Shown here piece after piece: positions 1 through 54,645 of a stretch of 54,645 bases of DNA. The notes under the pieces are model-generated. The model had not been told where the DNA came from, ran no database searches, and saw only the letters and a program-made list of their open reading frames with translations. Positions within the stretch are counted from its first letter, which is position 1. Each line of letters starts with the position of its first letter. The stretch spans positions 1 to 54,645 of the forward strand of contig JAUQWO010000033.1 of the NCBI GenBank assembly GCA_030835135.1. Direction: 5' to 3'. A program made the position numbers and the translations under genes. The stretch comes from Bacteroidota bacterium (lineage in GTDB: Bacteria; Bacteroidota; Ignavibacteria; UBA10030; UBA6906).

Positions 1-61
<61 letters not shown>

Positions 62-73
62 AATACCTGTGTC

Positions 74-102
74 AATATACCCATTCAGCGAATGTCATGC
101 AA
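74..102 (-). promoter_or_regulatory. Proximal promoter of the tRNA-Gly gene
   Basis: On the minus strand TTGCAT (97-102) is followed by exactly 17 bp and TATATT (74-79). Transcription would start near 67, leaving about six bases of leader before the tRNA 5' end at 61. The same -10 hexamer and spacing recur at several other starts in this window. Predicted by eye. Confidence 0.7.
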
Positions 103-144
103 GCGATTTCTGAACCACCACGACCGCCTTCATCCGCCGCCGTA

Positions 145-173
145 AATATACGTTCACCTACGTATAAAGTCAA
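145..173 (-). promoter_or_regulatory. Distal promoter upstream of tRNA-Gly
   Basis: TTGACT (168-173) - 17 bp - TATATT (145-150) on the minus strand. The -35 hexamer overlaps the stop codon of the CYTH gene (170-172), so it sits at the end of the preceding operon and points at the tRNA. Expected start is near 138, about 75 bases before the tRNA. Together with the 74-102 element this forms a tandem promoter pair. Confidence 0.6.
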
Positions 174-694
174 GAGGGGTTTTGTTCGACTTTCGTTGAC
201 TCTATCATCTCTCCGTAGGAACCCGCGATGATGTCCTCATCGCGCACCCCGAAGGCCGTCCGCAACGTGGCCATCAGCTGCTCTGCCTCCGCTGGTGGTG
301 TCTCCACCACTTCGAACTCCAGAAAACTCCCCAGCCCGGCAACCTCATCGACGTGGATCCGTGCGGTGCGGTACAGGTAGAGCGTCCGGACCTTCTTGAC
401 GATGCACCGGATCCCCAGCGCATCCCGGAGCGCTCGCACCAGTCCGGCGGGATCCCCCACTGTGACGCGGGTGTAACGGCTCCAGCGGTCCCCCGCCACA
501 TCCGGACGGTCATACTGGATCAACTCCGCGTGGGAGCCGTCGATCTCACGGAGTTTCAAGCGGCCGTGGGGGACATGGAAATAGGTGTCGGTCTGCGCGA
601 GCGTCGCCTGAAAGACGGCGCCCAGCCGCCGCGCGCACTCCTGCAGTTCCGCACACGACGCGCTGCGGCATTTCAATTCCAGATTGGTTGCCAC
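170..694 (-). CDS. CYTH domain protein (CyaB / triphosphatase fold)
   Basis: A 174-residue single-domain protein of the CYTH superfamily (class IV adenylate cyclase CyaB and inorganic or thiamine triphosphatases). These fold into an eight-stranded tunnel that binds triphosphates through acidic and basic side chains. The N-terminal signature reads NLELK at residues 4-8, so the first Glu of the classical ExExK metal motif is Asn; I recall N-x-E-x-K in a CyaB-like subgroup. Later strands carry KLREIDG, IQYDRPD, VKKVRTLYLY and FLEFEVVE, the last being the typical late acidic strand. The start is GTG at 694 without a clear Shine-Dalgarno, 7 nt after greA, so it is probably co-transcribed with greA. 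Substrate cannot be deduced. Confidence 0.85.
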   Translation of the reverse strand: MATNLELKCRSASCAELQECARRLGAVFQATLAQTDTYFHVPHGRLKLREIDGSHAELIQYDRPDVAGDRWSRYTRVTVGDPAGLVRALRDALGIRCIVKKVRTLYLYRTARIHVDEVAGLGSFLEFEVVETPPAEAEQLMATLRTAFGVRDEDIIAGSYGEMIESTKVEQNPS

Positions 695-701
695 GAGGAG
701 G

Positions 702-1190
702 TCAGCGGGAGATAGCGAGAACTTCGTACCGCAGTTTCCCGACCGGGACCGTGATCTCCACGGAATCGCCCGGCTTCTTGCCCAGCAACGCCTTCCCGAT
801 GGGCGAGGTCACGGAGATCTTGTTCGCCTCGAAATCCGATTCTTCCGGGGAGACGAGGAGATACTCGAAGTTCTGGCCGGATTTCAGGTCCTTGAGCTTC
901 ACCCTGCTAAGGATGTAGATCTTGTCGTTCGGCAGGTCGCTCGCCTGGATGATCTTCGCACGCGACAGCGTGAGTTCCAACCGGGCGATCTTCAACTCGT
1001 GGTGCTGCTGCTCTTCCTTCGCCGCATCGTACTCGGCGTTCTCGGAGAGGTCGCCATGCCCACGGGCCTCGGCGATCTTCGCGGCGATCGTCTTGCGCCC
1101 ATTGGTCTTCAGTTCACGGAGTTCAGCTTCGATCTCCGACAGACGCTCACGCGTCAGATACACGTTGGTCCCGATCTCGTCGCCCTGCAT
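702..1190 (-). CDS. greA: Transcription elongation factor GreA
   Basis: GreA inserts a coiled coil into the secondary channel of backtracked RNA polymerase and stimulates cleavage of the extruded transcript. The protein is 162 residues, normal for the family. The N-terminal coiled coil (YLTRERLSEIEAELRELK, with EARGHGDLSENAEYDAAKEE further on) contains the conserved D-L-S-E-N-A-E-Y tip with its catalytic acidic residues. The C-terminal FKBP-like half ends in ISVTSPIGKALLGKKPGD and a short strand. ATG at 1190 is chosen because GAGG lies 7 nt upstream; the in-frame GTG at 1196 would sit on top of that site. A promoter-like element with a palindrome over the likely start point precedes it (1265-1314). 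Confidence 0.97.
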   Translation of the reverse strand: MQGDEIGTNVYLTRERLSEIEAELRELKTNGRKTIAAKIAEARGHGDLSENAEYDAAKEEQQHHELKIARLELTLSRAKIIQASDLPNDKIYILSRVKLKDLKSGQNFEYLLVSPEESDFEANKISVTSPIGKALLGKKPGDSVEITVPVGKLRYEVLAISR

Positions 1191-1264
1191 GGTCACACCT
1201 CACTGATGGAAACGGACAAAAAGAATAGCCATCATCCGTTGACGAATGGTGGCTACGCTGGTGA

Positions 1265-1314
1265 TAGGTACTGTACCTAACGCCAATCTACGATTTCCTC
1301 TACCACAAATGCAA
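1265..1314 (-). promoter_or_regulatory. greA promoter with palindromic operator candidate
   Basis: On the minus strand TTGCAT (1309-1314) - 18 bp - TAGATT (1285-1290) forms a plausible promoter in the 138-base gap between ribBA and greA. Five bases downstream of the -10 hexamer lies the palindrome TAGGTAC-T-GTACCTA (1265-1279), with arms that match perfectly over 7 bp. It would cover the transcription start site, a usual place for a repressor operator. Alternatively it is just a small 5'-end hairpin. No regulator can be named. Confidence 0.45.
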
Positions 1315-1328
1315 GGGGAAAGTGATGT

Positions 1329-2549
1329 TCACCCCCCTGCCGGCCCCCGCTGCAGGATGATGTGACCCAGCTTGTCCCGCTTCGTCTTCAGATACCGTTC
1401 GTTCTCCGCGGTCGGATCGATCTCCAACGGCACCCGCTCGACGATATCCAGTCCGTAGCCCTGCAGCCCGATCACCTTCTTCGGATTGTTCGTGAGCAAC
1501 CGCATCTTCCCGACACCCACATCACGGAGGATCTGGGCACCGATGCCGTAATCCCGCAGGTCCGCCCGGAATCCCAACTGCTCGTTGGCCTCGACGGTAT
1601 CCAGCCCCTCATCCTGCAACCGGTAGGCATGGAGCTTGTTCAGCAGGCCGATCCCCCGCCCTTCCTGACGCATGTACACCACAACGCCCGTCCCTTCCCG
1701 CCCGACCAGCGCCAGGGCAGCATTGAGCTGTTCATTGCAGTCGCACCGCCGGGAACCGAACACATCTCCGGTCAAACACTCCGAATGGACACGGACCAGG
1801 GCCGGCACTTCGGGCCGCGGCTTTCCCATGACCATGGCAATATGCTCTTTCTGATCGACGGCATTGCGATAGAGGTGCATCGTGAACGTGCCGTGACGCG
1901 TCGGCAGATTGGCCGTCGCAACCCGTTCCACCATCGTCTCGCGGCGCATCCGGTAGGCGATGAGGTCCTTCACCGTGATGATGCGGAGCGCGTGCTGTGC
2001 CGCGATCGCGAACAGCTCATCCCGCCGCGCCATTGTTCCATCGGGATTCATGATCTCACACAGGACCCCGACGGGTTGCAGCCCCGCCAGACGGCAGAGG
2101 TCGACCACGGCTTCCGTATGCCCGGCACGCCGCAACACCCCTCCTTCCGCTGCCCGCAGCGGAAAGATGTGGCCGGGACGAGCCAGGTCCGTCGCCTCGG
2201 TGGACCCGTCGGCCAGGGCCCGCACCGTTGCTGCCCGGTCCGCAGCGGAGACGCCCGTCGTGGTGCCATGGATCAGGTCCACGCTCACGGTGAACGGGGT
2301 CTCATGGGCCGAGGTGTTCACATCGACCATCAGGCTGAGGCCCAGCGCCTCAGCCCGCGCGGCCTCCAGCGGCGCGCAGATGATCCCGCGTCCGTTCGCA
2401 GCAATGAAGTTGATGATCGCCGGCGTGGCATGTTCGGCCGCGCACACGAAGTCCCCTTCATTCTCGCGGTCCTCATCGTCCATGACGATGAGCATCCGCC
2501 CCTGCCGGAGTTCGGTAAGGGCGTCCTCGATGGAGTCAAATGGTCGCAT
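1329..2549 (-). CDS. ribBA: RibBA: DHBP synthase / GTP cyclohydrolase II
   Basis: Bifunctional riboflavin enzyme of 406 residues. The N-terminal domain (about 1-200) converts ribulose 5-phosphate to 3,4-dihydroxy-2-butanone 4-phosphate and carries the acidic metal motif [10 protein letters not shown] at 24-33 and [10 protein letters not shown]. The C-terminal domain (about 205-400) opens GTP to the pyrimidine precursor. It has the zinc-binding cysteines in [16 protein letters not shown] and the RQEGRGIGL nucleotide-binding segment. Both active sites look intact, so both arms of riboflavin synthesis start here. It lies 15 nt after yajC, at the end of the nuo-nnr-tgt-yajC run. No FMN riboswitch is visible, as there is no leader of sufficient size. 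Confidence 0.96.
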
Positions 2550-2564
2550 ACAGCAGTGCCTGCC

Positions 2565-2906
2565 TCAGGCCTTCTCTCCGGTCGTCTCGCCCTCACGCAG
2601 AACGACGGACACCGCGGAGCGGTCGAACTTCATCTTCACATTGTCCGCGACCTGGAGAAGGATGGTCTTCTCGTCGATCCCGGCCACGGTGCCGTGCAGC
2701 CCGCCGGCGGTCACCACCTTGTCACCCTTCTTCACCTGGTCCAGCATCTTCTGGCGTTCCTTCTGCCGCTTCTGCTGCGGGCGCAGGATCATGAAGTAGA
2801 AGATACCGATGATGAGCGCGAACATGATCAGGGTGCTGATCAGGCTGTCCGTCGGGTTCTGTCCGCCCTGCGGCTGGGACATAAGGATCATTGCAAACTG
2901 TGTCAC
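2565..2906 (-). CDS. yajC: Preprotein translocase accessory subunit YajC
   Basis: Small inner-membrane protein of 113 residues that associates with SecDF and the SecYEG translocon. A hydrophobic helix (LISTLIMFALIIGIFYFMI) is followed by the diagnostic RPQQKRQKERQKML stretch. After it comes the folded cytoplasmic part with KGDKVVTAGGLHGTV, all as in the family. The start is GTG at 2906, with GGAGG 5 nt upstream. Its position directly downstream of tgt (19 nt) reproduces the widespread tgt-yajC order, although secD and secF are not next to it here; ribBA follows instead. Confidence 0.95.
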   Translation of the reverse strand: MTQFAMILMSQPQGGQNPTDSLISTLIMFALIIGIFYFMILRPQQKRQKERQKMLDQVKKGDKVVTAGGLHGTVAGIDEKTILLQVADNVKMKFDRSAVSVVLREGETTGEKA

Positions 2907-2925
2907 GTGGTCCTCCGTGTATGGA

Positions 2926-4071
2926 TCATGGTGGTGAAATGGTGTCTGCGGTCTCCTCCCGGTGCATCGCGGCGAGCAGCGCGTCCTTCCAGGGAGAGAA
3001 CCGCCCCTCGAGGATCGCTTCCCGCGCCGTCGACGTCAACCAGAGATAGAACGCAAGGTTATGTATCGAAGCCAGTTGCAGGCCGAGGATCTCGCGCGCA
3101 CGGAACAGATGGTGGAGATAGGCGCGTGAGAACGTCCTGCAGGTGTAACACGAACAGCCATCGTCCAGCGGGGCCGGGTCCTTCCGATGCCGCGCATTGC
3201 GGAGGTTGAGCTTACCCGTCCGCGTGAACACGACCGCGTTCCGCCCATTGCGCGTTGGCATGACGCAGTCGAACATATCAACGCCGCGTGCGATCCCCTC
3301 GAGAAGGTTCTCCGGGGTGCCGACACCCATCAGATAGCGCGGCTTCTGCGCCGGCAGCATCGCCGTGCAGAATTCCGTGATCCGGTACATCACATCCGTC
3401 GGTTCCCCGACCGCCAGCCCGCCAATGGCATAGCCCTCAAAGTCCATATCCACCAGCGCCCGCGCCGAGGCCTCGCGGATCGCCGGGTACACGCTCCCCT
3501 GCACGATCGCGAACAACGTCTGGTCCTTGCCGTACAGGGGCCCGGTCTGCGCCAACCGTTCACGGCACCGCGCAGCCCAGCGGACGGTCATGGCGTTGGA
3601 CGTGCGCGCATACTCTTCTTCGCACGGATGCGGCGTACATTCATCCAGCACCATCATCACATCCGACCCGAGGGACCGCTGAATGTCGATCACGCCCTCG
3701 GGCGTGAATTTATGCACGGACCCATCGAGATGCGACTTGAACGTGATGCCTTCTTCCGCGATGCCACGCAGGTCGGCCAGGCTGTAAACCTGGAACCCTC
3801 CGCTGTCCGTCAGGATCGGGCGGTTCCATCTATTGAAAGCGTGGAGTCCGCCGGCGGCCTCCAGGACCTCGCACCCGGGACGGAGATACAAATGATACGT
3901 ATTCCCCAGGATGATCTGGGCGTTGATCTCTTCCAGCTCGCGGGGCTGCACCGCTTTCACGGTGCCCTGCGTCCCGACGGGCATGAAGACCGGGGTCAGC
4001 ACCTCGCCGTGGCCCAGCACCATTCTCCCTGCCCGGGCGCCCCCATCGGTATGTTCCAAAGCGAATTTCAA
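2926..4071 (-). CDS. tgt: tRNA-guanine transglycosylase (queuine)
   Basis: Tgt replaces guanine-34 in GUN-anticodon tRNAs with the queuosine precursor. The sequence shows LTDSGGFQVYSL with the general-base Asp, the nucleophile region GVDMFDCVMPTRNGRNA, and a C-terminal zinc site CSCYTC followed by His in SIHNL. The protein is about 381 residues, normal length. The start is taken as TTG at 4071 because LKFALEHTDGGARAG aligns with the usual MKFEL beginning. In-frame TTG codons at 4080 and 4119 are alternatives, and no ATG or Shine-Dalgarno is present. A promoter-like element ends 7 nt before the chosen start (4079-4107). Queuosine precursor synthesis genes are not in this window. Confidence 0.93.
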   Translation of the reverse strand: MKFALEHTDGGARAGRMVLGHGEVLTPVFMPVGTQGTVKAVQPRELEEINAQIILGNTYHLYLRPGCEVLEAAGGLHAFNRWNRPILTDSGGFQVYSLADLRGIAEEGITFKSHLDGSVHKFTPEGVIDIQRSLGSDVMMVLDECTPHPCEEEYARTSNAMTVRWAARCRERLAQTGPLYGKDQTLFAIVQGSVYPAIREASARALVDMDFEGYAIGGLAVGEPTDVMYRITEFCTAMLPAQKPRYLMGVGTPENLLEGIARGVDMFDCVMPTRNGRNAVVFTRTGKLNLRNARHRKDPAPLDDGCSCYTCRTFSRAYLHHLFRAREILGLQLASIHNLAFYLWLTSTAREAILEGRFSPWKDALLAAMHREETADTISPP

Positions 4072-4078
4072 GAATATC

Positions 4079-4107
4079 AATTTACGAATTTCGGGCGGGA
4101 GAATCAA
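4079..4107 (-). promoter_or_regulatory. Possible leaderless promoter of tgt
   Basis: TTGATT (4102-4107) - 17 bp - TAAATT (4079-4084) on the minus strand, then 7 nt to the TTG start of tgt at 4071. It fills the 63-base gap after the VanZ-like gene. Spacing is identical to the folB element at 21538-21566. The -10 match is weaker and leaderless TTG starts are rare, so the call is tentative. Confidence 0.4.
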
Positions 4108-4134
4108 CGAACCCGGCAAGGATCAGGCGCGTCC

Positions 4135-4530
4135 TCATGCATGGCGGGCGGCGCGAACCTCGAGCACGCGTGCCACGCCGATCGCAGACGCAACGCCGAC
4201 GCCATCGGCGAGAAGGTCGAAGATATCCATGCTGCGCCCGGGAACGAAATGCTGATGGAATTCGTCGCTGGCGCCATAGAGCACGCAGATCCCGAACGTG
4301 ATCCATGCCGCAGCCCGCCATGCCGTCATGCCCCGCCGGCGGATCCCGCGATACGCGAGAAACCCGAGCACCGCATAGACCCCCCCATGAAGGAGTTTGT
4401 CCTGCGAGAAGATGATCGAACTCGGCATGGCATCGGATGGGATCGATGACGCGCAGAAGATCGCGATGGCCCAGAGGACAGCCGGGGCATATGCCCGGAC
4501 CCTCGAAGGACCAGCAGAAACAGATGTCAT
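4135..4530 (-). CDS. VanZ-like membrane protein
   Basis: A 131-residue integral membrane protein of the VanZ-like family. Three to four hydrophobic segments are visible, and the family signature is clear: DKLLHGGVYAVLGFLAYR, then YGASDEFHQHFVPGRS and MDIFDLLADGVGV. VanZ of enterococci gives low-level teicoplanin resistance, but most chromosomal homologues have no known role, and nothing here suggests a resistance gene. The start ATG at 4530 overlaps the nnr stop codon in an ATGA junction, so translation is probably coupled. Confidence 0.85.
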   Translation of the reverse strand: MTSVSAGPSRVRAYAPAVLWAIAIFCASSIPSDAMPSSIIFSQDKLLHGGVYAVLGFLAYRGIRRRGMTAWRAAAWITFGICVLYGASDEFHQHFVPGRSMDIFDLLADGVGVASAIGVARVLEVRAARHA

Positions 4531-6089
4531 TGAGTCTCCACGGTGAGCACTGCCTGAGGGAGCAACGCGAGGATATCCGATGCGAGGAGCGAGCGCTGAC
4601 CGAAGCGCGCCGCGGCAAGATCTCCGGAGCGGCCATGGAGGTACACTCCGGCCGCGCTTGCTTCGAACGATGGCATGCCCTGGGCGATCAGCCCGCCGAT
4701 CAGACCGGCCAGCACATCACCGGACCCAATGGTCGCCATCCCGGGATTCCCTGTTGTATTCACCACCACGGTTCCATCCGGCGCGGCGCAGAGCGTGGAC
4801 GCCCCCTTCAAGACGAGTACGCTGCTGAGCCGTCTGGCGGTGCTCCGCGCCGTGTTCATCCGGTCCCCTTCCACTGCACTCGCCGTGGTCCCGAGCAGAC
4901 GGGCAAGCTCGCCGCTGTGTGGTGTCAGGACCGTCGCCGCCGGTCGCTTCCATTGCCGTGCCGGACCGTCGCACAGCGCGACCAGGGCATCCGCATCCAC
5001 CAGGAGCGGCCGGGGGCATGACACGAACAACTCGCGAACAAATGCATCGGTCTCCGGATGCCGACCGAGACCCGGGCCGACGACCAGCGCATCGGCCCAT
5101 GCGATCCGCTCTGCCAGTTCCCCGAGGGCACACTGTGCGACAGTGCCGGCCGGGGATTCCGAAAGGGACTGGAGCAGAACATCCTTCGTGCGGGACGCGA
5201 TCACCTGACGCACCCCCGCGGGAATCGCGAGCACAACGGCCCCCGCACCGGAGCGGAGCGCCGCAAGAGCTGCATACACAGGTGCTCCGGTATACTGCCG
5301 GGATCCCCCGATGACGAGGACCTTGCCAACGCTATACTTGTGCGCCGTCCGCGTGCGCCGGGGCAGCAGTTGCGCCACGGACGCATCGTCGTGCCGGAAC
5401 ACGCGCACGTTCCGCACAGGATCGAACGCCGGAGTGATGCCGATATCCACGACCTCGATCCGTCCGCACTGATCCGGCCCGGCACCAATGTACTGTCCCA
5501 CCTTCTCTGCCGCCATTGACACCGTCAGGTGCGCACGCACCACATCGCCGGAGGCCATCCCCGTTGCCGCATCGAGACCGGATGGCACATCGACCGCGAC
5601 CACATATGCCCCGCTCGTATTGATCCACCGGATCGCGGACGCAGCGACACCGCGGGGCACCCCGCTGTAACCGGTCCCGAACAGGGCATCGACAACGATC
5701 GCCGGCACCACGCCCTGAGGCGGGGTGAATCGCGCGGATTGGAAGCTGACCCGGAGGGATGCGGAAGCGGACTTCTGGAATTTCCGGAGGATCGCGAGAT
5801 GGATGCGCGCATCGCCCGCGACCTCTGTGGGTCGGGCGAGGAGGATGACATCAACGAGAGCGCCACGCAGAAGGAGATGCCGGGCCACGACGAACCCGTC
5901 GCCCCCGTTGTTTCCCTTGCCGCAGACCACAGTCACCCGTTTCCCGGCAACGCTACCGGTTGCGGCCACGACGCGGTCCACGACGCCCCGTCCGGCATTC
6001 TCCATGAGGATGGAACCCGGAATGCCGAAGCGCCCGGATGCCGCGGCATCGAACGCCTTCATCTGTTCCGGTGTCGTCAGGATTTGCAT
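4527..6089 (-). CDS. nnr: Bifunctional NAD(P)H-hydrate epimerase/dehydratase
   Basis: Repairs hydrated NADH and NADPH. The N-terminal YjeF-type epimerase (about 1-215) shows MENAGRGV, CGKGNNGGDGFVVARHL and DALFGTG. The C-terminal ribokinase-like ADP/ATP-dependent dehydratase (about 225-520) shows the KYSVGKVLVIGGS beginning, VVGPGLGR, LTPHSGELARLL and the catalytic NTTGNPGMATIGSGDVLAG segment. At 520 residues the fusion has the usual length. ATG at 6089 is preferred over an in-frame ATG at 6122 because GGGAG precedes it by a few bases. It follows nuoN after 43 nt, which puts NADH repair in the same run as complex I; this may be only an operon coincidence. Confidence 0.95.
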   Translation of the reverse strand: MQILTTPEQMKAFDAAASGRFGIPGSILMENAGRGVVDRVVAATGSVAGKRVTVVCGKGNNGGDGFVVARHLLLRGALVDVILLARPTEVAGDARIHLAILRKFQKSASASLRVSFQSARFTPPQGVVPAIVVDALFGTGYSGVPRGVAASAIRWINTSGAYVVAVDVPSGLDAATGMASGDVVRAHLTVSMAAEKVGQYIGAGPDQCGRIEVVDIGITPAFDPVRNVRVFRHDDASVAQLLPRRTRTAHKYSVGKVLVIGGSRQYTGAPVYAALAALRSGAGAVVLAIPAGVRQVIASRTKDVLLQSLSESPAGTVAQCALGELAERIAWADALVVGPGLGRHPETDAFVRELFVSCPRPLLVDADALVALCDGPARQWKRPAATVLTPHSGELARLLGTTASAVEGDRMNTARSTARRLSSVLVLKGASTLCAAPDGTVVVNTTGNPGMATIGSGDVLAGLIGGLIAQGMPSFEASAAGVYLHGRSGDLAAARFGQRSLLASDILALLPQAVLTVETQ

Positions 6090-6132
6090 TGCCACTCCCG
6101 GGAGATCCGGCGGGCGGGCCATTCGTCCGCCG

Positions 6133-7563
6133 TTAAAAGCACTGCATCGTGAGGTTCACGATGGTCGACGGCAGGAGACCGAGTGCCAGCAACGCGATCG
6201 CCGGCAGAACGAGGGAAGCAAGGCCGATGCCCGTCGCCGTCCCCACCTGATCCGGCGATCCCTCCTGGAAGTACATGACCACGACTAGGCGGAGATAGTA
6301 GTATGCCGACACCACACTCATGATCACCCCGACGATGGCGAGCCACGTATACCCTGCCCCGATCGCCCCGGTGAAGACATAGTACTTGCCGAAGAACCCG
6401 GCGAACGGGGGGATCCCGGTGAGTGAGAACATGAAAAGCGCCATCAGTCCGGCGAGCCACGGGCGGGTGCGCGAGAGGCCCGCGAGATCGTCGATGCGCA
6501 CGTTCTCGACGGAGGCGGTCTCGAGAATGGACAGGACGCCGAACGCACCCACGTTCATCAGCGTATAGGCCAGGAGGTAGAACATCACGCCGTTCGCGCC
6601 GTCCGCGTTCGCGGCGATCACGCCGGTCAGGATGTACCCGGCATGCGCGACGCTGGAATACGCCAGCATGCGTTTCACGCTCGTCTGCGAGATCGCCAGG
6701 ATGTTCCCGACGATCATGGACAGCGCGGCGAGGACCGCCATCACTTCGCGGATGGGGGCGGCACTCTGCAGGACATCGGCCCCGAACACGAGCAGGAAGG
6801 CAGCGAATGCGGCGGACTTGCCCCCGGTGGACATGAGGCCGCTCACCATCGTGGGGGCCCCTTCATAGACATCCGGAACCCACATGTGGAATGGCACGGC
6901 CGCCACCTTGAAGACGAACCCGACCAGAAGCAGTCCGAGGCCGACCAGGAAGAGCGGCTCGCCGGCATGCGCGGCAGCGGACGAACGGAGCATGGCAATA
7001 CTTGTCGATCCCAGCGTGCCATATACCAATGCCATGCCATAGAGCAGGAATCCGGTCGCGAAAGCGCCAAGCAGGAAATACTTCATGGCGGACTCATTGC
7101 TCGTGACCGACTGCCGCGTGAACCCGGCAAGCACGTAGAAGGCAACGGACATCGTTTCCAGTCCGAGGAAGAAGACCACGAGATCATTCGATGCCGCCAT
7201 CACCATCATCCCCGTCACCGCCGCAAGCAGGAGGATGTAGTACTCCGTGAAGGCCGTTGCGCGCTTGAGGAGATACGCCGGTGAGAGGAGCGTTACGAGG
7301 AGCGCGCCGGCACTGAACACCAGCGCGAAGTACGAAGCATAGCCGCCGGTGAGCACCGTCCCGCCGAATGCAGTGCCGGCGACGCCGATCGTCGCGAGGG
7401 CACACCCGGCAGCCACAGCAAGGACGCCCACGGTCACCCAGAACATCAGGGGCGACGCTTTGCGGACGATGCTCTCCAGGACGACCAGCAGGAGCGTGCC
7501 GCCGAACACGACAGCGATGGGCCCGAGGGCAAGGACATCATTCCAGGTGATGGGCAGGTTCAT
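6133..7563 (-). CDS. nuoN: NADH-quinone oxidoreductase subunit N
   Basis: The smallest of the three antiporter-like proton-pumping subunits in the membrane arm of complex I, 476 residues and strongly hydrophobic throughout (about 14 helices). Family features include the SNESAMKYFLLGAFATGFLLYG helix region with its conserved Lys, PFHMWVPDVYEGAPT in the broken helix, and VKRMLAYSSVAHAGYIL. The start ATG at 7563 has AGGAAG just upstream. It is separated from nuoM by an inserted nhaD-like gene, whereas nuoM and nuoN are normally adjacent. Confidence 0.96.
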   Translation of the reverse strand: MNLPITWNDVLALGPIAVVFGGTLLLVVLESIVRKASPLMFWVTVGVLAVAAGCALATIGVAGTAFGGTVLTGGYASYFALVFSAGALLVTLLSPAYLLKRATAFTEYYILLLAAVTGMMVMAASNDLVVFFLGLETMSVAFYVLAGFTRQSVTSNESAMKYFLLGAFATGFLLYGMALVYGTLGSTSIAMLRSSAAAHAGEPLFLVGLGLLLVGFVFKVAAVPFHMWVPDVYEGAPTMVSGLMSTGGKSAAFAAFLLVFGADVLQSAAPIREVMAVLAALSMIVGNILAISQTSVKRMLAYSSVAHAGYILTGVIAANADGANGVMFYLLAYTLMNVGAFGVLSILETASVENVRIDDLAGLSRTRPWLAGLMALFMFSLTGIPPFAGFFGKYYVFTGAIGAGYTWLAIVGVIMSVVSAYYYLRLVVVMYFQEGSPDQVGTATGIGLASLVLPAIALLALGLLPSTIVNLTMQCF

Positions 7564-7598
7564 AGTCTTCCTGTCTTAAGCAACTGTCAGCAATCGGC

Positions 7599-9101
7599 TC
7601 ATCCGTGGAAATGGACGAGCCAGAGGATCGTGAAGATCGGAATGAGCACCGGGAGTGTATACCGCACGACGTACCCGAAGAACGTCGGGCATTCTACGCC
7701 GGCCTGCTCTGCGATGGACTTCACCATGAAATTCGGGCCGTTGCCGATGTACGTGGCCGCGCCGAAGAATACCGCCGCGATGGAGATCGACTCCAGGTGG
7801 ATCGGATGGTTTCCGATGATATAGCACACCGCGATATCGCTCACCGGCACGGACCCGGCCGCGATCAGATCATAGTGGTGGCGCAGCAGGGTCTGGTATG
7901 TCGCCAGGATGTCCGCAGGCAGGTCCGGCGGCAACGACGAGGCGATCCCTGCCTTTGCGGCGACGAGCGCCTGGACCGAGGACACGGTCTCGGGTGACAC
8001 GAACAGTCCGATCTGTGCGCTGAGGAAGTTCAGATACGTCGGCGCGTTGTCCAGGAACGCCGAGAGGATGCCCGTCGCCCAGTAGAATTGCCCCGCGCTC
8101 TGAATGCCGAGTACCGCGGCATTCGCTTCGAGCCAATCCAGCGCCGGGATCATCGTGGCGAAGATACCGACGAACAGGATCGCAACCTCCTTGATCGGCA
8201 GGAAGTTGAAATCGTTCTTCCTGTGGATCTCCTTCTTCGTCGTGAGATACGAGCCCGCGGCCGCGGCTGCCATGAGTGCCTCGCGGACGAACGGCGGGTC
8301 GGTGATGAACACGGCCACGAGGATCACGGCCAGGAAGAAGATGTTCTGCATCCCCTCCACACTCCCCTCTTCCGGGTGCTCATCCGCATCCCGCTGCACA
8401 CCTTTCGGAAGCGCACGGAACGACCGCAGATCGATCACATAGAAGACCGCGAGCAACAGTCCCATCCCGATCAGCCAGTATTCCCAGAGTTCCTCGAGTA
8501 CCCAGAAGAAGGGCACACCTTTGAGATAGCCGAGGAACAGCGGCGGATCGCCGATCGGCGTGAGGGCGCCACCCATGTTGCTCACCGCAAAGATGAAGAA
8601 CACCACGTGGAACGGCTTGATCCGGTATTTGTTCGCACGCAGGTACGGACGGATGAGGATCATTGAAGCACCGGTCGTCCCGACGATGTTCGCAAGGACG
8701 GCGCCGATGGCCAGCAGGAAGACGTTCGAGAAAGGTTCAGACTTCCCCCGGATCCGGATATGGATCCCGCCCGCCACGACGAACAAGGAACCGATCAGCA
8801 TGATGAAACTGACATACTCCACGAGCGTGTGGACCAGACGCGACGGTGCCTGCAGGACCGCGAGATAATACACGACCGTGATCAGGCCGAGGGCGATCGC
8901 CACGTAGGGGTAGTTGTGTTCCCACCAGTGCTTGTTGATGAACGGCGCCACCGCGATCGCCATCAGCAGGGTGACGAACGGGATGATCATCCACGGCGAC
9001 ACAGCGGCGGATGCGCCCCCTTCATTCGCGAGGAGCGTGCCCGGCAGCAACGCCATCAACGCCAGGAGCAACATGGTCATCAAGGTGGTCCGTGATCTCA
9101 T
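7599..9101 (-). CDS. nhaD: NhaD-type Na+/H+ antiporter within the complex I cluster
   Basis: A 500-residue transporter of the ion-transporter (ArsB/NhaD) superfamily. After a hydrophobic leader (TLMTMLLLALMALLPGTLLA) come about 12 membrane segments, with NhaD-like motifs: ANIVGTTGASMILIRPYLRAN, SNMGGALTPIGDPPLFLGYLKG, FLDNAPTYLNFLS and GNHPIHLESISIAAVFFGAATYIGNGPNF. The Thr-Gly-Asp and Asp-Asn-Ala-Pro clusters are where the cation pathway is expected. The start ATG at 9101 overlaps the nuoM stop in ATGA. Its place between nuoM and nuoN implies co-production with complex I. I recall the same association reported for Rhodothermus marinus. Ion specificity is inferred. Confidence 0.88.
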   Translation of the reverse strand: MRSRTTLMTMLLLALMALLPGTLLANEGGASAAVSPWMIIPFVTLLMAIAVAPFINKHWWEHNYPYVAIALGLITVVYYLAVLQAPSRLVHTLVEYVSFIMLIGSLFVVAGGIHIRIRGKSEPFSNVFLLAIGAVLANIVGTTGASMILIRPYLRANKYRIKPFHVVFFIFAVSNMGGALTPIGDPPLFLGYLKGVPFFWVLEELWEYWLIGMGLLLAVFYVIDLRSFRALPKGVQRDADEHPEEGSVEGMQNIFFLAVILVAVFITDPPFVREALMAAAAAGSYLTTKKEIHRKNDFNFLPIKEVAILFVGIFATMIPALDWLEANAAVLGIQSAGQFYWATGILSAFLDNAPTYLNFLSAQIGLFVSPETVSSVQALVAAKAGIASSLPPDLPADILATYQTLLRHHYDLIAAGSVPVSDIAVCYIIGNHPIHLESISIAAVFFGAATYIGNGPNFMVKSIAEQAGVECPTFFGYVVRYTLPVLIPIFTILWLVHFHG

Positions 9102-10669
9102 GGGAGTAGTTGCTTTCCGTTGGACACGGGGACGAGTGCCATGCCGGCGGGGGCGCCGCGGCGCGCATCCTCGAGGCGCTGCACCACCTGTTTGGTCGCC
9201 ACGGCCGATTTGTCCAGGAACGTCTTCGGATAGATGCCGATCCACACGATGAACACGAGCACGGGCACCAGCACCACCCATTCGCGGACGGTGAGGTCCT
9301 TCAGCTTCGCATTCTCGGGGTTCTCGGCCTTTCCGAAGAAGACGCGCTGGTAGCTCCACAGCAGATAGACCGCGGCCAGGATCACGCCACTCGCGCCGAG
9401 CACGGCATACCAGCGGGAAGCAAGGAATGTGGATTTGAATGCACCGAGGAGTATCAGGAATTCTCCAACGAAGCCGTTCAGGCCGGGGAGCCCGACGGAC
9501 GAGAGCATCACGATCATGAACATGGTGGCGTACACCGGGACGATGCGCGCGATCCCGCCGTACTCCTTGATCATGCGTGTATGTCTGCGGTCATAGATCA
9601 TGCCGACCAGGAGGAACAAACCGCCGGTCGAGAGGCCGTGACTGATCATCTGAAGCATTCCGCCCTGCACACCCTCTTCGGTCAACGACATGATACCGAG
9701 GACCACGAAGCCGAGGTGCGACACGGAGGAATACGCCACGAGTTTCTTGAGGTCAGGCTGGACGGTCGAGACGAGCGCGCCATAGATGATGCCGATCACC
9801 GCAAGCGCGGCGACATACGGGAGGAACTCGATGGCTGCCGCCGGGAAGAGCGGCAGGCTGAACCGCACAAGGCCGTACGTTCCCATCTTGAGGAGCACGC
9901 CGGCAAGGATCACCGAACCGGCCGTCGGTGCCTGCACGTGCGCATCAGGCAGCCACGTATGCAGCGGGAAGATCGGTACTTTGATCGCGAAGCTCAGGGT
10001 GAACGCCAGGAACATCCAGGACTGGATCCCGAACGGGATCGACGGTGCGATATCGTACAGCGTGAGCAGGTTCGTCGTGAAGTGCCCGCCTTCCACCGTC
10101 GATGCATAGTAGCCGAGCCAGATGATGGCCACGAGCATCAGCAGGCTGCCGGCCATCGTGTACAGGAAGAACTTCACGGCGGCATACACGCGTTCCGCCC
10201 CGCCCCAGATGCCGATGATGAAATACATCGGGATCAGCATGAACTCCCAGAACACGTAGAACAGGAACATGTCGAGCGACAGGAACACACCGAGCGTACC
10301 CATTTCAAGGAGCAGCATCAGCGCCACGAAACCCTTCAGTCGGTCCTTCACCGAATCCCACGAGGCCAGGAGAGCGATGGGCGTCAGGAAGGTTGTCAGC
10401 ACGACCAGCAACAGGGAGATCCCGTCGATGCCGATGTGGTAACTGACATCGAGTGACGGGATCCATGGGACGCGCTCGACGAACTGCATGCCGGGCGCGG
10501 CCGCATCGAAGGCGATGAAGAGCCACACGGAGAGCACAAACGCCACGAGGGAGAACGCAATGCCGGTCGCCTTGATCGCACCGGCCGCCTGCCGCGGAAG
10601 AAGGAAGACGATGGCGGCACCGAGCACGGGCAACGCGAGGACGATACTGAGTATGTTCTGCGTGATCAT
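9098..10669 (-). CDS. nuoM: NADH-quinone oxidoreductase subunit M
   Basis: Second antiporter-like subunit of the complex I membrane arm, 523 residues. The conserved Glu of helix 5 is seen in FYVFWEFMLIPMYFIIGIWGG and the Lys of helix 7 in AAVKFFLYTMAGS. The discontinuous-helix region reads IKVPIFPLHTWLPDAHVQAPT, followed by VAYSSVSHLGFVVLGI. Subunit M is distinguished from L and N by the YHIGIDGISLLLVVLTTFL segment. ATG at 10669 follows the nuoL stop after 15 nt. The downstream partner is the nhaD-like gene, with a 4-nt overlap. Confidence 0.97.
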   Translation of the reverse strand: MITQNILSIVLALPVLGAAIVFLLPRQAAGAIKATGIAFSLVAFVLSVWLFIAFDAAAPGMQFVERVPWIPSLDVSYHIGIDGISLLLVVLTTFLTPIALLASWDSVKDRLKGFVALMLLLEMGTLGVFLSLDMFLFYVFWEFMLIPMYFIIGIWGGAERVYAAVKFFLYTMAGSLLMLVAIIWLGYYASTVEGGHFTTNLLTLYDIAPSIPFGIQSWMFLAFTLSFAIKVPIFPLHTWLPDAHVQAPTAGSVILAGVLLKMGTYGLVRFSLPLFPAAAIEFLPYVAALAVIGIIYGALVSTVQPDLKKLVAYSSVSHLGFVVLGIMSLTEEGVQGGMLQMISHGLSTGGLFLLVGMIYDRRHTRMIKEYGGIARIVPVYATMFMIVMLSSVGLPGLNGFVGEFLILLGAFKSTFLASRWYAVLGASGVILAAVYLLWSYQRVFFGKAENPENAKLKDLTVREWVVLVPVLVFIVWIGIYPKTFLDKSAVATKQVVQRLEDARRGAPAGMALVPVSNGKQLLP

Positions 10670-10684
10670 CGAACGTCCGGATAT

Positions 10685-12616
10685 TTAGTGTACAAGGAGC
10701 CATCCAAGGATGGCCACCACGCCAAGGACGAAGGCGAGGGCATAGCCCTGCGCAACACCGGTCTGCACCACGCGTACCGTGCGGCTCAGGTATGCAACGA
10801 AGCGTGCCGAGGCATTCACGAGCCAGTCGATCACGCCGACGTCGATCCCCTTCCAGAGGATGCGCTCCGAGCCCTTCTGGATCGGGTTCACGACCACGGC
10901 ATCATAGGCTTCATCGACGAAGTACTTGTTGACGAGGACCCTGTGGATCACCGGGAACCGCGCCGCGATACCTTCGGGCACCCCGGTCGTGCTGCGGTAC
11001 CAGCGGCGGGCAACAAGGATGCCGCCGAGTGCAACGCCGACGGAGACGATCATGAGGGTGTACTCGAGCACATGGCTCGCATGCCCTTCATGCGGCAGCT
11101 TGTCCAGCGCGGGACGGAACACCGGCTCCAGCCACTGCTCGATGGCATTGCCGCCGCCGAGCGCCGCCGGGATACCGAGGACACCTCCGAACACCGAGAG
11201 GAATGCAAGGACCATCAACGGCACGGTCATCGTTGCCGGGGCTTCGTGGGGATGCTTGCCATGCGCCCACCGCGGCTCGCCGTCGAACGTGAGGGACACC
11301 AGACGGAACATGTAGAACGCCGTGAGGATCGCGCCGAAGAGTCCCATCGCCCAGAGAACGATATGTCCGCCGGCGAACGCCTTCCAGAGGATCTCATCCT
11401 TGCTGAAGAACCCGGAGAACGGAAAGATGCCCGCGATCGCCAGCGATGCCAGCAGGAACGTCCGGTACGTGATCGGGACATGGGACTTCAACCCGCCCAT
11501 CTTCTGGATGTCCTGTTCCTCGTGCATCGCATGGATCACCGACCCTGCGCCGAGGAAGAGCAACGCTTTGAAGAACGCGTGCGTCATCACGTGGAAGATC
11601 CCCGCCGTGAAGGCGCCGACGCCCATGGCAAGGAACATGTAGCCGAGCTGGCTCACGGTCGAGTACGCGAGCACCTTCTTGATGTCGTTCTGCACGAGGC
11701 CGATCGTCGCCGCGAAGAGTGCGGTCGATGCGCCGATGACCGCCACGACGGTCATCGTGGCAGGGGCCAGCGCATACAGGAGCGAACAGCGGGCGACCAT
11801 ATAGACGCCCGCGGTCACCATCGTGGCGGCATGGATGAGTGCGCTGACGGGCGTCGGGCCCGCCATGGCATCGGGGAGCCAGACGAAGAGCGGGATCTGC
11901 GCCGACTTCCCTGTCGCCCCGACAAAGAGCGCCAGGGTGATGGCGAGCATGATCGGGGCGCCCACCGGAAAGGCCTCTGCCTGGGCGAAGACCGGCGCGA
12001 AGCGGAGCGTGCCGAACGTCGTGAAGATCAGGAACATGCCGATCAGGAATCCGAAGTCGCCGATCCTGTTCACGATGAAGGCCTTCTTCGCGGCATCCCC
12101 CGTCGTCCCCTTCTCGAAGTTCCGGTCGTACCAGAACCCGATCAGGAGATACGAGCAGAGCCCGACGCCTTCCCAGCCCAGGAACATGAGCAGGAAGTTG
12201 TCTGCGAGGATCAGATTGAGCATCGCGAAAATGAACAGGTTCAGGTACGTGAAGAATCGCCAGAACCCCGGATCGCCATGCATATACCCGATCGCATAGA
12301 CATGAATGAGGAACCCGACACCGGTCACGATCAGGAGCATCACGACCGAGAGCGGGTCGATCTGGTACGCGATGCTCGTCTGCAGCCCGCCTGCCGAGAT
12401 CCAGGGGAAGAGTTCCACCACGTGCGTACGGTGTTCCGGATCGGCGGCCAGCATCGAGAACAGCACATTGAGTCCGATCAGGAACCCGATGCCGACGGCA
12501 GCGCTGCCGATGGCACCGATCACGGCTTCCCGTTTGATGAGCCTGCCGAGAAGACCGTTGATCAGAAAGCCGATGAACGGCAGCAGGACCGCGAGGGGGA
12601 CCAGTTCGTAGGTCAT
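10685..12616 (-). CDS. nuoL: NADH-quinone oxidoreductase subunit L
   Basis: The distal and largest antiporter-like subunit of complex I, 643 residues. Beyond the shared 14-helix core (IPLFVWLPDAMAGPTPVSALIHAATMVTAGVYMVAR, read in pieces) it has the long C-terminal extension. That extension ends in further hydrophobic helices and corresponds to the lateral HL helix that runs along N, M and L. Motifs LGWEGVGLCSYLLIGFWY and AYSTVSQLGYMFLAMG are intact. The start is ATG at 12616, which shares one base with the nuoK stop (TGATG). Confidence 0.97.
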   Translation of the reverse strand: MTYELVPLAVLLPFIGFLINGLLGRLIKREAVIGAIGSAAVGIGFLIGLNVLFSMLAADPEHRTHVVELFPWISAGGLQTSIAYQIDPLSVVMLLIVTGVGFLIHVYAIGYMHGDPGFWRFFTYLNLFIFAMLNLILADNFLLMFLGWEGVGLCSYLLIGFWYDRNFEKGTTGDAAKKAFIVNRIGDFGFLIGMFLIFTTFGTLRFAPVFAQAEAFPVGAPIMLAITLALFVGATGKSAQIPLFVWLPDAMAGPTPVSALIHAATMVTAGVYMVARCSLLYALAPATMTVVAVIGASTALFAATIGLVQNDIKKVLAYSTVSQLGYMFLAMGVGAFTAGIFHVMTHAFFKALLFLGAGSVIHAMHEEQDIQKMGGLKSHVPITYRTFLLASLAIAGIFPFSGFFSKDEILWKAFAGGHIVLWAMGLFGAILTAFYMFRLVSLTFDGEPRWAHGKHPHEAPATMTVPLMVLAFLSVFGGVLGIPAALGGGNAIEQWLEPVFRPALDKLPHEGHASHVLEYTLMIVSVGVALGGILVARRWYRSTTGVPEGIAARFPVIHRVLVNKYFVDEAYDAVVVNPIQKGSERILWKGIDVGVIDWLVNASARFVAYLSRTVRVVQTGVAQGYALAFVLGVVAILGWLLVH

Positions 12617-12921
12617 CACCACTTCAGAATGTTGATGTCGTCAAGATGGACGGTTGGCTTGTTGCGATACACCGCGATCACGATAGCGAGTCCGACCGCC
12701 GCCTCCGCAGCAGCCACGGCCATCACGAAGAAGACCAGCGCCTGCCCGGTGACGTCACCGAGGAAGGAGGAGAACGCGACCAGGGTCAGGTTCACGGAGT
12801 TAAGCATGAGTTCGATCGCCATGAACACCACGATCACGTTCCGGCGGACAAGGACGCCCACGACGCCGATCGTGAACAGCACGGCGCTCAGGGCAAGGTA
12901 GTACGGCAGTGGGACGGACAT
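12616..12921 (-). CDS. nuoK: NADH-quinone oxidoreductase subunit K
   Basis: A 101-residue subunit with three membrane helices that links the proton channels to the quinone site. The two functionally important membrane glutamates are present: [18 protein letters not shown] in helix 2 and [19 protein letters not shown] in helix 3. Length is exactly typical. It lies 9 nt after nuoJ and overlaps nuoL by one base, consistent with stoichiometric production of the membrane arm. Confidence 0.97.
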
Positions 12922-12930
12922 AGGGTTCTC

Positions 12931-13446
12931 TCAGGACAGGCGACGTTTTGCAAGGATCACCGCACCGACCACGGCGATCAGCAGGAGCAGGCCGGTGATC
13001 TGGAGCGGGAAGAGAAAGCCGGAATACAGCGCGTGCCCCATCGACTCCACGGTGCCCAGGCCGGACGGCCGCATGGCAGCCACAACGATGCTGCCCGCAC
13101 CGGGGGCCATGGTGAACAGGTACAGGAGCTCGAGGAGGAATGCCACCATCAGGACGCCGCCCGCGATCATCCGGAGGTTCGGTCTGAAGGAAAGACTGAC
13201 CTCATCGCCCACATTCAGGAGCATGATCACAAAGACCACCAGGACCATGATGGCACCGGCATAGACCGCGATCTCAAGGACGGCGAGGAGCTGGGCCTCG
13301 AGGAGGAGATACAGGGCGGCCAGGCAGAAGAAATTGCCGATCAGGCTGATGGCGCTGGTCACCGGATTGCGCTGGAAGACCATCAGGACGGCCGTTGTCA
13401 CCGCGCAGGCGGCGAGAAAGGCGAAAAGGAGTTGTTCTGCTATCAC
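12931..13446 (-). CDS. nuoJ: NADH-quinone oxidoreductase subunit J
   Basis: Subunit J of the complex I membrane arm, about 171 residues with five hydrophobic helices. The signature third helix with the conserved Tyr and pi-bulge is EIAVYAGAIMVLVVFVIMLL. The frame is open upstream to an ATG at 13530, but that codon lies inside the terminator of the preceding gene and upstream of the predicted promoter (13491-13519). The GTG at 13446 (VIAEQLLFAFLAACAV) is therefore chosen and gives a normal N-terminus. This is the first gene of the cluster: nuoA to nuoI are not here. Confidence 0.93.
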   Translation of the reverse strand: MIAEQLLFAFLAACAVTTAVLMVFQRNPVTSAISLIGNFFCLAALYLLLEAQLLAVLEIAVYAGAIMVLVVFVIMLLNVGDEVSLSFRPNLRMIAGGVLMVAFLLELLYLFTMAPGAGSIVVAAMRPSGLGTVESMGHALYSGFLFPLQITGLLLLIAVVGAVILAKRRLS

Positions 13447-13490
13447 GGGAGCGGTTGTCCGTTTTGCGCACAAACGTTTTTGGAAGAGAG

Positions 13491-13519
13491 AACATACGAC
13501 AAAATGCCCAGAGAAGCAA
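13491..13519 (-). promoter_or_regulatory. Promoter of the nuoJKLM-nhaD-nuoN cluster
   Basis: On the minus strand TTGCTT (13514-13519) - 17 bp - TATGTT (13491-13496). Transcription would begin near 13484, leaving a leader of about 38 bases before the nuoJ GTG. The -35 hexamer lies in the T-rich tail of the terminator for the preceding gene, so one short region ends one unit and begins the next. Confidence 0.55.
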
Positions 13520-13520
13520 A

Positions 13521-13540
13521 GAACGGGCATTTCAGCCCGT
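13521..13540 (-). terminator. Intrinsic terminator after the small barrel protein gene
   Basis: Minus-strand hairpin ACGGGC-TGAAAT-GCCCGT (13523-13540) followed by TCTTTGCTTCT. It begins at the stop codon of the 13540-14037 gene. The stem is short but GC-rich and the tail is T-rich. It should separate the asnS/ABC unit from the nuo cluster. Confidence 0.6.
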
Positions 13541-14037
13541 CAGAAATAGTAATGCAGCCCGAATTGGGGTAAGGGCAACACCGTCGCATCCGAGAAGTAC
13601 GTGAAGATCAGCTCCACTGTCGCATGGAACCCCTGTCCGGAATACATCTCGCCGCCCAGACCCAGCCCGACACGTTCGGGGGCCTCCATCTCGTTGTGAT
13701 TGGCCGTGCCGGCATAGTAGTACGCGAAGGCCCCGGCCACGAAGAACCTCGTTGCACCGCCACGGGAGAGGTCGATCTGCAACTCGCCACCGATGTCGTA
13801 CAGGAGCCTGTCATCCACTTTGATGATCCCGCCGTTGATCTCATAACTGACAACGGAGGGAAGGTGATGACGGAAACTGAGGCCGAGGCCGGATGCCGGA
13901 CCCGCTGCGATGCCGAGACCGAACACGCTTTCCCGCAAACGCCCTGCACTCCCCGGTTCCGGAGTCACCACCTGAGACCATGCGGCTGCCGTGAGGCATG
14001 CAACCGCAGCAAGGAGAGTCAATGCGCGAGTCATCAT
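13540..14037 (-). CDS. Small predicted outer-membrane beta-barrel protein
   Basis: I do not recognise a named family. The 165-residue product begins with a clear signal peptide (MMTRALTLLAAVACLTAAAWS, cleavage expected before QVVTP). It continues as alternating short amphipathic strands rich in Gly and aromatic residues (GLGLSFRHHL, FFVAGAFAYYY, VGLGLGGEMYS) and ends in HYYF. A terminal Phe is the usual beta-signal for insertion by the BAM complex, so an eight-stranded barrel is likely. It lies 7 nt after the ABC permease gene with a good AGGAAG site, hence is probably in that operon. Function unknown. Confidence 0.75.
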   Translation of the reverse strand: MMTRALTLLAAVACLTAAAWSQVVTPEPGSAGRLRESVFGLGIAAGPASGLGLSFRHHLPSVVSYEINGGIIKVDDRLLYDIGGELQIDLSRGGATRFFVAGAFAYYYAGTANHNEMEAPERVGLGLGGEMYSGQGFHATVELIFTYFSDATVLPLPQFGLHYYF

Positions 14038-14044
14038 GAGCTTC

Positions 14045-15283
14045 CTATCCCGTTCGTATCCAGCGGAGGATCTCTTTGAATCCGGGGGTCTTGCCGGTGG
14101 AAAGGACCCCGATGCGGAAGATGCGCCCGGCAGCGATCATGCCGAAGTAGATCGACACGACCATGATCACCGTCGAGAGAAGGATCTCCCACCATTCAGG
14201 CATCAGGATGGGGATCCGCAACGCCATCATCGTCGGCGTCAGCAGGGGGACGAAACTGAGCACTTTGATCCACGGTGCACCGGGGTCCTTCATCGCGGGG
14301 ATCGCCAGCACGATAGGGAGCACGAGGAACAGCACCAGGTAGGAGGTGACCTGCTGCGCTTCCTGTTCGGTATTGAACGGCGCCCCCGCGCCGATGAACA
14401 CGGCAGCGTAGAACAGATACCCCAGGATGAAATAGAGAATGAGCAGGCCGGCCTGGGCCGGGTCGACGACGCTGATATTGAATTTCGCCGAGACCGCGAT
14501 CCCGATCGCCGCCCAGAACGCCATCTGGGTAAGGCCCAGACCACTGAGTCCGAGAACCTTGCCGACCATCAGGTCGGTAGGCGAGCACGATGAGACCAGC
14601 ACCTCGACGATGCGGTTGGATTTCTCTTCGATCATCGAACGGACCAGCATCTGCCCGGAGGTCATGATCAGCAGGAAGAGCATCATGAGGAAGACATACG
14701 CGGAGATGAAGACCTTTTCGAACCCGCCGCCGTCCTTCCCCTCGTCCTCGATCTTCACTATGCGCACATCGAGGGGCACATGGAGCTTCGAGAGTATATC
14801 CTCATCCAGCCCGAGCTCGCGCACACGTTCTTCCGCCAGGATGCCATGCAGCGTCTCGCGGATGCGGGAGCTGATCTCGAAATCCCCCACGACCTTCGAG
14901 CGGTACTCCACGACGGAATCGCCGGGCGTCAGCACAATGAACCCCTCGAATTCCCCCGCCTCCAGGCGCTGCACAGCCTGTGCCTCAAGCACCTTCACGT
15001 CCATGGCGGGCGAGGCGATGAGCGGCATCACCACGTAGTTGGGAAGGCCGCTCGGCAACGTGTAGGACGATTGCAGACGTTCCGCAAGGACCGGGGCGAT
15101 CGAATTGTCCTTTGCCAGCACGGCGAGCGTACGGCTCGTGCTGTCCGACTGCGCGGCGAAGAATCCCGGCAACACCCCCATGGCGATCATGATCACCGGC
15201 GTCAGGAAGAGCCCGATGAGGAATGCCTTGCTCTTGACCTTCTCGAGATACTCCCAGCGAGCAACCGCGAATGCCTTCGTCAT
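14045..15283 (-). CDS. ABC-2 type transporter permease (NatB-like)
   Basis: A 412-residue membrane component of an ABC exporter. The layout is that of NatB/YhaP-type ABC-2 permeases. There is an N-terminal helix after TKAFAVARWEYLEKVKSKAF, a large extracytoplasmic loop of about 150 residues, and then five to six helices. The helices begin at VFISAYVFLMMLFLLIMTSG, followed by the conserved EEKSNRIVEVLVSSCSP loop. The substrate is unknown; NatAB of Bacillus exports sodium and other members export antibiotics or lipids. The start overlaps the ATPase stop by 4 nt. Confidence 0.88.
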   Translation of the reverse strand: MTKAFAVARWEYLEKVKSKAFLIGLFLTPVIMIAMGVLPGFFAAQSDSTSRTLAVLAKDNSIAPVLAERLQSSYTLPSGLPNYVVMPLIASPAMDVKVLEAQAVQRLEAGEFEGFIVLTPGDSVVEYRSKVVGDFEISSRIRETLHGILAEERVRELGLDEDILSKLHVPLDVRIVKIEDEGKDGGGFEKVFISAYVFLMMLFLLIMTSGQMLVRSMIEEKSNRIVEVLVSSCSPTDLMVGKVLGLSGLGLTQMAFWAAIGIAVSAKFNISVVDPAQAGLLILYFILGYLFYAAVFIGAGAPFNTEQEAQQVTSYLVLFLVLPIVLAIPAMKDPGAPWIKVLSFVPLLTPTMMALRIPILMPEWWEILLSTVIMVVSIYFGMIAAGRIFRIGVLSTGKTPGFKEILRWIRTG

Positions 15284-16197
15284 TGTGCCGCCTCCCCCTG
15301 CCCGTCGGCAGGATCGCCCACCACCTGCAGGAAGATCGAATGCAGCGACGGTTCCAGCAGCTCCACCTTCCGCAGTTCCACCCGCGGGTTGATGGCGTCG
15401 ATCACGGTGCGCGTCATGGCGCCCGTCTCCAGTTCGAGCTCTGCACTCCGTTCGTACAGCAGCGTACGCTGGACACCCGGAAGGTGCTCCATGAACCCGC
15501 CGTCGCCGTCGAACTCCACATGCAGGGTGTTCTTGCCGTACCGTTGTTTCACGTCGCGGACCGCACCGCCGAGCACGACAGCGCCGCGGTTGATCAGACA
15601 GAGGGTGTCGCTCAGCCGTTCGGCCTGGTCCATCTGGTGGGTGGACAGAATGATCGCCTTCCCGTCCTGTTTCATGTCCAGGAGGATGTCCTTGAAGAGC
15701 AGCTGGTTCACGGGGTCGAGCCCGGAGAACGGCTCATCGAGGATGATCAGCGAGGGGTCATGGAGGACCGAGGCGATGAACTGGATCTTCTGCTGATTGC
15801 CTTTGGAGAATTCCTCGACCTTCCGGTTCTCCTGGCCCGACAGCTCGAGGCGCTTCAGCCAGAGGTGCGCCCGCTCCCGCGCGGCGGTGCGCGTGAGTCC
15901 GCGCAATTCCCCGAAGTAGACGAGCGTATCCATCACCCTGCTCTTCTTGTACAATCCGCGTTCCTCGGGCAGATAGCCGAGCACATTGCGGGTCGCCTCG
16001 GTGAAGGGGCTTCCGTTGTACAGGATGCTTCCCCCATCGGGCTCGAGGATGTGCAGGATCATTCGGATCGTGGTGGTCTTCCCCGCCCCGTTGGGGCCGA
16101 GAAGGCCGAAGATCTCACCGGCGTTCACGGTGAACGTTACCCCGTTCACCGCAACGACGGACGAGAAGCGCTTGACAAGGTCCTGAACGGTCAACAT
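15280..16197 (-). CDS. ABC transporter ATP-binding protein (NatA-like)
   Basis: The ATPase partner of the adjacent permease, 305 residues. Visible motifs are Walker A GPNGAGKTT at 34-42, the signature SKGNQQK at 131-137 (the NatA-type variant of LSGGQ), Walker B LIILDEP around 150-156 and the H-loop STHQM. The last 80 residues match the C-terminal extension (DUF4162-like) common in this subfamily. It follows asnS by 25 nt and overlaps the permease gene in ATGA, so the exporter is translated as a pair. Confidence 0.92.
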   Translation of the reverse strand: MLTVQDLVKRFSSVVAVNGVTFTVNAGEIFGLLGPNGAGKTTTIRMILHILEPDGGSILYNGSPFTEATRNVLGYLPEERGLYKKSRVMDTLVYFGELRGLTRTAARERAHLWLKRLELSGQENRKVEEFSKGNQQKIQFIASVLHDPSLIILDEPFSGLDPVNQLLFKDILLDMKQDGKAIILSTHQMDQAERLSDTLCLINRGAVVLGGAVRDVKQRYGKNTLHVEFDGDGGFMEHLPGVQRTLLYERSAELELETGAMTRTVIDAINPRVELRKVELLEPSLHSIFLQVVGDPADGQGEAAQ

Positions 16198-16222
16198 GGA
16201 TCGTGTGGGTCCTTCTCCGGGA

Positions 16223-17518
16223 TCAGGGTGTGAGACGATAGATCATCCGCGGGAACGGAATGGCCTCGCGCAGATGGTCGAGTCCGCAGATCCAGGAGAC
16301 CGTGCGCTCGATGCCGAGGCCGAAGCCTGCGTGTGGCACCGATCCGTATCGGCGGAGATCCAGATACCAATCGAATGCGGATTGGGGGAGATTGTGTTCT
16401 TTGATGCGGCCGAGCAGGGCATCGAAATCGTCCTCACGCTGACTCCCGCCGATGATCTCGCCATATCCTTCCGGCGCCAGAACGTCCACGGCCAGGGCCA
16501 CCTTCGGGTTCTGCGGATCGCGCTTCATATAGAAGGCCTTCACTTCCGCCGGATAGCGGTGCACCATGACGGGCCGGTCGAACTGCTGCGACACCACCGT
16601 CTCGTCCGTGCCGCCGAGGTCATTCCCCCATTCGAATGCGATCCCGTTCTTGTGCAGGATCTCCACGGCCTCATCGTACGTGATGCGCGGGAGCGGTGCC
16701 TTGACGTTCTCCAGCATCGCCGTGTTCCGCTCGAGCAGCTTCAATTCGGCGGCGCGATCCTTCAGACACGATTGCACGACGTGCTCCAGCATGGCCTCGG
16801 CGAGGTCCATATTGTCGCTCAGGTCATTGAACGCGACCTCCGGCTCCACCATCCAGAACTCCGTGAGGTGGCGGCGCGTCTTGGATTTTTCGGCGCGGAA
16901 CGTCGGGCCGAAGACGTAGACCTTCCCGAACGCCATGGCTCCTGCTTCGCCGTACAGCTGGCCGGACTGGGTGAGATAGGCGCTGCCGAGATCGAAATAC
17001 TTCGTTTCGAACAGCGTGGAGGTCCCTTCGCACGCCGCCGGCGTGAAGATGGGCGCGTCCACCAGAGTGAACCCGCGGCCGTCGAAGAATTCACGGATCG
17101 ATTTGATGACCTGATGGCGCACGCGAAGGATCGCATGCTGCCTGCTGGAACGGAGCCACAGATGACGCCGGTCCATGAGGAAGTCGGTGCCGTGCTCCTT
17201 CGGCGTGATCGGATACTCATGCGCGATATGCAGGATCGTCAGATCCGTCACGTCGAGTTCGAACCCGCCCGGCGAGCGCTTCTCCGCCCGCACCGTGCCG
17301 GTCATCGTGAACGCGGACTCCTGGGTAAGCTCATCGAAACGGGCAAAGACCTCCTCGGACACCGCGCCCTTGGCGATCACGCCCTGAACGAATCCTGTGC
17401 CGTCGCGCATGACCAGGAAGCGGATCTTGCCGCTCGACCGTTTGTTGTACAGCCAGCCATGCAGGGTCACCTGCTGCCCCGCAACTTCGTGCAGTTGTTC
17501 GATATAGATGCGACTCAT
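16223..17518 (-). CDS. asnS: Asparagine--tRNA ligase
   Basis: Class IIb aminoacyl-tRNA synthetase of 431 residues. An N-terminal OB-fold ([19 protein letters not shown]) for anticodon binding is followed by the catalytic core: motif 2 [20 protein letters not shown] and motif 3 [15 protein letters not shown]. The residues around motif 2 and the SQLYGE-like QSGQLYGEA identify it as AsnRS rather than AspRS. ATG at 17518 (MSRIYIEQL) is chosen over an in-frame ATG at 17539; AAAGG lies upstream. It has its own promoter (17566-17594). Confidence 0.95.
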
Positions 17519-17565
17519 CGGGAGTACCTTTGCGAACACGTTTGGATGGGGAAGAAACCGGGCGC

Positions 17566-17594
17566 AATATACGAAATCGCCATACCATCGTCAA
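17566..17594 (-). promoter_or_regulatory. Promoter of asnS
   Basis: TTGACG (17589-17594) - 17 bp - TATATT (17566-17571) on the minus strand, in the gap between nadA and asnS. The predicted transcript starts near 17559 with a leader of about 40 bases. No T-box or hairpin attenuator fits in that leader. Confidence 0.7.
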
Positions 17595-17600
17595 TCCGGA

Positions 17601-18542
17601 TCAACTCATGGCGAGCATCCGCTGGATCGGGAGCAGCGCACGTTCACGCGTGGCCTCGTCCATGCTGATCTCCGGTGTCCGGTTCTTCATGCACAGGTAG
17701 AGTTTCTCCAGCGTGTTGAGCTTCATGTACGGGCATTCATTGCAGGAGCAATTCGCCTGCGGTGGCGCCGGGATGTACTCTTTCTGCGGTGCGGCCTTCT
17801 TCATCTGATGGATGATACCCGGCTCGGTGGCGACAATGAAGCGCCCCGCCGTGCTTGTCTGAACGTGGGCCAGTAACGCCGAGGTCGACCCGATGAACGA
17901 CGCCCGGGCGAGCACGGCGGATTCGCATTCCGGATGCGCGATCACCTCCGCGTCAGGGTGTGCGAGCTGAAGCTCGATGATCTTCGCTTCGCTGAAGGTC
18001 TCGTGCACGACGCAGGAGCCATCCCACAACACCATGGAGCGACCCGTCTTCGTGCTGAGATAGCGCCCGAGATTCCGGTCCGGAGCGAACAGTATCGTCT
18101 GGTCCGCGGGGATCTGGCGAATGATCTTCTCCGCGTTGCTCGACGTGCAGATGATGTCGCTCGCTGCCTTGACCTCCGCGCTGCAATTGATGTATGTGAT
18201 GGAGACGGCTCCGGGATGCGCCTCGCGCCACGCGCGGAATGCAGGCCCGGGGGCACCTTCCGCGAGTGAGCATCCCGCCGCCAGGTCCGGCAGAAGCACG
18301 AGCTTGTCCGGATTGAGTATCTTCGCGGTCTCGGCCATGAAATGAACACCGGCGAACACGATCACATCGGCATCCGTCGAAGCGGCCTTGCGCGACAGCT
18401 CCAGGCTGTCACCGATGACATCCGCGAGGTCCTGGATCTCGGACTCCTGGTAGTAGTGCGCCAGGATCACGGCGTTCATTGCTTTCTTCAGCCTGAGGAT
18501 CTCGGTACGATAGTCGATCCCGGTGCTCTTTCCGATCATCAT
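17601..18542 (-). CDS. nadA: Quinolinate synthase NadA
   Basis: Condenses iminoaspartate with dihydroxyacetone phosphate to quinolinate, the second step of de novo NAD synthesis, using a [4Fe-4S] cluster. The 313-residue protein has the three-fold repeated domain motifs [31 protein letters not shown] and the cluster ligands. Cys91 is in AAGCSLAEG, Cys206 in AHPECES and Cys270 in [14 protein letters not shown]. The start ATG at 18542 overlaps the stop of the GT9 gene (ATGA). nadC lies 23 kb away at 41158, and nadB is not in the window, so an aspartate oxidase or dehydrogenase must be elsewhere. Confidence 0.96.
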
Positions 18543-19690
18543 GATTGCTTCCTCCCTGCCGGTGCTCCCGTGCTCCCGGCCATCTCCTTGATATTCCGCA
18601 GGACTTCTTCAGCCGTGATATCCCTGATGTCGCCGAACCCGCCCTTGATATAACGATGACGCGGCCCCACTGGTGCCCATTGCCCAGGATCCGTAGGGCC
18701 AAAAAGCGAAAGCACAGGAACGCCGACCGCGGCCCCGACATGCATGATTCCCGTGTCGTTCGAGACCAGCAGATCCACCACTGAAAGACATGAAGCGACT
18801 TTTCTAATCGATTCATTTTCAATCAGTTGAACGCCAACAGCTAGTGCTGAGTGTACAGCCAGTACGGGTTCGCCATCCATCGGTCCCGAGACCATGATCA
18901 CATCGAATCCGAGCTCCCTGACAACGATATTTATAATAGAAGCATACCTCTCGGCCGGCCACCGGTTCGGCACCTTTCCTGCCCCCACATGGAAGGCGAT
19001 CCGTTTGCGCCCATCGCGCGGCGGCCACGTTTTCAATGCGTGCTCCCTCTCCTCCAATGTGAGCGCCAGGTTCAGGTCCGGACCGGGATCCGGAAGGGAG
19101 AGCGACCTCGCGACTTCCATATTCCGGACCGTCTGGTGTACCGCGCTTTGCCCTGCCCAGGACAACCGGACACTCTCCGTGTAGAAGAATGCCGATGGGT
19201 TCGCCTTCCCTTCCAGGGAGCCGACGCCGATGCGCCACCGGGCGCCGCTAACGTACGCGAGGATATCGCTGGTGGCGGACATGGAGACGGTGGCAGGGAC
19301 CAGCGCCAGGTCGAACCGGCGCGTGCGGAGCGAGCGCAGAAAGCGGACAAGCCTCAACGGATGGATCCGGCCGCCCGACAGAAACTCGCGCTTGTCGAAC
19401 AGGATCGTCTCGTTCAGCGCGGGATGGTGCAGCATCACGGCATGGTTCACCGGACTCGTCATGAGCGCGATGAATGCCTCGGGGTAGCGGGAGCGGAGCG
19501 CGCGCAAGAGCGGCGTCGCGCAAAGCATGTCGCCCAGCTGGTTATGCTGACGGATAACGAGGATCCGGCGAACAGCTCCGGGCCGGATCGGATCGGAATG
19601 TCGTTGCCGGAACAGAGCACGGGCAAGTGCAAGCGCCATCCCCTTCACGCCCCGTTCCATCCGTCGGAGATGGCCAGGCGCAGGACTCAT
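18539..19690 (-). CDS. Glycosyltransferase family 9 (heptosyltransferase-like)
   Basis: A 383-residue GT-B fold enzyme of the ADP-heptose:LPS heptosyltransferase family (GT9), which acts at the inner face of the inner membrane on lipopolysaccharide core. The N-terminal domain starts [26 protein letters not shown], read as two motifs. The C-terminal donor-binding domain has [36 protein letters not shown] and [15 protein letters not shown], typical of GT9. The start at 19690 overlaps the preceding small gene (ATGA). The stretch 18781-18950 inside it is visibly richer in A and T than its surroundings. Confidence 0.88.
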
Positions 19691-19923
19691 GCCCGGGGCT
19701 TTTCCTGCTTCGCATCACCCGTTGGTGGTGGGGGTGTCAGGTCTTCGAATTCCGCATCCCGGATCGTACGGCGTGCGTTCGAAGATCCCGGCCCCGGGGG
19801 GGTATTGATATCGATCCCCGCGTCACTGCCTCGCGAGGATGCTCCCATCCGCATCATGACCCGGATGATGCGCCACAGGATCCAACCGATGATGAAGAAC
19901 AAGACCAATCGCATGACACCCAT
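19687..19923 (-). CDS. Small single-helix membrane protein of unknown function
   Basis: A 78-residue protein not assigned to a family. Residues 4-22 form one hydrophobic helix (MRLVLFFIIGWILWRIIRVM) with a positively charged flank (RVMMRMG). The rest is a polar, Pro- and Gly-rich tail with TPPGPGSS and [17 protein letters not shown]. This suggests an inner-membrane anchor with a disordered cytoplasmic tail. GGAGG lies 4 nt before the ATG. It is coupled by ATGA to the GT9 gene and lies 11 nt after the deoxynucleoside kinase gene. Confidence 0.7.
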   Translation of the reverse strand: MGVMRLVLFFIIGWILWRIIRVMMRMGASSRGSDAGIDINTPPGPGSSNARRTIRDAEFEDLTPPPPTGDAKQEKPRA

Positions 19924-19934
19924 ACCACCTCCAC

Positions 19935-20612
19935 TTACGGCTGAAGCCGGGGATTATAATACTCGACCGGCGCACGCGTCGGCCGCAGGATCTCGCGCAT
20001 GAGCTGGTCATAATGATCCTTGTTCCCGACAAAATCGATCTCGGTTGCGTTCACGATCAGCAACGGTGTTGCCTTGTACCGGAAGAAAAAGTAGTTGTAC
20101 GCTTCGTTCAGCTCTTTGATGTAGGATTCCGACATGTGGTTCTCGAACGACCGGCCGCGCTGCCTGATGTTGGACATCAGCCGCGGCACACTCGACTGGA
20201 GATAGACCACAAGGTCGGGTGTCGGGATATTGTGCTCGATGCTGTTCACCAGCGTCTCGTAGAGCTTCAGTTCCTCATCCTGCAGGTTCAGGTATGCGAA
20301 GATCTTGTCCTTCTCGAAGATGTAGTCCGTGACAATGAAACTCTGGAAGAGATCGCCCTGGAACAGGTTCCGCTGCTGCTTGTACCGCGTCAACAGGAAG
20401 AAGATCTGTGTCTGGAATGCATACCGCTCGGGATCCCGATAGAAATCCTTCAGGAACGGATTCTCCTCGAATTGTTCGAGGACGACCCGGGCACCGAGGG
20501 TCTCGCCGACCATGCGGGCAAGCGTTGTCTTTCCTGCTCCGATCACACCTTCGATGGCAATGTACCGGAGGTCGGTCTGTGGTGCGGGGGCGCTATGATC
20601 CTGTGGCGACAC
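19935..20612 (-). CDS. Deoxynucleoside kinase
   Basis: A 225-residue kinase of the dCK/dGK family, which phosphorylates deoxyadenosine or deoxyguanosine for nucleotide salvage. The P-loop GVIGAGKTT is at residues 22-30. Substrate-site signatures follow: EQFEENPFLKDFY, QTQIFFLLTRYKQ, DYIFEKDKIFA and DLVVYLQSSVPRLMSNI. A Lid-type motif RQRGRSFE lies near 153. Which base is preferred cannot be told. The start is GTG at 20612, supported by AAGGAAG about 5 nt upstream. It sits 28 nt after folK, an order I recall from several Bacteroidota. Confidence 0.93.
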   Translation of the reverse strand: MSPQDHSAPAPQTDLRYIAIEGVIGAGKTTLARMVGETLGARVVLEQFEENPFLKDFYRDPERYAFQTQIFFLLTRYKQQRNLFQGDLFQSFIVTDYIFEKDKIFAYLNLQDEELKLYETLVNSIEHNIPTPDLVVYLQSSVPRLMSNIRQRGRSFENHMSESYIKELNEAYNYFFFRYKATPLLIVNATEIDFVGNKDHYDQLMREILRPTRAPVEYYNPRLQP

Positions 20613-20640
20613 GCGTTCTTCCTTGATGCATGAGCGAAGG

Positions 20641-21147
20641 TCACACGGTGATGTGATGATCGGATCTGACCACGCGTCCCTGGTCGGAACAGGCCGAGGC
20701 CATCTCCTCGACGGTCAGTCCCGTAACGGGATGGACCAGATCCGGAGCGATATCTCTGAGCGGTACGAGCACGAATCGGCGGTTGGCCAGGTCACGGTGC
20801 GGTACACACACCGCGTCGGTATCCACGACCAGGCCATCGTACAGGAGAATATCCAGGTCGATCTCACGGGGTCCCCACCGCTCATGGAGCGTCCGGCCGA
20901 GACGGGTCTCGATGTCCTTGAGTGCTGCCAGCAGGGCCGCCGGTTCGAGCTCCGTCGAGACCTCACACGCCGCGTTCAGGAACCGCGCCTGGTCGGTCTT
21001 CCCCCAGGCATCCGTCTCGTACACCGGTGAGAACCAGACCACGGAAGTTGCAGGGATCGCACGCAACGCAACAGCGGCGTCCGTCAGGTGATGGAACCGC
21101 TCCCCGACATTCGAGCCAAGTCCTATGAACGCCCTGTAGGTGCTCAT
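20641..21147 (-). CDS. folK: HPPK, hydroxymethyldihydropterin pyrophosphokinase
   Basis: Transfers pyrophosphate from ATP to 6-hydroxymethyl-7,8-dihydropterin in folate synthesis. The 168-residue protein has the whole family pattern: AFIGLGSNVGERFHHL at the start, RWGPREIDLDILLYD with the two magnesium-binding aspartates, and VPHRDLANRRFVLVPL. ATG at 21147 overlaps the folB stop codon (ATGA), so the aldolase and the kinase that uses its product are translationally coupled. Confidence 0.96.
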   Translation of the reverse strand: MSTYRAFIGLGSNVGERFHHLTDAAVALRAIPATSVVWFSPVYETDAWGKTDQARFLNAACEVSTELEPAALLAALKDIETRLGRTLHERWGPREIDLDILLYDGLVVDTDAVCVPHRDLANRRFVLVPLRDIAPDLVHPVTGLTVEEMASACSDQGRVVRSDHHITV

Positions 21148-21530
21148 CGGTGCTCGCTCGTCTCCACCTCCACATGGTCCACCACGCCCCGGACCGGCGG
21201 ATGGGGTTTCCGTATCCGGACCGTAACGGCAAGAAGCGGGGGAAACTCGGCCAGGAGCCCCTGTGCGATCATCCGTGACAGCGCCTCGAGCAGATAGTAT
21301 TTTTTCGCGAGCACCGTGGCGCCAATGAATCCATACACCCGCTCGTAGTCGACGGTGTCCTTCAGCGAATCGGTCCTGGCCGCCTCGGCAAAATTCCCAT
21401 ACAGATCCACGTCGATCTCGAATTTGCCGCCCAGATTCTGTTCATCGGCCATGACGCCGTGATAGGCGTAGAAGACCGCATTCCTGATGCGGATCACGTG
21501 GCTCGCGGTAGCACTCCCCGGTGGTTCCAT
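21144..21530 (-). CDS. folB: Dihydroneopterin aldolase
   Basis: Cleaves 7,8-dihydroneopterin to 6-hydroxymethyl-dihydropterin, the substrate of FolK encoded next. The core reads FYAYHGVMADEQNLGGKFEIDVDL, taken in two parts, then DTVDYERVYGFI and LLEALSRMIAQGLLAEFP, and VRIRKPHPPVRG. About 128 residues from ATG 21530. Earlier in-frame starts (ATG 21548, TTG 21566) exist, but a TTGATT-17-TATATT promoter ends 7 nt before 21530 and no Shine-Dalgarno is seen for any of them. This favours the 21530 start on a leaderless transcript. Confidence 0.9.
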   Translation of the reverse strand: MEPPGSATASHVIRIRNAVFYAYHGVMADEQNLGGKFEIDVDLYGNFAEAARTDSLKDTVDYERVYGFIGATVLAKKYYLLEALSRMIAQGLLAEFPPLLAVTVRIRKPHPPVRGVVDHVEVETSEHR

Positions 21531-21537
21531 GAATGAC

Positions 21538-21566
21538 AATATAGCCATAGGCAGTGGGAGAATCAA
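21538..21566 (-). promoter_or_regulatory. Leaderless promoter of folB
   Basis: TTGATT (21561-21566) - 17 bp - TATATT (21538-21543) on the minus strand, then GTCATTC and the folB ATG at 21530. Transcription should begin at or within a base or two of the start codon. The -35 hexamer overlaps the gltX stop. It would allow folB-folK and downstream genes to be expressed independently of gltX. Confidence 0.6.
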
Positions 21567-23005
21567 CCGAGAGCTGCCAGGGCACGCTCGATCCTGCGCA
21601 CGCAGACATCCCGGCCAAGGAGTTCCATCATCTCAAACAACCCGGGCCCCTTTGAGGTCCCGCTCACCGCCAGGCGCAGGGGGTGGATGAGCTTGCCCGC
21701 CCCGACACCGAGACTGCCCGCACGCTCTTTGACCACTGCCTCGAGCGCCGTCGCGGTGAATCCTTCCATCCCCCGGAGAAGCGGGACGAGGTCCTTCAGC
21801 CAACCTCCGGTCTCCGGTTTCCAGTTCTTCCTGGCCGCTTCCTCATCATAGCCCGCAGGGTCCGTGAAGAGATACACGCACCCCGTGGCGAATTCCTCCA
21901 GTGTGGTCACCCGCTCCTTCATCAGCGCCACGACCCCGGCGAGCTGCTGCTCGGAGGGCACCGGCACCCCGTGTGCCGTCAGCCGTGCGCCGATCTCCTC
22001 CACCAGCCGGGGTGTGGGGGCGGTCTTGATGTACTGCCTGTTCACCGAATCCAGCTTCTCGCTGTTGAAGACGGCGCCCGACTTCCCCACACGTTCCAGA
22101 GTGAACTCACGGACCAGCTCTTCCAGAGAGAATATCTCCCGCTCGTCGCCGGGGTTCCACCCGAGAAACGCTATGAAATTCAGAAGCGCCTCCGGAAGGT
22201 ACCCCTTCCGCATATAATCCTCGACGGCGACATCACCCTGCCGCTTGCTCAATTTCGAGCGGTCGGGATTCAGCAGGAGCGGCAGGTGAGCAAAGACCGG
22301 CAGATCCCAACCGAACGCCCGGTACAACAGGACGTGCTTCGGCGTGCTCGACAGCCATTCCTCGCCCCGGATGACGTGGGTGATCCCCATCAGGTGATCA
22401 TCCACCACGTTCGCCAGGTGGTACGTCGGATACCCGTCGGATTTCAATAACACCTGATCGTCGATCATGGCGCTTTCGAATTCCACCCGCCCCCGCACCA
22501 CGTCCTCGATCACCACTGTGGTCGCGTCCGGAACGAGGAGCCGCACCACGGAGGGCGTACCCGACGCGCGCTTCGCTTCGATCTCGGAAGGCGTGAGCAT
22601 CAGCGCGCGGCGGTCATACTTCGGGGTGAGCTTCTGCCGTTCCTGCTCCGCCTTCATCGCTTCCAGCTCTTCCGCGGTGTCGAAGGCATAATACGCGTGG
22701 CCATCACGGATGAGTTGCTCCGCATACTCGCGATACAACGACAGGCGTTCCGACTGGACGTACGGTCCGCGGTCCCCACCCACGCCGGGGCCTTCGTCGA
22801 ACTGCAATCCGGCCCACCCGAGGGTCCTGATGAGGTTCTCGACCGCCCCCTCAACATACCGCGTGCGGTCCGTATCCTCGATGCGCAAAAGGAATGCGCC
22901 TCCGTGCTTCTTCGCGAAGAGATAGTTGTAGAGAGCCGTACGAAGGCCGCCGACGTGGAGATACCCTGTCGGACTCGGAGCAAAGCGAACGCGAACCGTG
23001 GACAC
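21563..23005 (-). CDS. gltX: Glutamate--tRNA ligase
   Basis: Class I synthetase of 480 residues. The HIGH-type motif is PSPTGYLHVGGLRTALYNYL at the N-terminus and the KMSKS-type motif is DRSKLSKRQGDVAVEDY near residue 250. The C-terminal helical domain for anticodon recognition is complete. The start is GTG at 23005. Whether it is discriminating (tRNA-Glu only) or also charges tRNA-Gln cannot be decided by eye; asnS is present nearby, so at least asparagine is charged directly. Confidence 0.96.
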   Translation of the reverse strand: MSTVRVRFAPSPTGYLHVGGLRTALYNYLFAKKHGGAFLLRIEDTDRTRYVEGAVENLIRTLGWAGLQFDEGPGVGGDRGPYVQSERLSLYREYAEQLIRDGHAYYAFDTAEELEAMKAEQERQKLTPKYDRRALMLTPSEIEAKRASGTPSVVRLLVPDATTVVIEDVVRGRVEFESAMIDDQVLLKSDGYPTYHLANVVDDHLMGITHVIRGEEWLSSTPKHVLLYRAFGWDLPVFAHLPLLLNPDRSKLSKRQGDVAVEDYMRKGYLPEALLNFIAFLGWNPGDEREIFSLEELVREFTLERVGKSGAVFNSEKLDSVNRQYIKTAPTPRLVEEIGARLTAHGVPVPSEQQLAGVVALMKERVTTLEEFATGCVYLFTDPAGYDEEAARKNWKPETGGWLKDLVPLLRGMEGFTATALEAVVKERAGSLGVGAGKLIHPLRLAVSGTSKGPGLFEMMELLGRDVCVRRIERALAALG

Positions 23006-23039
23006 AGCTGACCTGCGTTTTTGAGAGAGGACGAGGCGA

Positions 23040-23064
23040 TCCCGCCACGCACTGCGTGGCGGGA
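23040..23064. repeat. Perfect inverted repeat between btuG-like gene and gltX
   Basis: TCCCGCCACGC (23040-23050), loop ACT, GCGTGGCGGGA (23054-23064): an 11-bp perfect stem. Neither strand has a T-run after it, so it is not a classical intrinsic terminator. It could end the B12 transcript through Rho or processing, or form a stem at the 5' end of the gltX mRNA. Confidence 0.7.
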
Positions 23065-23107
23065 CGCATCATATAATGTAGAGAAATACCGGAGGAATTG
23101 CCACCGC

Positions 23108-24175
23108 TCATCGTTTGAACGCGAAGACGGCAGGCCCTTTCTGCACGGTCAGGGTCCGCTTCAGCGTCAGGGCCTGCGAATACACCCGCACCTCGCCCTT
23201 CCCCGCAAAGTTCTTCGCATCGGCGGCGTACACGTCACCTGATGATGCATCCACGGCCATTCCGTAATACGTTCCCGGGATCGCAGAGGCCGAGAGGGTT
23301 TTCGAGGTGATCACATACCGGTAGACGGGGCCACCATAGTAGCTCCCCGGGGTGACCCCGATGAAGAAGATGTCGCCGTTCGTTCCCGCAGACACCGTTC
23401 CCCAGAGCGGATCGTTCACGATGATCGAATCCTGGACGGACCGCGAGGCCGCATTGATCCTGTAGACTCCTCCCGGTACGGCGGGCACACTGTAGGGGTT
23501 CCCTGTGCATGCAACGAAGATCGAGCCATCGGCGGCTCTCGTGATACCCGTCGGACCTTCCCGCAGTGTGAGGGTCTTTGTCACCGCGAGTGGCGCGACA
23601 TGCACAACGCTTACTGTCCTGCCCGAGCCATAGCCGGAATTGCAGACGTACAGAACGTCTCCATCGAGAAGCATCTCCTGTGGGTTCGGCCCCACGGCAA
23701 CCGTATCCACGACATTCAGCGTCGCAAGATCAAGTGCTACCACGGCGTTGCGGTAGAGTTCCGTCACGTACAGCCGGCTCCGGACGGAATCCAGTACCAT
23801 GCTGTGTGGGACCCGGCCCGGATAGAACATGGATTGAACGATGTGATGATCGGCGGTACTCACGACCACGATGTTCTCCGACCCGCTCATCAGGACATAG
23901 AGTTTGTCCCGGAAGAGGATCATGTCATCTCCCGTGTTCCCCAGGTGTTGTCCGGCGTTCGCCCCTTCTACGACATCCACGGAGACCGTATCGCGGCCCA
24001 GATCATACAGGGAGAGCCGCGCCCCGGCAGCATCGGCGAAATCGCCCTCATTGAGGACATACACGCCCCGGGCAGCCGGAATGGCCGCCGAAGGAGTCTC
24101 GGGCGACGCAGGATCCTTCGAGCACGAAGACAGAAAAGCAAAAAGCGGAAGCGCGATCAGGCAAAGACGTTTCAT
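23108..24175 (-). CDS. btuG: BtuG-like beta-propeller surface lipoprotein
   Basis: A 355-residue lipoprotein: the signal peptide ends in a lipobox LSSC (Cys18, from ATG 24175). The mature part is a YncE/DUF5074-type seven-bladed propeller with repeated strands such as GVYVLNEGDF, LYVLMSGSENIVVVS, RLYVTELYRNAVVALDL, VLYVCNSGYG and GDVYAADAKNF. In Bacteroides, BtuG proteins are surface lipoproteins of this fold that capture cobalamin with very high affinity and pass it to BtuB. The gene lies 57 nt downstream of a riboswitch-controlled btuB, so the same role is inferred. ATG 24175 is preferred over 24184 because AAAAGG directly abuts the earlier ATG. Confidence 0.8.
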   Translation of the reverse strand: MKRLCLIALPLFAFLSSCSKDPASPETPSAAIPAARGVYVLNEGDFADAAGARLSLYDLGRDTVSVDVVEGANAGQHLGNTGDDMILFRDKLYVLMSGSENIVVVSTADHHIVQSMFYPGRVPHSMVLDSVRSRLYVTELYRNAVVALDLATLNVVDTVAVGPNPQEMLLDGDVLYVCNSGYGSGRTVSVVHVAPLAVTKTLTLREGPTGITRAADGSIFVACTGNPYSVPAVPGGVYRINAASRSVQDSIIVNDPLWGTVSAGTNGDIFFIGVTPGSYYGGPVYRYVITSKTLSASAIPGTYYGMAVDASSGDVYAADAKNFAGKGEVRVYSQALTLKRTLTVQKGPAVFAFKR

Positions 24176-24232
24176 GGACTTCATCCTTTTTCACGGTGAA
24201 CAAGGGCCGTTGGCGGCCGAGGGAACTGGTCT

Positions 24233-26263
24233 TCAATACGACACTTCACACGTCATCCGAAATGACCGGGGCGGCATCGGGTATCCGGCCATCACTTCAT
24301 AGGAGGCACCGAGCACATTGTCCACATGCAGGTCGAGGTGCACGCGCACGGGATCGACCCCCAGGACGCAGCCGATGCCGGCGGACAGGACATGGTATGC
24401 CGGCAGGAATGCCTGAGCGTCTTCGGTGATGAAGCGATGACCCACGTAGGAATAGCTGGCAGAGAACTCCACTTCTCCCAGGACATTCAGCCCGGTCGCG
24501 GACGCCCACGATCCCAGCACACCCGCCGTCTCCTCCGGCGCGTAGATCACGGGGACATGCGTGTTGGGATCCCCCGCATAATCTTGCGACATTTTCAAGG
24601 ACCGTTGCCGCGCATAGTGCGCGTCGAAACAGAAACCACCAGCAGCGAACCCGTACGTCACCTCTACCCCTCTGCTATCGACCCGCCGGAGGTTCCTGGG
24701 TGTGACATTCCCTCCCGGGGCCGAGACCCAGACGATCCTGTCCGTCATATCGGTGATGAACCCCGTGAGGTCCATGCGGTGCTCGCCCAGCCACCAGCCA
24801 CTCCAACCCACGCCAGCCTCATACCCGACGGACCGTTCGGGGCGCAGGTCCGGATTCCCGACCCCGCCGCCTCCCGCGTAGTACAGCTCGTTGAACGTGG
24901 GCACCCGGAAATTCCTGCTGGCCATGGCGCGGATCCTGACCGAGGCATCGTGGGCCATGCCGGGCATGGAGACCGGCATGCGCACAAGGAGCCCGAGCTG
25001 CGGACTCCATGCTTCGAGTGAGGATGACACATGATCGTAGCGCAGCGCGGGAAAGAGGACGGCGTGGAGGGACCCCATGGATCCGAGCAGGGTATGCTCT
25101 GCGGCGACGGCCCCGCCCCATGCGGTTCGCCGGGCATCATTGCGATACGTATTCCCGTCGCCCTGCACGAGTGCAAGATCGCCACCGGCATAGATCTTCG
25201 TCCGCTCACCCATACGCACGGCCGCATGCGATTCCACATGGACGTCACGGGTGGTCAGATGATTGTCCACCGGCACGAAGCCGATGATCAGGCCGGGATC
25301 GCGATAGCGCTGGTAAGCGTACTGTCCCTGCAACCGGGTCTCCCACGTCACCGATGGCGCAAGCGTCGCTGTCAGCGATGCCTGGACGAGAGCGGTGCGG
25401 TCAGCCTGGCGGCCCTGGCCGGCGCTAAAGGGACCGGTGACCACGCCGGGAACGCCACGGTCTGCATCGAGTACGGCTGCCGTTCCGGAGAACTGCAGGT
25501 TCGCGTCCACCGGCAGCGTCCATGAAGCAGCCAGGCGGTCCGCATGGATGTCCGCGTTCCGTCGGACCATTGCGTACTGTATGGGGCCGTTCGTCAGTTC
25601 GAACGGAAAGTCCTCGTCACTGGTCTCCCGCGATGCGCTGACCCTCCACCGGAATGACGACGCCCCGTCGCCTGCCGCGAGGTGCAGCGCGCGGTACCCG
25701 TAGGATCCGACAGTGAGTCCACCCTCCACGGTCTTCCCCTCCTCCATCGTCCGGGTGAGAACATTGACCACGCCGGCAACGGCATGGGCGCCCTGCAATG
25801 CCGACTGTCCGCCCTGAACGATCTCGATCGATCCGATATCATACGTGGAAAAGAGCCCGAGATCGAAGCCACCGTTATGCGCGCTATTCGCAGGGAGACC
25901 ATTTAACAGGAGCAGGGTGTGTTCGGTACCGAGTCCGCGCTGACTCACGGTCTTCAGGCCGGAGACTCCTCCGTAATCCTTGACGAAGAGCCCGCTTGCA
26001 GCGGCGAGGATGGTTCCAAGAGAGACGGCCCCGCTGGCCCCAATGGTACGGCGTGAGAGGACCACCGCCTGAGAGGGAGATGTGATCGCAGGCCGCGGGA
26101 TGCGCTGGCTTGTCACGATCATCTCGTGGAGGAGATACGTCCGAACCGAATCAGCACTGCGGCTCAAGGAAGTGTCCTGTTGGGCGGCAGCAGTATCGGA
26201 CATCGCCACAAGGCATGCTACGAGGAGGACGGGTAGGCGCGTATGTTCCAGACGGAGGAGCAA
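24233..26263 (-). CDS. btuB: BtuB-like TonB-dependent cobalamin receptor
   Basis: A 676-residue outer-membrane receptor. After a signal peptide (LPVLLVACLVAMSDTAAA) comes the plug domain with TVSQRGLGTEHTLLLLNGLP, IGSIEIVQGGQSALQGAHAV and AGVVNVLTRT. A barrel follows with FRVPTFNELYYAGGGGVGNP, LRPERSVGYEAGVGWSG and a final strand ending EVSY. B12 specificity is inferred from the cobalamin riboswitch upstream and the BtuG-like partner downstream. The frame is open to 26434, but that extension would translate the riboswitch. TTG at 26263 is chosen because AGGGAGAGG lies upstream and a signal peptide begins there. Confidence 0.88.
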   Translation of the reverse strand: MLLRLEHTRLPVLLVACLVAMSDTAAAQQDTSLSRSADSVRTYLLHEMIVTSQRIPRPAITSPSQAVVLSRRTIGASGAVSLGTILAAASGLFVKDYGGVSGLKTVSQRGLGTEHTLLLLNGLPANSAHNGGFDLGLFSTYDIGSIEIVQGGQSALQGAHAVAGVVNVLTRTMEEGKTVEGGLTVGSYGYRALHLAAGDGASSFRWRVSASRETSDEDFPFELTNGPIQYAMVRRNADIHADRLAASWTLPVDANLQFSGTAAVLDADRGVPGVVTGPFSAGQGRQADRTALVQASLTATLAPSVTWETRLQGQYAYQRYRDPGLIIGFVPVDNHLTTRDVHVESHAAVRMGERTKIYAGGDLALVQGDGNTYRNDARRTAWGGAVAAEHTLLGSMGSLHAVLFPALRYDHVSSSLEAWSPQLGLLVRMPVSMPGMAHDASVRIRAMASRNFRVPTFNELYYAGGGGVGNPDLRPERSVGYEAGVGWSGWWLGEHRMDLTGFITDMTDRIVWVSAPGGNVTPRNLRRVDSRGVEVTYGFAAGGFCFDAHYARQRSLKMSQDYAGDPNTHVPVIYAPEETAGVLGSWASATGLNVLGEVEFSASYSYVGHRFITEDAQAFLPAYHVLSAGIGCVLGVDPVRVHLDLHVDNVLGASYEVMAGYPMPPRSFRMTCEVSY

Positions 26264-26265
26264 TG

Positions 26266-26299
26266 AAAAAGCCTCTCCCTTCGACACGAAGAAAGAGGC
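26266..26299 (-). terminator. Riboswitch expression platform: terminator masking the RBS
   Basis: On the minus strand a 13-bp stem (GCCTCTTTCTTCG / CGAAGGGAGAGGC, loop TGT, two G-U pairs, 26271-26299) is followed by TTTTT (26266-26270), an intrinsic terminator. The 3' arm contains AGGGAGAGG, the presumed ribosome-binding site of btuB whose TTG is at 26263. Formation of the stem would therefore stop transcription and also hide the site on any read-through RNA. Confidence 0.8.
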
Positions 26300-26369
26300 C
26301 GCACACATGCGGGCACACGTATGCCGCACGCAAACGTCCCTCTCCTTCCCGCGAAGGCTTGTGTGGACC

Positions 26370-26511
26370 TGGTACCGGCAGGTCTCCTGGCTCGTGACCG
26401 GAACACTCGTGATGTCTTCCCGATGCCTGAGCATCGGTGACGTGCACGCCGTTTGTCACATACAGTTGCGGGGCAGCTTCCGCTTACACGGAATTCCCTT
26501 CACCGGCACCA
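26370..26511 (-). promoter_or_regulatory. Cobalamin riboswitch aptamer
   Basis: The minus strand carries the class I AdoCbl/cobalamin aptamer signatures in order: GGTGAAGGGAA, AAGCGGAAGCTGCCCCGCA with ACTGT (core at 26463-26478), a variable stem GATGCTCAGGCATC, GGGAAGAC, and the B12 box AGCCAGGAGACCTGCC (26377-26392). The closing P1 helix pairs TGGTGCCGG (26503-26511) with CCGGTACCA (26370-26378). It precedes btuB-btuG and a terminator, so the expected logic is repression when cobalamin is plentiful. Confidence 0.95.
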
Positions 26512-26533
26512 TTGATGCAAATGAACTTGACCC

Positions 26534-26562
26534 AATATAGTTCACGTACTACCAAAAGTCAA
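26534..26562 (-). promoter_or_regulatory. Promoter of the riboswitch-btuB-btuG unit
   Basis: TTGACT (26557-26562) - 17 bp - TATATT (26534-26539) on the minus strand. The expected start near 26527 is about 16 bases before the P1 helix of the cobalamin riboswitch. A divergent plus-strand candidate, TTGATG (26512-26517) - 18 bp - TATAGT (26536-26541), overlaps it and could serve the large plus-strand gene; this second one is weaker. Confidence 0.7.
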
Positions 26563-26666
26563 GCTCGCTTTCTCCGCCATCTGGCGAATATTAGCCGCAG
26601 GAAATGGCAAACGGGCTGTGATTTCAGCGTCTGTCGGCTCGGAGACACGTTCCGGTTTCTGGCACG

Positions 26667-29600
26667 ATGAATGCACTTTTCCCTCGTGGATACATGGCTA
26701 TGACACGACAGAACATACGACTAGCACTTCAGGCGGCGTTCTTGCTGTTCGGCACCTCGATGGCGTGGAGCATTGATCCCCCCGTCCTCGTCAGTCCGAC
26801 GAACGGCGCAACGAATCAGCCGGTCCTCATCACCCTCAGCTGGAACGCGGTCGCATTCGCCGATTCGTACCTCGTCCAGGTGGCAGATGATTCGCTGTTC
26901 GAGACGATCATCATCACACGGTCGGTTCAACACGCAGCGGTGGCCCTGCAATCCACACAGGTCGGGCCGCTCGTTGGCGACTCGACCTACTTCTGGCGCA
27001 TCAGGACTCGTGAAAGCGGAACCGGAACACTCAGCGGGTGGTCTGCTGCCTGGCGTTTCCGCACCATTGCGGCGAAGCCCGGGACGCCGGTACTCTCGGC
27101 GCCGGCGACCAATGCAACAGGGATCGCGCTCACGGACACCCTGCGGTGGAATGCGGATGCGATCGCGGACGCGTATCGTGTCGAGATCTCCACGAGTTCG
27201 GGATTCACGGCCGGGACACTGGTCGTCGATACCGTCGTCAGCGTGCAATGGGGATTCAGCATTCAGAAATTCCCCATGCGCAATCTCACCAACAAGGTGA
27301 AGTACTACTGGCGCATCCAATCACGGAGGGACGCGGACAGCAGCGCATGGGCGGTGGCGTGGAACTTCACCACGATCGTTGATACACCGGCCGTCCCAAC
27401 GCCTCTCACTCCTGCTGTGGGCGCCCAGAGCATTCCGATCAATACGACGCCCTTCACCTGGTCGGCGGTGACCGACGCTGCTTCCTACCGTCTGCAGATC
27501 GCCACCGATGCGGGTTTCACGTCACTCGTCTATAATGATTCCGCGATCACGACGGCGAGCAAGGCGGTTCCCGGTCTGCTGAACGGCACTGCGTACTACT
27601 GGCGCGTGAACGCAAAGAATGTGGCAGCGATCTCGCCGTTCTCGGCTGCACGCTCGTTCTCCACCAAGCTTGCCCCTCCGGGAGCCACCTCGCCAGCGAA
27701 CAACGCCACCAATATGCCGATCGTTCAGCTCCTCGATTGGGACGCCGTGGCGGGCGCAGCGAGTTACCGGCTCCAGGTCTCGACGGCAACATCGTTCACC
27801 TCGCTCCTCTATAATGTGGTGCTCGCCGCGGACACATTCACGGTGAGCGGACTCGCGAACAAGACCAAATACTATTGGCGCGTCTCCGCACGCAACGCCT
27901 CCGGCGATACCAGTGCCTATCCCACAACGGCCTGGAACTTCACGACCATCGTGGACACGCCCGCGGTGCCTGTGCTTTCAGGGCCGGTCAATGGCGCCAC
28001 AAGCCAGCCTGTCCCACCCACCGTGTCGTGGGTCGCCGCGGCGGACGCTGCGAATTACCGGCTTCAGGTGGCGAGCGATTCACTGTTCACGATCATTGCG
28101 TTCGATGACAGTGCAGTGACGGGACAGACCAAACAGGTGACCGGACTCTCCTACGGGGCCAGATACTTCTGGCGGGTCCGTTCCAGGAATGCAGCCACGA
28201 CCTCCGAGTACTCCGCGGTCTGGTCATTCAGCACAAAACCTCTTGCCCCCTCTGCCGTTAGCCCGGTGAGTGGAGCGACCGGCATCTCGACCAGCCCGCT
28301 GTTGTCATGGACGCCCGTTGCTGGCGCAACCTCGTACCACGTACAGGTCTCAGCCGCAACAGGATTCTCGCCCCTGTTGCTTGACGCCACGACCCCTCAT
28401 GATACCATCAGTCTCGGCCCGCTGGCGAACAAGACGAAGTATTACTGGAGGGTGAGTGCGCGGAACGCCAATGGGGACACCAGCGCATATCCGGGCAGCG
28501 TATGGAACTTCACGACGATCGTTTCGGGTGCCGGCGAGCCAACGCTCGTGGCCCCGCTGGACGGAACGAAGAGCATCCCGCCAACCGCTGCCGCGTTCTC
28601 CTGGATCAAGGTCACCGACGCCGCAAGCTACCGGCTCCAGGTGTCGACCGATATGGCATTCGGCACCACGGTCTATGATGATTCCACGATCACCGCGATT
28701 TCCAGGACCGTGGCCACGCTCCAGACGTCCACGCAGTACTTCTGGCGCGTCAATGCAAAGAATGCGGCAAGCACAAGCCCCTGGTCCGAGGTCCGCTCCT
28801 TCACCACCAATCTCGTACAGCCGGGCGTTTCAGCGCCCACGATCGGAGCGATCGATCAATTCGTGAATCCAACGCTCAAATGGACCGCCAGCCCGACTGC
28901 GGCTTCGTACCTGGTCCAGGTTTCACGCGCATCCGCATTCAAGACCCTGCTTCTGGAGACGACGGTCAACGCAGAATCATTGCAGATCTCTGGACTCGGA
29001 AATGATTCCGTGTTCTACTGGCGCGTGAGCGCGAGGAACGCAGCGGGCGATTCGAGTACCTACCCTGCCACGGGGTGGTCGTTCCGGACAAAGATCGCGA
29101 CACCGTACCTGAATCAGCCCCTTGCCAACGCAGCGGGGCAGGTCCTCAACCCGACACTCACCTGGTTCGCCTCGCCGGGCGCTTCGACATACCGGCTCCA
29201 GGTATCGGAAGACCCGGCGTTCCCCGGTGCCGTGGTGTTCGATGATGCCGCGATCACCGGCATCTCGCGCCAGATCGGCCCCCTCGGGAGCTCCCGCACC
29301 TACTACTGGCGGGTCAATGCACGCAACACCACCGGTACTTCCACCAGCCTCTGGTCCGAGGTGAGAGCGTTCACGACCCGGATCGACACACCGGCGGTTC
29401 CCGTCCTGGCATCTCCTACGAACGGTGCCCTCGATCAGGTGTTCTCTCCGACACTGCAATGGTATTCCGCCACCGGCGCGTCCTTCTACGGCCTGCAGGT
29501 GGCACTCGACTCGCTCTTCACCAGGGTGGTCTTCGAACGGTTCCCGCTCGTGGCGACCTCCTTCCAGGTCGGTCCGCTGCAGAGCAACACGACATTCTGG

Positions 29601-32600
29601 TGGCGCGTCCAGGCAACAAACTCCACCGGCACGGCCAGCAGCGCATATTCCACGCCGCGCTGGTTCCGCACCATGCTGGAAACGCCGGCTGTCCCCATGC
29701 TGTTTCTCCCCGCGAGCAGAAGCATGGTCCAGCCGCTCACTCCGGTATTGCGTTGGTCCTCCTTCTCATCATCGGAATGGTACCGGCTACAGCTTTCAAC
29801 CGATTCGTACTTTCCCACAACCGTGATCGACACGACCGGATTGACCGATACCGTCTTCGCGGTGACCGGTGCGGCGGGGCTCGGACACAACACGGCGTAC
29901 TACTGGCGGGTGAAGGGCATCAACAGGCTGGACAGCAGTGCGTTCGCCCTGCCGTTCAATTTTACGACGGTGATCGCCACTCCCACGCTCACGACACCAC
30001 CGAATCAGGCATCGGAATACACCCCCGCCAACGTCGCCTTCCAGTGGCTGCCGGTGTCCGGCGCACGCACGTATGCGTTCCGGCTGAGCATGGATTCGAC
30101 CATGAGCACGATCGTCCGGAGCGATTCCGGATTGTCCGGCACGTCCGTCATGGTGGACTCGCTTTCGGTGAGCACGCGGTATTACTGGCAGGTCTCCGCG
30201 CGAAGCGATAGCAACGGGGTGACGCTCTCCCCCATCTGGTCGTTCACCACATTGATCACCGTCCCCGGGGTCCCACTCCTGACATCGCCGGTCGCGGGGG
30301 CAACGAATCAGCCGACGAGCATCACGTTCCAGTGGCGACCCTCGCTGGGCGCGAATTCGTACCGCCTGCAGATCTCGACAGATTCTGTCTTTGGATCGGT
30401 GCTGTACGACTTCCCTGCGCTTGCGGCAACAAGCCACCAGGTGACATCGCTCGCATACAACACCACGTACTTCTGGCGGGTGAACGCATCGAACGGCAAC
30501 GGGCCCAGTGCGTACTCCCCCGTCCGTCGATTCACGGTCACCGTTCCTCCGCCCGCGGTGCCATCCCTGACAGCTCCGACGGACGGACAGAACGATGTGG
30601 GTCTTCCCGTTTTGCTCTCGTGGGGCCAGACCTCAGGGGCCGCGCACTTCCGCGTGCGGATATCATCGACACCGGATTTCTCCACCGTCGTGTATGATTC
30701 CCTCACCCTCGATAACTGGGTGACCGTCAGCAGCATCGCGTACGGCGCAACATTCTTCTGGCAGGTCACCGCCATCAATGCGGGAGGCTCACAATCGTCG
30801 GCGGTCTGGAGCTTCTCCACCCGGATCAGTATCCCTGCGGTTCCCGTGCTCGTGATGCCCACGAACGGAACCATCAACACGCCAACGACACTGACCCTGG
30901 AATGGAGTGGTGCGACGGGAGCATCACGGTATCACCTGCAGGTGGCGCGGGATTCCGTCTTCTCGATCCTCATCCTGAGCGATTCGTTGCTGACGGCCCC
31001 CCTCTGCACATTGAGTACACTCGACAACTACACACGATTCTTCTGGCGGGTGCGCGCGATCAATGCCGGCGGTTCGAGCACATTCTCGCAGGGGTGGTCC
31101 TTCCGCACGGTCATAGGGACACCGGTGCCGGTCTTCCCGGCCGTCGCGGCACTGCATCAACCCCATGCTACGCTCTTCCGCTGGAATCGCCTGGCGACCC
31201 CGGCTGGCTACCGGCTGCAACTCTCACGACTGCCGGACTTTTCTGCCCTGGACCTCGATGCAGCGGGGATCTCCGACACCGTGTACCAGGCTCCGCCCAT
31301 GGTAGGATTCACGCGGTACTACTGGCGCGTGAGCGCCCGATCGATCGATGGCTCGAGCACAAGCGCCTACTCGCTGTCGCGGTACTACACAACGGTGCTG
31401 GACACGCCCGCCGTGGTTGCGCCGGCACCCGATGTGATCGAGCAACCCGTGACCATGACCGTCCGCTGGCGCCCCGTGCACTACGCCGAGACATACCGTC
31501 TCGAGCTTGCCCGTGATGAGCAATTCACCACGACCGCATTCGTCGACTCTACCGCGCTCGACACCGCCCGCACGGTAGGGCCGCTGGATGGGATGACGTC
31601 GTACTGGTGGCGCTTGCGCGCGCAGAACCCGGCGGATGCCAGTGAATATACGGCCACACGGAAATTCATCACCACCATAGCCACGCCGGTCCCACACTTA
31701 CCGGTGAACGGCGAGCAGTTTGCACCGCTGTCGCCGACCCTGACATGGGCGGATGTTCCTGGAGCGGCGCGGTACCGTGTTCAGGTGGCAACCGACACAC
31801 TCATGACCCAGATCGTGCTGGATGACTCCCTCCTCGCGACGCCAAGCAGGAGTGTCGGTCCACTCCCACGGCTCATGAAACACTATTGGCGCGTCAGGGC
31901 GAAGTCGGCCGACGGTCATTCGATCGGAGCATATTCGCCGGTCTGGTCGTTCCGGACCGTCCCCGCCCCACCCTCGGCAACCACGCTCCTGGCACCGGCA
32001 AGCGGACTGCTCGATCAATCCCGCACCGTTCAGTTGCGGTGGCGGAAAGCATCCGGTGCCGACACCTATGGGCTGCTCGTGGCCACGGATTCTTTGTTCA
32101 CGCAGCTTGTGGTCGATGACACCACCATCACGGACACGGTGTACACGCCGAAGGCGTTGGACGGCCTGATGAGACACTACTGGCGCGTGCGGAGTCTCAA
32201 TCCGGGCGGCTCGAGCGCACCGACTGCATACTGGCATTTCACGACCATCATCGCGACGCCTCTGGCTGTCGCACCATTGAATGGTGTGCCGGATCAGCCC
32301 GTCAATCTGCGGCTGATCTGGTCCAAAGTCCCTCGCGCAACGACATACCGTCTGCAGCTGTCCACGGATTCCTTGTTCAAGACCACGCTCTTCGACGATT
32401 CGACTCTCGTGGACACCGCCCGCATGATCAGCAGTCTCGGACGGTCGAGGACGTACTTCTGGCGTGTTCGTGCACGGGCAGCAGGCGGGGCCAGTACGAG
32501 CATCTGGAGCCCGGCACAACGGTTCATCACCGTGCCCGATCCGCCCGCAACGCCGGTCCTCATGGCACCGGCCGTCAATGCGAAGAACATCCCGGTCAGT

Positions 32601-34565
32601 ACCATCATGTCGTGGCAATACGCGGCGCGCGCGGCCCGGTATCATGTGCAATTGGCCGCGGATACCGCGTTTGAATTCATCGTGCGTCAGGACTCCACCA
32701 TCGCCGACACGCTCTGGGCGTTGGATTCGTTGGACTACTATGCCGTGTACTACTGGCGGGTGAAGGCGACGAATGTCGGCGGGACCAGCGCATGGACCAC
32801 GCGGCGTCAATTCCTGACCACCCTGGCAACACCCGTCGCCATCACGCCCGCTCATGAGGCGGTGAACCAACCGGTCTCCGTGACGCTTTCCTGGACCTCG
32901 TCCAAAGGCGCGACACGCTACAGGCTCGTCCTGTCCGGCGATTCCCTCCTCCGTTCCCCTGTGGTCGACGATTCCACCATCACGGGCACGACACGGGTCG
33001 TCACCGGTCTGGCGCACACAACGAGCTACTTCTGGCGCGTTATCGGTCGCAGTTCGGACGGGGCATGCATCAGTCTGCCGTCGACAATACGAAAATTCAC
33101 CACGATCGTCGAAAAGCCCCCGCCACCCCAACCGGTCTCGCCATTGCACCTGGCCGAGGGCATCCCTGCAGGTGAGGGGCTGGTTTGGAGTTGCGCGGAG
33201 CGCGCGGACCGGTATCACGTTCAGATCGGCGCAGATTCGGAATTCGTCCAATTGCGACTGAATGATTCCACCTGCACCGACACCGTGAAGGTGCCTCTCA
33301 GCCTGTCGCCCCACACCGCGTACTGGTGGCGGGTGCGTGCCGGCAATCTCGCGGGCTTCAGCGCCTTCACGGCCGCCCGGAAGTACACGACCAGCATCGC
33401 CACCCCGGAATCGGTTTCCCCTCCGGATTCGGCGACAGGGATCGCATCGCTCGTGACCATGCGCTGGACGGCATCACCAGGAGCAGCCAACTACGTCCTC
33501 GAAGTCTCGGAGGATTCCCTGTTCGCGACCTTCTTCTTCCGGGATACCGCTGTCGCCAGCCTCTCGCGCGATGTGTCAGGCCTCGCTGCGTTCACCGTCT
33601 ACTACTGGCGCGTGAAGGCGGTCGACGCACGCGGTGCGGGGGCCTATTCAAGGATCGCGACATTCGTCACCAAACTCGTCGCACCTCTGGCGCCTCTGCA
33701 GGAATCGCCACAGAGCGGAGCGGGCTCACTGCTCACCGGCGTGGCCTTCCGGTGGCACCCGAGCAGACTCGCGGATTCGTATCACCTCCAGATCGCGACC
33801 GATTCGCCGTTCGACTCCACCGTGTATGAGCAGACGGGCATCCGGGACACGTTGGTGACCGTTTCGACGCTCGCATACGATACCCGGTATTTCTGGCGCG
33901 TGCGCGGGACGAACGCCGAGGGGGATGGAACATTCTCCTCGGTGTGGACCTTCAGCACAGTGGTGGCTCCGCCGGTGACCCCGGCGCTCCTTTCGCCGGG
34001 CAGCGCCTCGACGGGACAGCTGCCGAGCGTGAAGTTCCTCTGGCAGGCATCACCATTCGCCACGCGATACCATCTCCAGGTGGCAACGGATGCGCCGTTC
34101 ACGACGCCCGTCGTCAGCGATTCAACCCTGAGGGATACGGTCACCACGATCGGCCCGCTGCAGTACACGACAACCTACTACTGGCGTGTCCGCGCAGTCA
34201 ACTCCGACTGGACCACGCCGTGGTCACCCGTCTGGAGTCTGACGATCATGTCGCCGCCGGTGGCCTATGACCTGTACCAGAATTTCCCGAACCCCGGCAA
34301 TCCATCCACGGTGATCCGTTATGACATCCCGGCTGACGCCGAGGTGGTGATGACGTTGCACAATCTGCTCGGTCAGACCGTGCGCGTTCTTGTGAATGCC
34401 GCACAGAAACCCGGACGCTATGACTATACGCTCGATGCAGGGAATCTGCCCAGCGGGGTGTACTTCTACCGGATCACAGCGCGCTCGCTCGGGCTGGAGG
34501 CCGGCAACCCGGCACCGCCGGCCGACCCATTCGTGAAAACGTTCAAAATGATGATCCTTAAATAA
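26667..34565 (+). CDS. Giant secreted protein: 26 FN3-like repeats plus T9SS tail
   Basis: A 2632-residue exported protein. A hydrophobic signal (LALQAAFLLFGTSMAWS) ends near residue 36. Then 26 tandem beta-sandwich repeats of about 95 residues fill residues 37-2527. Each has an opening P-x-L-x-x-P-x-x-G-A, a central LxW...AxxYRLQVSxDxxF, and a closing YYWRVxAxNxxGxS...WxFxT, as in fibronectin type III-like modules of this lineage. The last 105 residues (YDLYQNFPNPGNPSTVIRYD, later GVYFYRITARS, ending FKMMILK) form a type IX secretion sorting domain. This predicts outer-surface display or release. Start codons at 26694 and 26700 are also possible; none has a Shine-Dalgarno. No catalytic domain is visible, so a structural or adhesive role is likely. 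Confidence 0.9.
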   Translation: MNALFPRGYMAMTRQNIRLALQAAFLLFGTSMAWSIDPPVLVSPTNGATNQPVLITLSWNAVAFADSYLVQVADDSLFETIIITRSVQHAAVALQSTQVGPLVGDSTYFWRIRTRESGTGTLSGWSAAWRFRTIAAKPGTPVLSAPATNATGIALTDTLRWNADAIADAYRVEISTSSGFTAGTLVVDTVVSVQWGFSIQKFPMRNLTNKVKYYWRIQSRRDADSSAWAVAWNFTTIVDTPAVPTPLTPAVGAQSIPINTTPFTWSAVTDAASYRLQIATDAGFTSLVYNDSAITTASKAVPGLLNGTAYYWRVNAKNVAAISPFSAARSFSTKLAPPGATSPANNATNMPIVQLLDWDAVAGAASYRLQVSTATSFTSLLYNVVLAADTFTVSGLANKTKYYWRVSARNASGDTSAYPTTAWNFTTIVDTPAVPVLSGPVNGATSQPVPPTVSWVAAADAANYRLQVASDSLFTIIAFDDSAVTGQTKQVTGLSYGARYFWRVRSRNAATTSEYSAVWSFSTKPLAPSAVSPVSGATGISTSPLLSWTPVAGATSYHVQVSAATGFSPLLLDATTPHDTISLGPLANKTKYYWRVSARNANGDTSAYPGSVWNFTTIVSGAGEPTLVAPLDGTKSIPPTAAAFSWIKVTDAASYRLQVSTDMAFGTTVYDDSTITAISRTVATLQTSTQYFWRVNAKNAASTSPWSEVRSFTTNLVQPGVSAPTIGAIDQFVNPTLKWTASPTAASYLVQVSRASAFKTLLLETTVNAESLQISGLGNDSVFYWRVSARNAAGDSSTYPATGWSFRTKIATPYLNQPLANAAGQVLNPTLTWFASPGASTYRLQVSEDPAFPGAVVFDDAAITGISRQIGPLGSSRTYYWRVNARNTTGTSTSLWSEVRAFTTRIDTPAVPVLASPTNGALDQVFSPTLQWYSATGASFYGLQVALDSLFTRVVFERFPLVATSFQVGPLQSNTTFWWRVQATNSTGTASSAYSTPRWFRTMLETPAVPMLFLPASRSMVQPLTPVLRWSSFSSSEWYRLQLSTDSYFPTTVIDTTGLTDTVFAVTGAAGLGHNTAYYWRVKGINRLDSSAFALPFNFTTVIATPTLTTPPNQASEYTPANVAFQWLPVSGARTYAFRLSMDSTMSTIVRSDSGLSGTSVMVDSLSVSTRYYWQVSARSDSNGVTLSPIWSFTTLITVPGVPLLTSPVAGATNQPTSITFQWRPSLGANSYRLQISTDSVFGSVLYDFPALAATSHQVTSLAYNTTYFWRVNASNGNGPSAYSPVRRFTVTVPPPAVPSLTAPTDGQNDVGLPVLLSWGQTSGAAHFRVRISSTPDFSTVVYDSLTLDNWVTVSSIAYGATFFWQVTAINAGGSQSSAVWSFSTRISIPAVPVLVMPTNGTINTPTTLTLEWSGATGASRYHLQVARDSVFSILILSDSLLTAPLCTLSTLDNYTRFFWRVRAINAGGSSTFSQGWSFRTVIGTPVPVFPAVAALHQPHATLFRWNRLATPAGYRLQLSRLPDFSALDLDAAGISDTVYQAPPMVGFTRYYWRVSARSIDGSSTSAYSLSRYYTTVLDTPAVVAPAPDVIEQPVTMTVRWRPVHYAETYRLELARDEQFTTTAFVDSTALDTARTVGPLDGMTSYWWRLRAQNPADASEYTATRKFITTIATPVPHLPVNGEQFAPLSPTLTWADVPGAARYRVQVATDTLMTQIVLDDSLLATPSRSVGPLPRLMKHYWRVRAKSADGHSIGAYSPVWSFRTVPAPPSATTLLAPASGLLDQSRTVQLRWRKASGADTYGLLVATDSLFTQLVVDDTTITDTVYTPKALDGLMRHYWRVRSLNPGGSSAPTAYWHFTTIIATPLAVAPLNGVPDQPVNLRLIWSKVPRATTYRLQLSTDSLFKTTLFDDSTLVDTARMISSLGRSRTYFWRVRARAAGGASTSIWSPAQRFITVPDPPATPVLMAPAVNAKNIPVSTIMSWQYAARAARYHVQLAADTAFEFIVRQDSTIADTLWALDSLDYYAVYYWRVKATNVGGTSAWTTRRQFLTTLATPVAITPAHEAVNQPVSVTLSWTSSKGATRYRLVLSGDSLLRSPVVDDSTITGTTRVVTGLAHTTSYFWRVIGRSSDGACISLPSTIRKFTTIVEKPPPPQPVSPLHLAEGIPAGEGLVWSCAERADRYHVQIGADSEFVQLRLNDSTCTDTVKVPLSLSPHTAYWWRVRAGNLAGFSAFTAARKYTTSIATPESVSPPDSATGIASLVTMRWTASPGAANYVLEVSEDSLFATFFFRDTAVASLSRDVSGLAAFTVYYWRVKAVDARGAGAYSRIATFVTKLVAPLAPLQESPQSGAGSLLTGVAFRWHPSRLADSYHLQIATDSPFDSTVYEQTGIRDTLVTVSTLAYDTRYFWRVRGTNAEGDGTFSSVWTFSTVVAPPVTPALLSPGSASTGQLPSVKFLWQASPFATRYHLQVATDAPFTTPVVSDSTLRDTVTTIGPLQYTTTYYWRVRAVNSDWTTPWSPVWSLTIMSPPVAYDLYQNFPNPGNPSTVIRYDIPADAEVVMTLHNLLGQTVRVLVNAAQKPGRYDYTLDAGNLPSGVYFYRITARSLGLEAGNPAPPADPFVKTFKMMILK
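26775..34250 (+). repeat. Coding tandem repeat, 26 units of about 288 bp
   Basis: The in-frame repeat units of the giant gene were counted by the recurring aromatic-W-R/Q-V/I/L motif (for example YFWRI, YYWRV, FYWRV, YWWRL, FFWQV), which appears 26 times at near-even spacing. The units are clearly homologous in protein sequence but have diverged at the DNA level, so they are old duplications and not a recent slippage array. Confidence 0.85.
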
Positions 34566-34590
34566 CTCACCATGTACACGGAGGTACACC

Positions 34591-34815
34591 ATGAGCGATC
34601 TCGCCCTACAGGCTGCGTCCGGACTCGCCACCATGAAGGTGGCGCAGACCCATCAGGAGTTGGGGATGAAGATGATGAAGATGCAGCTGCAGCAGGATCA
34701 GCAGCTTGTTGCCATGTTGATGGAGCAGGCCCAACAGATCAAGGACGGCGGCTATAACGGAGCGGGAGGTGCGGTCGCACCGGCAGGAGGCGGGAGCGTT
34801 GATGTGACCATGTAG
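34591..34815 (+). CDS. Small helical protein, YjfB-like (putative motility protein)
   Basis: A 74-residue protein with a strong GGAGG 6 nt before its ATG and 25 nt after the giant gene, so probably co-transcribed. Residues 1-50 are a helix rich in Ala, Met and Gln (LATMKVAQTHQELGMKMMKM, then QLQQDQQLVAMLMEQAQQIK). It is followed by a Gly-rich tail ending VDVTM. The pattern A-x-x-Q-x-x-L-x-x-x-M-x-K-x-x...Q-x-x-L-x-x-x-x-E resembles the YjfB family, short proteins labelled as putative motility proteins. That link is weak. No signal peptide. Confidence 0.6.
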   Translation: MSDLALQAASGLATMKVAQTHQELGMKMMKMQLQQDQQLVAMLMEQAQQIKDGGYNGAGGAVAPAGGGSVDVTM

Positions 34816-34827
34816 GCGGAATACGCA

Positions 34828-34857
34828 GAGCGCCCTGCCGGGATCGGCAGGGCGCTC
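34828..34857. terminator. Bidirectional hairpin between convergent genes
   Basis: GAGCGCCCTGCCG (34828-34840), loop GGAT, CGGCAGGGCGCTC (34845-34857): a perfect 13-bp GC-rich stem in the 69-base gap between the convergent 34591-34815 (+) and 34885-36426 (-) genes. No T-run follows on either strand, but its position fits a shared 3' end or anti-convergence element. Confidence 0.65.
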
Positions 34858-34884
34858 GAAGATTCTGCACTGTACGCCAGACCC

Positions 34885-36426
34885 TTACCGCACGTAGACC
34901 ATGCGCCGGGTCTGGACCTGGTCTCCCGCATTCAAGCGATACAGATACACACCGCTCGCCAGCCGGGATCCATCCCATGACACCTGATGTACGCCCGCGC
35001 TCATCTGCCCTTCTGCAAGCGTCGCCACCTCGTGACCCAGCAGGTCATACACGGTGAGCGTCACCATGGATGATGCCGGCACGGTGAACCGGATGACCGT
35101 TCCGGCGTTGAACGGGTTCGGATAATTCTGGTCGAGCGTGAACGTGGCCGGCACGGCCTCTGCCACCGCAGTGAGCACGTCCACACTCACTTCAGACGAG
35201 TAGTGCTTCGCGCCATTCAGGTCCACCTGCTCCAGCCGGTACCACCAGCGGCCCGTTCCGCGTCCGGCATCCACGAAGGCATAGTCATGCGGTACGATGG
35301 CCGTCCCCTGACCTGCGACGAAACCGTTCGCCACGGTCTGGAATGTCATTTCGCCTTCGCGGCGTACCTGGACATAGAACCCGAAATTCTCCGTCTCCGA
35401 CAGTGTCGACCACTGGACCGTGACGTCATTGCCGTCGGTCCCGGGTGTTGCGCGCAGCGAGGAGATCTGGACCGGCAGCTGGGCATCGTCGAAGCTGACG
35501 AGCGCGGTGATCGGCAGGTGATCTGACGCATACTCGAGGGCGTGCGCAAGCGTTGCATCGGCGGCACTGTTCGGCATGGTCCCGATCGCCATATTGAAGT
35601 GTGCCCCATCGTTCCCGATAGGCGTCAGGGTTCCGGTCTGATAGGTGATCCCGCCCGTCTCGATCATCGCACGGGAGAACAGCATCAGATCGAATCGGTC
35701 ATCCAGTCCACCGGTCGATCCGCCGTCGCCGAGGTTGGCGGTCCGCGTCGATTGCGTATGATAGGCCGCATACCCCGCGCTGTTCCACGTCCCGCTCAGC
35801 GGTTCCGTGTCCACGAAGTGGCCGTCATTCGTTGGCTGGTCAGCGACGAGTGCCTGATAGGCCGCTTCACTGGAGGAATAGATATTGAAATCCCCGGTCA
35901 CGAGGAAATTCGATCCCGCCGGCAACCCATTGGTCCAGGTCCGGAGATTCGCGACCTCTGCCGCACGTTTCGCCTCATTGTCGGACCCCTCGCTCGCTTT
36001 CAGATGCACGGAGTAGACACGAAGGGTCTCTGCGGACGCCGCATGGTAGAATTTGAATTCATTGATGTCCCGCAGCGCGGTCGGGATGCGCGCGTTCCCG
36101 ATGAACGTGACCCTGTCTGCCTTGTAGTAGATCGCGTTTTCGGTATCGCCCGTGCCATCGATGTAGGTCCCCATCGCGAACGTACCGATGCCGGCAGCAT
36201 TCAAAACGTTGCTCAGATAGATCCCCGCTGCGGCCGTGGTGGTCATCTCCTGGACCACGACGACGTCCGGCTGAGTCGCCTGCATGACCGTGATGAAGTA
36301 CGCATCACGGGATCTGTTCGTTCCGGAAAAGTTCAACGCGTTGTACGACATGATCTTCAGTGTTTCCTGGCTATTGGCAGAGACGACGAGACACAATAGC
36401 GCAGCAAGCAACGATCTGCTCTTCAT
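34885..36426 (-). CDS. Secreted endonuclease/exonuclease/phosphatase with T9SS tail
   Basis: A 513-residue exported protein. The signal peptide SLLAALLCLVVSANS is followed by a DNase I-like (EEP) domain of about 300 residues. Its motifs are LKIMSYNALNF, VVVVQEM with the metal-binding Glu, VYSVHLKAS, FLVTGDFNIYSS with the Asp-x-Asn pair, and YASDHLPI with the catalytic Asp-His. A linker domain follows, then a sorting domain (LDQNYPNPFNAGTVIRF, SGVYLYRLNAGDQ, ending RRMVYVR). The active site looks complete. It could degrade extracellular DNA or remove phosphate from nucleotides or lipids; the substrate is not determined by sequence. Confidence 0.9.
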   Translation of the reverse strand: MKSRSLLAALLCLVVSANSQETLKIMSYNALNFSGTNRSRDAYFITVMQATQPDVVVVQEMTTTAAAGIYLSNVLNAAGIGTFAMGTYIDGTGDTENAIYYKADRVTFIGNARIPTALRDINEFKFYHAASAETLRVYSVHLKASEGSDNEAKRAAEVANLRTWTNGLPAGSNFLVTGDFNIYSSSEAAYQALVADQPTNDGHFVDTEPLSGTWNSAGYAAYHTQSTRTANLGDGGSTGGLDDRFDLMLFSRAMIETGGITYQTGTLTPIGNDGAHFNMAIGTMPNSAADATLAHALEYASDHLPITALVSFDDAQLPVQISSLRATPGTDGNDVTVQWSTLSETENFGFYVQVRREGEMTFQTVANGFVAGQGTAIVPHDYAFVDAGRGTGRWWYRLEQVDLNGAKHYSSEVSVDVLTAVAEAVPATFTLDQNYPNPFNAGTVIRFTVPASSMVTLTVYDLLGHEVATLAEGQMSAGVHQVSWDGSRLASGVYLYRLNAGDQVQTRRMVYVR

Positions 36427-36470
36427 TGCTGGTGCGACTCCGTTGAGTAATGTGTAAAGGTGGGTGTTCT

Positions 36471-36499
36471 AATATACGACCTGCGCACGAGTCCTGCAA
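36471..36499 (-). promoter_or_regulatory. Promoter of the secreted endonuclease gene
   Basis: TTGCAG (36494-36499) - 17 bp - TATATT (36471-36476) on the minus strand, giving a leader of about 38 bases. It stands back to back with the plus-strand nitroreductase promoter at 36510-36538, only 10 bases away, in the 119-base divergent gap. Confidence 0.65.
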
Positions 36500-36509
36500 C
36501 ACCGATGCA

Positions 36510-36538
36510 TTGACATCGTCCACACTCTTGCGTATACT
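36510..36538 (+). promoter_or_regulatory. Consensus leaderless promoter of the nitroreductase gene
   Basis: TTGACA (36510-36515) - 17 bp - TATACT (36533-36538), then TCAGGTC and ATG at 36546. The -35 matches the sigma-70 consensus perfectly and the -10 differs at one weakly conserved base. The distance from the -10 to the start codon is only 7 nt, so the mRNA should have essentially no leader. Confidence 0.75.
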
Positions 36539-36545
36539 TCAGGTC

Positions 36546-37055
36546 ATGGAACTCTTCGACGCGTTACACGGCCGCCGGGCGATCCGGCAATTCATTGCGG
36601 GCGAGGTGGACGACGACACCCTGCGGAGGATCCTCGCGGCTGGGATGTCCGCACCGTCGGCCGGGAACGAACAGCCGTGGCACTTCATCGTCATCCACAA
36701 CCGTGCTACGCTCGCCGCGCTCAGCGCTGCGCATCCGTACGCCGAGATGGTCCAGCATGCCGCATGCGCCATCCTGGTGTGCGTGGACCTGAAATTGGTG
36801 AAGCACCTGGATTACTGGCCCGCCGATTGTGCCGCGGCCACACAGAACATCCTGCTCGCGGTCCATGGGCTCGGCCTCGGCAGCGTCTGGGTCGGCATCT
36901 ACCCGCGCGACACCCGGCTCCAGGAGGTCCGGAAGGTCATGACCCTGCCCGAGCACATCATCCCCTTCTCCCTGCTGCCGATCGGCATCCCGGGCGAGAA
37001 GAAACCACCTGAAGACCGCTTCCGGTCAGAACGTGTACATGAGGACCGATGGTAG
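36546..37055 (+). CDS. Nitroreductase family flavoprotein
   Basis: A 169-residue FMN-dependent oxidoreductase of the NfsA/FRP-type nitroreductase family. It begins MELFDALHGRRAIRQF with the FMN-phosphate-binding Arg residues. It continues with MSAPSAGNEQPWHFIVI, DCAAATQNILLAVHGLGLGS and LPIGIPGEKKPPEDRF, all family hallmarks. Natural substrates (quinones, flavin, nitro compounds) cannot be inferred. The start is set by the conserved N-terminus. A near-consensus promoter ends 7 nt before the ATG. The stop overlaps the tadA start by 7 bases. Confidence 0.92.
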   Translation: MELFDALHGRRAIRQFIAGEVDDDTLRRILAAGMSAPSAGNEQPWHFIVIHNRATLAALSAAHPYAEMVQHAACAILVCVDLKLVKHLDYWPADCAAATQNILLAVHGLGLGSVWVGIYPRDTRLQEVRKVMTLPEHIIPFSLLPIGIPGEKKPPEDRFRSERVHEDRW

Positions 37056-37555
37056 AGAATCCGACAGGCGAGCATGAACGGTGGATGGCGTATGCGATCC
37101 GCGAGGCAGAGCAGGCATTGAAGCGCAAAGAGGTCCCCGTCGGAGCCGTCATTGTTCGGGAGAACCGGATCATCGGACGGGGATACAACCAGATCGAATC
37201 GCTCCAGGACCCGACGGCGCACGCCGAGATGATCGCGATCACGGCTGCTGCCACGCATCTCGAAAGCCGTCGCCTCGAAAACAGCGTCCTCTACGTGACC
37301 CTCGAGCCGTGCGCGATGTGCGCGGGCGCCATCGTGCAGGCACGCATCCCGACGCTGGTCTTCGGCGCGTACGACCCCAAAGCGGGCGCATGCGGCACCC
37401 TGTTCAACATCGTGCAGGACGAGCGGCTGAACCACCGCGTGGCGACATTCGGTGGGATCGAGGAGGCACGGTGCGGTGCCATGCTCAAGGACTTCTTTGC
37501 GGGGGTGCGGGGGAACACTGTTGGAAAGCCGGGAACACGGCGCGCCGAAGAGTAA
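37049..37555 (+). CDS. tadA: tRNA adenosine(34) deaminase
   Basis: Deaminates A34 of tRNA-Arg(ACG) to inosine. The 168-residue protein has the zinc-dependent deaminase signature: HAE at 58-60 with the proton-shuttling Glu, and PCAMC at 87-91 supplying two zinc cysteines. The TadA-specific VPVGAVIV, VTLEPCAMCAGAIVQARI and GAYDPKAGACGTLFNIV are also present. It overlaps the nitroreductase gene and ends 2 nt from the convergent prfA, so the two transcripts must run into each other. Confidence 0.95.
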   Translation: MVENPTGEHERWMAYAIREAEQALKRKEVPVGAVIVRENRIIGRGYNQIESLQDPTAHAEMIAITAAATHLESRRLENSVLYVTLEPCAMCAGAIVQARIPTLVFGAYDPKAGACGTLFNIVQDERLNHRVATFGGIEEARCGAMLKDFFAGVRGNTVGKPGTRRAEE

Positions 37556-37557
37556 GG

Positions 37558-38628
37558 CTATCCTTCCGCGTTCTTCAGCCGCTCGGCCCGGTCAGCAACG
37601 CGGAGCTGCTCCACCAATTCATCCATCCTGCCGTCGATGATCTCTGCGAGATTGTAGAGCGTCAGACCGATCCGATGGTCGGTCACCCTGTTCTGCGGAA
37701 AATTGTATGTCCGGATCTTGTCGCTCCGGTCTCCGCTCTTCACCATCATCTTCCGCTGCGCGGCAACATCCCCTACCTGGGCGGCAAGCGCATTCTCATA
37801 CAGCTTTGCCCGGAGCATCTTCATGGCACGTTCACGGTTCTGCAACTGTGACCGCTCCTGACGGCAGACCACGATGATCCCCGACGGCTTATGTGTGATC
37901 CGAACCGCCGTCTCCACTTTGTTCACGTTCTGGCCGCCCTTCCCTCCCGACCGGAATGTATCCATTTCCAGATCGGCGGGGTTGATCTCCACATCGAACT
38001 GTTCGACCTCGGGGAGGATAGCGACCGTGGCCGCGGATGTGTGAACCCGCCCCTGCGCTTCGGTCTCCGGCACACGCTGTACCCGGTGCACCCCGCTCTC
38101 GAACTTCATGGTCCCGTAGACCTCATTCCCGCTCAGGGAGAACGAGATCTCCTTCATACCGCCGATCCCCGTGTCGCTGGCATCGAGCACCTCTACCTTC
38201 CATCCCCGCTTCTCCGCGAAGCGTGAATACATCCGGAAGAGATCGGCCGCGAAGAGTGCAGCTTCGTCACCACCCGTCCCCGCGCGGATCTCGACGATCA
38301 CGTTCCGCGTGTCATTCGGGTCCTTGGGCACCAGCAGGACCTTCAATTCTTCTTCCAGCGCGGTCACGGCAGCCCGGGCATCGTCGAACTCAGCATAGGC
38401 GAGCTGCTTCATTTCGGGATCGGCGGACGACTCCGTCAACTCCTTCAGCCCCTCCAGGTCCTTCCTTGCCTTGACGTACCGGTCATACGTCTTCATTAGC
38501 GGAGTCAGGTCGCTGTGCTCCTTGCTTACCTCCCGGAGCCGGTCCTGGCTTCCCAGGACGGACGGATCGCCGAGGAGCATCGTCAGCTCTTCATACCGGG
38601 CGCGGACATGTTCAAGCCGGTCAAGCAT
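37558..38628 (-). CDS. prfA: Peptide chain release factor 1
   Basis: RF1 terminates translation at UAA and UAG. The GGQ catalytic loop ([18 protein letters not shown]) lies near residue 230 and the RF1-type N-terminal helical domain is intact, giving 356 residues. The stop-recognition region just before GGQ contains [19 protein letters not shown], which is RF1-like (the P-x-T type recognition element is in this area). ATG at 38628 is chosen and overlaps the DUF1385 stop by 8 bases. prmC, often next to prfA, is not here. Confidence 0.95.
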
Positions 38629-39622
38629 TGCAGGCGACTCCCGCGGTGGATCCAACCACCGTTTCGGTCACACCCTCTTCCCCGGGCTCGAGGGCTGCCT
38701 GCAACGCCGCGATCGCCACTTCGAGCTGTGAGGCATCCGGCTCGGCTGTCGTGACCCTCTGCAACAGAAGTCCGGGAGCCACCACCCACCGCCCGGCGCC
38801 ATCTGTCGCCAGCTTTGCCGACAACCGGATGAACTCATAGGACAAGCCGCCGACAAGCGGGATCAAGGGGATGTGCGTGATCAGTCGCACCGGCAACGTG
38901 ATCGTCCCCAGTTGCAGGATGAGCAGGCCATCAACGATCGCGAAGAGCACGATCGATGACAGCATCACCACGAGCAGGAAACTCGTTCCGCACCGGGGAT
39001 GAAACCGGCTCTGACAGGCCGCCGTCTCCACTGAGAGTGGAGCGCCGGACTCGTACGCAAAGACGGTCTTATGCTCTGCACCGTGGTACGCGAACAGCCG
39101 TTGGACGTCCTTCATCCGTGAGATCCCCAGGAGGTACCCCAGGAAGAGCAGCAGCCGGATCGCCCCGGCGAGCGCATTGAACAACAACGGATCCTGATCC
39201 ACGGAGAACGCGAGGGAGGTGAGGATCAGTGGGGTCACGAAGAATAGCGCGACGCCGAGGAGGAGTGCCACGGCAACCGTGATGCCGAGCATGACCTTCG
39301 ACTGCTTCTGCCCGGGAGTGTCCGTCCCCTCCGTTATCGCCTGATCGGCAACAGCGATCTCCGCCGAGAAATTCAGGGTCCTGATCCCGATCATCAGCAT
39401 CTCGATGATACCTACAGCACCGCGAAGTACCGGGGCAGCCAGGGCGGGGTAGCGCTTCCCGATGGGGGTGAACTTCTCCCGGCGGACAATGATGGCTCCA
39501 TCGGCGCGCCGGACCGCGGTGGCAATGCGCCCCTGGGCCCGCATCATCACGCCTTCGATCACTGCCTGTCCGCCCACCATTGCGAGGGCATGCGGATCAC
39601 CACTATTCAGATCTTTGCTCAT
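38621..39622 (-). CDS. DUF1385 (YqhQ-like) membrane protein
   Basis: A 333-residue membrane protein of the DUF1385 family, conserved but without an established biochemical role. The N-terminus carries [16 protein letters not shown]. The hydrophilic centre has the family motif [15 protein letters not shown] with potential metal ligands, and [16 protein letters not shown] begins the next helix. About four hydrophobic segments are seen. Association with prfA is common as I recall. The start ATG at 39622 lacks a Shine-Dalgarno. A TATCAT hexamer (39631-39636) ends 8 nt before it, which might be a leaderless -10, but its -35 match is poor. Confidence 0.88.
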
Positions 39623-39656
39623 AGTATTGTATGATACGGATTTTGAGGGAGAGATT

Positions 39657-41180
39657 CTATGAAGAGGACGGCACATCGTCCGCCGCCGGCTTCACGGAGC
39701 GCGCGCCCGGCATGGCGCGGACCAGACGCATGGCTGCGCTCCATTCGTGGGGTTCGAAGAAGCGGAGCAGATACAGCAGCACCACGAAGCCGGGTAGCAG
39801 TATCACCTTCACCAGGAGTGCCGTGGTCCCCCCTCCGGCCAGGATCGCCACGCAGGACACCGCACCCGCGGCGAGCGCGATCTTGCCCAGCCGCCCGAGT
39901 TCATACTGCACGGGATAGATCCGCTGGACGATGACGTACATCATCGCCGCCATCACGATGTAACTGACGAGCGTAGCGATCGCGGCACCCATCAGCCCAA
40001 ACGGCGGGATCAGGACATAGTTGGCAACGACGTGCAATGCCGCCGCGGTGAAGGTCACGAGCGGGAGCTTCCCGGTCTTCTTTTCGATGTAGATCCCGGC
40101 GATCAGATTGTTATAGATGCCGAGGAACACATATGCCAGAAGGATCACAGGGATGATATCCATCCCCTCCCAGAATCGTGGATCGATGATCGAGTGCCCG
40201 CCGAACACGGGCCACCGGACCATATCCGCAAGGAAGAAGCTCAGCAGGAGGAAGACGCAGGTCGCCACCAGCACGAAATAGGTCATCACCCGCGCAAAGA
40301 GCGGCCGGGCGTCCTCATCGCGGGCATGTTGCAGGAGGAAGGGGCGCCACGCAAAATCGAACATCGACACCATGAGCATCATGAAGATCCCCAGGCGGTA
40401 GTTCGCCTGGAAGATCCCGACATCCGCATCCCCGCGCAGGGAGGCAAGGATCGGGCGGTTGATCACCTGCAGCATCATGCCGGCGATGCCGGCCGGGACG
40501 GACGGGAGCCCGAACCGGAGAAGCGCAGGAAGGATCGTCCCGGGCCAGGACGGTACGAGATTCTGGATGATCGTCGGCAGGAGCAGCACCACGGTCAGAC
40601 CCGACGAGACAAGCCCGCTGATGAAGATGCCTTCCACACCCGTGTGCCAGTGGAACAGGAGCACGATGTTCGTGACGACATTCACGAGGATGCCAGCGAT
40701 CTTCACGCCCGCGAACATCCTGGCCCTCGAGGCCATACGCAACGCGGCGAAGGGGACGATGGACAGCGTGTCGAGGAGGAGGATACCCGCCCCCATCATG
40801 ACGAGGGACTCGAAACGGAGGGGTATCCCGGAGATCGCCGCAACGGGAGCATGGAAGATCGCGAGGAGTCCGGAGAAGAGGAGGCCACTGAGCGCGACGG
40901 CGATGAATGGCACGGTGAAGACCTGTTTCCGGTCCCCGAGCTCGAGGGTGGACACATACTTCATATATGCCCCCTCCATGCCATAGCCGTACACCACATT
41001 CAGGAATGCGATATAGGCGTACACCGTGGCCACGACACCCAGGTCGGCCGGGTTCAGGGCGTGCGTGTAGATGGGCGTGAGGACGAATGTCAGGAACCGG
41101 CCGAGGATCGTACTGATGCCGTACACCGCGGTGTCCGATCCGAGCCGTTTGATCCTGTCAAACCTGGGAGACGAAGTCAA
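39657..41180 (-). CDS. Polysaccharide flippase (MATE/PST family)
   Basis: A membrane protein of about 507 residues with 12-14 predicted helices, of the oligosaccharide/lipid flippase (Wzx/PST) type. It starts near KRLGSDTAVYGISTILGRFL and continues TPIYTHALNPADLGVVATVY, characteristic of this superfamily. It is the second such protein in the window; the other is at 53026. The start is uncertain: no ATG precedes the conserved N-terminus. TTG at 41180 overlapping the end of nadC by 23 bases is the best candidate; the frame is open further upstream inside nadC but that part has no homology. Confidence 0.85.
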   Translation of the reverse strand: MTSSPRFDRIKRLGSDTAVYGISTILGRFLTFVLTPIYTHALNPADLGVVATVYAYIAFLNVVYGYGMEGAYMKYVSTLELGDRKQVFTVPFIAVALSGLLFSGLLAIFHAPVAAISGIPLRFESLVMMGAGILLLDTLSIVPFAALRMASRARMFAGVKIAGILVNVVTNIVLLFHWHTGVEGIFISGLVSSGLTVVLLLPTIIQNLVPSWPGTILPALLRFGLPSVPAGIAGMMLQVINRPILASLRGDADVGIFQANYRLGIFMMLMVSMFDFAWRPFLLQHARDEDARPLFARVMTYFVLVATCVFLLLSFFLADMVRWPVFGGHSIIDPRFWEGMDIIPVILLAYVFLGIYNNLIAGIYIEKKTGKLPLVTFTAAALHVVANYVLIPPFGLMGAAIATLVSYIVMAAMMYVIVQRIYPVQYELGRLGKIALAAGAVSCVAILAGGGTTALLVKVILLPGFVVLLYLLRFFEPHEWSAAMRLVRAMPGARSVKPAADDVPSSS

Positions 41181-42018
41181 GGGAGATGTCCAGCGCCCGT
41201 ACGGAGTGAGTGAGTGCACCGACCGAGATGAGATCGACGCCGGTCTCGGCGACCGGCCTGATCGTGTCCAGCGTGATGCCGCCGGAGGCTTCCACCTCGA
41301 CGCGGTGGTCAATGACGAGTACTGCATCGCGCATGGCGGGGAGTGAGAAATTGTCCAGCATGATGCGGGAGATACCGGTGCAGGCGAGTGCTTCGCGGAC
41401 CTGTTCCAGCGACGTTGTCTCGACCTCGACCGGGATCCGGAGCGCATGGGCAGTGAGGTAGGCATTGCAGCGGCGCACCGCTTCCGTGATCCCACCCGCC
41501 GATGCGATATGATTGTCCTTGATGAGCACCATATCATCGAGCCCGAATCGATGATTCACGCCACCGCCTGCGCGTACCGCGGCCTTATCCAACACGCGGA
41601 GGCCGGGCACGGTCTTGCGTGTGTCCGTGATGCGCGCGTGTGTGCCACGGACGGCCTCCACATACCGACGGGTCATCGTCGCGATCCCGCTCATCCGTTG
41701 CAGGAGATTCAGTGCCGTACGCTCCGCGGTGAGAAGAGCGCGGGCGGAACCCCGGACGACCGCGATGACCTCGCCTGCCCGTACCCCCGCACCATCCTCG
41801 TAGCGAGGTCCGAAGACCGCGGATGGATCACAGTACTGAAAGACCAGTGCCGCGACATCGAGCCCGGCGATCGTCCCCGGCTCTTTGCACAGCAATTCTG
41901 CTACCCCGTGGGCATCCCCGGCGATCGTGGCATCGCCGGTGATGTCGCCCATGCCCGCATCTTCCCGGAGTGCATCTTCGATGATCCGGTGTACCCGGCC
42001 GTGCTCTTGCGTGTTCAT
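41158..42018 (-). CDS. nadC: Nicotinate-nucleotide pyrophosphorylase (carboxylating)
   Basis: Converts quinolinate and PRPP to nicotinate mononucleotide, the step after NadA. The 286-residue protein has LLTAERTALNLLQRMSGIAT, TRKTVPGLRVLDKAAVRAGG, NHRFGLDDMVLIKDNH, VEVETTSLEQ and EASGGITLDTI, the full series of quinolinate- and phosphate-binding motifs. ATG at 42018 overlaps the thioesterase stop (ATGA). Together with nadA at 17601 it shows that the organism makes NAD de novo. Confidence 0.96.
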   Translation of the reverse strand: MNTQEHGRVHRIIEDALREDAGMGDITGDATIAGDAHGVAELLCKEPGTIAGLDVAALVFQYCDPSAVFGPRYEDGAGVRAGEVIAVVRGSARALLTAERTALNLLQRMSGIATMTRRYVEAVRGTHARITDTRKTVPGLRVLDKAAVRAGGGVNHRFGLDDMVLIKDNHIASAGGITEAVRRCNAYLTAHALRIPVEVETTSLEQVREALACTGISRIMLDNFSLPAMRDAVLVIDHRVEVEASGGITLDTIRPVAETGVDLISVGALTHSVRALDISLDFVSQV

Positions 42019-42458
42019 GGATTCTTGCGTGTGTGCTTGGACGAACGGTCAGCGATCGCGGCGTCCAGGGTTTCGAGGAAGACAGCGGGGGCACGCGTCG
42101 GACGGCCTGTCTGAGCATTCAGGAAGCTATGAATGGTATACCCTGTGGCGATCAACTCGTTCCGGTCCGCATTGTAGACCTCGTAGTCCAACCGTACGCG
42201 GGCCACGGGACGGGCCGGCAGGATCGTGACGACATGCAGCAGGTCATCATAATGCGCGGACCGTTTGTATTCGGCATGCGCTTCGATCACCGGCAGCAGG
42301 AATCCCATGCTTTCCAGTGTCGCGTACGGAAGGCCGACACTTCGCAGCAGATCCGAGCGGCCCTGTTCGAAATACTCGAAGTAGACCCCGTAGTAAGCGA
42401 ACTTCATCTGATCCGTGTCGGCGTACCGGACACGCAGATCCGTTTCATACCGCAGCAT
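42015..42458 (-). CDS. Acyl-CoA thioesterase, hot-dog fold (YbgC/FadM type)
   Basis: A 147-residue single hot-dog domain of the 4-hydroxybenzoyl-CoA thioesterase family. The catalytic-loop region is RVRYADTDQMKFAYYGVYFEYFEQGR, read in parts, with the conserved Asp-x-x-x-x-x-x-Tyr-Tyr/His environment; the usual His after Gly/Asp is replaced by Tyr here. The remaining strands (VIEAHAEYKRSAHYDDLL and RVRLDYEVYN) are typical. Between accA and nadC, a role in trimming acyl-CoA or acyl-ACP is possible but not shown. Confidence 0.88.
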   Translation of the reverse strand: MLRYETDLRVRYADTDQMKFAYYGVYFEYFEQGRSDLLRSVGLPYATLESMGFLLPVIEAHAEYKRSAHYDDLLHVVTILPARPVARVRLDYEVYNADRNELIATGYTIHSFLNAQTGRPTRAPAVFLETLDAAIADRSSKHTRKNP

Positions 42459-42468
42459 AGGCTATTCC

Positions 42469-43419
42469 CTATCCTACCGTCACGCCCATCCGGGAAAATT
42501 TGTCGATGCGCCGTTCGACGAGCTTCTCCGGTTTCAATTTCTTCAGCGCCTTGAGCTCCTGCAGCAGCGTTTCTTTGAGGATCGCGGCCATCTGCTGATG
42601 GTCGCGATGGGCCCCGCCGAGCGGTTCCGGAACGATCGCATCGATGATCCCCTGCTTCTTCAGATCGGGAGCCGTCAGTTGCAGCGCTTCCGCGGCCTGT
42701 TCCTTGTATTCCCAGCTCCGCCACAGGATGCTCGAACACGACTCCGGCGAGATCACGGAGTACCATGCATACTCGAGCATCAGGATCCTGTCGCCGATGC
42801 CGAGACCCAGCGCACCACCCGAAGCACCTTCGCCGATGATCACGACGATGATGGGAACCCTGAGCCGTGCCATTTCAAACAGGTTGCGCGCGATCGCTTC
42901 CGCCTGTCCCCGCTCTTCCGCTTCGAGACCCGGAAATGCCCCGGGGGTATCCAGCAGGGTGATCACCGGACGGCCGAACTTCTCCGCCAGCTTCATCAGG
43001 CGCATTGCCTTGCGGTATCCTTCCGGGTTCGGCATACCGAAGTTACGGTACACATTGGATTTCGTGTCGCGTCCCTTCTGTTGCCCCATGATCATGACGG
43101 AGGTGTCGCCGATCCGGGCAAGGCCGCCGACGATCGCCTTATCGTCTTTGAAGGCACGGTCGCCATGCAACTCCACGAAATCCGTGGTCATCAATTGGAT
43201 GTAGTCCAGGGTGTACGGACGATCCGCATGCCGTGCCATCTGCACCTTTTGCCACCGCGTCAGGCCAGAGTAGACGCTCTGCTGGAGTTGCCGGACGCGC
43301 TTTTCGATGCGCGCGATCTCCTGGGCGATGTCCGGATTGTCCGCATACCGGCGCATCTCTTCCACTTTCTTCTCGAGTTCAAGGATCGGTTTCTCGAAGT
43401 CGAGTATCATTTTTGCCAT
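42469..43419 (-). CDS. accA: Acetyl-CoA carboxylase carboxyltransferase subunit alpha
   Basis: The alpha subunit transfers the carboxyl group from biotin to acetyl-CoA to form malonyl-CoA. All of the 316-residue family profile is present: [16 protein letters not shown] coil at the start, [80 protein letters not shown] and [13 protein letters not shown]. It overlaps the end of the GT2-PGT fusion gene by 13 bases, linking fatty acid synthesis to the polysaccharide operon. accD is elsewhere. Confidence 0.96.
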
Positions 43420-45437
43420 GGGTGGTCTCCCTCTCGTCTGAGCAACTGCAACACTGCCTTGAGCATGATCTCCACATCCAGCACGAATGACTGATTCTTC
43501 GCGTAGTACAGTTCATAGCGCTCGCGCTCGTCCGCGGGCAGGTCTGCGCGAAGATTGACCTGCACGAGTCCGGTCAGACCCCGGAGACCGAGATACGGTC
43601 CCCCTCTCTGCCCGCGGCCCACCGCATCGGTCTCCACGCCCACGAAGCTCCGCGCACCTGCGGCGATCTCGCCGAGTGCCGCAATGAACACGTCGAGTGA
43701 GCCTCCACGGCGGACGATCCCGACCGCCCGCAACAGTGTGTGCGCCGGAACCAGCACGACAAGCAGGAGGACCGAGAGGACGAAGTCGAACAGACGCTTG
43801 ACCGCCCTGTTGGCCGGACGATGGATATTGTACTCGATCTCCACCAGCGGCAACGGGTCAAGGTCATCGATGCGGGTCTTCCCGATGATCGCTTCCAGAC
43901 TCGTCGGGACCAGCCGGAAGTTCACGTCTCGCCGTGTGCTGCGGCCGATCACTCCGAGGATGCCCGCGTACGACAGCTCGTCGGTAGAGAAGATCACATC
44001 GGTGATCCGGCGCTCATCGATCACCTTTCCCACATTTTCCACACTCCCGACGATCTCCACGCCGGCAACACTCTCCCCGATCCGGGCGCTCGTCGTATCG
44101 ATGAACCCGATCACATCATAGCCGTCGTCGACCCTGGCCCGCAGCTTCCGGAGCACCTCCTGACCGCTCGCGCCACATCCCACGATCAGGGTCCGGCTGC
44201 CGAAGAGGGTCTTGTCGCTACTCCCCTCCGAACCGCGCTTCCCCCATGCACGCACGACGAGACGCCACCCGGGGAGGAGGACCAGCGACAGCATGCCGGA
44301 GATCAGGACGACCGCCCTGCTGAATGCGAACGTCTTCGCAAAGAACACCATGGCTGAGATCACGAAGTATCCCAGCACGACGGTGACGGCAGCCCGGAAC
44401 GCAGCAAGCCGGTGCGTCGAATACAAGCGCGACGCAGCACCGATGAGCACGACCATCAGACCCGGAACCGTCCAGACGATCGGGTATGCATATGCAGGAT
44501 AGGAAAAAATATGTCCGAAGTACAGCCACTCTGCCGCGATCATGGCCAGCGCAACGAGGACGAGATCGAGGACCCCCGAGAGGAGCGGTTGAAGGGCCCG
44601 GCTCACCCACGCCGCAGCTGCCCGGAGAAAGATGCCCAGACGCAAGAACAGCACGCCGGTCCGGGACCGGCTGAAGTGCTTCTGAACGAACAGGACCATC
44701 GCCCCGTAGAACACGCGCACTTCATCGAGGTTGCTGCGCCGCGTGCTCTCCCCTTTGAAATGGATGATGCGTGTCGCGTGCACATAGGAGACACGCCATC
44801 CGGCCTGCTTCACGCGGTAACACCAATCGAGGTCTTCACCGTACATGAAGAACGCCTCGTCCAGTCCGCCGATCTTCTCATAGACCTCGCGGCGCAGCAT
44901 CATGAATGAACCGCTCACCGCATCCACTTCGTACGATGCATCAGGGTCGAGATACGTGAGATTGTACCGGCCGAACCACTGCGAGCGGGGGAAGAGCGCG
45001 CTCAGTCCGATGGTCTTCGTGAATGCCACCCAGGGCGTCGGGAAGCTCCGGCGGCAGGGCAACTGGAAGGAGCCATCCGGGTTCAGGATCTTGCACCCGG
45101 CCAAACCGACGGCGGGATGTGTCTCCAGGAATTCCATCATCACGCGGAAGGTATCTTCCTGGACGATCGTGTCCGGATTGATCAGCAACAGATAGCGTCC
45201 GCGTGCTTCACGCAACGCGAGATTGTTCGCCCGGGCGAACCCGAGGTTCTCGGCGCTCTCAATCAGCCGAACGCCAGGGAACTTTGCACGGACCATCTCT
45301 GCCGAACCATCGTCCGATGCGTTATCCACCACAATGATCTCGCCCTTCATCCCCTCCAGCGCACGTCCGATCGACGTCAGCGCATTCTCCAGGAACTGGC
45401 GGACATTGTAGTTGACGATGATGACGGAGAGGTCCAT
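43407..45437 (-). CDS. GT2 glycosyltransferase fused to degenerate PGT
   Basis: A 676-residue fusion. Residues 1-240 are a WbbL-like rhamnosyltransferase-type GT2: [31 protein letters not shown] near 85-90, and [20 protein letters not shown]. Residues 285-395 hold about four membrane helices. Residues 413-530 are a Rossmann-like domain ([23 protein letters not shown]) as in WbaP-type phosphotransferases. The tail 545-676 keeps the PGT membrane hairpin ([17 protein letters not shown]) and end ([29 protein letters not shown]). It lacks the catalytic stretch with KFRSM and the Asp-Glu pair seen in the intact PGT at 48998. The PGT half is thus probably inactive and may anchor or regulate. Confidence 0.85.
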
Positions 45438-45444
45438 GGAACGA

Positions 45445-46182
45445 TCAGAGCCTGCCGATCAGACTGCGCAACCGCAATTTCCACAACATGAACAGGGCCT
45501 CATAGACGATCGAGCGCGACATCTTGGAGAACCCCGAGCGCCGATCGTGGAAGACGATCGGGATCTCGACCAGGTGGAATCCTTTCTTCCACGCCTTGTA
45601 GCTCATCTCGATCTGAAAGGCATAGCCGTTCGAGCGGATCCGGTCGAGGTTGATGGCCTCCAACACCCGACGGTGGTAGCACTTGAACCCGCCGGTTGCA
45701 TCATGCAGGGGGAGACCGATCATGAAGCGGGTATAGACATTGGCAAAATAACTGAGAAGGAGTCGCTTGATCGGCCAGTTCAGTACCCGCACGCCATTCG
45801 TGTACCGGGAACCTATCACGAGGTCCGCTGTTTCCGAGGTCTTCAGGAAGTTCGTGATCTCGGCCGGATCATGCGAAAAATCCGCATCCATCTCGAAGAT
45901 CAGGTCGTAGCGGTTCTTGATCGCGAACTTGAACCCTTCCACATAGGCGGTCCCAAGGCCCATCTTCCCCGGACGTTCCAGCAGATGGACCCGCTGCGAA
46001 TCCTTCTGCATCTCCTTCACAAGGGCTGCCGTGCCATCGGGAGACCCGTCGTCCACGATGAGCACATCGATGAAGGGCGCCTGGGCAAGGATGGTCGGGA
46101 TCAGACGGGGCACATTGTCGGCCTCGTCATACGTCGGAACGACGACCAGTGCCCGGATGCCGTGTGACTCAGCGGCCTGCAT
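45445..46182 (-). CDS. Polyprenyl-phosphate mannose synthase-like GT2
   Basis: A 245-residue GT2 enzyme of the Dpm1/Ppm1 type, which moves mannose or a related sugar from a nucleotide donor to polyprenyl phosphate. Motifs are ALVVVPTYDEADNVPRLI, DVLIVDDGSPDGTA, DLIFEMDADFSHDP with the donor-binding Asp-x-Asp, and DLVIGSRYTNG; the loop TGGFKCYHRRVLEAI is also typical. No C-terminal membrane helices are present, as in the soluble Dpm1 form. ATG at 46182 lies inside the end of the aminotransferase gene (14-base overlap). The lipid-linked sugar could feed the locus or protein glycosylation. Confidence 0.9.
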   Translation of the reverse strand: MQAAESHGIRALVVVPTYDEADNVPRLIPTILAQAPFIDVLIVDDGSPDGTAALVKEMQKDSQRVHLLERPGKMGLGTAYVEGFKFAIKNRYDLIFEMDADFSHDPAEITNFLKTSETADLVIGSRYTNGVRVLNWPIKRLLLSYFANVYTRFMIGLPLHDATGGFKCYHRRVLEAINLDRIRSNGYAFQIEMSYKAWKKGFHLVEIPIVFHDRRSGFSKMSRSIVYEALFMLWKLRLRSLIGRL

Positions 46183-47275
46183 AGAACTCCCTGATGGTGG
46201 TGCACACAAATTGCTGTTGTTCTTCGGTCAGCTCGGTATGCATCGGCAGCGAGAGCACCTCGCGGGTTGCCTGCTCGGTGACCGGGAAATCCCCTTCCCG
46301 ATACCCGGACATGGCGAAGGCCTTCTGCAGGTGCAGCGGCACCGGATAGTAGATGGCGTGCGGAATGCCCTTCTCCTTCAAACGCTGATCCAGACCATCC
46401 CGTTCCGGAACGCGGATCGTATACTGATGGAAGATGTGTTCCCCTTCCGGAGCGATGAACGGTGTCACCACCGGGGTCCCGGCCAGGAGTGCTGTGTAGC
46501 GTGCGGCAGCGCGACGCCGCTCGGCATTCCAGGCATCCAGGTGCTTCGCTTTCACACGAAGGATCGCGGCCTGGATCGTATCCAACCGGCTGTTCACGCC
46601 GAGGACCTCGTGGTAATAGCGGACGCGCGATCCGTGCGCGGCGATCATGCGCAACCGGTCGGCAAGCGCCGGGTCACTCGTCACGATCATGCCGCCGTCC
46701 CCGAACGCTCCCAGGTTCTTGCTGGGGAAGAAGCTGATGCAGCCGCAATCACCGATCGCACAGACCTTTGTGCCGCGGTACGATGCGCCCAGACCCTGTG
46801 CGGCATCCTCGATCACCTTGAGTCCGCGCGCTCGGGCGATGGCCATGATCGCGTCCATTTCTGCCGGCTGGCCGTACAGGTGCACCGGGATGATCGCCTT
46901 CGTCTTCGGGGTGATCGCAGCCTCGATCTTCGCAGGATCGATGTTGTACGTCCGGGGATCGATATCCACGTACACCGGTCGTGCCCCGAGGATCCCGATC
47001 GTCTCTGCCGTCGCCACGAACGTGAACGGCGAGGTGATGACCTCGTCGCCGGGCCCGATGTTCATCGCCATCATCGCGATCTGCAGAGCATCGGTACCCG
47101 ATGCACACGCCACCGCATGCTTCACGCCGAGGTAGGCAGCGATCTCCTGTTCGAGGTCGGCAACATCCTTACCCATGATGAACTGGCCCGACGCCAGGAC
47201 GCGGTGGATCGCCTCATCGACCTCGGTCTTGATCTTCGCATATTGTCCGACGACATCCACCATTTGCATGTTCAT
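46169..47275 (-). CDS. DegT/DnrJ/EryC1/StrS sugar aminotransferase
   Basis: PLP-dependent enzyme of 368 residues that aminates a nucleotide-linked keto-sugar. The PLP lysine is Lys186 in SFFPSKNLGAFGDGG; other family marks are ACASGTDALQIAMMA, SPFTFVATAETI, VHLYGQPAEMD, VIEDAAQGLGASYRG and the H-Q-Y-T-I-R region. The pattern is closest to WbpE/WlbC-type enzymes that make 3-amino-glucuronate sugars, but substrate is inferred. ATG at 47275 is supported by GGAG 6-7 nt upstream. The amino sugar presumably enters the polysaccharide built by this locus. Confidence 0.92.
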   Translation of the reverse strand: MNMQMVDVVGQYAKIKTEVDEAIHRVLASGQFIMGKDVADLEQEIAAYLGVKHAVACASGTDALQIAMMAMNIGPGDEVITSPFTFVATAETIGILGARPVYVDIDPRTYNIDPAKIEAAITPKTKAIIPVHLYGQPAEMDAIMAIARARGLKVIEDAAQGLGASYRGTKVCAIGDCGCISFFPSKNLGAFGDGGMIVTSDPALADRLRMIAAHGSRVRYYHEVLGVNSRLDTIQAAILRVKAKHLDAWNAERRRAAARYTALLAGTPVVTPFIAPEGEHIFHQYTIRVPERDGLDQRLKEKGIPHAIYYPVPLHLQKAFAMSGYREGDFPVTEQATREVLSLPMHTELTEEQQQFVCTTIREFYAGR

Positions 47276-47333
47276 GGTCCACTCCAGTCTGGTCTCAGCT
47301 TCGTTCACACGGTACTATCTTGAATCAGGCATC

Positions 47334-49001
47334 TCAGAACTCCATCCGGACACCCGCCCGCAGACCCACCGTCGACATCCCCGCGGGAATGGATGGTGCG
47401 ACGCGGTGCAGCCATTCGACGCTCCCGCTGAGGAACATCTCGCGGATAGGTTCATACTCCGCCGCAACGGTCAGCCGGGTGATCGTCTCCTTCACGCCGT
47501 CCAGAAAGAGTGCCTCCTCCGGATCGATCGCCCGATGGCCCTGCAGGACGGAACCGCCGACATTTCGGAGGAGCGAATCGCCCGCCATCTCATTCATCCC
47601 ATGCCTGCGGTACGCAGCCTGCGCACGCAGGCGGAGCCAGGGCGACGTGGTCCAGCGCACCTCGGCCATCAGCTCATCCGCATTGGGCGGCACGCCTGTG
47701 CCCAGGCCGATGGTGTTGTGCGAAAAATCGTTTCCCGCGACGCGGTTGCTGTACACATAGGGCTCGACCCTCTGGTACTCCAGGATCATGTCCACGTCGT
47801 TCCACCCCAGCAGGTTGGTTGCGCTGACCCCTGCCTGCCAGGCGAACTCATTCCCCCACCACCCCGTGCCCATACGCGAGATCATGATGTCATCGATGAC
47901 CCACATGCCGTAGCACTTCCATCCCGCGGTCGGGAAGACCTCCACGTCAAAGGCCAGCAACGCGTTATCCCGGTCACGCAACTGATGTTCCGCGGACTTG
48001 AAGAAGTTCACGGGGATCAGGTATGCATATTCCGGCGTGAGGCGCTGATACACGACCATCTCATTCACCCCCACGTTCATCAAATCGAAGAGGGAGAACT
48101 GAAAACGATGGAGTGCGAGATATTTCGACGCGTCCGCGGGTGCCCCCACGATGAGCCCGCTTCCCTCGCGGTCCGCGGCGAGGATCGCACCGTGGAGGAA
48201 GAAGAACCGGAACGTCTTGTAGCGGGCATCGACGCTGACGAAGTCCATTGCCGGAGCATTGCCGGACAACAGCAGCCGGTCTCCATACCCCGTGCCCACG
48301 GACGTGAACTCCCGTCCGAACTGTATGCCTGCCCAACCGAACGAGTACCGGAGGTATGCCTCCGTCATATCGAAGTTCGCACTCTCGAGGTCGTTGAACT
48401 TCACATTCGCCGCCAGGTGCGGATCGGCCAGTGCCAATGCGCGGTTCCCGAGCATGACGCCATTGGTCGCCTGCAACATGTAACCCAGACGGCCGGCAAG
48501 TGTCCCGCGGAATCTCCCCCCGATGGTCCCGAGTGTGGCATCCGTGGCTCTGGATGCACTGTGGATCGAGCGATACTCGACCGACGCAAGCAGATCCACC
48601 ACAAGTGACGCCGCGCTGTCCATGACGGCGAACAGATGCTTCTCCCTGTCCGACACCAGTCCCTCTGCCAGCGCAGTCAGTGAGGTCTGCTCTCCGAGGA
48701 TCACCACATCGCGGTCCAGTCGTTCCCCGAGATCTGCTGCGAATTCGGTCCTGAATTTCTCGACCGTTGCACGCTCAACGCGTGTGAGCGAGCCGCGGTG
48801 CGCCCACGCCGAATCCAGAAGTCGCGCGGCTTCTCTCCGTTCGATGGGACGGACCACAACACTTTCCAGGGGTAGCACGCCGCGAACGCCGAGCCGGTCG
48901 ATGAAGTCGTGGACCGGGTGGGCGAACGGCACGTGCTCGACGTGCTGGGCCGACGCCAGCGATCCGGCCAGGACGAGCAACGACAGGATCCGCCGGATCA
49001 C
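47334..49001 (-). CDS. Wzi-like capsule assembly outer-membrane protein
   Basis: A 555-residue exported protein: signal peptide ILSLLVLAGSLASA, then an alpha-helical region (about 20-115) and a long series of amphipathic strands ending RAGVRMEF with the C-terminal Phe of a beta-barrel. The helical N-domain plus barrel order, the WAGIQFGREF strand and FNDLESANFDMTEAYLRY fit the capsule assembly Wzi family. In E. coli, Wzi binds polysaccharide at the outer surface. Its place in the polysaccharide locus supports this. It starts with GTG at 49001 overlapping the PGT stop (GTGA). Confidence 0.82.
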   Translation of the reverse strand: MIRRILSLLVLAGSLASAQHVEHVPFAHPVHDFIDRLGVRGVLPLESVVVRPIERREAARLLDSAWAHRGSLTRVERATVEKFRTEFAADLGERLDRDVVILGEQTSLTALAEGLVSDREKHLFAVMDSAASLVVDLLASVEYRSIHSASRATDATLGTIGGRFRGTLAGRLGYMLQATNGVMLGNRALALADPHLAANVKFNDLESANFDMTEAYLRYSFGWAGIQFGREFTSVGTGYGDRLLLSGNAPAMDFVSVDARYKTFRFFFLHGAILAADREGSGLIVGAPADASKYLALHRFQFSLFDLMNVGVNEMVVYQRLTPEYAYLIPVNFFKSAEHQLRDRDNALLAFDVEVFPTAGWKCYGMWVIDDIMISRMGTGWWGNEFAWQAGVSATNLLGWNDVDMILEYQRVEPYVYSNRVAGNDFSHNTIGLGTGVPPNADELMAEVRWTTSPWLRLRAQAAYRRHGMNEMAGDSLLRNVGGSVLQGHRAIDPEEALFLDGVKETITRLTVAAEYEPIREMFLSGSVEWLHRVAPSIPAGMSTVGLRAGVRMEF

Positions 49002-50410
49002 GAATGCCCCCGGCCCAGGAGCACGTGATAGACGGTGCTCAACATGATCTTGAAATCCATCCGGAGTGACATGTTCTCGATGTAGAACAGGTCGTACTGG
49101 ACCTTCTTCTTCACGTCATCGATCGATTCATCGTACTTGTGCTTCACCTGCGCCCAGCCGGTGATACCGGGACGCACCTTCAGCCGCCGCTTGTAGAGCG
49201 GGATCTGCTTCGCGAGTTGCTCGACGAACACCGGGCGTTCCGGCCGGGGCCCGACGAGGCTCATGTGGCCGCGGAGCACATTCCAGAGCTGCGGGAATTC
49301 ATCCAGGTGCAGGCGACGCAGCCAGTACCCAACCCGTGTCACACGCGGATCGCGTTTCTGCGCCCACTGGGCGCCGAGCTTTTCGGCGTCCACACGCATC
49401 GAGCGGAACTTGATGATATTGAACGGCACGCCATCCCGGCCTGTTCGTTCCTGCTTGTACAGCACGGGGCCGCGCGACTCCAGTTTGATCACGACAGCGA
49501 TGATGAACCAGAGGGGTGCGCCGAGGACGAGCGCAAGGGCCGACACGGAGACGTCGATGATACGTTTCATCACCTCTTCCCAGGGCGGCATGAGCTGGGG
49601 TGAGATCGCGATGAGGGGGAATCCGTAGATCTGGTTCGTGCGTGCCTGCCCGCTGATGATATCGTACAGGTCCGGAACGATCTTCAGGCCCACAGGGAAC
49701 CCGGAGCACTTTGTGACGATATCCAGGAGACGGCTGTGGTCCTTCGAATCCAGGGCGATCAGGACCTCGCGGATATGCTCCTGTTCGATCAGTGCAGGGA
49801 GATCATCGATCCCGCCGCGGACCTTCACGCCGTGATCCCACCGCGAGCGTGCGGTGCGCGCGGGGCGCTCCAGGCGGACGAAACCCACGACCTTGTATCC
49901 GAGCGCAGGATAGAGCTGAACCTGCTCGTAGAGTTCCCGGGACCGTGCCGTACTGCCGACGATGAGCGTCGGATGCGCACCGAAACCAGCGATCAGCAGC
50001 CGTCGCTGCACACTGCGCAGCATCATACGCCCCCCGCCCACGAACAACACCATGATGCTGAGATACAACAGCATCAACGTGCGCGCGCTCGGACCGACCG
50101 TCGTGCCTTCATCGTCGACGAAGATGACGAAGAAGAGCGCCACGCAGCCGAGCAGTGTTGTCTTGAACACCAGCGAGAGCTCATCCACACGGGAGGCAGC
50201 ATACCAGGGGCGGTAGAGGCCGACCAGGAAGAACAGCGTGATCCACAGAAACGTGATGACCGCCATGGGAAGCCAGAAGTCCGGCTCCGGGCTGACCAGC
50301 ACGATGCCGCTGTGCACGCGCACTTCATAGTAGACCCACCAGGCGAGCCCGACAGTGAGGATGTCGGACACGAGGAGGATGAAGAGTTCGTATGTATGGG
50401 ACCACTTCAT
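48998..50410 (-). CDS. Polyprenyl glycosylphosphotransferase (WbaP-like)
   Basis: The initiating enzyme of the locus: it places a sugar-1-phosphate on undecaprenyl phosphate. The 470-residue protein has about four N-terminal helices and a Rossmann-like domain (GAHPTLIVGSTARSRELYEQ). The catalytic domain has KRIIDVSVSALALVLGAPLW, YKQERTGRDGVPFNIIKFRS, LHLDEFPQLWNVLRG with the Asp-Glu dyad, MSLVGPRPERP, and RPGITGWAQV. All catalytic features are intact, unlike the fused copy at 43407. It overlaps wzi-like and GT9 neighbours by 4 bases each. Sugar specificity is unknown. Confidence 0.93.
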   Translation of the reverse strand: MKWSHTYELFILLVSDILTVGLAWWVYYEVRVHSGIVLVSPEPDFWLPMAVITFLWITLFFLVGLYRPWYAASRVDELSLVFKTTLLGCVALFFVIFVDDEGTTVGPSARTLMLLYLSIMVLFVGGGRMMLRSVQRRLLIAGFGAHPTLIVGSTARSRELYEQVQLYPALGYKVVGFVRLERPARTARSRWDHGVKVRGGIDDLPALIEQEHIREVLIALDSKDHSRLLDIVTKCSGFPVGLKIVPDLYDIISGQARTNQIYGFPLIAISPQLMPPWEEVMKRIIDVSVSALALVLGAPLWFIIAVVIKLESRGPVLYKQERTGRDGVPFNIIKFRSMRVDAEKLGAQWAQKRDPRVTRVGYWLRRLHLDEFPQLWNVLRGHMSLVGPRPERPVFVEQLAKQIPLYKRRLKVRPGITGWAQVKHKYDESIDDVKKKVQYDLFYIENMSLRMDFKIMLSTVYHVLLGRGHS

Positions 50411-51732
50411 GTTCGGTGCACCTCAGAGACATCGGCGCGGTCCCCGGCAGGCGGGGCGGCCAATCGTGAACCCGCAGCATCCATGACCGACTTCAGGACG
50501 TCATCCACAGAGACCTGAAGGATACAGTGTGCCGTCGTAGCGCAGCAGCTCTCCACGCAGCCACCGGTCCCCCGCTCTGGTTGGAGCACCCGCGCCGTCG
50601 GGCTCCATGGACCGAAACGGCGCGGCGACTGCACGTCCATTGCGGCACCGTCACGGGGGTGACACGAAATCACCACCAGAGGGATCCCTGCCGCCGCGGC
50701 CATGTGCGCCGGTCCGGAATCATTCCCGATGAACAGCGCAGAGCGCTTGAAGAGCGCCCCCGTCTGACGTAACGTGGTCCGTCCCGCCACGGAACGTGCC
50801 CGCGGCCCGATGGCGTCGGCGACTTCCTGTGCGACCCGTTCATCGTGGGGGCCACCCACCACGATCACGAACGTATCCGGCGATGACTCGACGACCCGGC
50901 GACCAATTTCAGCGAATGAGGCCGCGGGCCATTCCCTGCGGGGCCGCCCGGCGCCCGGCGCGATCGCCACCACTCGTGCACGCGATGGGACCCCCACAGA
51001 CGCAAGGATCGAGGCCACAGCGGCTTCATCTTCGCGCGTGACCCAAAGGCCCGGCGGCTCCTGGATCCCCTCTCCTCCCATCTGGCGCAGGAGTACCGTG
51101 CCGCGCTCCACCTCATGCCGAGGGGCATCATCATACACCGTGTGGGTGAAGAAGCGATCGAACCCGGCGTTCAGCACAGTCTTGCGTGGATGCACGTGTT
51201 CGGCGAATCCGATCCGCACGGGAATGCCCGCATGATATGCCAGCACGCCCGCATAATGGGCATCCACATCCCATCGGGGCAGGATGGCCATATCAAACGC
51301 CCTCTGTTGCAGGTGCGTCCGTGCATACGCCCGCATTTCCCAGGGCAGAATGAACCAGCGTTTGAGTTTGCCGCAGGTGTTCCTGAGAGAGAGTATCTCG
51401 TCGGTGTGCGGGCAATACAGAACAAGGTCCTTCACTTCCTCTTTGACCAGCAGCGTGATGCGCGCATCCGGGAAGAGCCGGCGCACCCCCCCAAGGAACG
51501 CCGAGGTCAGGGTCACGTCGCCGATCTCATCGACGCGGATGACAATGATCGACCGGTGCCGCGTCGTACGCAGGCTCTCCGGCGTAAGCGCCACCGGCAG
51601 CGCATGCACCAGTGTGCCGCGGGAGGCCCGGAGGACATATCCCTGCATGCGCATGACGATGCGCAGGAGTAGCGCCTTCGCACGCGACAGGAGGTCTCCG
51701 GCGGCGGATTCATTCCCGCGGATCATGACCAT
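50407..51732 (-). CDS. Glycosyltransferase family 9 (second copy)
   Basis: A GT9 (heptosyltransferase-like) enzyme of about 441 residues. The acceptor domain begins with RSIIVIRVDEIGDVTLTSAF. The donor domain has AIAPGAGRPRREWPAASFAE, ALFIGNDSGPAHMAAAAGIP and RFGPWSP. The C-terminus contains a Cys-rich insert (GGCVESCCATTAHCILQ) that is common in part of the family. ATG 51732 is preferred (GGAG upstream), with 51726, 51747 and 51780 as alternatives; all overlap the end of the GT4 gene. Confidence 0.88.
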   Translation of the reverse strand: MVMIRGNESAAGDLLSRAKALLLRIVMRMQGYVLRASRGTLVHALPVALTPESLRTTRHRSIIVIRVDEIGDVTLTSAFLGGVRRLFPDARITLLVKEEVKDLVLYCPHTDEILSLRNTCGKLKRWFILPWEMRAYARTHLQQRAFDMAILPRWDVDAHYAGVLAYHAGIPVRIGFAEHVHPRKTVLNAGFDRFFTHTVYDDAPRHEVERGTVLLRQMGGEGIQEPPGLWVTREDEAAVASILASVGVPSRARVVAIAPGAGRPRREWPAASFAEIGRRVVESSPDTFVIVVGGPHDERVAQEVADAIGPRARSVAGRTTLRQTGALFKRSALFIGNDSGPAHMAAAAGIPLVVISCHPRDGAAMDVQSPRRFGPWSPTARVLQPERGTGGCVESCCATTAHCILQVSVDDVLKSVMDAAGSRLAAPPAGDRADVSEVHRT

Positions 51733-52957
51733 GACCGGAGTCTCCATTGAGCGCACGGAAGAGGTGACGATATCGGTCACCGGGCGCGTATTTCATCTCC
51801 GCCACGCGTCTGGCGCGCACGGCGATCTCCGCGAGCATCCCGGGAGATCCCATTGCATTGCGGATAGCATCGGCGAGGGCCTGCGGTGAGCCGGGCGCGA
51901 CGACCCAACCCACGTTCTCTTCGTGCACGACCCGGGCCACTTCGGAGCGTTCGTCGGCCCCGACGATGAGCGGCTTGCCTGCAGCGAGGATATTGTAGAG
52001 CCGGCTGGGCACGGAGACGCCGAGCATCCCCTGCACGAGCGTGATGAGGGCCAGGTCCGCCGCATTCAGCGATGTACAGAGTCTGCCGCGAGGTAGCGGG
52101 GGCAGGATCGTCACATTCGCCAGACCGCGCGATGCACAGGAATCGCGGAGCCACCGCTCCTTGCCCCCCCAACCGATCAACAGGAAGTGGATCCTGGGGT
52201 CACCGCGGAGCAGTTCCGCCGCCCCGACAATACTCTCCATGTCGTGTGTACGCCCCATGTTGCCGGAGTATTGCACCACGAAGCGGTCCTGCAGGCCGAG
52301 TTCCGCAAGCAGCCCATTCTCCCCCCGCGCCATGGGAACGATGTCGCCGTTGTCAGCCCAGTGTGGGATGTACACAAGCTTGTGTGCGACCTCCGGATAC
52401 CGGGCCCCGAGGATCTCCGCGGTATCGCGGCCCAGGACCACGATGCTGCTGGCAAAGCGGCATAGATGTCGCTGGGCGCGGTCGAAGATGCGGGTCATGA
52501 GCGACCCTTCAGCAACGACGCCCGCGGCGGTGAGCGCATCCGGATACAGGTCCTCGATCTTCAGCACAAGACGGGCGCCACGGAGCCAGCATGCGAGCGC
52601 AGCGACGAACGGCATCGTGGGCGGGTTCGTGACGGCGAGGACACAGTCACGCCGCTCGATCAGGAAGATCGAAGAGAAGAGAACGGACACGCTGATGGTG
52701 ACAAGGTTCACGAACCGGAATACGAGGTTGTTCTTGTTTAGCGTGGTTGCGGCACATCGGCGTATCTTGACGCCGTTGTGGACCTCGCGCCTGGGTGCGC
52801 GCGTACCGCGCGCGAGATACGTGGGCTGGGCAGAGATCACACGGACATCGAACTCCGCCGCAAGACCTTCAGCGATCCGCGTGAGATAGTATCCTGTCGC
52901 CGATTCCTCGGGATAGTACAGCTCCGAGAGGATCCAGATGCGTTTCACCGTGCCCAT
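51710..52957 (-). CDS. Glycosyltransferase family 4 (WbuB-like)
   Basis: A retaining GT-B enzyme of about 415 residues, similar to WbuB/WcaI-type transferases of capsule and colanic acid loci. It opens with RIWILSELYYPEESATGYYL, an acceptor domain that is typical of this subgroup. It carries VQYSGNMGRTHDMESIV and LINGWG-like FLLIGWGGKERWL, and the donor-site PSRLYNILAAGKPLIVGADE with the conserved Glu. ATG 52957 gives the conserved N-terminus. An upstream ATG at 53029 overlaps the flippase stop in ATGA and would add 24 unconserved residues. Confidence 0.9.
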   Translation of the reverse strand: MGTVKRIWILSELYYPEESATGYYLTRIAEGLAAEFDVRVISAQPTYLARGTRAPRREVHNGVKIRRCAATTLNKNNLVFRFVNLVTISVSVLFSSIFLIERRDCVLAVTNPPTMPFVAALACWLRGARLVLKIEDLYPDALTAAGVVAEGSLMTRIFDRAQRHLCRFASSIVVLGRDTAEILGARYPEVAHKLVYIPHWADNGDIVPMARGENGLLAELGLQDRFVVQYSGNMGRTHDMESIVGAAELLRGDPRIHFLLIGWGGKERWLRDSCASRGLANVTILPPLPRGRLCTSLNAADLALITLVQGMLGVSVPSRLYNILAAGKPLIVGADERSEVARVVHEENVGWVVAPGSPQALADAIRNAMGSPGMLAEIAVRARRVAEMKYAPGDRYRHLFRALNGDSGHGHDPRE

Positions 52958-53025
52958 ACTCCCACCGCGACGGATGGCCGTCCGGTCTGACGATGTCCCG
53001 GGGTGATGCTGTGTACGTCCATGGA

Positions 53026-54462
53026 TCATTCCAATGAATGGCGGCGGGTGATCCGCCGCAGCAATGTGATGTCGTCCTGGCGGATCGCCCGGAGGCCGAA
53101 CGCCACGCCGCAATAAGCCAGGATGCCGACGATCAGGGTCTCTACGATCCCGAAGGACGGCAGGACCATCGGCATCGTAACGCCGGGCAGGATCGCGATC
53201 GTGATTCGGATCAGCTGCCGCACCATCGTCCCTGCCCGATCGCTGTCGCCTGACGTCAGCAGGAACACGAGGAAGATCAGTTCAGCCACCGTCGCCGCCC
53301 AGCCGGCACCGATGATCCCCCATGCCATCACGGCCAAAGGTGTTGCCACGGTATACACCACGGAGAGGAGCAACAATCCCCGCAGGTACTTCATCTGGCG
53401 ATCTTCGGCCAGCAGACCCACCTCGAAGATCGACCGAACGATCGCGATCACGAGCGCGAACACAAGGACCCGGAAGACCCCCACGGACCCGGCATAGTCG
53501 GGACCGAACACGAATGGCAGCATCCACGGCGCAACCGCATAGCCGATGAACCCGAGCGGGACCACAGCGACGAGGATGATCCGAAACACCCGTTCGACAA
53601 ACGCACGGTACTCGTCCTGCGACGCATGGACGAGGCGGCTCAGGGCCGGGAGAAGCACCCGGTGCGAACTCACGACGACATACGCCCAGACGAAGATGAT
53701 GGGCCGATGTCCCGCGGTATACCATCCCAGATCATCCCGCGTGCACAGATACCCCGCCACCATGGTTCCCAGGAACCAGCAGTATTGCGTGAGCATGGAC
53801 ACCACGCCGACGGGCCATGACAGGGTGAGGAGTCCGCGCGCGCGCTGCAGCGCCACACGGACACTCCCCCAGCCAAATCGCCGGATCGCGATCGGTGTCA
53901 GGATCAGCACGGGGACCGTAACGCTCACCACGAAACTGATCGTTGCCGCCATTGCCGGTGGGCCAAGGGTCGTAAGCACCGGCGTCAACCCCAGGAACAA
54001 CACTCCCTTCAGTATCCTCGCCAGGCTCACCCAATGCACCTCCTGGTGTGCCTCATACACCCATTCCAATGTCGCTCCGGTAGGAACCAGGATAATGGCG
54101 AACAGCAACGTCAACGGAACGACATCGCTGGGCATCAACCCGACCCACCCTGCAAGGGCCGTACCGGCAAACAGGATGAGCGCGAGGACGGTCCGGATGA
54201 CGATGACCGTCGTCAGCTGCTGCCGGGTCGTCTCCGGTTCCCTCGCGACCGCACGGATCGATGTCACCTCCAGCCCGACGTCGCCGACGCGCAGGAGGTA
54301 CAGCACGAACACCTGGGCGAAGTTCCAGATCCCGAATGTTGCGGGACCCAGCGCCCGCGCAACGTACACCAGCCCGCCGAAATACGCGAGTTGGCCAACG
54401 ACGTTGCCACCGAACAGCACGACAAAATTCCTGACCAGCCGGGGGCCTTTGCGTGTGTCCAC
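53026..54462 (-). CDS. Wzx-type oligosaccharide flippase
   Basis: A 478-residue membrane protein with about 12-14 helices of the PST/MATE flippase group. The N-terminus is diagnostic: LVRNFVVLFGGNVVGQLAYF, then ARALGPATFGIWNFAQVFV. It should flip lipid-linked repeat units to the periplasm for polymerisation. The start is GTG at 54462, one base after the preceding stop (TAG C GTG) with GGAGG 8 nt upstream. Earlier in-frame non-ATG codons up to 54498 lie inside the preceding gene. It differs clearly from the 39657 flippase, so they are not a recent duplication. Confidence 0.9.
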   Translation of the reverse strand: MDTRKGPRLVRNFVVLFGGNVVGQLAYFGGLVYVARALGPATFGIWNFAQVFVLYLLRVGDVGLEVTSIRAVAREPETTRQQLTTVIVIRTVLALILFAGTALAGWVGLMPSDVVPLTLLFAIILVPTGATLEWVYEAHQEVHWVSLARILKGVLFLGLTPVLTTLGPPAMAATISFVVSVTVPVLILTPIAIRRFGWGSVRVALQRARGLLTLSWPVGVVSMLTQYCWFLGTMVAGYLCTRDDLGWYTAGHRPIIFVWAYVVVSSHRVLLPALSRLVHASQDEYRAFVERVFRIILVAVVPLGFIGYAVAPWMLPFVFGPDYAGSVGVFRVLVFALVIAIVRSIFEVGLLAEDRQMKYLRGLLLLSVVYTVATPLAVMAWGIIGAGWAATVAELIFLVFLLTSGDSDRAGTMVRQLIRITIAILPGVTMPMVLPSFGIVETLIVGILAYCGVAFGLRAIRQDDITLLRRITRRHSLE

Positions 54463-54463
54463 G

Positions 54464-54645
54464 CTATGCACCTCCACGGGCACCTTCCACCGGAGCAATG
54501 ACCACCCAGCGGAGGATCAACAGGAGCGCAAGGACATTGAACTCGTACCACAGGTAGACCAGCGGAAAATTGAAGAACGAGATGACCATGGAGAAGACCA
54601 TGATCCCGTATGCGGTCACCCGCGTGAGGGTGGGATCGCTGCGCA
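54464..54645 (-). CDS. C-terminus of a membrane protein, possibly Wzy/O-antigen ligase
   Basis: The last 60 codons of a gene entering from the right edge. The frame on the minus strand reads RVTAYGIMVFSMVISFFNFP, then LVYLWYEFNVLALLLILRWV, and ends at TAG 54464-54466. The tail therefore carries one to two membrane helices. Directly upstream of a flippase in a polysaccharide locus, an O-antigen polymerase or ligase is the likeliest identity, but the 60 residues alone do not prove it. Confidence 0.6.
   Translation of the reverse strand, partial: RSDPTLTRVTAYGIMVFSMVISFFNFPLVYLWYEFNVLALLLILRWVVIAPVEGARGGA

Follow-up and report, generated by a model that had tools for sequence, protein, structure and literature searches.

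Here, we describe a cobalamin riboswitch leader in which an intrinsic terminator and the likely ribosome-binding site (RBS) of the downstream gene, coding for a BtuB-like TonB-dependent receptor, occupy the same hairpin. The leader resides on a contig of a Bacteroidota genome (JAUQWO010000033.1), of which the whole analysed stretch of 54,645 nucleotides is referred to as the window. Its classification as a dual transcription/translation platform is well supported, and from the position of the RBS we infer that it acts on translation as well. On balance, we favour the reading that the leader probably works as an OFF-type cobalamin riboswitch in which control of transcription and of translation is merged in one expression platform.

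Receptor gene and riboswitch aptamer

The receptor gene (24233..26263, minus strand; 676 aa) was recognised from the Pfam Plug and TonB barrel domains of its product. The best NCBIfam match is TIGR01779 (TonB-B12), and since its 107.9 bits lie under the equivalog cut-off of 599.7 we name the protein only "BtuB-like"; elsewhere in the genome, receptor matches are partial and reach at most 41.6 bits. A probable second gene (23108..24184, minus strand) codes for a beta-propeller protein (DUF5074/YncE-like in Pfam) with a lipoprotein-like start and with similarity to solved chains of surface-layer and YncE propellers, and by its position directly after the receptor it is a candidate surface partner in uptake. 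The window also includes, at 26667-34565 on the plus strand, a divergent ORF of 2632 aa with repeated fibronectin-III-like domains and a weak match, below its cut-off, to a C-terminal secretion-sorting tail, as well as a tRNA gene cut off at the contig end (1-61, minus strand).

Upstream of the receptor gene, a covariance-model search recovered the cobalamin riboswitch that a preliminary description of this DNA had proposed, with a full-length RF00174 match (model positions 1-189) at 26522-26360 on the minus strand scoring 82.6 bits, where the gathering threshold is 31.5 bits. A sigma-70-like promoter candidate, TTGACT-17-TATATT (26534..26562, minus strand), precedes the aptamer model by 11 nt and matches 10 of 12 consensus positions in a scan. 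The L5 loop CCCGC (26468..26472, minus strand) is complementary to GCGGG of L13, making the two putative kissing partners, and the P13/L13 hairpin CCTTC-GCGG-GAAGG (26344..26357, minus strand) is the candidate anti-antiterminator. A possible lower 5' strand of P13, GTCC (26365..26368, minus strand), could pair with GGAC at 26339-26336. Across the 22 family rows, L5 reads GCTGCCCCGC in 20 and L13 reads CTTCGCGGGAAG in 19, with L010, L011 and L023 deviating in L13, and the loops are thus too invariant to offer covariation support. On the minus strand, P13/L13 is separated by a variable stem from the terminator hairpin, and the distance of 70 bases previously given between aptamer and terminator is slightly corrected to 60 when counted from the end of the aptamer model.

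Terminator hairpin, ribosome-binding site and their conservation

The expression platform holds an intrinsic terminator on the minus strand, and the earlier account of a 13-bp stem at 26271-26299 followed by T5 holds in both coordinates and description. The hairpin comprises the 5' arm GCCTCTTTCTTCG (26287..26299), which is common to terminator and antiterminator, the loop TGT and the 3' arm CGAAGGGAGAGGC (26271..26283), with 2 of the 13 pairs being G-U, and the T5 run follows at 26266..26270; the hairpin scan adds G26300-T26270 as a fourteenth pair. Counting both strands, this is the window's sole stem of at least 12 contiguous pairs that is followed by a T-rich tail, and 10 first-order Markov windows have none. 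A looser scan of 24000-28000 gave 4 terminator-like sites against 2.2 expected, and short hairpins of this kind therefore carry little weight. These terminator calls come from simple scanners; Barrick and Breaker used the program Rnall.

The 3' arm contains the Shine-Dalgarno-like (SD) sequence GAAGGGAGAGG, and the RBS GGGAGAGG lies at -16..-9 relative to the start, within the 3' side of the hairpin. The 16S tail of the same genome carries an intact anti-SD, CACCTCCTTTC, with which the btuB leader (-20..-1) pairs at -11.5 kcal/mol, a value equalled or exceeded by 4 of 157 first-ATG leaders and 12 of 1100 internal ATGs; the reading of the 3' arm as a purine-rich RBS is thereby borne out. In a survey of 359 kb of the genome, window included (211 ORFs of at least 200 codons), core SD 4-mers occurred upstream of 45 of 182 first ATGs and 115 of 1281 internal ATGs, peaking 9-13 nt upstream, so that SD sequences count in this host, moderately. 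Directly after the T5 run, the minus strand reads CA and then TTG (26261..26263), in frame with the receptor ORF ending at 24233, which agrees with the non-AUG start predicted 2-3 bases past the T-run. The distance from hairpin to TTG is 6-7 nt, within the limit of 10 nt by which dual platforms have been defined. The first codons, TTGCTCCTCC (26263-26254, minus strand), mirror the RBS (GGAG-AGGC), and a small start-codon hairpin may be possible in the antiterminated state.

Three species of one genus (the window's and those of loci L016 and L017) preserve this region in its letters. P13 is invariant in 14 of 14 columns, the terminator 5' arm (26300-26288) in 13 of 13, the 3' arm GAAGGGAGAGGC (26282-26271) in 12 of 12 and TTTTTCATT in 9 of 9, so that arms and TTTTTCATT together are invariant in 34 of 34 columns, and the T-run and CATT are kept letter for letter. 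The surroundings have diverged: 12 of 43 columns are invariant between P13 and the terminator, 0 of 5 in the loop with its innermost pair (base 26287 is not common to all) and 10 of 75 after the conserved block, a stretch that holds 52 bases of the window and otherwise gaps. Over the aligned parts, the window's receptor shares 53% identity with that of L016 and 50% with that of L017. A genus-wide repeat was rejected as an explanation, since each genome that has the exact stem has a single copy, and the three congeners are the only such genomes among the 21 of the family and among the 391 class genomes searched. Arms kept in letters and not just in pairing fit a sequence with several pairing partners, although three species are few. 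A single hairpin arm would here be under several constraints, as terminator, as RBS and as near copy of the antiterminator strand, and it has stayed fixed in its letters among species whose receptors are half different.

Predicted alternative folds and proposed mechanism

Folding of the segment between aptamer and terminator, suggested previously as a check for an antiterminator, predicts one. The minimum-energy fold of 26365-26250 is the antiterminator and not the terminator (z -3.48; 0 of 200 shuffles as good), with the strand GGGAAGGAGAGG (26339..26350, minus strand) paired to the terminator 5' arm and GCCUUCG paired to CGAAGG of the 3' arm. The antiterminator strand is the 3' side of P13 and a near copy of the terminator 3' arm. 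When folding is followed during elongation, the antiterminator is ahead of the P13 fold by 7 kcal/mol in an RNA ending at 26275; once the T-run is complete it is level with P13 plus terminator, at -47.3 kcal/mol each, and remains about level up to 26239 (25 nt of coding sequence). In the model, these equal folds at the T-run amount to a poised switch. Extending the RNA by 40-74 nt of coding sequence tips the balance to the terminator fold by about 6 kcal/mol, and antitermination, i.e. the ON state, would therefore have to be kinetic; a simple equilibrium ON state was rejected on these folds.

Comparative support for the antiterminator is mixed. When whole antiterminator segments were swapped among 14 genus representatives, 3431 and 4418 of 20000 swaps were as good, so that own pairs did no better than chance and locus-specific complementarity of the whole segment was not supported. 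With the constant GGGAAGG core set aside, the remaining flanks did match the terminator of their own locus more closely than that of another (342 and 317 of 20000, again in 14 genus representatives). In a control with shuffled 5' arms, 53 of 500 equalled the pair of the window, and just 5 of 21 loci reached 25 of 500 or fewer.

The RBS is hidden in the terminator fold, where GGGAG and GAGG have an unpaired probability of 0.00, and in the forced antiterminator fold this rises to 0.24 for GAGG and 0.04 for GGGAG. Part of why release stays low in the latter is that GCUCCUCC, just past the start, can pair with the RBS. Over -15..-5, which includes part of the T-run, the unpaired probability goes from 0.18 in the terminator fold to 0.40 in the antiterminator fold, and seven other loci with the terminator abutting the start change in the same direction. 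The modelled release in the antiterminated state is thus small to partial.

We propose the following mechanism, in which the ligand response, its direction and both regulatory effects are inferred. With B12 bound, L5-L13 kissing would stabilise P13 and sequester GGGAAGG, leaving the terminator 5' arm free; the terminator would then form, and most transcripts would stop in the T-run and never reach the start codon. In transcripts that read through, the RBS would still lie within the terminator stem and translation would be lowered too, a single structure acting at both levels as the preliminary description had suggested. In the absence of B12, the 3' side of P13 together with AGAGG would capture the newly synthesised terminator 5' arm at once, transcription would go on and the RBS would be at least partly exposed. 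The OFF logic is concluded by analogy with the metE riboswitch of Priestia megaterium.

Relatives, competing explanations and known systems

RF00174 matches are present in 20 of 21 family genomes, 24 in all, and 16 receptor-type loci could be scored for the distance from hairpin to called start. This distance is at most 10 nt in nine (L001, which is the window, and L004, L012, L013, L014, L016, L017, L018 and L019) and 15-26 nt in the remaining seven. The eight loci outside the scoring are L020 and L021 (missed by the aptamer regex), L003 (no ORF), L009 (first ATG 134 nt away), L022 (preceding a different gene), L002 and L024 (upstream of ribonucleotide reductase) and L023 (which reads alike). 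Start calls are uncertain in L011, L012, L013 and L018, with TTG at 3 and 9 nt in L018 and TTG at 2 nt beside the chosen ATG at 26 nt in L011, and the gene of L004 is broken by an N run. TTG or GTG starts characterise 8 of the 9 abutting loci and 1 of the 7 others (Fisher p 0.009); we do not rely on this association, as it was noticed post hoc among related loci that were each counted and falls to 5 of 9 if the ATGs of L012, L013 and L018 are starts. All three have this in-frame ATG within the 3' arm of the terminator hairpin, which may place their start codon in the stem.

The second RF00174 riboswitch of the window's genome (L002, G000:C51:54670-54856) is located upstream of a gene for the large subunit of ribonucleotide reductase (Pfam Ribonuc_red_lgC/lgN), as is L024 of a congener. 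The partial protein of L002 has NrdJ_Z as its best NCBIfam match, below cut-off. In both loci an ATG with its own SD is found 25-26 nt past the terminator hairpin.

In some relatives, an outer helix can form around the terminator by pairing of sequence upstream of it with the RBS or start downstream. This helix reaches 15 of 300 shuffles or fewer in 7 of 19 loci (L005, L008, L010, L011, L012, L014 and L024), of which L012 and L014 belong to the abutting loci; the combined p is 3e-6, each related locus being entered on its own and single-letter shuffles, T-run included, serving as control. Swaps among 12 genus representatives were as good in 165 of 20000. Among the receptor loci with distances of 15-26 nt, the helix was not seen at L006, L007 and L015, whereas L005, L008, L010 and L011 reach the level of 15 or fewer; in the window itself it was not seen either, 230 of 300 shuffles being as good. 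An alignment of L005, L008, L021 and L010 keeps CGTCCT(G/T)...(C/A)AGGACG with one compensated pair, GTCCTG/CAGGAC becoming GTCCTT/AAGGAC in another genus. These four loci combine a degraded T-run with a helix of the GTCCTG/CAGGAC type that encloses the terminator and in which the RBS is paired, L020 having the same 3' side, and transcriptional control may here be giving way to translational control.

The outer-helix results, read from sequence comparison, give hints that hiding of the RBS has been selected in the family. We advance only tentatively, as a possibility with the odds against it, the joint claim that the family's cobalamin switch is selected to block both transcription and translation through two interchangeable geometries, either with the RBS in the terminator 3' arm before the start, as in the window, or with the RBS or start codon paired in an outer helix formed around the terminator. 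If true, control at two levels would have evolved because it is required, instead of following from a short leader. With relatives in which the two functions are separated or nested, the family lends itself to asking whether two-level control is maintained by selection or is incidental.

The main competitor of the merged platform, unlikely but still to be reckoned with, is a purely transcriptional switch whose RBS falls in the 3' arm merely from the combination of a short leader and G-rich terminator arms. The L5-P13-antiterminator-terminator logic would suffice for regulation, G-rich 3' arms right before T-runs are common in the family, the SD is predicted to be freed little or partly in the ON state, and in the genome's second riboswitch the SD stands apart from the terminator, with the ATG 25 nt past the hairpin. 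Against this stand the preservation of the arms in letters and not just pairing in the three congeners, the place of the btuB leader among the strongest anti-SD matches, and the capacity of certain family loci whose arm lacks an SD to hide it in the outer helix. The opposite simplification, in which the T-run is incidental and the hairpin a plain RBS sequestrator, is very improbable, even if translation attenuation is the commonest prediction outside Firmicutes in the survey of Barrick and Breaker (PMC2258182). In our class survey, 34 of 46 loci outside the window's order are without a terminator-like hairpin and a hairpin was printed for 12, against 2 and 14 of 16 inside; these counts cover 62 of 69 loci, drawn from the best-scoring matches listed and not at random, parsed with a simple hairpin finder and uncurated starts, some hairpins being doubtful or far from the aptamer. 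However, the 13-bp stem of the window stands directly before T5 and is kept with the T-run in two congeners, and TTTT or more follows the hairpin in 15 of 22 parsed family loci.

It is just as improbable that translation starts elsewhere and that the hairpin does not mask the true RBS. Alternatives do exist in frame, the candidates from the hairpin on being GTG 26287 (in the loop), TTG 26263, GTG 26209 and ATG 26203, and the mechanical ORF begins further upstream at ATG 26434, inside the aptamer; the relatives L012, L013 and L018 have their in-frame ATG within the hairpin. Yet GTG 26287 is without an SD and without an in-frame counterpart in L016 or L017, where no in-frame start lies in the loop, and ATG 26203 would cost the signal peptide. 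Among the in-frame candidates, it is TTG 26263 that combines a signal-peptide-like hydrophobic N-terminus with an SD, which stands at normal spacing, and it recurs in L016 and L017 as a TTG 7 nt past the hairpin. We accordingly keep to TTG 26263 and to the merged platform as the preferred reading.

The btuB riboswitch of E. coli has an RBS hairpin and, unlike the window, is not known to have an intrinsic terminator. The two are alike in regulating a BtuB receptor or its like and in coupling the kissing loop and P13 to hiding of the RBS (described for E. coli in PMC10653944). The P. megaterium metE corrinoid riboswitch resembles the window in its L5-L13 kissing, its P13 and the use of the P13 3' side as antiterminator, and mutants there showed the roles of the kissing loop, the P13 3' side and the terminator (PMC10653944); in the window, too, the P13 3' side is predicted to pair with the terminator 5' side. 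The metE element is treated in that work as a transcriptional switch, whereas the window terminator additionally holds the RBS and abuts the TTG. Literature searches, judged by titles and abstracts, returned no experimental test of a dual platform.

The merged design, which the preliminary description sets against most riboswitches as using one of the two mechanisms, does not stand out as a type. Barrick and Breaker listed "dual transcription and translation attenuation" in 2007 for terminators so near the ORF that the RBS sits in their 3' side, defined by a distance of at most 10 nt from hairpin to start, and state that identical mechanisms had earlier been predicted for AdoCbl riboswitches (PMC2258182). 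The window switch therefore belongs to a known category, so far defined by distance to the start codon, and any newness is at most in the family pattern of 9 abutting loci out of 16 and some others able to hide the RBS or start in an outer helix. With its RBS in the 3' side of the terminator and its start directly beyond, the leader is like the dual platforms as that survey characterises them, and nothing essential differs (PMC2258182).
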